Positions 1 to 34,635 of a stretch of 34,635 nucleotides of DNA are shown here, one piece after another (positions within the stretch are counted from its first letter, which is position 1; every line of letters starts with the position of its first letter). The notes beneath the pieces were generated by a model, which saw only the letters and a program-made list of their open reading frames with translations, had not been told where the DNA came from and did not search any database. The DNA comes from Gammaproteobacteria bacterium (GTDB taxonomy: Bacteria; Pseudomonadota; Gammaproteobacteria; Eutrophobiales; Eutrophobiaceae), in NCBI GenBank assembly GCA_030835405.1, contig JAURPG010000113.1, forward strand, positions 1 through 34,635, written 5' to 3'. The translations under genes were made by a program, and so were the position numbers.

Positions 1-24
1 AATCATTTTGTCACTGAACTTATT

Positions 25-1416
25 ATGCACCCCGTTATTGCAATCGTTGGCCGACCCAACACCGGTAAATCTACTTTATTTAATAGAATAACCGGTACCC
101 GTAATGCCTTAATCGCGGACATGCCCGGGGTAACCCGTGATCGTAACTATGGCCTGGCCAGGCATGATGGGCACCAGATAATCATTGTTGATACAGGGGG
201 GCTTAATGATTATTCTTCCAGCGATCAGGCCATCTCTGAACTGGTCTCCCAACAGTCATTACAGGCCATCAAAGAGGCAGACATCATATTTTGGGTCCTG
301 GATGGGCCGGCCGGACTAACCCCGGATGATGAAAACCTTACCGAGCTGTTAAGACCGTTTGGTAAAAAACTCTATTTATTGATCAACAAGACCGAAGGCA
401 TGGATGAAGATATGACCTGTGCTGAATTCTACCACCTGGGGATGGGTACACCTTATGCAATCTCAGCACAAAAAGGCTATGGCATAGAATCTGTCCTGGA
501 TCTTGCACTGGCGGATTTTCCAGTTGAACCGGTTGAGGAAGAAACCTCGGATAACACCAGGATTGCAGTAATAGGCAGGCCTAATGTTGGCAAATCAACA
601 TTGATAAATCGCATGACCGGGGAAAACAGGGTGTTGACGTTTGATAAACCTGGAACCACCCGGGACAGCATACTCATTCCATTTAGTCATCATAATCGAC
701 AATATGAACTGGTGGATACTGCAGGTGTTAGAAGGCGTTCAAAACTATCTGAGAACATTGAAAAGATCAGTGTCATCAAAACACTTCAGGCAATTGAATC
801 AGCCAACATCATTATAACTGTCATTGATGCAAGTGAGGCACTGACGGACCAGGACTTGCATCTACTTGGCTTGACTGTACAAAGCGGAAAGCCGCTGATC
901 ATCGCAGCAAATAAATGGGACAACCTTGAACAACACCAACGGGAAATGATTAAAAACCAAATGGACCGTAAGCTGGCATTCGTTGATTATGCCTGTTTCC
1001 ATTTTATCTCAGCACTACACGGAACCGGTGTAGGGGATATATTCAAAACCGTTAACAAAATAGAAAAGTGTATAAATAAAAAGATTCAGTCATCTGAGCT
1101 TACAGATTTACTGTCACAAGCCGTTGAGGCCCATGCACCACCTTTAAGACAGGGTCGGCGAATTAAGTTAAGGTATGCCCATATTGGCGGACATAATCCC
1201 CTGAGAATCATTGTCCATGGTAATCAGACCAGTCATGTCCCTGATTTCTATTCACGTTATCTATCTAATTTTTTCCGTCGCAGGCTCAGGTTAACCGGGA
1301 CCCCGGTATTTATTCAGTATAAATATGGCGATAATCCATACCGTCACAAGCGTAATGTGCTAACTGAACGACAGCTTAAGAGACGCCAGCGGGTGATCCG
1401 CTTTTCTAAAAAGTAG
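25..1416 (+). CDS. der: Ribosome-associated GTPase Der (EngA)
   Basis: Double-GTPase needed for maturation of the 50S ribosomal subunit; it acts in the cytoplasm on assembling ribosomes. Two G domains in tandem are visible: the first P-loop GRPNTGKST near residue 9 with DTGG and NKTE, the second P-loop GRPNVGKST near residue 187 with DTAG and NKWD. A basic KH-like C-terminal domain ends in a run of Arg and Lys. The length of 463 aa is normal for the family. The start fits because the protein begins right at the first G1 strand (MHPVIAIVGRPN). The first P-loop has Thr where Val is more usual (GRPNTGKST), a conservative surface change. It converges with bamC, with only 15 bp between the two stops. 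In related genomes der usually follows bamB, which would lie before this window. Confidence 0.97.
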   Translation: MHPVIAIVGRPNTGKSTLFNRITGTRNALIADMPGVTRDRNYGLARHDGHQIIIVDTGGLNDYSSSDQAISELVSQQSLQAIKEADIIFWVLDGPAGLTPDDENLTELLRPFGKKLYLLINKTEGMDEDMTCAEFYHLGMGTPYAISAQKGYGIESVLDLALADFPVEPVEEETSDNTRIAVIGRPNVGKSTLINRMTGENRVLTFDKPGTTRDSILIPFSHHNRQYELVDTAGVRRRSKLSENIEKISVIKTLQAIESANIIITVIDASEALTDQDLHLLGLTVQSGKPLIIAANKWDNLEQHQREMIKNQMDRKLAFVDYACFHFISALHGTGVGDIFKTVNKIEKCINKKIQSSELTDLLSQAVEAHAPPLRQGRRIKLRYAHIGGHNPLRIIVHGNQTSHVPDFYSRYLSNFFRRRLRLTGTPVFIQYKYGDNPYRHKRNVLTERQLKRRQRVIRFSKK

Positions 1417-1431
1417 AGTAATAGATTAGAA

Positions 1432-2058
1432 CTACTGTGAGCGGCTGAGGTTATAATGGTCGCGAATTGTCGTCAGTAAACTTTGCGAGTTCTCATCGCT
1501 TACCCACTCGCCTTCCATATCCAATATAACCAATTCTGTCTTGTTACCCACACCCGTCAGACTAACCTGGTAATCCTGACTGTCTCCAGAGGTACTAAAA
1601 TCCAGGGTCCTGATCATGGTGAATAGTCCCCGCTGCCTGGAATCTCCATCAAGGGAATAGGTCACCTTGAAAATACCGGTATTACGGTCCTGTTCATTAA
1701 TTTGTATTTCTGCGTCTTGCAGGATCCTGTCTACTTCCACCCAGGCCACGGTAAATTCTTCGGGGATGGCTAACAAATTGTTATTGTTATTGATGGTCTC
1801 AATAGTTGCCTGAGTGGCCGTCATTGGTGTTGCCGTAGCTGTTGTAACCGCCTGAGTTTGTGCCGGTGCTGCGACCTGATCTTCTCCCGGAATAGACATA
1901 CTCTCATTGATTCCGCCTGAGACCAGATCAGGTGGTATTTCCAGGTCTGGCATGGTCTCGGCACGCTCATATTCACGACTTCTGTCCGGAAAGACATTAT
2001 TTATTGTTGAGCAAGCTGTCAGTGTTACAGCCAATACGGTTATTAAAAATACTTTCAT
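1432..2058 (-). CDS. bamC: Outer membrane assembly lipoprotein BamC (short form)
   Basis: Probable BamC (NlpB), a lipoprotein of the BAM complex that inserts beta-barrel proteins into the outer membrane. From the ATG at 2058 there is a lipoprotein signal ending LTAC, with Cys16 as the lipidated residue. A proline-rich, negatively charged linker (about residues 17-45) corresponds to the unstructured BamC segment that contacts BamD. After an Ala/Thr-rich stretch comes one helix-grip-like domain (about residues 95-205). At about 208 aa it is clearly shorter than the roughly 340 aa of E. coli BamC, so one of the two helix-grip domains seems to be missing. An ATG at 2073 overlapping the dapA stop is possible, but the start at 2058 has a GGAAGGA ribosome site just upstream and gives a cleaner signal peptide. 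The dapA-bamC order is the classical gammaproteobacterial operon and supports the call. Confidence 0.82.
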   Translation of the reverse strand: MKVFLITVLAVTLTACSTINNVFPDRSREYERAETMPDLEIPPDLVSGGINESMSIPGEDQVAAPAQTQAVTTATATPMTATQATIETINNNNNLLAIPEEFTVAWVEVDRILQDAEIQINEQDRNTGIFKVTYSLDGDSRQRGLFTMIRTLDFSTSGDSQDYQVSLTGVGNKTELVILDMEGEWVSDENSQSLLTTIRDHYNLSRSQ

Positions 2059-2072
2059 TTTTCCTTCCATCA

Positions 2073-2960
2073 TTAAATTACCCCAGCCTGTTTCATGGCT
2101 GATTCAACGTCATTATGATATTCGTCTGATAACCAGGTTAACGGTAACCTGATACCATTTTCAATCAATCCCAGCCTACTCATTGCCCACTTGGCAGGTA
2201 TTGGGTTGGCCTCGACGAACAACCATTTATGTAGGCCTGCCAGCCTGGCATCTAAATCTCTTGCTTTATCGGCATCGCCAGAAATTGCCTTTAAGCTCAT
2301 GTCGTGCATGGCCCTGGGAGCAACATTAGCGGTCACCGAGATGACGCCGTCGCCACCGGCAATCATAAACTCACAGGCAGTTGCATCGTCACCGCTATAT
2401 ATCAAAAAGTCTTCATCACATAGATCCTGGAGCTGTTTTACCCGGTCTACTTCACCGGTGGCTTCTTTAATACCAATGATACCGGGTTGCTCTGACAGTC
2501 TGGCCACGGTCTCAGGGACCATATCACATGCCGTCCGGGAAGGGACATTATAAAGTATTTGAGGAATAGAAACCTCCTCAGCTATGACTTTAAAGTGTTG
2601 ATACAACCCTTCCTGTGTGGGTTTATTGTAATACGGTGTTACCAGTAAACAGGCATCTGCTCCAGCTTCTTTTGCACAACGCGTTAAACTTATTGCCTCC
2701 AGGGTAGAATTCGCCCCGGTTCCGGCAATGACCGGCACCCTGCCGTTAACCAATTCAACCGTCTTTTGAATGACGAAACAATGTTCCTTTTCCATTAGAG
2801 TTGCCGACTCACCTGTGGTTCCCATGGATACAATGGCGTCAGTCCCATTTTCTATATGAAACTCAACCAACCGGGCAAGACCATCCAGGTCCAACTCAGT
2901 ATCCGGGGCAAACCCTTCTTTCATAGGAGTTATAATTGCAACAATACTGCCTTTAAACAT
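2073..2960 (-). CDS. dapA: 4-hydroxy-tetrahydrodipicolinate synthase DapA
   Basis: Condenses pyruvate with aspartate semialdehyde, the first step committed to diaminopimelate and lysine. The sequence shows the family signature throughout: MFKGSIVAIITPM at the N-terminus, the TTGES loop that binds the pyruvate carboxylate, YNVPSRT with the catalytic Tyr, and GIKEATG with the Schiff-base Lys. The 295 aa length matches the usual 290-295 aa. The stop codon overlaps the ATG cluster of bamC, so the two genes are translationally coupled. The upstream 317 bp separate it from the divergent peroxiredoxin gene. Confidence 0.98.
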   Translation of the reverse strand: MFKGSIVAIITPMKEGFAPDTELDLDGLARLVEFHIENGTDAIVSMGTTGESATLMEKEHCFVIQKTVELVNGRVPVIAGTGANSTLEAISLTRCAKEAGADACLLVTPYYNKPTQEGLYQHFKVIAEEVSIPQILYNVPSRTACDMVPETVARLSEQPGIIGIKEATGEVDRVKQLQDLCDEDFLIYSGDDATACEFMIAGGDGVISVTANVAPRAMHDMSLKAISGDADKARDLDARLAGLHKWLFVEANPIPAKWAMSRLGLIENGIRLPLTWLSDEYHNDVESAMKQAGVI

Positions 2961-3120
2961 GGTTAATTATTTTTCGTCTATTGGAAATATTCGATCTAAT
3001 GATTAATCTGTCTACCTGTGTCTGGCAATATTGTTACAAGGCCAGCTATTTTACCGCATGTATTATGCCATAATTCTATCGTGATATCGCTCTCCGGTAG
3101 AGGAAAAAAGTTAAATAAAT

Positions 3121-3209
3121 GTAAGGAGTTAGGGGTAAGGTGTGAAGGGTAAGGAGTAAGGGGTGAGGGAAAAGGCCGTCAAATCTCACTCCTAATTCCT
3201 CACTCCCCA
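3121..3209. repeat. Heptamer tandem array with inverted arm
   Basis: Seven exact 7-bp steps run from 3121 to 3169: GTAAGGA, GTTAGGG, GTAAGGT, GTGAAGG, GTAAGGA, GTAAGGG, GTGAGGG. The consensus is GTAAGGN. About 16 bp later, 3185-3209 carries the same heptamers on the other strand (CTCACTCCTAATTCC and following). The arms 3153-3167 and 3185-3199 match at about 12 of 15 positions, so a transcript could fold into a long imperfect hairpin. The same heptamer family, GTRARRN, appears again near 4909, 5013 and 6371. Confidence 0.85.
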
Positions 3210-3221
3210 CATACTCTACCC

Positions 3222-3251
3222 TTGACCTGTCGAATTGACACCCAGCATAAT
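3222..3251 (+). promoter_or_regulatory. Predicted sigma70 promoter of bcp
   Basis: A TTGACC -35 box (3222-3227) and a CATAAT -10 box (3246-3251) are separated by 18 bp and lie just upstream of a strong AAGGAG ribosome site (3267-3272), five bases before the bcp ATG. The promoter begins about 12 bp after the heptamer array ends. Confidence 0.55.
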
Positions 3252-3277
3252 TAGATTTTACAGAGCAAGGAGCAAAC

Positions 3278-3751
3278 ATGAGTAAGATAGCTATTGGCAA
3301 AAAAGTACCAGATTTCAACCTGCCTGCAACCGGGGACAAACAAATCAAATTATCGTCTCTGAAGGGTTACAACGTCGTACTGTATTTTTATCCAAAAGAT
3401 TCAACCCCGGGTTGTACAACAGAAGGTCAGGACTTCAGGGACAACATCAGAAAATTCAGCTCTCACAAGACCGAGATCCTGGGTGTTTCAAGGGACTCCA
3501 TCAAGTCGCATGAAAAATTCAAATCCAACCAGTGTTTCCCTTTTGATCTATTATCAGATGAAGATGAAAAACTCTGCAAGCTATTTGATGTAATTAAGGA
3601 AAAAAACATGTATGGCAAAAAAGTCATGGGAATTGAAAGAAGTACCTTTTTAATTGATGACAAAGGCGTTTTGCAAAAACAATGGCGTAAGGTAAAAGTC
3701 GATGGTCATGTCCTTGAAGTGTTAGAGGCGGTAAAGGAACTGAGAAAGTAA
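3278..3751 (+). CDS. bcp: Thiol peroxidase of the Bcp/PrxQ family
   Basis: Thioredoxin-fold peroxiredoxin that reduces hydrogen peroxide and organic hydroperoxides in the cytoplasm. The peroxidatic cysteine is Cys46 in the STPGCTTEG motif, followed by the usual FRD; LYFYPKDSTPG is the typical Prx strand. The length of 157 aa is typical. In E. coli BCP a resolving Cys sits five residues after the peroxidatic one. Here that position is Gln51, so this protein either works as a 1-Cys enzyme or uses a later Cys (SNQCFPF or KLCKLF). A strong ribosome site fixes the start. It converges with the permease gene, with 11 bp between. Confidence 0.95.
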   Translation: MSKIAIGKKVPDFNLPATGDKQIKLSSLKGYNVVLYFYPKDSTPGCTTEGQDFRDNIRKFSSHKTEILGVSRDSIKSHEKFKSNQCFPFDLLSDEDEKLCKLFDVIKEKNMYGKKVMGIERSTFLIDDKGVLQKQWRKVKVDGHVLEVLEAVKELRK

Positions 3752-3762
3752 TTTCAGTTCAG

Positions 3763-4845
3763 TTATACATCTGAATCTAATGACACATCATCAATAGCGG
3801 AGTGTGTTGGCCAGGCATAGATCAAGGCCTTCACCAGGGTTGCCAAGGGGATAGCAAAAAACACACCCCAGAATCCCCATAATCCACCAAACACCAGGAT
3901 AGCAACGATAATTGCCAGAGGGTGAAGATTTACCACGTCTGAAAATAATACCGGCACCAGGACATTACCATCCAGGAACTGTAATACAAAATAGCCAGCC
4001 ATCAGCCAGATAAAAGTGCTGTCGAATCCCCACTGAAAATACCCCACCAGGGCAACAGGAACAGTCACCACTGCAGCCCCAATATAGGGTATCAATACCG
4101 AGAGCCCGACGATGATGGCCAGTAGCGATGCGTAATTCAGACTCAGGGCACTAAATAGTAGAAATGACGAAAGGTAGATAATGAAAATCTCATATACCTT
4201 GCCGCGGATATAATTTCCAATCTGCGCGTCCATTTCCTGCCACAGTTTTTCTATCAGATGCCTGTCTGAAGGTAAAAAACGTAAACTCCAGTTGATGATA
4301 TCGGTCTTGTCCTTTAACAGAAAAAAGATCATTAACGGCACCAGTACAAGATATACAAGCACAGTAATTATCACTGGAATAGAAGAAAGAGAGAATGACA
4401 ATATGCTTTGTCCCATAGCAGTGATTGCCGTGCGGGATGCAACAATAACCTGATTGACGGCATCCACCGATATGAAGTCCGGGTACTGCTGTGGTAGCTT
4501 CATCAATAGTTCCTGCCCATCGGTGATCATTCCCGGCAGGTCCTGAAAAAACTGACTGGCCTGTTGTGAAATTGCTGGCAACAGTACGATTACCAGAAAG
4601 GCGAGCACCGTCAGGAACAGGCAAAAGATAATACTGACAGCATAGATCCTGCGGATCTGTCTTTTTTCCAGACTGGATATGGAACCTTCCAGCATATAGG
4701 CAATGATGACGGCGGCAAAGAACGGTGCGAGCATGCCTCCCATAAAATAGATTATAAAAAAACTTGCTATTAGCAATACGACCAGCAATGCGGCCTGTGG
4801 ATCGGTAAAGTAACGTCTATACCAGGATTGAAAATATTCGAACAT
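3763..4845 (-). CDS. AI-2E/PerM family membrane permease
   Basis: Polytopic inner-membrane protein of the AI-2E transporter superfamily (PerM, YdiK, TqsA relatives). It has hydrophobic segments near residues 19-60 and 70-95, a long hydrophilic stretch at 95-150 (soluble or periplasmic), and a set of C-terminal helices. The C-terminal signature is clear: VLIPYIGAAVVTVPVALVG, then NVLVPVLFSDVVNLHPLAII, then GGLWGFWGVFFAIPLATLV. The length of 360 aa is standard. The substrate cannot be told from sequence; family members have been linked to autoinducer-2 export and to Na+/H+ exchange. The ribosome site upstream is weak. It is transcribed alone. Confidence 0.9.
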   Translation of the reverse strand: MFEYFQSWYRRYFTDPQAALLVVLLIASFFIIYFMGGMLAPFFAAVIIAYMLEGSISSLEKRQIRRIYAVSIIFCLFLTVLAFLVIVLLPAISQQASQFFQDLPGMITDGQELLMKLPQQYPDFISVDAVNQVIVASRTAITAMGQSILSFSLSSIPVIITVLVYLVLVPLMIFFLLKDKTDIINWSLRFLPSDRHLIEKLWQEMDAQIGNYIRGKVYEIFIIYLSSFLLFSALSLNYASLLAIIVGLSVLIPYIGAAVVTVPVALVGYFQWGFDSTFIWLMAGYFVLQFLDGNVLVPVLFSDVVNLHPLAIIVAILVFGGLWGFWGVFFAIPLATLVKALIYAWPTHSAIDDVSLDSDV

Positions 4846-4908
4846 GTATGTGTTCCATATTTAGATATTTCAATGATAACGCTTTATGTTGCATATGAAT
4901 AGATGAGA

Positions 4909-4936
4909 GTAAGAAGTAAGATGTGAGAAGTAGATG
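4909..4936. repeat. Heptamer array (GTAAGAN)
   Basis: Four heptamer steps, GTAAGAA, GTAAGAT, GTGAGAA and a degenerate GTAGATG, lie upstream of the permease gene and directly before composite element A. They belong to the same GTRARRN family as the array at 3121. Confidence 0.75.
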
Positions 4937-4943
4937 TATTAAA

Positions 4944-5117
4944 TAGACAGGATTAACAGGATTTTTCACGATACACAGGATAACTAATAATAAAAAAACT
5001 GAAATGAGGCTTGTAAAATGTAAGATGTGAAATATAAAAAGATATAGACAAGATTTAAAGAATGTTCAAACAAATATTATCTTTTTTTAATCCTGTAAAT
5101 CTTGTGAATCCTGTGCA
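4944..5117. repeat. Composite nonamer/heptamer repeat, copy A
   Basis: The left arm has forward nonamers ACAGGATTA and ACAGGATTT (4947-4964) and ACAGGATAA (4975-4983). The AT-rich middle contains AATAATAAAAAAA and three heptamers, GTAAAAT, GTAAGAT and GTGAAAT (5013-5033). Then comes ATATAGACA, and the right arm has inverted nonamers AATCCTGTA, AATCTTGTG and AATCCTGTG (5089-5115). The same order of blocks recurs after queG (copy B), so this is one element family and not chance AT-rich sequence. The inverted ends would allow a hairpin. Confidence 0.85.
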
Positions 5118-5193
5118 TAAAATAATATTGCAGAAATTCTGTACCTAATTATAACCCGGAACCCATAGCTATGCCCGTTATCAATTCTTTTGA

Positions 5194-5230
5194 TATCCTT
5201 TTAATCCTTTAAAATCCTGTTAATCCTGTC
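5194..5230. repeat. Nonamer cluster abutting queG start
   Basis: Four units of the AATCCTNTN nonamer begin at 5194, 5203, 5213 and 5222 (spacings 9, 10, 9), ending AATCCTGTC seven bases before the queG ATG. It looks like the right arm of a further copy of the composite element. Confidence 0.75.
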
Positions 5231-5237
5231 CAATCTG

Positions 5238-6308
5238 ATGCAAAAAAAAATCGACTATCACGAGCTAGCTGGCAATATCCGCACCTGGGCCACTGAACTG
5301 GGTTTTCAACAGGCCGGTATTACCTCCACAGACCTGTCAGAAGATGAATCTTACCTGCTGAACTGGCTGGACAAGGGATGGCATGGCGAGATGGCATACA
5401 TGGAAAGACACGGCACTGTCCGTAGCAGGCCACCAGAACTTGTACCCGGGACCTGCCGGATCATTTCACTACGCATGGACTATGATCCACCGGATAGCAC
5501 CCATCCTAAAATTGCTCTGAAAAATCCTGAAATCGGTTTTGTTTCCCGTTATGCCCTGGGCAGGGACTACCACAAGGTCATGCGCTCAAAGCTTCAGAAA
5601 CTCGCCACCCGAATAGAGTCCGTGACGGGACAGTTTGGATATCGTGCCTTTGTCGACAGCGCCCCGGTCCTGGAAAAGGCCCTGGCCAGAAATGCCGGCC
5701 TTGGCTGGATCGGTAAACACAGTAATCTCATTAACCCACAGGCCGGATCCTGGTTTTTCCTGGGAGAACTCTATACAGACCTTCCGCTTCCCATGGATAA
5801 CAAGTTCGATAAAGAACACTGTGGCAGTTGTGATGCCTGTATCACGGTCTGCCCTACCCAGGCCATTATTGGCCCTTACCAGGTTGACGCCCGTCGCTGC
5901 ATCTCCTACCTCACCATTGAACTTCGCGGCAGCATCCCCCTGGAACTGAGACCCTTGATGGGTAATCGAATATACGGCTGTGATGATTGTCAGCTGGTTT
6001 GTCCCTGGAACCGCTTCGCACAAAATACCCTGGAGCAGGACTTCAGGGCGAGACACGGTCTGGACGCACCAATGTTAATTGATTTATTCCGATGGACGGA
6101 ATCAGAATTTCTGGAACGCACAGCAGGCAGTGCTATACGACGTATTGGGTATGAATGCTGGTTAAGAAATATCGCCGTCGCACTGGGTAATGCACCCAAG
6201 ACCCCTGATGTGCTATCGGCCTTGCAGTCCAGAATGGACTACCCATCAGAACTGGTCAGAGAGCATGTGCAATGGGCATTGGATCAATTTAAAAAAAATA
6301 ATAGATAG
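5238..6308 (+). CDS. queG: Epoxyqueuosine reductase QueG
   Basis: Cobalamin- and iron-sulfur-dependent enzyme that reduces epoxyqueuosine to queuosine in tRNA, the last step of queuosine synthesis. Visible features: an N-terminal region matching the family (ELGFQQAGIT), the active-site Asp in FVDSAPVLE followed by GLGWIGKH, and two [4Fe-4S] motifs. The motifs are CGSCDACITVCP and the later Cys set around CISYL and CDDCQLVCP. HEAT-like helices follow. The 356 aa length is typical. ATG at 5238 matches the usual N-terminus, yet no Shine-Dalgarno sequence precedes it; repeat DNA reaches almost to the start. The 3' end runs into repeat copy B. Confidence 0.96.
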   Translation: MQKKIDYHELAGNIRTWATELGFQQAGITSTDLSEDESYLLNWLDKGWHGEMAYMERHGTVRSRPPELVPGTCRIISLRMDYDPPDSTHPKIALKNPEIGFVSRYALGRDYHKVMRSKLQKLATRIESVTGQFGYRAFVDSAPVLEKALARNAGLGWIGKHSNLINPQAGSWFFLGELYTDLPLPMDNKFDKEHCGSCDACITVCPTQAIIGPYQVDARRCISYLTIELRGSIPLELRPLMGNRIYGCDDCQLVCPWNRFAQNTLEQDFRARHGLDAPMLIDLFRWTESEFLERTAGSAIRRIGYECWLRNIAVALGNAPKTPDVLSALQSRMDYPSELVREHVQWALDQFKKNNR

Positions 6309-6458
6309 GATTAACAGGATTTCTACAGGATTGACAGGATAATCAATAATAAAAAAATATCATGAGAAACGTAAAACGTAAGACTATGAAAAAATATAGA
6401 CAGGATTTACGGGCTTATTCATCACAACTTTTCTTGTTAATCCTGTGAATCCTGTCCA
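6301..6458. repeat. Composite nonamer/heptamer repeat, copy B
   Basis: Same block order as copy A. The left arm has TAGGATTA, ACAGGATTT, ACAGGATTG and ACAGGATAA (about 6305-6342). AATAATAAAAAAA follows, then heptamers GTAAAAC and GTAAGAC (6371-6384), then ATATAGACAGGATTTA. The right arm has AATCCTGTG and AATCCTGTC (6439-6456). The left end overlaps the last codons of queG. Copies A and B share the block arrangement but differ at many positions, which points to an old or drifting family. Confidence 0.85.
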
Positions 6459-6487
6459 TTCAATTTGGATAAAACCAGACGGAAAAT

Positions 6488-6994
6488 CTAATTGCAGAAC
6501 TCTTTCACCATGTCCTGGGATTTTTTTATCTCTGCCTGGCGTTGTGCTTCCGTCCCTCTTACCCGGCTACCATCTTCCTGCAGGAACTGGACTCTGGGCA
6601 ATTGATAACTGGCAAGACGCTTTTTCGCCAATTCACAATTACTTGCCTTTTGTTCCTTTTCCAGGCGAGCATAGTACTCTTCTTCTTCCTTTAACTTACG
6701 CTGCTCCAGGCTTTTATCCACGATCTTTTTCTGTGTATCAAAACGCTTTTTCAACTCACTACCATCTACCGCTGGAGGTGGTGTGATAGTAGTATAAGCT
6801 TTACTGCCCGGAGGTGGAGTCTGGGTATATTGCACGGTGCCATTTTCATCAACCCATTTATAAATTTCCGCCGAGACGTCCGTGACCATAACGGTAGAAA
6901 AAACAACCAGTATAAAGAAGGTAAATGAGTAACATAGAAACATTAAATCTGTAACCTGCTTCTTTTTCATTTTTTCTTCATGCGATAGTTTCAT
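6488..6994 (-). CDS. DUF4124 domain protein, exported or membrane-anchored
   Basis: An N-terminal hydrophobic segment (about residues 17-40) ends VSAEIYKW, which looks like a signal peptide or anchor. A DUF4124 domain follows (about 41-80) with the hallmark YKWVDENGTVQYTQTPPPG. The rest is a charged, probably helical region rich in Lys, Glu and Gln with a coiled-coil look (about 90-168). The function of DUF4124 is not established. The gene lies 27 bp after pilY1 on the same strand, so it is probably the last gene of the pilus operon; DUF4124 genes are often found beside minor pilin genes. The start at 6994 has a weak GGGA upstream; an in-frame ATG at 6970 is an alternative. Confidence 0.8.
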   Translation of the reverse strand: MKLSHEEKMKKKQVTDLMFLCYSFTFFILVVFSTVMVTDVSAEIYKWVDENGTVQYTQTPPPGSKAYTTITPPPAVDGSELKKRFDTQKKIVDKSLEQRKLKEEEEYYARLEKEQKASNCELAKKRLASYQLPRVQFLQEDGSRVRGTEAQRQAEIKKSQDMVKEFCN

Positions 6995-7021
6995 ATCGTA
7001 TCCCGTTTAAAATTTAAATAA

Positions 7022-10000
7022 CTACTCCATTTCCTTGAACCAGAAGCGTCTTAACCTGGCGTTTAATAATGATCCTGGCGGCTGACTTACCGCAATACCG
7101 GATATCACCCCTTCATGGACCTCGCCGTCGATCTCAACCATGACCGGTACCGGCGATGGCAGGTAACCGCCGCCGGGATGGACGCTGGAACGGTCAGCCG
7201 CATCGGTTTCACCATCGATGTTCTGGTCCAGGATGGCAGTGGCGTCCTCAAATGAAACCTTGTATTGGCGGGCAATACCAAGATCACTGGAACAGTCGGA
7301 TGAAGCAGCGGCAGAGCCGGGCTGGTTGGTATTGAAGAAAGTCACGCCGTTAAGGGTCACTGCGTTACCTACCACCTTTTCGCCCGAACCAAGCGTGACA
7401 TACCAACCATCTGCCGAGGTTAGCGCGGCTGTGGCTGTATCAGGATTCTCGTCGGCCTGACCCACCAGACCGGAACAGGCATCGGCATCCTGAATACAGT
7501 TGGAAGTGGCATCAAACAAATCAGATTCACCCAGGGTAGAAAAACTACCGTCTACAGAAGTGCCGATATTGGTGTCCTTGAACATGTAAAACCGGTTCAC
7601 CACGGAGGTATCAAATGGGTGCTCACGGTCTCCACTACCTATGAGTACCGCATCGTAACCATCGTCGGAATAGACCACATCAGGTGGGAACATGAATTTA
7701 CGGTTTTCATCCGGCAGATCTGAATGATCGGCAATGGAAGCTAATTTTGTAACATCCCAGTTTGCAACACTGACATCATCAAAGTCTATCCGCCATAGAT
7801 TACCCCCGGTATCACCCACATACCCCCTGTTAATAACAGAGCCGCTGCGATCAGAAATGACAGTGATATCAGATGGAAGGGCAAAATCCATCCCAGTCAC
7901 ATCTTCAAAATGATGATTCACTGATGGGTCACTGGTGGGATCCGAGGCGGATGGGCCTGCCTGCCATAAGATGTTCCCGGTGGCGGCATCCAGGGCAAAG
8001 ATACCCCGGCCCATGTTACGTGGGTAAGTTGCACCAGCAGTAATACTTGTAGTTGAAATAGCCGTGATTGCGGCAGGGTCTACATCTTCCACTGTGGGGT
8101 CATACCCGGCAGCAAAGAACAATACCGGATCACCACTATTCGCATTGGTGTTCACCAGGCGTGGTGCAGACCAGGAAAACCCCAATTCATCGAACCCAAG
8201 GTCATTGGCCGAGACCTTCCACAGATACCTCGGGGCGTCCGGCACACTCACATCAATTGCATAGATAAAGCGTCCGCCACGACGCATGGATATAAACAGG
8301 ATGACCCTGTCAGGATTGGAATCATCATCCACCGTGGTATCCAATTTCCCGTCAGGGACATTGGCCCCATCGGGTCCGCTATTATCTTCCGCCAGCACGG
8401 CAATGGTGCCATCGGCAAAATACGCCTTCTTGTTAGCGCTACTGATAGTGGGCTCGTTATTGCGCAGGCGCTGCAGGAACGGAAAATGCTCCTCCGGGAT
8501 AAAGCCCCATACTTCCTGGCCTGGCTCCGGTTGGCCCACTTCACTCTGGTTAAAACCACCTTTAATGGCCCGGAATACCCCATCGTTTGCGCCGTAAAAG
8601 ACAAACACGTCATCATCATTTCCATGGCGGTTGTAATTCACCACGGCAGGACGTGAATGCAGCACATCGCCATGGATAGAGGCACGTACATCAGTACTGA
8701 AACCATCGCCATTTTCATCTTCAAAATTGTCCTGGCCACGGACCCAGTTGATCAGATTGGTGACCTCAGTACTGGTGGCTGATCCGATACTTGCAGTAAT
8801 GGTGCCTGTGGCATCTCCCTGTACAGCGCCACCGTTTTCTGTCAGGTCATAGGTAAAGGAATTATCATCTATCTTGGTAATGGTAAAGTTTCCATTAAAA
8901 TCTGATTGGTTTGCCCCGGTGATGGTCACCACGTTACCCGTCACAAAACCATGGCTCACTGCCCTTGTGGTGGCGGTCGTGGTCTTTGTAGAGGCTGTAA
9001 TGGTTCCGGTTGCCGGACCTATGGCCGTTGCACCCGAACCGTTGTGGCGGTAGAAGAAATTGTCAGCATCGATAACCTCAATGGCAAACTCACCGTTATA
9101 ATCGGCCTGGTCGGCACCGGCAATGGTCACCAGGTCAGCATCGGCATAACCATGACCAGGCAGGTTGACAAAGGCCAGGGGATCGGAATAGCGGTAGACC
9201 ATGTCACCGAAACCTGGTCCAGGCTGGTTTGTATCCTGGGAGCTATAAACAACTGAATCGTCAGTCACACGAGATGCCGTGGTAATACCACTACCGTTAT
9301 AAGTAGTAGATGGTACGTTCAGGTCGTCTTCCACACCCTCAATTTCAATATTACCGGTCACCACGCTGACATTGGCGGTTGAATTCACCAGGTCAATCTC
9401 ATGGTTATTGACCACCGCCAGGGCTAGATTGCAAGGGGCGGTGTCGCAATAAAATACTACAGCATCAGCATCCAAGGTCGTGGGGGGCAATGGTTCCGGG
9501 GAATTATATCTAAATGTTGTAGTGGTAGGAACAGCGGTGACGGTAAATTCACCGTTATAGTCGTTGATCACTGCCCCGGCGATGGTAACGGTATCTCCCA
9601 CTGTCAGAGTATGACTCGATGCCGTGGTTGCGGTGATATCTGTGGTCCCAACGGTAGCGACGATGGTCCCCGTGGCATCACCGATATCATCGGAGATGGG
9701 ATAGGTAAAGGTATTGGCATCTACCACACTGATGGTCACCGTGCCGTTAAACTCTGTCTCGTTTGCCCCTGAGATGGTGACACTCTGACCATCTGCATAT
9801 CCGTGCGCCGTCAGTTTTGCAGTGGCAACCATGGTGGGCCCGGTAGCAGTGGTAGAGGAATCGTCATTAATGGGTTGCAGGGAGCCGGCGGTAAGGAAGC
9901 TGAAGTTATCATCATCAATCCTGCTGATACTGTAATCGTCATCATAGGACGAGGGGTCCATACCGCTGATAGTGACCGTGGCACCGGAAGAGAATCCGTG

Positions 10001-12037
10001 CCCAACGACATTGGCATTGACAATGGTACTGGTGGTGATGGCCACCGGAGACCCTGTTGCAGGCGATGTTTCATTCTGGACGGCTGCTCCCGCATTATAA
10101 GTAAAGGTATAATCGTCTACTTTGGTGATGACAAATGTGCCGTTATAGCCCGGTTCCGTAGCACCGGATATGGTGGTGGTACCACCGGTGGTCAGCCCAT
10201 GACCGGCATTGATCACCGCAGTCACCACCCGCCTGCCCCTACCAGGTCCACCACCACTTGTCGGATGGGTCAATGAGTCAATAGGCTGGTCCACCTGGTT
10301 ATTGGATAGTGAGACCGAACCTGCCGGGTGAGTGACATTAGAGGTCACACTGGTGAGATTTTGAGAGATGGAGACATTGGCCAGTGAAGTCAGAAAATAC
10401 TCCCTGTCCACTATGGCAATACCCGCAATCTCCTTGGTATCGGACAAAGACGTGATACTTTGGGTATCAAACCCCGTCAGGGTGGATACCGCCCTAGTCT
10501 CCAGTTGTAGATTGGTCCCGGTAATTTCTCCGTTCAATGTACTAAACGGGGTGGCCGACAACAAGTCACCCGATGTGCAACTGGTGGTACAGGTATAGAG
10601 GTTTCGCCCGGACTGATCAGCGGCATAGGCAATGCGCTGTTGCTGTGCGGTCCCGCCCTTTTCCACCAGGTCACCATCCGGGAGGTCTCGCGGTCCGCCT
10701 TCGCCATTCTCCTCCGGTGAACGATAAGACCAGAACTCACCGGTACCATCGGTCCAGAAGCTGGATGAGTTGGCATTAATAAACCCGGTCTCGGGATTTT
10801 CCGCCTCACCACCGGAGACGTCTGCCAGGAACAGGGTGCTGGTGGCATCATTAAAACCCAGCTTGTACATCTTCAGGTTCCCAAACCAGCGGGGTTCCTT
10901 GTTTTTGTCTGGTCGGAATACCCCGATATAGACCTGGTTGAGGTTGGTACCGCGGACGTTGACACTGACCGGTAACGTGGTGGAGGCAAACACGCTGTTC
11001 ACCGCCTGGATTTCAGAGAAGATGGTATTGAGGGCATTAACGATGGCCTGGCCACCATTACCGCTGGAGACTTCAAAATATTCTCCATTACCGTTCAGGG
11101 CCACACTCTGCATCAAGGCCGTCATATCATCACCCTGGCCGGTGGCCACCGGGTCCACCTCAACAACATAGGTTGTGAGGTTCTGCACCCCGTCTACATC
11201 GGTGTTAATGTCGGCGTTGGCCATATACCGGGCCCACTCGTCCATCCAGTTACCTTCCTGACCACTGGGGTCCAGGTTAATAGTGGTACTGGTATCATAC
11301 CCCAGGGCCGCCAGTTCATTTTCAGCATCCCTTAATGAATTTGTATTTTCGCTCGCTGGCCCGTTACTTAAATAGATAAGAAAATTACTTTGACAGGCAT
11401 CGGCAATGGGGGAGGTATATTCCGAACTGGCAGTTGGGTTTGCCGGCAGCGGATGTTCACCAATCCCGGCATTCACTGCCGGATGACCACCAGGCTCATC
11501 GGTATTACTTGCATAGTCTGACTTTACCTTACCAAAACCTGAGCGTGTATTCCCACCGGAAAAATACCGATATACCTCTACCATACCGGCGGAGGTGGTG
11601 GCGTTGTTGCCCCGGTCGGCATTGGTATCCAGACCATCAACGATGGATGACAATACCGTTTTGTTGTCATCGGTCATCTGGCGAATACCGTAACGCACAT
11701 AGGCACCGTCAACCTGGTCATTGGGGTTACCGGTTTCCGGGAAGAACATTAGACCCACATTGAAAAGATCACTGAGGTTATCGACCACAGCCTTAAGTGC
11801 GGCCTTTTCGTTGGCAAATGCCGAAGACCAGTTGGCGGTATTATCTACATAAATGAGAATATTAGGACGTTGCGACGTAATATTGGGATTGGCCAGAAAG
11901 ATATCCGTGTCATCATTGACCGGGTCAAAGTCTGCCTGCACACCGGATAACCCGGAAAAAAAACACAGCATAAACACAACCAGTCCGGTTTTAAAGCGAT
12001 TAGATATTTTATTCATAAGTTGTTGTATTAATTTCAT
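7022..12037 (-). CDS. pilY1: PilY1-type pilus adhesin with expanded repeat region
   Basis: Large exported protein of the PilY1/PilC family, which primes type IV pilus assembly with the minor pilins and acts at the pilus tip in adhesion. Residues 1-35 form a signal peptide ending VQA. Residues about 50-345 look like the vWA-type N-terminal domain, but the first metal motif is DNTAN instead of DxSxS. Residues about 600-1090 contain about six copies of a beta-rich repeat. Residues about 1110-1600 are the conserved PilY1 beta-propeller, with HSRPAVVNY, YGANDGVFRAI, GRFIYAIDV, GFSWSAPRL and GYVGDTGGNLWRIDF. An Asp/Gly loop near 1216-1231 (DNSGPDGANVPDGKLD) could bind calcium. At 1671 aa it is longer than many PilY1 proteins, mainly because of the repeats. 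A GGGAAAGGA ribosome site fixes the ATG at 12037. Confidence 0.93.
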   Translation of the reverse strand: MKLIQQLMNKISNRFKTGLVVFMLCFFSGLSGVQADFDPVNDDTDIFLANPNITSQRPNILIYVDNTANWSSAFANEKAALKAVVDNLSDLFNVGLMFFPETGNPNDQVDGAYVRYGIRQMTDDNKTVLSSIVDGLDTNADRGNNATTSAGMVEVYRYFSGGNTRSGFGKVKSDYASNTDEPGGHPAVNAGIGEHPLPANPTASSEYTSPIADACQSNFLIYLSNGPASENTNSLRDAENELAALGYDTSTTINLDPSGQEGNWMDEWARYMANADINTDVDGVQNLTTYVVEVDPVATGQGDDMTALMQSVALNGNGEYFEVSSGNGGQAIVNALNTIFSEIQAVNSVFASTTLPVSVNVRGTNLNQVYIGVFRPDKNKEPRWFGNLKMYKLGFNDATSTLFLADVSGGEAENPETGFINANSSSFWTDGTGEFWSYRSPEENGEGGPRDLPDGDLVEKGGTAQQQRIAYAADQSGRNLYTCTTSCTSGDLLSATPFSTLNGEITGTNLQLETRAVSTLTGFDTQSITSLSDTKEIAGIAIVDREYFLTSLANVSISQNLTSVTSNVTHPAGSVSLSNNQVDQPIDSLTHPTSGGGPGRGRRVVTAVINAGHGLTTGGTTTISGATEPGYNGTFVITKVDDYTFTYNAGAAVQNETSPATGSPVAITTSTIVNANVVGHGFSSGATVTISGMDPSSYDDDYSISRIDDDNFSFLTAGSLQPINDDSSTTATGPTMVATAKLTAHGYADGQSVTISGANETEFNGTVTISVVDANTFTYPISDDIGDATGTIVATVGTTDITATTASSHTLTVGDTVTIAGAVINDYNGEFTVTAVPTTTTFRYNSPEPLPPTTLDADAVVFYCDTAPCNLALAVVNNHEIDLVNSTANVSVVTGNIEIEGVEDDLNVPSTTYNGSGITTASRVTDDSVVYSSQDTNQPGPGFGDMVYRYSDPLAFVNLPGHGYADADLVTIAGADQADYNGEFAIEVIDADNFFYRHNGSGATAIGPATGTITASTKTTTATTRAVSHGFVTGNVVTITGANQSDFNGNFTITKIDDNSFTYDLTENGGAVQGDATGTITASIGSATSTEVTNLINWVRGQDNFEDENGDGFSTDVRASIHGDVLHSRPAVVNYNRHGNDDDVFVFYGANDGVFRAIKGGFNQSEVGQPEPGQEVWGFIPEEHFPFLQRLRNNEPTISSANKKAYFADGTIAVLAEDNSGPDGANVPDGKLDTTVDDDSNPDRVILFISMRRGGRFIYAIDVSVPDAPRYLWKVSANDLGFDELGFSWSAPRLVNTNANSGDPVLFFAAGYDPTVEDVDPAAITAISTTSITAGATYPRNMGRGIFALDAATGNILWQAGPSASDPTSDPSVNHHFEDVTGMDFALPSDITVISDRSGSVINRGYVGDTGGNLWRIDFDDVSVANWDVTKLASIADHSDLPDENRKFMFPPDVVYSDDGYDAVLIGSGDREHPFDTSVVNRFYMFKDTNIGTSVDGSFSTLGESDLFDATSNCIQDADACSGLVGQADENPDTATAALTSADGWYVTLGSGEKVVGNAVTLNGVTFFNTNQPGSAAASSDCSSDLGIARQYKVSFEDATAILDQNIDGETDAADRSSVHPGGGYLPSPVPVMVEIDGEVHEGVISGIAVSQPPGSLLNARLRRFWFKEME
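8770..10240 (-). repeat. Coding repeats inside pilY1 (about six copies)
   Basis: The encoded units share a pattern of HG(L/F/Y)xxGxxVTIxGAxxxxYNGxFxIxxVDxxTFxY, often followed by ATGTIxA. Cores include TTTISGATEPGYNGTFVIT, VTISGANETEFNGTVTIS, VTIAGAVINDYNGEFTVT, VTIAGADQADYNGEFAIE and VTITGANQSDFNGNFTIT. One copy is degenerate (VTISGMDPSSYDDDYSIS). About 90 non-repeat residues split copies four and five. The pattern resembles bacterial repeats annotated as E1-FCCH-like; this family link is from memory and untested. Confidence 0.8.
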
Positions 12038-12058
12038 ATTAATTCCTTTCCCATTAGC

Positions 12059-12493
12059 TTAAGGGCAATTACCTGCAAGCATTCGGATTTCTACCCCTTG
12101 ATGTATGGTGGAGGTCGCGCCGGTGACGTTATCGGTCACTGTGGCGATGACTTCCCAGACGTTATCTTCAGGGATAATGGCAGCAGACACCGCGCTATAG
12201 CCAGTAGCGATCTGGCTATCAATACATTCAGGGGCACTTACATTGACTGTTGCCAATGCGCCGGTGACCGTGGTGGCTGCAGGGGTGAGATTGAAGTTAT
12301 TCATGGTACTGATGGTTTGCTCAATGGCGGCCTGGGCATCGGCATCCATTGCCCGCATGGCCTGCATATTACCGACAATCCTTAAATTGACCGTACTTAA
12401 ATTAATGGATGACACAGCAAACAAGGTCATCATCACGAGCACCACAAGAGAGGTAAAAAGCACCACACCTTGCTGCTTACGATAATTGATCAT
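12059..12493 (-). CDS. pilX: Minor pilin PilX
   Basis: PilX-type minor pilin of the pilus priming complex. The N-terminus has a short basic leader, MINYRKQQG, then a hydrophobic helix (VVLFTSLVVLVMMTLFAVS), and SINLSTVNLRIVGNMQAMRA, the typical PilX_N continuation. The residue at mature position 5 is Thr, not the Glu of most type IV pilins; this is tolerated in PilX and GspK-like subunits. The length of 144 aa is on the short side. The ATG overlaps the pilW stop (ATGA), so translation is coupled. The order pilW-pilX-pilY1 supports the assignment. Confidence 0.88.
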   Translation of the reverse strand: MINYRKQQGVVLFTSLVVLVMMTLFAVSSINLSTVNLRIVGNMQAMRAMDADAQAAIEQTISTMNNFNLTPAATTVTGALATVNVSAPECIDSQIATGYSAVSAAIIPEDNVWEVIATVTDNVTGATSTIHQGVEIRMLAGNCP

Positions 12494-13608
12494 TCGGGTA
12501 TCTCCCTTCTTCCTCCCATGTTCATTAATCGGATTTCTGATGAAAACACATGGCGTTTAAATTCGTCGTTGGCAGCGGCAATAGTGGTTCCGGCCAGGGT
12601 GTATTGTTTTGCATCTGAATACCCTGTGGTGGCTTCAGGCGACCTGGCAAGCAAGTGAACCTTTACCGATACCACCATGGGCCATTGGGCAACTGTAGGT
12701 GTCGTCACATAGGTGTCCGGTATTCCATCTCCTTGTTGCCCGGTGACGTCGTTGACGGTTGTCGGGGTAGTATCAATACCGTATTCGAACTTCATGTACT
12801 CGATACCTTCCACCAGGGGTACAACGTCCATAATGGTACTGGTGCCGTTGGAGGTCAGTTCCAGACGTTTTAAAGTGGGAATGTCATCATCCGCTCCCTG
12901 ACAGACATCATTTAACCCACTACCCATACTGCAAGGCGCAACAAAATAAACATGCACGCGAAATTTCCTAGTGTCTGCCACGGTGGTGTTACCGGTCTTG
13001 CTTGGAAATTTCATCAGGTTGGCAGTTGAATCGTTGTCTGCCGAATTAGCAGGTACATTTGCCGAACTGTTACCATACATCAGATTGGCGGTACGACTGT
13101 TACTCTGAATATAGACTTCATTGGTGTTAGGCGAGCCGGTAAAGACATCGGTATCTGCCCTGCGCATCACCAGGACATCCGAGCCTAGAGACAAGTTTGA
13201 ATTGGCCAGCAATGTGCTCGTACAGGTAGAAGGTGTACTGGTGATCGTCGGGTAACCTGCCAGGCTTGGGGCGGCATACCCCTGTAAGGGCATGGCCATG
13301 GCATCTTCGAGATTGGCCAGGCTACCTGTCTCACATGGATTCGGGAACGCCGCCGGTGCAGTACCTGTTTTAAAAAAATGTCCAAAATATCCCGCATGTC
13401 GCAGGTCTTCGTATAAAAGGTTGACGGCATAACGACCGTTTTCTATTAATTGGCTGGAACGTTCCAATGCACGTTGGGCATCACTGGAATTTTTAAAAGT
13501 GGCAGTAAGCCCCAACATCAAAAAGGAACTGATCGCAATCGCAATCATCAGTTCTATCAGGGAAAGTCCCGCGGCTGGATAACAAATTTTATTTTCTATC
13601 CTATTCAT
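12490..13608 (-). CDS. pilW: Minor pilin PilW
   Basis: Large minor pilin of the type IV pilus priming complex. From the ATG at 13608 the leader is 14 residues (MNRIENKICYPAAG), with cleavage before LSLIELMIAIAISSF and Glu at mature position 5. Then comes ENGRYAVNLLYEDLRHAGYFG, the signature of PilW after the pilin helix, and a long beta-rich C-terminal part. A longer reading to 13686 exists but overlaps pilV by 74 bp; GGTGA just before 13608 and the four-base gap after the pilV stop favour the shorter start. The encoded length is about 372 aa. Confidence 0.9.
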   Translation of the reverse strand: MNRIENKICYPAAGLSLIELMIAIAISSFLMLGLTATFKNSSDAQRALERSSQLIENGRYAVNLLYEDLRHAGYFGHFFKTGTAPAAFPNPCETGSLANLEDAMAMPLQGYAAPSLAGYPTITSTPSTCTSTLLANSNLSLGSDVLVMRRADTDVFTGSPNTNEVYIQSNSRTANLMYGNSSANVPANSADNDSTANLMKFPSKTGNTTVADTRKFRVHVYFVAPCSMGSGLNDVCQGADDDIPTLKRLELTSNGTSTIMDVVPLVEGIEYMKFEYGIDTTPTTVNDVTGQQGDGIPDTYVTTPTVAQWPMVVSVKVHLLARSPEATTGYSDAKQYTLAGTTIAAANDEFKRHVFSSEIRLMNMGGRREIPE

Positions 13609-13612
13609 AACT

Positions 13613-14221
13613 TCACCCAAACAGATTCGCGATACGGAAACTGGTGGATACTGCGCGACGTTTTGTCTCCGCACCGTATAGCCCATTTGCGCAATTCGCC
13701 GTTGGTGGGGCTAGGTCCCCCATGGCCTGCCAGGAAACCACAACTGTAATGAGGCCCGTACCAGCAGAACCGCCGATCTCAGAGCTGGCGTCATAACTGA
13801 TACAAGCCCTGGCCCCTATCATGGCACCGACATTGACCACATCAGCCCCCGCCAAGGTCTCAGCCGCACCTTCCAGCAGATTGTCCAGTTCAATGATGGC
13901 GGCTTCAGCCTGGCTGTTGTATGTTGGGGTACTGGCTGAACAGCTTGGGGGGGTTGCCATATGCCCGGAACCTGCTACGCCCATGAATGGCGTGCCCGCG
14001 GTAGTATTTGTGGTGATAAAAAAACAGGAAACGGTTGAACGGTTGACATTAATACGGTCAACGATATCAGACATAATAATTAAGGCCTGGGCCCGTTGAT
14101 AAGATTCCATCTCTGCCTGCTGGGCCTTGACCTGCAATGCTGCAATACCCAATAACCCAACCATGGTGATTAACAATGCCACCAGCACTTCTATCATTGA
14201 AAAACCAGATGATTTATTCAT
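13613..14221 (-). CDS. pilV: Minor pilin PilV
   Basis: PilV-type minor pilin. The leader MNKSSG is cleaved before FSMIEVLVALLITMVGLLGIAALQ, which is the PilV signature; Glu is at mature position 5. Residues following (AEMESYQRAQALIIMSDIVDRINVNR) also match PilV proteins. The remainder is a globular domain with Cys residues (VSCFF, PPSCS, ARACIS, TANCA) that could form disulfides. The length is 202 aa. The ATG overlaps the fimT stop (TAATG). It is likely processed by PilD and assembled in the tip complex with PilW, PilX and PilY1. Confidence 0.93.
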   Translation of the reverse strand: MNKSSGFSMIEVLVALLITMVGLLGIAALQVKAQQAEMESYQRAQALIIMSDIVDRINVNRSTVSCFFITTNTTAGTPFMGVAGSGHMATPPSCSASTPTYNSQAEAAIIELDNLLEGAAETLAGADVVNVGAMIGARACISYDASSEIGGSAGTGLITVVVSWQAMGDLAPPTANCANGLYGAETKRRAVSTSFRIANLFG

Positions 14222-14730
14222 TAATCACATCCATTGGTGGGATTAAAATCGTTATCCAGTATGACTTTGGGAACACCGCTTAATGAGATTCTGACGCATC
14301 GTGGTGAGACCTGGGCATTTCCATTTACATAGAGCCAGAAATCCACAAAGGAGGTCGGCCTACCGGTTCGATTAAATGTAACTTCAGAAGGACAGGTATC
14401 GGCGGAGCCATCATTATCCACATCACAATCAATATCGATGTTTGCAAAGGCATCCTGGGTCCTGATCACAGGGGTGCCCCCTGCTACTTCAACATCCCAT
14501 CCACCTTCCCAGTTAGTGTTATATGCCATATCAACATTCGTATTACGCTTGATGGCTTCACTGCGGGCGAGTAACAACCCGAGATGAAAATCTGATGCAG
14601 CAGCCCGCACTTGCTGGTTCAACCTCATTTCACGCATCGCAGGCAAACCAACGGCAATCAAGACACCCACCACGCTCACGGTGACCATTAACTCAATTAA
14701 GGTAAATCCGATTTGCTTTTTAGTTACCAT
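14221..14730 (-). CDS. fimT: GspH/FimT family minor pseudopilin
   Basis: Minor pseudopilin. The leader MVTKKQIG is followed by [20 protein letters not shown] with Glu at mature position 5. The GspH/FimT signature comes next: [35 protein letters not shown]. Two Cys pairs near the C-terminus ([23 protein letters not shown]) may be disulfides. The length is 169 aa, normal for FimT. It overlaps pilE by 7 bp and pilV at a TAATG junction. FimT homologues have been tied to DNA binding in natural transformation; nothing here tests that. Confidence 0.9.
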
Positions 14731-15134
14731 TTGTCACTCGGTGTTTTCGTTCCCACACTTGTAAGACGTAGATTGCCATCTGCAACCTGGTCGCCAGTTG
14801 CCGTCGCATCAACCTGAAAAGTGGGCGGTGTGGCACTGTTGTCTACCGTGATTGCCACGGAGTAAAAAGTGTTGGTACAGGCAGAGGCAGAACAGGACCA
14901 GCCGTCTTTGGTGATACCTAGATTTGTAAAGCTGGTGGTATATTGCCTGGCATCTAACAAATACTGTTCCTGCCTGTTAGCAGTATCCAGCATTAATGAC
15001 TGGGCATCGGAGCGCCTGGCCTTGCGGACCGAGTTCTGGTAGGAGGGATAGGCGATCCCTGCGAGTATGGCGATCACCGTAATAACGATCATCAACTCGA
15101 TCAGGGTAAACCCTCGATTATTAGCTATTTTCAT
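14724..15134 (-). CDS. pilE: PilE-type type IV pilin
   Basis: Type IV minor pilin of the PilE family. From the ATG at 15134 the leader is MKIANNRG, cleaved before [33 protein letters not shown], the standard pilin N-terminal helix with Glu at mature position 5. [21 protein letters not shown] is typical of PilE. The C-terminal domain has Cys pairs ([10 protein letters not shown]) and ends [15 protein letters not shown] at 15149 could extend it by five codons, but GGGAAGA then sits where the ribosome site for 15134 should be, so the shorter start is preferred. It is first in the pilus operon, whereas in Pseudomonas the pilE gene is last. Confidence 0.9.
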
Positions 15135-15204
15135 ACGTAGTCTTCCCAAGATTCGTGAATGACAACATTAGAGGAGAAAATGACAGTTGGTAATCAGCAA
15201 ACGG

Positions 15205-15230
15205 CTAGTCTAGGGTAAGGAAATTCCTTA
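15205..15230. promoter_or_regulatory. Two adjacent palindromes upstream of pilE
   Basis: CTAGTCTAG (15205-15213) and TAAGGAAATTCCTTA (15216-15230) are both perfect inverted repeats around a single central base; their centres are 14 bp apart. They lie 71-96 bp before the pilE ATG in the 156-bp spacer that must hold the pilus-operon promoter if that operon is not read through from the regulator gene. Symmetric sites of this kind suit a dimeric regulator. The neighbouring NarL-type protein is an obvious but untested candidate. Confidence 0.4.
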
Positions 15231-15290
15231 TTTATCAGGTCTGAAATGCTTAGTGAGGAAAAATATGTAAGTATTTGTTTTTAATTTAAT

Positions 15291-15956
15291 TTACATATCA
15301 TCCAGGACGATGATGCCCTTGCGGATTGCGTATTGGGTTAACTCCGCAACGCTATGCAGGTCCAGTTTGGTCATAACCTGGCGACGGTGGGTATCCACAG
15401 TTTTACTACTGATACTGAGTGCCGTGGCGATCTCCTGGGTACTCTTGCCCTCGGCCAATAATTGTAATATTTCACGTTCACGTGAGGTCAAAACACCTGT
15501 ATCGGTAGTCTCACCGGGCTCTGCATTCTTTGTCAGATAGGCCTTGACCACAAGATCCGTAATGCCCGGGCTGAGATACACCTGGTTTTTTGAAACTGTA
15601 TTCATTGCGACTGTCAGCTCATCAAATGCACAATCTTTGAGTAAATACCCATTGGCACCTGCTTTTAGCATCTGGGTGACAAACCGGCTATCGGAATGCA
15701 TCGACAGGGCGAGGACCTTGATATCCGGATTGAATGACTTAATCTGCCGGGCAGCTTCGATACCATTCATATCCGGCATGGCGACATCAACAATCACCAG
15801 GTCAGGCTCATCTTTTCTGATCAACTTTAATAATAAGCGCCCGTTTTCGGCCTCGCCTAATATCTCAATGTCTCCCAGGCTTTCCAGCAGGACCCTGAGG
15901 CCCTCACGAAAAATCTTGTGGTCATCTGCAATGATTACCCGCACTTTAGCCGTCAC
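15291..15956 (-). CDS. NarL/FixJ-type response regulator
   Basis: Two-domain transcriptional regulator. The receiver domain (about residues 5-122) has the acidic pair in IIADDHK, phosphoacceptor Asp57 in VIVDVAMPDMNG, the Ser of LALSMHSD and the Lys of LLKDC. A LuxR-type helix-turn-helix (about 150-210) reads LTSREREILQLLAEGKSTQEIA, then SKTVDTHRRQVMTKLDL. The length of 221 aa is normal. The start overlaps the end of the kinase gene by 11 bp, so the two are a cognate, translationally coupled pair. It sits directly before the pilus operon on the same strand; control of that operon is a reasonable inference, though not shown. Confidence 0.95.
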   Translation of the reverse strand: MTAKVRVIIADDHKIFREGLRVLLESLGDIEILGEAENGRLLLKLIRKDEPDLVIVDVAMPDMNGIEAARQIKSFNPDIKVLALSMHSDSRFVTQMLKAGANGYLLKDCAFDELTVAMNTVSKNQVYLSPGITDLVVKAYLTKNAEPGETTDTGVLTSREREILQLLAEGKSTQEIATALSISSKTVDTHRRQVMTKLDLHSVAELTQYAIRKGIIVLDDM

Positions 15957-18129
15957 TCTCCTCTTGAATATTTAATAGTACAGAAAATATTATCTGTGCT
16001 CCTTCCCCGGGAGAAGAAATAATTTGCATTTCTTCGCCAAGATTATTTAACCGTTCCCGTATACTAAATAATCCATATCCTTTCAGTTCATCAACCGGAC
16101 CGTCTATCTGTTCAATATCAAGCCCAACACCATCGTCTTCAACCTTGATATTGATTTTCTTACCAATACGTCGAATTTCCACAGAGGCCTTGGTGGCCTG
16201 GGCATGTTTGCTGATATTTATCAACAATTCCCTGATAATCTGAAACAGACTGATCATCATAGAAGTCTCAATTGGTTTTTCTTTATTATCATCATGTACT
16301 TCACATATCAGACCACGTTGCAGATGAACCTGTTCTGCCAACCACTCAATCGCCGGAACAAACCCCAGTTCATACAGGATAGGGGGTGATAATTCAAATA
16401 CCAGGGTTCGGGTTTCCCTAATTGCATTATCAAGGGTTTCAATCACTTCATTCAATAATGTGGGCGATATTCCTTCGGGTAATGAATTTAAAAAGATAGA
16501 AAGTTTGAATTTAGACAATCCCAGGTTTTGAATGGTGCTGTCATGGAGACCATCGGCGATGCTTCGCCTTTGCTTTTCTTCAGCAAGCGCCAATTCAGAC
16601 ATCAACACGCGCATTTTATTCTGATACATCTCCAGCTTTTCCTGTACCAGTTTTTGCCTTGTAATATCCTGTAGGGTGCCTTGTGTGCTTACCAGGACAC
16701 CATGATTATTAATGAACGGTTCACTTATTCGGTGAACATGCCTGATATTCTCCTGTTTGGTATATATACGATATTCAATATCCAGTTTAGTCTTATTATT
16801 TCTTGCATCTGCCAGACTGCCAGCCACTCTGTCACGATCATCCGAGTGAACTGTCTTGAGTTCTGCGTCTCGATTAATAAATTCCTTGAGGATGACATCA
16901 ACAGATGTGCCATAAATCAAGGCAAACTGCTCTGAACAATAATCAATACAATTGTCGATTTCATTCCATTCCCAATTACCTATCTTGCCGATCAATTCAG
17001 CACGTTGGTATCGTTTCTGACTTTCCTGAATCGCATTCTCAGCCTCTATACGTTCGTTTATCTGGTTTTCAAGTTCCTGTTGTGAATGGTGCAGACCATT
17101 TAATAAACGATTAAAAATATTAGTAATGACGGTAAGCTCATCATTCCCACCCAGGTTCACCTGTGACGTCAGATCACCCGTTGCTTGAATTTCTACTATA
17201 CCTTTGCGAAAACGATTCAGTCTGGAAAGTACGAGATAGTTAATCATGATGAGAACGATCGTCATCGTTGTGATCCCAACAATAACCAGTAACTTGGTAA
17301 AATATTGCTGTGCCGCCTGGCCTTGTTGATAAATATCTCTTGGCAATGAGATCTCCACCACAAACGCGGGACGGTCTTTGACATCTCTCAACAAGGTCAA
17401 TCCATTAATCATCAAATCATCCTGAACCTGGACACGGTATGGGGCATTTACAGTCAATGATCGATAAATACCAAACAGCTGGTTATCCTGAGCGATATTA
17501 TTGACATTAATAATACGTAGGGACAATTTTGCCATTCTGGACAGTTTTTGTATCTCTGCTGTATCAATTAACCTGCCGATGATGATGGTCCCCTGAACCT
17601 GGTCTTGTTTGTTCTCATTTACAATCCGACTGGATGCGACCATCAAGGCCTGCCCTTCAGCCGTGACGACCAAGCCATTGGACCGACCATCAGGACTACG
17701 TGGGATATACAGCGGGTGTTCCGGCGACATTACCTGTTGCCAGGATGAAGGTAAAATATTGTCACTGGGATTGCCAGATACTGAGTAATATCCCACAGGG
17801 GTGGAATTATTAACCGGGAATATCGCCACAAGATTTAGATCCGTATTACCAGCAATACGAGATATCTTTTCTATCATGGATTGATGCAAGTTGTTGACAC
17901 CTTGCTCCATGCCTCCCGCAGAATATGCAAAAATATTTGCTAAGGTCGATAAATACTCAAATTCATTTTCAATGATTTCTTCCACCCGCTGGGAACTGTC
18001 ACGGACATAATTATTCTCTAGCTCCTGAAAACTCTCCATGACAATTGTCTGTGATATCAGATAGATGGCCCAGATTGTGGCAATAATACATATAGAAACT
18101 ATCAGAAGTGTTTTGTTTTGAAGGGTCAT
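15946..18129 (-). CDS. CHASE4-HAMP-PAS sensor histidine kinase (NarX/DegS type)
   Basis: Membrane sensor kinase. TM1 spans about residues 8-30. An extracytoplasmic domain of about 250 residues begins MESFQELENNYVRDSSQRVE, which resembles CHASE4. TM2 is about 280-303, followed by a HAMP segment (about 304-356) and a short coiled coil. A PAS domain with PAC motif (about 370-490) includes WEWNEIDNCIDYC and GTLQDITRQK. The HisKA_3 dimerisation domain has His529 in RRSIADGLHDSTIQNLGLS. The ATPase domain has NISKHAQA, DDGVGLD and GYGLFSIRERL. All catalytic motifs are intact. AGGA lies five bases before the ATG. The ligand is unknown. It is paired with the downstream response regulator. Confidence 0.93.
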   Translation of the reverse strand: MTLQNKTLLIVSICIIATIWAIYLISQTIVMESFQELENNYVRDSSQRVEEIIENEFEYLSTLANIFAYSAGGMEQGVNNLHQSMIEKISRIAGNTDLNLVAIFPVNNSTPVGYYSVSGNPSDNILPSSWQQVMSPEHPLYIPRSPDGRSNGLVVTAEGQALMVASSRIVNENKQDQVQGTIIIGRLIDTAEIQKLSRMAKLSLRIINVNNIAQDNQLFGIYRSLTVNAPYRVQVQDDLMINGLTLLRDVKDRPAFVVEISLPRDIYQQGQAAQQYFTKLLVIVGITTMTIVLIMINYLVLSRLNRFRKGIVEIQATGDLTSQVNLGGNDELTVITNIFNRLLNGLHHSQQELENQINERIEAENAIQESQKRYQRAELIGKIGNWEWNEIDNCIDYCSEQFALIYGTSVDVILKEFINRDAELKTVHSDDRDRVAGSLADARNNKTKLDIEYRIYTKQENIRHVHRISEPFINNHGVLVSTQGTLQDITRQKLVQEKLEMYQNKMRVLMSELALAEEKQRRSIADGLHDSTIQNLGLSKFKLSIFLNSLPEGISPTLLNEVIETLDNAIRETRTLVFELSPPILYELGFVPAIEWLAEQVHLQRGLICEVHDDNKEKPIETSMMISLFQIIRELLINISKHAQATKASVEIRRIGKKINIKVEDDGVGLDIEQIDGPVDELKGYGLFSIRERLNNLGEEMQIISSPGEGAQIIFSVLLNIQEESDG

Positions 18130-18287
18130 GGTAATCCTGCGAATATGGTCACCTTAAAATAGGTAAAAACCATCGGTTAACTGTAATCATAAAATATCGC
18201 CACGACAATGATTTTCTTAACAGTCCCACTTTGATCTAAATTAAAACAGCAATTTGGATAGCATTCAAAAGTATATTTCATAATTGA

Positions 18288-18597
18288 ATTTGCCCTGGTT
18301 CTGCTGATTTTTCATTAGTCCACAGTACAGTAGCACCGGTTTATTTCAAGATGACAGGGCAATTAAAGGTGAAAGATACTGAAGAGGTCTTGACAGGAAT
18401 GTCGTTTGAAATAAAAGTTATTTCTTGCTGAATATGGAGGTTTCGCGGATTACCTTGAAGATATATTCGACCCAGTCCCCAAAGACCCCCGGGCTACCCC
18501 ATATGGATATCATAATATACCGGGTTACCCCACACAAAATGTCGGTAACCTGAGAAGAGACAAACACTTGGCGCCTATCGATTCAGAATACTCCTGA
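18288..18597 (+). pseudogene. Possible frameshifted small gene, unrecognised
   Basis: Two open stretches on the plus strand lie in neighbouring frames. The first is open from 18288 and includes an ATG at 18351 (MTGQLKVKDTEEVLTGMSFE), ending at a TGA at 18431. The second runs from 18415 to a TGA at 18597 and has no start codon (LAEYGGFADYLEDIFDPVPK early on, PIDSEYS at the end). Removing one A from the AAAA run at 18413-18416 would join them into an ORF of about 82 codons from 18351. The composition looks protein-like, but I do not recognise the family, and no ribosome site precedes 18351. Chance open frames remain possible. Confidence 0.25.
18489..18532. repeat. 13-bp direct repeat, 31-bp period
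   Basis: CCGGGCTACCCCA (18489-18501) and CCGGGTTACCCCA (18520-18532) differ at one base and start 31 bp apart, close to three helical turns. The core GGGTTACCC is nearly palindromic. This could be a regulator site pair upstream of the kinase gene or simply part of the possible broken gene. Confidence 0.5.
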
Positions 18598-18634
18598 TAC
18601 TTGAACAAACGGCGCGTCACTAAAAAGCCAAGAG

Positions 18635-19102
18635 CTAATATTTTATTCCGAGGCCATCATAAATATGTGCCAACAGCCATAACGGCCCGACAAGTAAAAA
18701 TTGCAGATCCTTAAAGAAAGAAGGTTTCTTGCCTTCGATTTTGTGACCAATAAATTGACCTATCCATGCGAGTATAAAAATGGTCAGGGCAACCTGCCAT
18801 ATTGCAACTCCAGTAGATGCCAGCAAAAATGTTAAAAGTAACATCAGTGAAAATACCAGGAGAATTCCCACTGCGAGTGCGAAGGAGACAAGGAAATAAT
18901 AAATCATGGCAATAATAATTGTGACCTCCGCCCAGCTAAAGCTTACCGGTAGACGATTGAAAAAATCAGGAACCTTGATTGTGGATATTATCGCAAGCAA
19001 GCTCCAGACAATGAGCGGCACACACACCCAATGGATTAATTTGTTTACCGGATGTTGATGGCTTTCACCATACTCTTTAAGGAGTTGCCTGATATCAGCC
19101 AT
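18635..19102 (-). CDS. Mpo1-like (DUF962) membrane protein
   Basis: Small polytopic membrane protein of the Mpo1/YGL010w (DUF962) family. The yeast member is an iron-dependent dioxygenase that shortens 2-hydroxy fatty acids. The family motifs are present: an N-terminal YGESHQHPVNKLIHWVCVP with conserved His residues, and a C-terminal WIGQFIGHKIEGKKPSF followed by LQFLLVGPLWLLAHIY. About four hydrophobic segments are visible (about residues 28-45, 60-80, 82-100, 103-122). The length of 155 aa is typical of bacterial members. The bacterial role is not established; lipid alpha-oxidation is an inference from yeast. It lies 14 bp after the DUF4870 gene, probably in the same transcript. Confidence 0.85.
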   Translation of the reverse strand: MADIRQLLKEYGESHQHPVNKLIHWVCVPLIVWSLLAIISTIKVPDFFNRLPVSFSWAEVTIIIAMIYYFLVSFALAVGILLVFSLMLLLTFLLASTGVAIWQVALTIFILAWIGQFIGHKIEGKKPSFFKDLQFLLVGPLWLLAHIYDGLGIKY

Positions 19103-19116
19103 TTGAAATGATGGAA

Positions 19117-19497
19117 TTATTTAAAAAACCGTATGGTCATTGGATATCGATAGTAGACCCCATCGTTGGCATTAATGGAGGCAATGATGATCATAAATAG
19201 GATATATATACATAATACCGAGATCAGCAGGATCCCAATAACCACAAGGATCAAAATTGCAGAGATAATCAGACACAGGGTCATGGTCAGATGAAAATTT
19301 AATGCTTCCTTCCCCTGGTCGTTAATAAATGGATGATCATCCTTTTTAATCGCCCAGACAATCAATGGCCCAAGTACGTTGCCAAATGGCATAACGAACC
19401 CGGCAAGACCAGACAAATGGCAGATCATCGCCCAGTTGCGCGCATCCTTATCTGGTTTTTCTACTATCTCGTTTATATTTGCAGTGTCTTGTTCCAT
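19117..19497 (-). CDS. DUF4870 (Tic20-like) membrane protein
   Basis: Small membrane protein. After a hydrophilic N-terminus the DUF4870 signature is clear: NWAMICHLSGLAGFVMPFG, then GPLIVWAIKKDDHPFINDQG and KEALNFHLTMTL, followed by two strongly hydrophobic helices (about residues 72-110) and YRYPMTIRFFK at the end. The length of 126 aa is normal. The function of this family in bacteria is unknown. It lies 24 bp after the DUF3530 gene and before the Mpo1-like gene on the same strand, so the three probably form one transcript. Confidence 0.87.
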   Translation of the reverse strand: MEQDTANINEIVEKPDKDARNWAMICHLSGLAGFVMPFGNVLGPLIVWAIKKDDHPFINDQGKEALNFHLTMTLCLIISAILILVVIGILLISVLCIYILFMIIIASINANDGVYYRYPMTIRFFK

Positions 19498-19521
19498 TTC
19501 AGTTGTCCGCTATAAATTTGG

Positions 19522-20313
19522 TCAAATCTCATTTTCACTGAACCAGTTATCCAACCATCTAACAATCTCATTGACTAATTCAGTTTCTTTACCTGGAAAA
19601 TATTGTGATGCATATTGAATAACCTTTTGATCATAGGATTTATTTTCCTTGTTGGAGCCGGCCAGGCGCCGATCATAGATGGAATCCATGACTGCCGAAC
19701 CGTCCTGTCCGGCATATATGTCCAATACAGGTTGCTTAATATCAGACAGGTTTTCAACCAAATTATATTTTGGCTTTAAAAAATCATGGTTATGCATACT
19801 AATACCCACCAGGGCCTTAACAGCAGAACCTGAAGTGGTAAGGTATTGAACGGCTGTAGTGGCACCAAAACCTACACCGATAAACACGATATTTGAGTAG
19901 TCCTTATCGAGCAGGTATCTAACCGCCATGCGGATCCTGCGATTGGCCTGAATGAATGTTCCACCATATTCGGCAATGCCAATTTCCGGTGACAATACCG
20001 GTAGTTGTACTGACAAGCTTGTCCACCCAGTTTCCGGCAAATGTTTTCTTAACGGTGATATCAGGTCAGGCCAATCAGCATGCATTCCCATACTGTGTAG
20101 AATAATGGCCGCATTCTTGCTATTTAGGTCTGTGGCTTCACGATAAAGGGACAAGAAGGTATTTCGACCTGACCCCAACCATACCGCCCCACCGGGGGAA
20201 CGGTCTGCGACCAATCGCAACATCAGTTGTTTCTCATAGTCCGCCGGGGAATTGGCCCAGGCACATGGAATGACAGATGTTAAAATTACGACACCAAGCA
20301 TGATCGATTTCAT
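19522..20313 (-). CDS. DUF3530 family exported alpha/beta-hydrolase-like protein
   Basis: From the ATG at 20313 (MKSIMLGVVILTSV) a signal peptide ends near CAWANS, so the protein is likely periplasmic. The body has an alpha/beta-hydrolase look: GGAVWLGSGRNTF, AAIILHSMGMHADWP, WTSLSVQLPVL, and NIVFIGVGFGATTAV at the nucleophile elbow position, then PVLDIYAGQDGSAV. The elbow reads GVGFG, with Gly in place of the catalytic Ser of GxSxG, so hydrolase activity is doubtful; as I recall, DUF3530 proteins commonly lack the canonical motif. The open frame extends to 20391, but the longer start would put 26 polar residues before the signal peptide. About 264 aa. Confidence 0.75.
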   Translation of the reverse strand: MKSIMLGVVILTSVIPCAWANSPADYEKQLMLRLVADRSPGGAVWLGSGRNTFLSLYREATDLNSKNAAIILHSMGMHADWPDLISPLRKHLPETGWTSLSVQLPVLSPEIGIAEYGGTFIQANRRIRMAVRYLLDKDYSNIVFIGVGFGATTAVQYLTTSGSAVKALVGISMHNHDFLKPKYNLVENLSDIKQPVLDIYAGQDGSAVMDSIYDRRLAGSNKENKSYDQKVIQYASQYFPGKETELVNEIVRWLDNWFSENEI

Positions 20314-20471
20314 AACATCAAGTTCCAGGGGGTTGGAATATTGGCTCATATTATCGGTGAAACACGGAGGTCTTTCCACCGTCGGGCACATAATTCATAT
20401 TGAGATTGGCTATGGAATCTCCAATCAGGTAAAGTGCGCACATCTGAATACAGTGGGTTTTTACCAGCGTT

Positions 20472-21140
20472 ATGAAGAATTTTACCATTGCACCGTCCAT
20501 ATTATCTGCTGATCTGTCCCGCCTGGGAGAGGAAGTCCAGGCCGTCATCGATGCCGGGGCGGATTTAATCCATTTTGATGTTATGGACAATCATTACGTG
20601 CCCAATCTGACCTTTGGACCGGTGGTGGTCAAGGCCCTGAGAAACTATGGTATCCAGGCCCCGATCGACGTACACCTCATGGTCAAGCCGGTAGACAGGA
20701 TTATCCCGGATTTTGCAGACGCCGGCGCTGATTATATTACCTTTCACCCGGAAGCCAGCGAACATATAGACCGAACCTTACAACTTGTCCATGACTGTGG
20801 ATGCAAATCCGGACTGGTATTCAATCCGGCAACACCTCTGGACTATCTTAACCACGTCATAGACAAGGTTGATATGGTTTTATTGATGTCGGTGAATCCG
20901 GGTTTTGGTGGACAGAGCTTTATTGCTTCGGCGTTATCAAAACTGGCAGACGCCAGAGAGATCATTGACAGTTCCGGCCGGGACATCCGGCTTGAAATTG
21001 ACGGCGGTGTTAAGGTGGAGAATATCCGTGAAATCGCCGAGGCCGGTGCCGATACATTTGTTGCCGGGTCTGCCATTTTCGGTAGTGATGACTACCAGAC
21101 CACTATCCAGGCCATGCGTGACCAGCTAAGCGGGCTTTAA
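20472..21140 (+). CDS. rpe: Ribulose-phosphate 3-epimerase
   Basis: Interconverts ribulose 5-phosphate and xylulose 5-phosphate in the pentose phosphate and Calvin pathways. A TIM-barrel with all family motifs is visible: [15 protein letters not shown], the metal-binding [17 protein letters not shown] (His and Asp), [39 protein letters not shown] and the phosphate site FVAGSAIFG. The length of 222 aa is normal. It lies 25 bp before trpE on the same strand. In many gammaproteobacteria rpe is followed by gph and then trpE; gph is absent here. Confidence 0.97.
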
Positions 21141-21165
21141 GAATATTTCCGGTTGAGCTAGAACC

Positions 21166-22650
21166 ATGACGACAGTTACCGAGGCACAATTTAATTCCTA
21201 CGCGGCTGAAGGTTACAACCATATCCCTGTCGTCAAGGAAGTGCTGGCAGACATGGAAACGCCTTTAAGCGCATACCTTAAACTTGCCGATGGACCATAT
21301 TCCTGTCTGTTAGAGTCCGTTGTGGGGGGCGAACGCTGGGGTCGATATTCAATCATAGGCCTGCCATCGAATACTATTATTTCAGTTGCCAAAAACCGGG
21401 TCACCATCGAAAAAAATGGTGAGACGATCTCTGAATCCAATGTCGAAGACCCTTTCGCTGAACTTGAAAGTTTCAAACAACAATTCAAGTCACCAAAGAT
21501 CGAAGGTTTACCCAGGTTTAGTGGAGGCCTGGTAGGTTATTTTGCCTATGACTGTATTGAATATATTGAGCCTAGATTAGAGTGCGATAATAAATCTGAT
21601 CCCTTGGAGACACCCGAAATCCTGCTGATGGTTGCAGAAGAGGTTGTGGTGTTTGATAACGTATCCAGGAAAATTCAAATCATCGTCCATGCCAACCCGG
21701 ATGGTAAAAAAGCCTATGTGGATGCGATTGAACGAACTGAAGCCATTGCGGCCAAACTGCTTTCCCCCTTGCCGGTACGCAAATCTCCCCAGGAGGCTGT
21801 TATGGTTAATGAATTAGACTTCAGCTTCCATTTTAACAAGCAGGACTATTTCAAAGCGGTAGAAAAAATAAAAAATTATATTATAGAGGGCGATGTCATG
21901 CAGGTGGTGTTGTCACAACGCATGTCTATTCCGTTTTCTGCTGATCCCTTTAACCTGTACCGGGCACTTCGTACTAGTAACCCTTCACCCTATATGTATT
22001 ATTTAAACCTCAAGGATTTCCATGTGGTGGGAGCATCACCGGAAGTGTTGGTCAGGCTGGAAGAGGATGAAGTCACAGTTCGGCCTATCGCCGGGACCCG
22101 TCCAAGAGGCAAAGACCAGGAGGAAGACCTTGCCCTGGAAAAAGACCTGCTGGCAGACCCCAAGGAGCTGGCGGAACACTTGATGCTGATAGACCTTGGC
22201 AGGAACGATGTGGGTAGAATTGCCGAGACCGGTTCGGTTATGGTCACAGAAAAGATGGTGATTGAACGCTACTCACATGTCATGCACATCGTCTCCAATG
22301 TCATTGGCAAATTAAATAAAGACCGTACGGCGCTGGATGTACTCAAGGCCACCTTTCCTGCTGGAACATTATCAGGTGCACCCAAGATCCGGGCCATGGA
22401 GATCATTGCCGAACTGGAACCTATCAAACGGGGTGTGTATGGTGGTGCCGTTGGTTACCTCTCGTGGGACAACAACATGGATACGGCAATTGCTATACGG
22501 ACTGCTGTAATCAAGGACGATACGTTATATATACAGGCCGGTGGCGGAATCGTGCATGACTCCACGCCGGAAAATGAATGGCAGGAATCCCTAAATAAAG
22601 GCAGGGCTATTTTTCGTGCCGTATCCATGGCAATGAAGGGTATTCAGTAG
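21166..22650 (+). CDS. trpE: Anthranilate synthase component I
   Basis: Makes anthranilate from chorismate with ammonia from TrpG, the first step of tryptophan synthesis. The N-terminal half has the LLES motif ([17 protein letters not shown]), which forms part of the tryptophan feedback site, so feedback inhibition is expected. The C-terminal chorismate-binding half has [39 protein letters not shown] and [18 protein letters not shown]. The length of 494 aa is typical. It is probably cotranscribed with rpe. Its partner gene trpG is 6.8 kb downstream instead of next to it. No leader-peptide attenuator was seen in the 25-bp gap from rpe. Confidence 0.98.
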
Positions 22651-22722
22651 AACAAGAATTGATTTTGACTTTATCGCCTAAACTTCTAATCTCATATCTT
22701 TAAAAGGTTTGGTCGTTAAGCG

Positions 22723-23088
22723 CTATGTGGTTTTCTTCCCCATACCAACCATTACACCTATTGTTGCTGCTATTCCAATCAAGACAATAATGGGGTGCAT
22801 TATTGGGGTATGGGCCTCTGCATGACCTGCTGTTGTTTCTGTCGCCATCTGAGATCCGGTAGCCTCAGCGGCCATGGTGCCATCGGCCGCTGGCTCGGCG
22901 GCCTCTGATGAAGCCATGGCCTCATGGGACTTTAACCTTGGGCCGGGATTGACGGTTTCAATCTGTCCGGTCTCCGGGTTGACCCAAATATAGGGGGCGG
23001 AATAGACCACGTCACCATCGGTTGCCCAAAGCGGTAGACTCAATCCTGATACCAACATTATAACTAGACTGGTAATGAAATATTTCAT
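22723..23088 (-). CDS. Small Ala-rich membrane-anchored protein, unknown
   Basis: Unrecognised protein of 121 aa. It has a signal peptide (residues 1-22, ending PLWA), then a short motif-like stretch, APYIWVNPETGQIETVNPGP, then a low-complexity Ala/Glu/Thr/Met-rich segment (about 55-92), and a C-terminal hydrophobic helix (about 96-115) ending in Lys residues. That layout suggests an exported protein held in the inner membrane by its C-terminus. The ribosome site is weak (GGTTACT). It runs opposite to its neighbours, trpE (convergent) and the amidohydrolase gene (divergent). Codon use and the signal peptide make it look real; no function can be assigned. Confidence 0.7.
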   Translation of the reverse strand: MKYFITSLVIMLVSGLSLPLWATDGDVVYSAPYIWVNPETGQIETVNPGPRLKSHEAMASSEAAEPAADGTMAAEATGSQMATETTAGHAEAHTPIMHPIIVLIGIAATIGVMVGMGKKTT

Positions 23089-23195
23089 AGTAACCCTTAT
23101 GTATTTCTGGTTAATTTCCGGATTCAGATTAACGGTATTGGCGGGATTTTCAAGTATTAACTATCCGCGATACCTTACAACCATCATATTCGCTA

Positions 23196-23290
23196 ACCGA
23201 GCATATCAAAATCCGTGAATTTTCAATAAAATTCAATAACATCAATAAATTAGTAAAAATCATGCACATTTGTATTGGTATATGCTCGGT
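23196..23290. repeat. 11-bp perfect inverted repeat between divergent genes
   Basis: ACCGAGCATAT (23196-23206) and its exact complement ATATGCTCGGT (23280-23290) are separated by 73 AT-rich bases. They lie in the 277-bp spacer between the divergent small membrane gene and the amidohydrolase gene. They could be two half-operators used for looping, the ends of a short non-coding element, or a stem. The intervening bases hold short TCAATAA-like repeats. Confidence 0.55.
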
Positions 23291-23365
23291 GGTAGCCTTG
23301 ACCGAAATTGATTCTTGTTGTGACATTAGAGTTACGATACTAAGGCCTTTCCGGGGGGAAACATT

Positions 23366-25522
23366 ATGAACAACAGTTTACATCTATTCCGTATAACAAT
23401 TTATCTGCTGTGTTTACCCATACTATTATCATCATTTACCGTTTCTGCCCAGGAGGTGCTTAAAGCGGATACCATTGTAGTCAATGGCAAGATTTTCACC
23501 ATGGACAATCACGACATCCTTTCTAGCGATCCCGGGACTATTGTTGATGCCATGGCAATCCGCCAGGGTCATATACTGGCCCTTGGGACAAGAAACGAAG
23601 TAATGCAACTGGCAAGGCCAGGCACCCGGATCATGGATGTACAGGGCAAGACAGTCATACCCGGTTTTATTGAGACCCATGTACACCCTGAAAGTACCAT
23701 GAATAATGTTGAGCTTTATGCCGATGAACGCGATGCATATTCCTGGGCACCTGGATTACACTTTGCGGTATTAATCGAAGAGGACGGCCCGAAAACGCTG
23801 GCAAAGATTAACGCCATCCTTGATGAATTTCCGCCTCTTGCAGATGAATGGATTCATGTCTACCTGATCCCCAGTGAAGAGACTGATTACCCCGATATCG
23901 GCTCACTAACGGTTGGCCTTTATGACGAATTTCTTACCAAGGACATGGTCTCTACAGCCATTTCTGAAAACCCTGCAGTACTGGGTAGCGGCACCGGCCT
24001 GAGTATTGTCCGCCAGCAAGACGTGGTGGTGAGGGTAACACTGGCACCGGATGGTAAAAGCCTGAGCCAGGTACTCAAGGTCCCCCAGGCAAACAATACC
24101 AGGCCTGCCACCAGTCCATTAACCGCCGGCAATCCATTTGAATATTCGGTATTTAAGAAGAACGTGGCCATGGACCTGGCTGAAGAGATGCATGCCCACC
24201 AGGGATGTGTATGGGCAGAAGACGGTCCTCACCATGGTCATCATTGTAGTCATCGCGCGGCGATAATGAACAACCTGGCCTACGAGGCCACCCTTGATGC
24301 CTGGCCAACGTTTGTTGATGCCTCAAATAATTATGTGTCGCTGGCAGATGATTCAGGAGACCGTGGAATCATCACCGAAACATTCCGCGATGCCTGGGAA
24401 CTCACCATGTTTCCACCCCGCATCCCCCAGAACATGTATAACGAATTATTATTGGAGGCCATGAACAGTTATGCCAGTGCCGGTGTTACCATGATTGCCT
24501 CCAGTATCGAACAGGGAAGGACATTGGGCGGATTTTATTATCTGCTCAGGAAGGAAGGCCGTCTGCCAGTTCGTTTTGGTTATGGCTACGAGATGTTCCG
24601 TAGCCCACTGCTCTATCCTTCCGGACCACAAATGGTCAACCTGCTGGGTGCCCATGTCAGTACACCCAAGGTTAATCCCTGGTTCTGGCCCATGGGTATT
24701 ACCGATGGCGGTGCAGGCGATTCGCGGCGGGTGGCATGTTTTGAAGAAGACCTGCCTGGCCCGGACATGCTGAAACAACGTGAAATGTGTATGGCAGGAG
24801 AAGCTTATCGTATAGACCGCATCCTCAAACCTGCTATTAAGGCCGGTTGGCGCTTGTTCAGCATGCACTCCTTTGGCAGTAATGCCTTTCGCTTACATGC
24901 GCAGTGGATAGATGAGGCCCGTCAGGAAGCCAATATGTCCATGGATGATCTCCGGGATTTACGAATCGGGTTTGCCCATGGCGGCGCCATCGGCAAGGTC
25001 CCCGATGTCATTGAGATCATGAAAGACTTCAACTTCTACGTACCCATTGCACCGGACGACGTGGCAGCATCCGTTGACCAGGTAAAACGTTATGGCCCGG
25101 AAGGTCTGCAGTTCCTGGCACCTGCCAAGACCCTGCTGGAGGCCGGCGTGAAGGTCGTGGGTGAACATGGCGGCAGGATGCAACCACAACTGTATTTCAA
25201 TGCCTTAAACCTGTTTGTTAATCGCCGGATACGTGAATCGGAGGACCCGGTAGATGGCGGCATAGTCGTCATGCCTGAAGAGGCCGTTAGCCGGGCCACG
25301 GCACTTCGCCTGTATACCAGTCGGGCGGCCGAATGGTTATTCGCCGAAGACCTGGGAGGGTCACTGGAACCGGGGAAATGGGCTGATTTTGTAGTACTGG
25401 ACAGGGACTATTTCACTATGCCCCAGGCGGAATTACTGGATAACAAGGTTATTCTGACTGTTGTAGGTGACAAAGTCGTTTACCAGGACCCGGTATGGCA
25501 ACCACAGTTGAGCACGAATTGA
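23366..25522 (+). CDS. Exported amidohydrolase family protein (YtcJ-like)
   Basis: Metal-dependent hydrolase of the amidohydrolase superfamily, group 3. Residues 1-28 form a signal peptide ending VSAQE, so it is periplasmic or outer-membrane-facing. The N-terminal part has ADTIVVNGKIFTMD and VIPGFIETHVHPES with the metal-binding HxH near residues 104-106. Later likely ligands are in LFSMHSFGSNAFR, IGFAHGGAIGK and VVGEHGGRMQP. The C-terminal strand WADFVVLDRDYF is usual for the family. At 718 aa it is longer than most YtcJ relatives (about 530-600 aa), partly from an insertion with a His-rich stretch, DGPHHGHHCSHR (about residues 285-297). GGGGGGAAAC precedes the ATG. The substrate is unknown. 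It lies 68 bp before the MxaA/MxaK-like gene. Confidence 0.88.
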   Translation: MNNSLHLFRITIYLLCLPILLSSFTVSAQEVLKADTIVVNGKIFTMDNHDILSSDPGTIVDAMAIRQGHILALGTRNEVMQLARPGTRIMDVQGKTVIPGFIETHVHPESTMNNVELYADERDAYSWAPGLHFAVLIEEDGPKTLAKINAILDEFPPLADEWIHVYLIPSEETDYPDIGSLTVGLYDEFLTKDMVSTAISENPAVLGSGTGLSIVRQQDVVVRVTLAPDGKSLSQVLKVPQANNTRPATSPLTAGNPFEYSVFKKNVAMDLAEEMHAHQGCVWAEDGPHHGHHCSHRAAIMNNLAYEATLDAWPTFVDASNNYVSLADDSGDRGIITETFRDAWELTMFPPRIPQNMYNELLLEAMNSYASAGVTMIASSIEQGRTLGGFYYLLRKEGRLPVRFGYGYEMFRSPLLYPSGPQMVNLLGAHVSTPKVNPWFWPMGITDGGAGDSRRVACFEEDLPGPDMLKQREMCMAGEAYRIDRILKPAIKAGWRLFSMHSFGSNAFRLHAQWIDEARQEANMSMDDLRDLRIGFAHGGAIGKVPDVIEIMKDFNFYVPIAPDDVAASVDQVKRYGPEGLQFLAPAKTLLEAGVKVVGEHGGRMQPQLYFNALNLFVNRRIRESEDPVDGGIVVMPEEAVSRATALRLYTSRAAEWLFAEDLGGSLEPGKWADFVVLDRDYFTMPQAELLDNKVILTVVGDKVVYQDPVWQPQLSTN

Positions 25523-25590
25523 GGTTTTTACAGGTAAGCGATATCAAGATAACATTATAAAAATAATAATAAGTCCAAAGCCCTGCCAAT

Positions 25591-27312
25591 ATGAATTTTA
25601 TTAATGTTTTACAGAATCGACCTCGGCTGATTGCTGGTCTAGTTACCGCTTTAGTTCTGGTTATTTGTTGTCTGCTTGTCATTGCATCTCTTTTAGCAAA
25701 ACCGGAGCAGTATTTTCAACCGGTTGACGCCCCACAGCAAAGCTTGAGCAATGAACAAATTATTGCAGGTTGGGTCAAGCTTGACCGACCCAGTTATCAT
25801 GTTGGCGAAGTAATACATCAACAACTTCGGATTCTATATCGAAGCGATAAAGTGGTCCCAGATATCGACAACTTGCGTAGAAGGATGAGTTTCTTTCCGC
25901 TTGAAAACCGTAACTTGACAGAAACTGTCATCAATCATCCGGAGCAGATAGTTGAATATATTCTTGATTATGAATTACAGGCAGTACGGGTAGAACCCCA
26001 ACAAACTTACCGTATCGATCCATTCATTCTGTACTATACAAATGTAGACCAGGCAGATGACAATGTCTTTTCATATACAGTTCAAACACCAGTTGTACAT
26101 ATTGGTTCATTCTATCCTGATAACATAGATCGCATTGTCTTACATGATATTAAAGGGGCCCTTGGTACCGCGAACCATCTCCGCCAAACCATACCCGCAG
26201 GTAGTGGCATTCTCTTATTGGCCGTTGCCGGTATTTTATTGTGGCACTTTGGGAGAAGAAGAAACATCCAGGAATTATCTGAGGAAGAACAACTTTGGCG
26301 GGTTTTCATATCAATCAAGTCTACCGATCTGAACAACCGGTTACGCCTGTTAAATTATGAGCAGGTCTTCACGCGTTTGTTATATATACAAACAGATATT
26401 ACTCCCGAGTCATTCTGGTCCGGGCTTAACCCTGATAATGAAGAATGGCGGCCACTGGCAATTGAGGCCCGAAAAATTCTGATTGAAAATTACCAGGCCG
26501 ACGAGCCCGATGCAGCTGGTATTGATACAATTAAATCAATTTTGGAAAAGCAGCTTGCTGCACTGGTAGAAGAATCAAGATTAAAGATAGAACAGCAACC
26601 CACTTTCGGACAACGGATATCGCAACAGCCAACTGTGATAACGCATGCAGGAATTACCGCACTATTTGCTATCGTATTACTGGCAATGTCAGCAGCACCG
26701 AATCTCTGGCTGTCCGGTGAACTGAAAAACTATAACCATATAATTACTGACGTACAGTCAGGTGATATAAGTGAAAATCACTACCTAGATCTATCGGCCA
26801 TGGGCGACCGGTCTACCAACAATGTTGTAAAGTTTGCCGCTCTTTATAATGCAGGAACGCTACGGACAGAAAATAGTTTTTCCATGTTCAACCCCGAAGA
26901 TGAAAAACTCATTCTCAATACTGCAATCAGGGCAGATAGTGTCGAAACCCTGTTTATGATTTTGCTAGAAGATGGTCCATTTGATGAAGAGTCGCAAATT
27001 GTCACCGTACTGCTGAATGGTGTTGAACAACTCAGGCGCGCACAACTGGATTTACAGGCTGCCATACGTATCAATCCATATGATAATGATGCACTTAGAA
27101 ACCATGAACTGATCCTCAAGCGCCGTGCACTGATTCTGCAAAGGCTGGGAGAAATCAGACAGTTCTACCGCTCCCAAAAGGATGGGGAAGAACAAGAGGC
27201 CCTGTCTGACCAGGGGATAATCAACCTACTGGAAGCAGAACTTCCGGAAGATGATGATGAGCAGGCATCGGGTAAAGATGACCGCGGTTATATGATTCTG
27301 GAGCGGTTTTAA
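25591..27312 (+). CDS. Membrane protein resembling an MxaA-MxaK fusion
   Basis: Protein of 573 aa with three apparent membrane helices (about residues 13-35, 204-220, 350-370). Between the first two is a periplasmic beta-rich domain (about 55-200) of the MxaA/BatD type. Between the second and third is a cytoplasmic helical part with FTRLLYIQ and WSGLNPDNEEWRPLAIEARKI, which recalls the C-terminal part of MxaA. After the third helix is a periplasmic TPR-like part, including AALYNAGTLR, RRAQLDLQAAIRINPYDNDA and LRNHELILKRRAL, similar to MxaK. In methylotrophs MxaA and MxaK are separate accessory proteins for calcium insertion into methanol dehydrogenase. The likeness is judged by layout and motifs, not by alignment. 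The stop overlaps the next ATG (TAATG), so it is coupled to the vWA genes. Confidence 0.6.
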   Translation: MNFINVLQNRPRLIAGLVTALVLVICCLLVIASLLAKPEQYFQPVDAPQQSLSNEQIIAGWVKLDRPSYHVGEVIHQQLRILYRSDKVVPDIDNLRRRMSFFPLENRNLTETVINHPEQIVEYILDYELQAVRVEPQQTYRIDPFILYYTNVDQADDNVFSYTVQTPVVHIGSFYPDNIDRIVLHDIKGALGTANHLRQTIPAGSGILLLAVAGILLWHFGRRRNIQELSEEEQLWRVFISIKSTDLNNRLRLLNYEQVFTRLLYIQTDITPESFWSGLNPDNEEWRPLAIEARKILIENYQADEPDAAGIDTIKSILEKQLAALVEESRLKIEQQPTFGQRISQQPTVITHAGITALFAIVLLAMSAAPNLWLSGELKNYNHIITDVQSGDISENHYLDLSAMGDRSTNNVVKFAALYNAGTLRTENSFSMFNPEDEKLILNTAIRADSVETLFMILLEDGPFDEESQIVTVLLNGVEQLRRAQLDLQAAIRINPYDNDALRNHELILKRRALILQRLGEIRQFYRSQKDGEEQEALSDQGIINLLEAELPEDDDEQASGKDDRGYMILERF

Positions 27313-28364
27313 TGGAAAGCAGTAACAGCATTATTCAGGAGTTAATCATCAATTCGCCTGAATATGGATTCATTATTGTCCCGCTGTTACTTGTCCTGTT
27401 ATGGCAGGTTCTGTTTAATAAAAAACGCGGCAATTACAAACTGAACGGCCTTGAGTATCTACGCGCCCATCATTGCCTGAAAGGTAGTTCAAGAAAGATT
27501 TACCGGTCTGTACTGTGGTTTTTTTTTGTTGCCCTGGTGGCAGTCATCTGGATCGATCCGGTGCTGTATACCAATACACCATTATTAAGTTCCGAGAACG
27601 AGACACTGCATAAAAATTTTATCGTTGCCTTCGACATGTCTCCCTCAATGAACCTGCCTGTAGAGCACAAGGGTTATGGAGGCGAGGACCTTACCGCAGG
27701 CCAGGAAGGAACAACCCGGTATGAGACTGCCAGGGAGGCACTATTCGATTTTCTACAACGATTTGACGGTGAGCGGTTTGGCCTCATCCTGTTCAGTACT
27801 GAACCATTTCTTGCCCGTTGGCCTACAACGGAAACCTCAAATCAGTTCCTTGAAATCCTGGGGGACAATATCCGTAGAGGTTCAGGAACCCAGCTTGAGG
27901 CATTTTCATCCCTGACCAATATCGACAAGGCATTGACCCTGGCTAGGGAAGTCCTGGGTGGTGAAGAAGGTGCCATCATTATGATCTCAGATACCGAGGA
28001 TGATATGGAAAACCTTGGGGGCGCCGTCAGAATACTTCGTGAAAACAATATACGCCTGTATACCATTGGTGTGGGTGTGTCTGATTTTATCATCCAGAGT
28101 CTTGACCAGCAATTTGCTGATGATCCTGGCTTCCGTATTTTTCAGGTGGACTCTGAGGAAGATATGCGCGAAGCCTACAAGGTGGTGAGCGAAGTAGAAG
28201 AATCACCACTATTCAGCCTGGAGTCCAATATTTATGAATACGATCTCAGGTGGGTGTTATCACTGATGGCCTTATTGGTCATGACCGGCCTGTTATGGCT
28301 AGACCAGTTTTATTTCCACCAGTCTACCAATGCTTTTACATCCTTATGGATAGGCGGGACTTGA
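27312..28364 (+). CDS. vWA domain membrane protein, MxaC-like
   Basis: Membrane-anchored von Willebrand A protein of 350 aa. Hydrophobic segments are at about residues 16-35, 58-80 and 315-335. The vWA domain (about 95-290) has an intact MIDAS: DMSPS in FIVAFDMSPSMN, a Thr-containing loop in RRGSGTQLEA, and Asp in IIMISDTEDD. An insertion after the first motif (VEHKGYGGEDLTAGQEG) is unlike the compact BatA type. Size, topology and order next to an MxaA-like gene match MxaC best, with BatA/BatB as the alternative. The start overlaps the preceding stop. It probably works in one complex with its neighbours. Confidence 0.8.
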   Translation: MESSNSIIQELIINSPEYGFIIVPLLLVLLWQVLFNKKRGNYKLNGLEYLRAHHCLKGSSRKIYRSVLWFFFVALVAVIWIDPVLYTNTPLLSSENETLHKNFIVAFDMSPSMNLPVEHKGYGGEDLTAGQEGTTRYETAREALFDFLQRFDGERFGLILFSTEPFLARWPTTETSNQFLEILGDNIRRGSGTQLEAFSSLTNIDKALTLAREVLGGEEGAIIMISDTEDDMENLGGAVRILRENNIRLYTIGVGVSDFIIQSLDQQFADDPGFRIFQVDSEEDMREAYKVVSEVEESPLFSLESNIYEYDLRWVLSLMALLVMTGLLWLDQFYFHQSTNAFTSLWIGGT

Positions 28365-28368
28365 TGAT

Positions 28369-29334
28369 ATGGGGTTCGAATATCCAGCCGCTTTCTATAG
28401 TATTGTCATTTTACCGCTTGTCCTGTGGATTCTCTGGAAAGGTATTAATTATACCGGCCTGATCTCGTCTCTTTATAAATCTGACTCGCCAACAGGTTAT
28501 TACAAAACCATAAAAACTACTGCTGTTGTCATTATATTTTTATGCCTGGTTCTGGTAGGTGCCAGACCTTACCTCGAACCCCGGACAACAGCTGACTATA
28601 TCTTTTTAACCGACATATCTCGCAGCATGACGGCACGAAATTACTGTAGTGAACCAAGCTTCCTGGACAGGAGCAAGGAAGTCATGCGTGAAATTCTGGA
28701 AAATGTCCCTGAAGGCCGATTTGGCATGTTCGCGTTTGCAAGACTGGCCTTCCCCATCTCTCAAATGACCTTCAATCATCACTACCTTCATGATGTCATT
28801 GATAAAGGTCTGGGCGTTGGCATGATATTTGAGGCTACGGCAACCGGGATCACCAACGGCCTGTCGGTGGTGGCCCAGAAAAAAACCAATTTTCCCGAAA
28901 TATATGGCAATGTTGAATATATCATTCTGTTTAGCGATGGATTCATGGAAGGTGACTGGCGTAATGATTTAACACAATCACTGGCGGACATCAGGCAGGC
29001 AGGGATAAAAGTAATCACTGTTGGTATTGGAAACCCTGGAGAGACGCCGATACCCAGACAGGTTAATGGCGAGTGTGTCGATGATTACCTGCAGTCAGGC
29101 GGCAGACCATTGCGAATTCCACTTCAGGATGACCTGTTAAAGTTTATTGCCACCGAGACAGGTGGCGATTATTTTGGTGAAGGTACCATAAATGAACTGA
29201 TTACCTTCCTGCGAGAAAATACCTTGAAACCGGCACTTGAAAATACTCCATTTACCGAACAGCAACGCAGAGACATCAGTGGTGGTTTTCTTTTAACTAC
29301 CACACTGGCGTTACTGGTTTTTCTGCTTCTGTAA
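28369..29334 (+). CDS. vWA domain membrane protein, MxaL/BatA-like
   Basis: Second vWA protein, 321 aa. Hydrophobic segments lie at about residues 8-24, 46-64 and 303-321 (C-terminal end). The vWA domain (about 75-280) has an intact MIDAS: DISRS in YIFLTDISRSMTARN, the Thr in EATATGITNGL, and Asp in ILFSDGFMEG. Small size and a C-terminal helix that ends the protein match MxaL of methanol dehydrogenase clusters; BatA-type proteins are the alternative. It starts four bases after the previous stop. Three coupled genes (MxaA/K-like, MxaC-like, MxaL-like) make a compact module. No MoxR ATPase or DUF58 protein is present next to it. Confidence 0.8.
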   Translation: MGFEYPAAFYSIVILPLVLWILWKGINYTGLISSLYKSDSPTGYYKTIKTTAVVIIFLCLVLVGARPYLEPRTTADYIFLTDISRSMTARNYCSEPSFLDRSKEVMREILENVPEGRFGMFAFARLAFPISQMTFNHHYLHDVIDKGLGVGMIFEATATGITNGLSVVAQKKTNFPEIYGNVEYIILFSDGFMEGDWRNDLTQSLADIRQAGIKVITVGIGNPGETPIPRQVNGECVDDYLQSGGRPLRIPLQDDLLKFIATETGGDYFGEGTINELITFLRENTLKPALENTPFTEQQRRDISGGFLLTTTLALLVFLLL

Positions 29335-29462
29335 TTTGCTATTAACCCTTCCTTCCAGCTCACTATACTGTAATGTAAAAACGAACGGCTGGATTTGTTG
29401 TAGCCATAATTAAAAATCTGGATAATATAAATGCTACCTGACACTTGCCTGGAACCATACAA

Positions 29463-30059
29463 ATGTTACTGATGATCGACAATTATGACTCTTTTACCTT
29501 CAATCTGGTGCAATACCTGGGTGAACTGGGTGAAAACGTGCAGGTCCATAGAAATGATAAAATCAGCCTCAGTGATATTAGAGACCTCAATCCAGAACGA
29601 ATTGTTATATCGCCGGGCCCCTGTACACCCAATGAGGCGGGCATATCCCTGCAGATACTGGAAGAATTCAAAGATACCAAACCCATTCTTGGTGTCTGTC
29701 TTGGTCACCAGTGTATCGGCCAGGTATTTGGGGGCAAGGTAATCCATGCCCGGCAAATTATGCACGGAAAAACCTCACCTGTTTACCATGAAAATACCGA
29801 TATCTTTAAGGATATTGAAGATCCCTTTACCGCTACCCGCTACCATTCCCTGGTCGTGGATGAGTCGACATTACCGGAATGCTTACATACCACCGCATGG
29901 ACTTTAAATGCGGCCGGAGAAAGAGATGAGATCATGGGTTTGAGACATAAAGACCTGCCTATATATGGTGTTCAGTTTCATCCGGAATCTATTCTCACCG
30001 AGACAGGTCACCAGTTATTAAAAAATTTCTTAACCATAACCAGTAAAAACAAACAATGA
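29463..30059 (+). CDS. trpG: Anthranilate synthase component II (glutamine amidotransferase)
   Basis: Class I glutamine amidotransferase that supplies ammonia to TrpE; it may also serve PabB in folate synthesis. Motifs: [20 protein letters not shown], the oxyanion region [13 protein letters not shown], the nucleophile Cys in [12 protein letters not shown], and the catalytic His-Glu in FHPESILTE. The ATG at 29463 gives the standard N-terminus (MLLMIDNYD); a TTG 18 bases upstream extends the frame but is not needed. The encoded protein is 198 aa. The stop overlaps the trpD start (ATGA). It is separated from trpE by the amidohydrolase and Mxa-like genes. Confidence 0.96.
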
Positions 30060-31087
30060 ATATACAACAGGCAATTGCAAAACTTATTGAACAGGAAGAC
30101 ATCGCAGGTCCAGAGATGCAGGAGGTGATGAGAAGCATCATGAAAGGAGAAGCCACTCCGGCTCAAATAGGTGGCTTCCTGATTGCCCTGCGAATGAAGG
30201 GTGAAACCATTGATGAAATTGCGGCCGCCGCCACCATTATGCGTGAATTTGCCCTCAAGGTAGATGTACAGGGTGACCACCTAATCGACATAGTGGGTAC
30301 CGGAGGTGATGGATTACATACATTTAATATTTCCACTACCGCCGCGTTTGTGATTGCCGCTGCAGGAGGAAAAGTTGCAAAACATAATAACCGTTCAGTC
30401 TCCAGTCGCAGCGGCAGTGCAGATGTACTGGACATGGCTGGCGTCAAACTGGGACTGCCACCAGAACAGGTAGCCGAGTGTATAAACAAGGTGGGTGTTG
30501 GTTTCATGTTTGCCCCGGCCCACCACAGTGCCACGAAATATGCTGTTGGTCCACGCAAAGAACTGGCAGCGAGAACAATCTTTAATATGCTGGGACCATT
30601 AACCAATCCGGCCCATGTCCCCAATCTGCTAATCGGTGTTTATGATAAGGAGCTTGTCTCACCCATAGCAGCCGTGATGAAGGTCCTGGGTAACAACCAT
30701 GTCATGGTGGTACATTCTGATGACGGTATGGATGAAATCAGTATCGGAACAGCTACCCAGGTTGCAGAACTTAAGGACGGAAATATCCTTGAGTATGAAA
30801 TTACGCCAGAACAATTTGGCATCAACAAAGGCAATATGCTTGATATCGTTGTTCATAGTATCGATGACAGTTACGCAATAATGCAATCTGTACTGAATAA
30901 TGAACCAGGTACTGCCCGCGATATTGTATTACTGAATGCCGGTGCAGCCATCTATACGGCAAACCTGTGTGACAGCCTGGATCAGGGAGTAAAACTGGCC
31001 CAGGAAGCCATTGCCAATGGTGAGGCAAAAAAGAAACTGGAAGAATTAATCATACTCAGCAATGAACTCGCGGATCATATGACATGA
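30056..31087 (+). CDS. trpD: Anthranilate phosphoribosyltransferase
   Basis: Joins anthranilate to phosphoribosyl pyrophosphate. The PRPP site is seen in [16 protein letters not shown], followed by [22 protein letters not shown], then [35 protein letters not shown] and the metal-binding SDDGMDEIS. The length of 343 aa is typical. One residue is unusual: the motif usually written KHGNR is KHNNR here, an Asn for Gly at the anthranilate/PRPP interface. Translation is coupled to trpG through the ATGA overlap. Confidence 0.97.
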
Positions 31088-31102
31088 TGGGTATAGACTG
31101 CT

Positions 31103-31909
31103 ATGACTAGTACTGATCGGCCCGACATCCTTAACAAGATCCTTGAAAGAAAGCGTCAGGAAATTACCGAGCGGCAAACTAATTTGAATCTTGATACTAT
31201 TCAAAAACTTGCAGCAGACGCGTCGCCTGCCAGAGGTTTTTATCAAGCCATTGATTCTAAAATAGAGCAGGGTAAAGCGGCTGTTATTGCAGAAATCAAA
31301 AAGGCCTCACCGAGTAAGGGGATTATCCGAGAAGACTTTGATCCAGCTTTTTTAGCAAAATCCTATACGGAAGGTGGCGCAACCTGCCTTTCAGTCCTGA
31401 CTGATATGGACTTTTTTCAGGGTGATGATGAATATCTCAAGGCCGCCAAAGCAGCATGCAATCTTCCTGTATTAAGAAAAGATTTCACCATTGACCCTTA
31501 TCAGGTGTACGAAGCACGTGCGATTGGCGCTGACTGTATACTCCTGATTGTTGCCGCCTTGTCGGATCTTCAGTTAAGAGAACTGGCAGACATTACCCTT
31601 GAACTAGGGATGGATGTCCTGGTAGAAGTTCATGACCGTGAAGAACTGGAACGGGCCTTGATCCTGCGCACACCTCTGATAGGCATCAATAACCGTGATT
31701 TGCATACCTTCAAAACGGATCTTGAAACAACGATTAATCTTTTGACTGATGTTTTCCCGGACCGGACCGTGGTAACAGAAAGCGGCATACATACCACCCA
31801 ACAGGTAGCCATGTTAAGACAACATAATGTGAATGCATTCCTGATAGGAGAAGCATTCATGTCAGCGGATGATCCCGGCAAAAAACTCAAAGAGATGTTT
31901 GCAGAGTAA
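31103..31909 (+). CDS. trpC: Indole-3-glycerol phosphate synthase
   Basis: TIM-barrel enzyme that closes the indole ring. Motifs: N-terminal [13 protein letters not shown], the catalytic Lys in [21 protein letters not shown], the Glu/Lys region [43 protein letters not shown], and VVTESGIHT with the Glu and Ser at the phosphate site. The length of 268 aa is normal for the monofunctional enzyme; no TrpF domain is fused. It is 15 bp after trpD and the next ORF starts immediately after its stop. Confidence 0.97.
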
Positions 31910-32266
31910 ATGCTAAAGGTAATTACTGATCTCACTCAAACCAGTGATGATCTTCACAGACGCTGGTTTGCAGATGAAAACCTGAACCTGTATATATGGC
32001 AAGATGCCAGTCATGCCATAACTCAATTTCAAATTAGCTATCAACTAAATGACGATGATCTGGTTTTAACCTGGAATGATAATATCGGGCTATCCAGCCA
32101 CTAGGTAGACAGTGGTTCAGACGACCCTGCCAGGGCGAAGGCATCTCCTGTCCTGGTTAAGAGCTCAAAAGCCAATATTGATTATGTGCGCAAGCTGTTT
32201 GAAGAATCTGGACAAAAGCTTGAGCATGATCTCTATGAGTTTATATTTAGAAAACTACCAACCTGA
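31910..32266 (+). pseudogene. Conserved hypothetical gene after trpC, broken by in-frame TAG
   Basis: The frame opens at ATG 31910, the base right after the trpC stop, and reads MLKVITDLTQTSDDLHRRWF, then LNLYIWQD and ITQFQISYQL, ending at a TAG (32102-32104). The same frame then continues without a stop to a TGA at 32264: VDSGSDDPARAKASPVLVK, then YVRKLFEESGQ and DLYEFIFRKL. The two parts together make a natural protein of about 118 residues, and the pattern agrees with conserved hypothetical proteins I recall from related gammaproteobacteria, where a Val-Asp-x-Gly and PVLV stretch sits in this place. So a single nonsense change is the simplest reading. A base-calling error is the main alternative. 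The function is unknown. Confidence 0.65.
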
Positions 32267-32298
32267 AAACATGCCAACCTGATAATATAGTTAATTAT

Positions 32299-32514
32299 CT
32301 AATCCACTTTCTTTTTTGAATTGAGCATCTCACAAAAGCTGTTCATTCCTAAAAACAGCCAAAGAAATAACGTCAAAAATAATCCGGTTAATATGATTAT
32401 AAATTCTCCCTCCCTAGCACCAAAGTACATAATCAGCGGTCCTTCCCAGGACAGAAACAATAAAAACATAATAAAGCAAAACTGAGGAGAGCATTGATTA
32501 GGTTTCATGAACAT
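32299..32514 (-). CDS. Small hypothetical membrane protein
   Basis: An ORF of 71 codons, unrecognised. It would have two hydrophobic helices (about residues 13-30 and 38-57) and a basic C-terminus (NSKKKVD). A second in-frame ATG is three codons in. No ribosome site is visible before either start. It sits between two broken genes, so it may itself be decaying or not expressed. The membrane character and lack of a better frame give modest support. Confidence 0.35.
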   Translation of the reverse strand: MFMKPNQCSPQFCFIMFLLFLSWEGPLIMYFGAREGEFIIILTGLFLTLFLWLFLGMNSFCEMLNSKKKVD

Positions 32515-32523
32515 GAATTACAT

Positions 32524-32931
32524 TTAACAGTTAACAACGAGTTTTTCCGGGCTGTCCCAATCGATGAGCGAGAGGATATCCAAAGGCCTTAGCACACCAA
32601 CATAATCCGCGCCGCGTTAAACAATCAAATGCCTCACATTATGATTTATCATGATATCAACGGCTGCTTTTAGCGAAAGGTTCGACTGAACAATCTCCAT
32701 TTCGGGTGTGCATATCTCCCACACTTTAACTGTATGGAAATTAAGTTTTTTCTTGGTGGCATAACCAATAAGTTGCCTGGTTATAATGCCGAACAAATTA
32801 TTATCATCATCAATAACCGCAACGCATATATAATAATTCCAATTTAGCTCCTTTATTAGCGAGGACAATGGGGTATCTATTTTAACTACCAGAATATGCT
32901 TCATGACTTGTGACACAACGATGTTTGACAT
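32524..32931 (-). pseudogene. CBS-domain pair gene, broken by in-frame TAA
   Basis: Frame from ATG 32931: the first CBS domain is MSNIVVSQVMKH to LFGIITRQLIGYATKK (about residues 1-60), and the second begins VWEICTPEMEIVQSNLSLKA and reaches NHNVRHLIV, where a TAA (32617-32619) stops it at codon 105. Reading on in the same frame to a TAA at 32524 gives RGADYVGVLRPLDILSLIDW, which is the missing last strand and helix of the second CBS domain. The intact protein would be about 135 aa, a normal length for a stand-alone CBS pair, which usually senses adenine nucleotides. The first part alone might still fold poorly as a truncated protein. No ribosome site is seen. Confidence 0.7.
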
Positions 32932-33176
32932 AACTCGTATCCAAAAAAATACCTGTCTATTCTAATATTGCCCTTTCTTAACTAGATAATAATAGACTAA
33001 AAACCGCGTTGCCATTTAGCAACTTACTTAGATAACAAAGTTTTTACACAATTGACTTGATATTTAAGAATATTTAACCAATTTATGAATCAGTTATTGG
33101 AGTTTACTTGCCGCAACGATCCTGATTGCACCAATAAACACAGATTGATATATCATGAAGTGATTACGCTTGAAAA
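32932..33176. other. AT-rich spacer, possible tiny ORF only
   Basis: These 245 bp, between the MFS gene and the broken CBS gene, hold no supported gene. A 31-codon plus-strand ORF (33085-33180) is open and has two Cys and two His, but no ribosome site. A weak stem, GTTGC/GCAAC, is at 33008-33023 without a U-tract. Confidence 0.5.
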
Positions 33177-34475
33177 TTAATCTTGAAGGTCTATCCGTTG
33201 AACATCTCCGACAATAAAGATGTAGGAGAACGCGCCCACCAGGGCAAGTATTCCCACATAAAATATTGCCCCGATAAATGAACCGGTAGCAGCGACAATA
33301 AATCCGATAACCATCGGTGTGATGATCCCTGCCAGATTTGCAGCGAAATTAAAAATACCTCCGGTCAATCCCAGTTGGTCCATGGGGGCAATATCAGACA
33401 CTAACGTCCAACCCAGTGCGGCCATGCCCTGGGCAAAGAAAGCGACTGAAAGAATGGCAATCACCGCGGTATTGGATTCAACATAATTTGCACCAATGAT
33501 GGTGGATGCCAATAGCAACCCCATAATGATGGGCAACTTCCTGGCAATATTGACAGATTTACCTTTTTTTAGCAGGTAATCGGACAACCAGCCGCCGGAT
33601 AACACGCCCACGGATGCAGCAATAAACGGCATCACGGCAAAGAACCCTATCTTGATCCATTCCATCTGTCTTTCTGTCGCCAGGTAGGTGGGAAACCAGG
33701 TAAGGAAAAACACCAATGTGGAATTACTGGCAAATTGACCAAGACATATGCCAGACAGTTGTCGATACTTGAGCAGTCGAATGATCATACTCCATTCAAA
33801 ACTGGCTTTGTTACCAGATGTGGAAATCAGACCGCCTCCATGAGCAATGTAATCCAGCTCTGACTTACTAACAGATTTATAATCCTGTGGTTCCTGGTAA
33901 AACCTTATCCATACCAACCCGAACAAAATTCCCACCACACCCACAATGATAAACAAGGCGCGCCAACCAAATGCGGCTAGTATCCAAAACAATAACGGGC
34001 TTAAAAATGCCAGGCCAATATATTCTCCAACAGTATAAACACCGGTTGCCATGGCCCTTTCCTGCTGGGGAAACCAGGTTGCCACGATTCTACTGTTAGT
34101 AGGAAAGCAAGGAGCCTCTGCGACACCCAGTCCCAATCGCATGGCGAACAAGGTCCAAACACTGTTCACCAAACCATGCAGTGCGGTAAACAGAGACCAG
34201 AGTGTCAATGACAGGAAATAGATGATTCTTGAACCAAACCGGTCCAGTAAAATACCACCGGGGATCTGCATTGCCGTGTATGACCAGGAAAATGCCGAGA
34301 AGAGGATCCCCATTACTGCTACGCTGATCCCCAGTTCCTCTGTCAATGCTGGGGCAGCAATTCCAAGTATTGTTCTGTCCAGGTAGTTGATCATGGTGCC
34401 AATGGAGATCAATGCCAGGATGACATAACGGGCACGTGTGCGTTTGGTTTGTTCCTGTAGAATGCTAGATGACAT
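33177..34475 (-). CDS. MFS transporter, anion:cation symporter (ACS) type
   Basis: Major facilitator protein with about 12 hydrophobic segments over 432 aa. The N-terminus YVILALISIGTMINYLDRTI, the motif GGILLDRFGSR in the loop after helix 2, and RLGLGVAEAPCFPTNSRIVATWFP are typical of the ACS family (ExuT, GudP, DgoT relatives), which import organic anions such as hexonates and hexuronates with protons. The second half has WLSDYLLKKGKS in the equivalent loop. It is divergent from a shikimate dehydrogenase gene only 43 bp away, so a cyclic acid such as shikimate or quinate is a plausible substrate, though the sequence alone cannot show it. Confidence 0.92.
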   Translation of the reverse strand: MSSSILQEQTKRTRARYVILALISIGTMINYLDRTILGIAAPALTEELGISVAVMGILFSAFSWSYTAMQIPGGILLDRFGSRIIYFLSLTLWSLFTALHGLVNSVWTLFAMRLGLGVAEAPCFPTNSRIVATWFPQQERAMATGVYTVGEYIGLAFLSPLLFWILAAFGWRALFIIVGVVGILFGLVWIRFYQEPQDYKSVSKSELDYIAHGGGLISTSGNKASFEWSMIIRLLKYRQLSGICLGQFASNSTLVFFLTWFPTYLATERQMEWIKIGFFAVMPFIAASVGVLSGGWLSDYLLKKGKSVNIARKLPIIMGLLLASTIIGANYVESNTAVIAILSVAFFAQGMAALGWTLVSDIAPMDQLGLTGGIFNFAANLAGIITPMVIGFIVAATGSFIGAIFYVGILALVGAFSYIFIVGDVQRIDLQD

Positions 34476-34518
34476 GATAATTATTGTTATTAATTTTGTA
34501 CAAACATAACATAGAAAG

Positions 34519-34635
34519 ATGAAAAAATATTCAGCATTCTGTTTAGAAAAACAGGGCGATATTAATGTGGGATTGATAGGGGCCGGTATTCAGGCATCCA
34601 GAAGCCCTCTGATGCACATGAGGGAGGCAAGCTCA
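34519..34635 (+). CDS. aroE: Shikimate dehydrogenase, N-terminal fragment at window edge
   Basis: Partial gene; only the first 39 codons are in the window. From ATG 34519 the frame reads MKKYSAFC, then VGLIGAGIQASRSPLMHMRE. That last part is the N-terminal signature of shikimate/quinate dehydrogenases, where the Ser-x-Ser motif binds the shikimate carboxylate (S-R-S here, as in SLS or SRS of the family). The variant GAGIQAS, not GNPIxHS, points to the YdiB-like or catabolic branch more than to the housekeeping AroE. The start is not certain: a purine-rich GAAAG abuts the ATG. It is divergent from the MFS gene, which suggests a small uptake and oxidation unit. Confidence 0.75.
   Translation, partial: MKKYSAFCLEKQGDINVGLIGAGIQASRSPLMHMREASS

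Follow-up and report, generated by a model that had tools for sequence, protein, structure and literature searches.

The window, by which we mean the whole 34,635-nucleotide stretch analysed (contig JAURPG010000113.1, assembly GCA_030835405.1, from a gammaproteobacterium), carries a compact three-gene cassette encoding a two-part membrane protein and two membrane-anchored vWA proteins. We interpret it as a derived maturation cassette of the Mxa/Bat type whose probable client is the product of the gene immediately upstream, an exported amidohydrolase; we regard this reading as an even call. MxaA, MxaK and MxaL have a role in the calcium loading of methanol dehydrogenase, and it is by analogy with Mxa that metal loading suggests itself as the service this cassette might provide.

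The cassette opens with a 573-residue ORF on the + strand (25591–27312), hereafter AK, and continues with two vWA ORFs of 350 and 321 residues (27312–28364 and 28369–29334, + strand). The start of the first vWA ORF overlaps the AK stop by one base and a 4-bp gap separates the two vWA ORFs; the coordinates, tight packing and intact frames bear out the initial annotation, which had described three coupled genes. Its placing of an exported amidohydrolase gene ahead of the module likewise holds, the gene in question (23366–25522, + strand) encoding a 718-residue protein with a Sec-type signal and a Pfam match to Amidohydro_3 (E 6.5e-37). Divergent from the latter is the gene for a small exported protein of the c10 family (22723–23088, − strand; 121 residues, C-terminally TM-anchored, motif DGDVxYSxPY...PxTGQ). 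In the type-A loci described below, relatives of c10 are neighbours of the amidohydrolase; relatives also occur near an unfused operon, and a protein of similar layout, c16, occurs at type-C loci. The trpE (21166–22650) and trpGDC (29445–31909) genes flank the cassette and its upstream amidohydrolase gene. Between the window (genome G000) and G002, a second species (G001–G004 being other species of the same genus), identity is 74% for AK, 87% and 81% for the vWA proteins and 85% for the amidohydrolase. The orthologous cassette of G002 occupies the same trp position, and it is therefore implausible that these ORFs came together by chance. Scans for promoters and terminators gave chance-level results only.

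AK has three hydrophobic segments, and its AlphaFold model (mean pLDDT 79.5, fair) falls into two halves. The A half (residues 1–345; 25591–26625, + strand) is modelled as a TM segment (11–35), a periplasmic β-sandwich (58–171), a second TM segment (195–222) and cytosolic helices (231–332). The K half (residues 346–573; 26626–27312, + strand) is modelled as a TM segment (347–368) followed by periplasmic TPR-like helical repeats (376–529). Comparison of the AK sequence with Pfam, NCBIfam and PDB sequences gave no real family match. AK matched neither BatD (Pfam and NCBIfam, E cut-off of 1) nor DUF4381, although a distant relation to BatD may exist. Structure searches returned generic Ig-like/β-sandwich matches only, covering residues 55–174 and barely testing the helical parts; the best of them, a pilin (VIA Z 9.3, RMSD 2.5 over 108 residues), is uninformative.

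Authentic mxa clusters for comparison were located through MxaI in eight genomes, and profiles were compared with hhalign, the remaining gene clusters from these loci serving as an empirical null. The K half and MxaK each pick out the other as best profile match, at modest strength (scores 31–32 versus 23–30 for the next; P about 4e-4 to 6e-4), and the second-best match of the K half is c18. The A half best matches c20 (score 43 versus 24 for the next, P 5e-5), a protein of the same genus whose gene follows DUF58 and precedes the first vWA gene of the unfused operon. Compared by profile with full-length AK (P 0.34), with its halves and with single domains, MxaA gave no significant match. We conclude from these profiles and the modelled layout that AK is an A-position protein fused to a K protein, the K part having shifted to a place before C. 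Because c20 matches the A half and direct homology to MxaA is not significant, we further conclude that MxaA is the counterpart of the A half by place and layout only. The MxaA-then-MxaK arrangement originally proposed thus survives in its modelled layout and in its K half, whereas direct homology to MxaA is not established.

Both vWA proteins match Pfam VWA/VWA_2 and retain an intact MIDAS motif (D-x-S-x-S), DMSPS at residue 108 of the first (27633–27647) and DISRS at residue 82 of the last (28612–28626); an alignment of 13 homologous loci shows the motif to be conserved. The first matches the MxaC profile (P 5e-8), and the last and MxaL rank first for one another among the Mxa comparisons (score 72, P 2e-9). 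Pfam, motif and profile matches agree with the description of the pair as MxaC/MxaL-type vWA membrane proteins with intact MIDAS. Hydropathy and flanking charge (positive-inside rule) predict that the vWA domains lie on the periplasmic side.

AK is present in three copies in G000 and also in four other genomes of the genus. It turned up in none of the rest of the 96 genomes searched, and a profile search of 369 genomes of the class found G000 and one short 17-bit match. Searching named genomes with the first vWA protein added two gammaproteobacterial MAGs, whose loci (L090 and L091) both encode AK. The resulting 15 AK loci comprise three types. Type A runs c10, amidohydrolase, an optional MoxR–DUF58 pair, AK, C and L; the pair is missing in the window and in G002, where the locus lies in the trp region, and present in G001 and G003, where it lies elsewhere. 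Type B (amidohydrolase, AK, C and L, followed by genes for a cupredoxin-like and a CopD/cytochrome c protein) lacks the pair in four species of the genus, with ORFs intact; in the MAGs, L091 has MoxR–DUF58 and L090 has MoxR, DUF58 not being called. Type C, found in all five species, consists of a metallo-β-lactamase-fold gene, one or more amidohydrolases, MoxR, DUF58, AK, C and L; in G000 it is split over contigs C46 and C131, a putative join based on gene order. The order amidohydrolase–MoxR–DUF58–AK–C–L recurs in the complete loci L066, L067, L070, L071, L073, L075 and L091.

MoxR proteins are thought to act, with vWA partners, in the maturation of specific complexes (PMC3893208). Linkage of vWA and MoxR genes is seen in the complete loci just listed and in L090, not at the window locus; within the window, the surroundings of the module contain neither MoxR nor DUF58 nor a quinoprotein gene. 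The initial annotation had noted this absence of a partner; the claim holds only locally, because in sister loci moxR–DUF58 separates the amidohydrolase gene from AK, and another part of the genome carries an operon of this kind. Outside the window, G000 has nine MoxR genes over the cut-off, eight DUF58 genes and several PQQ-dehydrogenase-like genes. Each genome with an orphan cassette also possesses a complete type-C operon (in G000 by the putative contig join), and a supply of MoxR–DUF58 in trans is therefore likely and the simplest reading.

In design, the cassette resembles MxaRSACKL of the mxaFJGIRSACKLD clusters. Shared elements are vWA-C, vWA-L, a K-like TPR protein, an A-position protein built as β domain–TM–cytosolic helices and, in the complete sister loci, MoxR and DUF58, in the order R–S–A(K)–C–L. 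It differs in that A and K are fused into a single gene before C, that an amidohydrolase stands upstream in place of the dehydrogenase and mxaFJGI, and that the window locus lacks moxR, DUF58 and a significant MxaA match. We found no mxaFJGI in the window and no MxaI (PF02315) match in G000. The unfused MoxR–DUF58–c20–vWA–c18–vWA operon of the same genus (L078, L080–L083 and L211) has the order R–S–A–C–K–L, with c20 and c18 matching the halves of AK, but keeps A and K separate and has no same-strand amidohydrolase directly upstream. CoxD–CoxE and NorQ–NorD, which are soluble cytosolic pairs, also employ MoxR and vWA proteins in the maturation of one enzyme; the present cassette, in contrast, sits in the membrane, with vWA domains predicted to face the periplasm and a candidate client that is exported. 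The [CuSMoO2] cluster requires CoxD (PMC3893208).

The case for the amidohydrolase rests on its position. A co-directional gene for an exported Amidohydro_3 protein immediately precedes AK, or MoxR if the locus has one, in 14/14 visible loci (types A, B and C, including the two MAGs; the fifteenth is the putative C46/C131 join), so the link between enzyme and module proposed at the outset is retained throughout. By our estimate such direct co-directional adjacency is expected at 1–2% of positions. Mere proximity says little, since G000 and G002 (2.8–3.2 Mb per genome) have an unusually high 63 and 72 Amidohydro_3 matches, an estimated 2% or so of genes, most of them unlinked to any cassette. 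We accordingly set aside the presence of an amidohydrolase within 10 kb, which gene density alone often produces. In G002, five other MoxR loci (L079, L206, L207, L209 and L210) show no adjoining amidohydrolase. The long amidohydrolase subfamily and AK occur in the same 5/53 genomes of the family; among 368 other genomes of the class, neither was found beyond the one 17-bit AK match. At type level, the amidohydrolase tree is concordant with those of AK, C and L (Mantel r 0.91–0.92), a concordance that may reflect co-inheritance alone. The number of independent linkage events is small, because co-occurrence is mostly confined to one genus plus two MAGs, and linkage by itself is no proof that the amidohydrolase is the client.

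The amidohydrolase has an N-terminal hydrophobic signal and an HxH metal motif at residues 105/107, invariant among ten aligned type-A/B enzymes. His501, His538 and Glu600 are also invariant and, on conservation, are candidate metal ligands beyond the HxH pair. A fold prediction (pLDDT 38) was too poor for use. A Cys/His-rich motif, HAHQGCVWAEDGPHHGHHCSH (residues 276–296; 24191–24253, + strand), is conserved in type-A members. We rejected it as a mark of cassette clients: it occurs in an unlinked A-like paralogue and is missing from types B and C, and by sequence it is a trait of the type-A subfamily rather than a sign of linkage. Amidohydrolases usually acquire metal without a dedicated AAA+ machine, which speaks against this enzyme as the client, and the family is not known to depend on an ATP-driven maturase in the envelope.

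The cassette could instead mature a quinoprotein dehydrogenase, as in methylotrophs, with the amidohydrolase a mere pathway neighbour in the same catabolic island. We think this doubtful. MxaK and MxaL are indeed the closest characterised relatives, PQQ-dehydrogenase-like genes are found in the genus, and a 592-residue PQQ dehydrogenase and a cytochrome c are encoded a few genes upstream of the G003 type-C cassette. Remnants of a PQQ dehydrogenase persist at the type-C loci of G001 and G004, and at a further locus, L208, an Mxa-like operon is accompanied by a PQQ dehydrogenase and by amidohydrolases. Yet an intact PQQ dehydrogenase stands beside only 1/15 AK loci, the gene has decayed in G001 and G004 while both the cassette and the amidohydrolase have stayed intact there, none is present at the trp locus of the window or of G002, and the PQQ-dehydrogenase-like matches of the genus all score below the TIGR03075 cut-off. 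Given the quinoproteins at the G003 type-C locus and at L208, the two kinds of enzyme may belong to a common pathway, and either may therefore be the client; we favour the amidohydrolase because it is the constant neighbour.

A Bat-like role for the cassette in envelope stress or assembly, general in kind and directed at several exported proteins rather than at one dedicated client, strikes us as improbable. Bat operons (BatA/BatB/BatC/BatD) similarly combine MoxR, DUF58 and two vWA proteins, the vWA proteins of the window weakly match Leptospira BatA/BatB models, and the occurrence of several cassettes per genome with a likely shared MoxR–DUF58 would suit a general service. So would the proposal that Bat proteins act in oxidative defence (PMC3557215). 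Unlike Bat operons, the cassette has in AK a protein that matches neither BatD nor DUF4381 and whose TPR-like part is fused to the A part. Its distribution is narrow, and a general system would not be expected to retain one kind of enzyme gene upstream at every visible locus and in matching subfamilies. We give very little credence to a decaying, non-functional window copy left by loss of moxR and DUF58, which the G001 and G003 type-A loci retain, since every frame is intact with its MIDAS motifs, the G002 orthologue is intact at the same place, and type B also lacks moxR–DUF58 in four species with intact ORFs.

If the cassette does serve the amidohydrolase, AK and the two membrane-anchored periplasmic vWA proteins would form its envelope part, and the MoxR AAA+ ATPase with its DUF58 partner would be the motor, acting in trans from the paralogous operon (C46 plus C131 in G000). 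An ATP-driven conformational change would be relayed across the membrane to the vWA/MIDAS domains, and the secreted amidohydrolase would thereby be aided in taking up its metal(s) or in reaching its active form. We infer the client's identity, metal loading as the step and the choice of metal alike.

Our search of the open-access literature found no pairing of MoxR with an amidohydrolase. More tentatively than for the single locus, we suggest that exported amidohydrolases may constitute a new class of MoxR–vWA client, and that one central MoxR–DUF58 motor may serve several client-specific AK–vWA–vWA cassettes in trans; the cassettes could therefore shed motor genes of their own. The function of MxaA, C, K and L and of similar vWA cassettes, and how they choose a client, is an old open question of methylotrophy. 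Cassettes with a natural A–K fusion and natural losses of motor genes, beside a different exported enzyme, offer separable parts with which to test how cassettes and amidohydrolases are matched to one another, and whether a single motor drives several cassettes.

Amidohydro_3 genes are hugely expanded in the window's own genome (63 matches across 2.8 Mb) and in the same-genus genome G002 (72 matches across 3.2 Mb). The long amidohydrolase subfamily takes another form as split adjacent pairs of ~260-290 aa and ~475 aa (G000:C42:2668-9155, the window's genome; G002:C1:1360105-1366616; G418:C87:51857-53985; G419:C102:2777-4869), the larger half occurring in places as tandem arrays. Beside an unfused R-S-A-C-K-L operon (MoxR, DUF58, A-position protein, vWA, K, vWA), amidohydrolase-like proteins at L078:11558-13609 and L080:11070-13004 have lost the HxH metal motif, carrying YNDGDN instead.

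At type-A and type-C loci, the amidohydrolases are accompanied by small exported proteins of two families, c10 and c16, both anchored C-terminally and with similar motifs (PY ... DPxTG); these are encoded at 22723-23088 in the window, L073:330-722, L077:4001-4381 and L070:17931-18332. Downstream of type-B cassettes, a gene for a cupredoxin-like protein and one fusing CopD with cytochrome c come first, and tandem arrays of ~710-aa TonB-receptor-like barrel proteins follow (L064:7295-17463, L069, L072 and L074).

PQQ dehydrogenase remnants are present at two loci (L067:16380-16574 and L075:16052-16261), one comprising the N-terminal 65 residues and the other the C-terminal 70; their counterpart in the same-genus genome G003 is an intact gene beside the type-C cassette. 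An additional Mxa-like operon (L208, G002:C1:1464000-1483000), ordered vWA-MoxR-DUF58-319 aa protein-vWA, has two amidohydrolases upstream and a PQQ dehydrogenase downstream.
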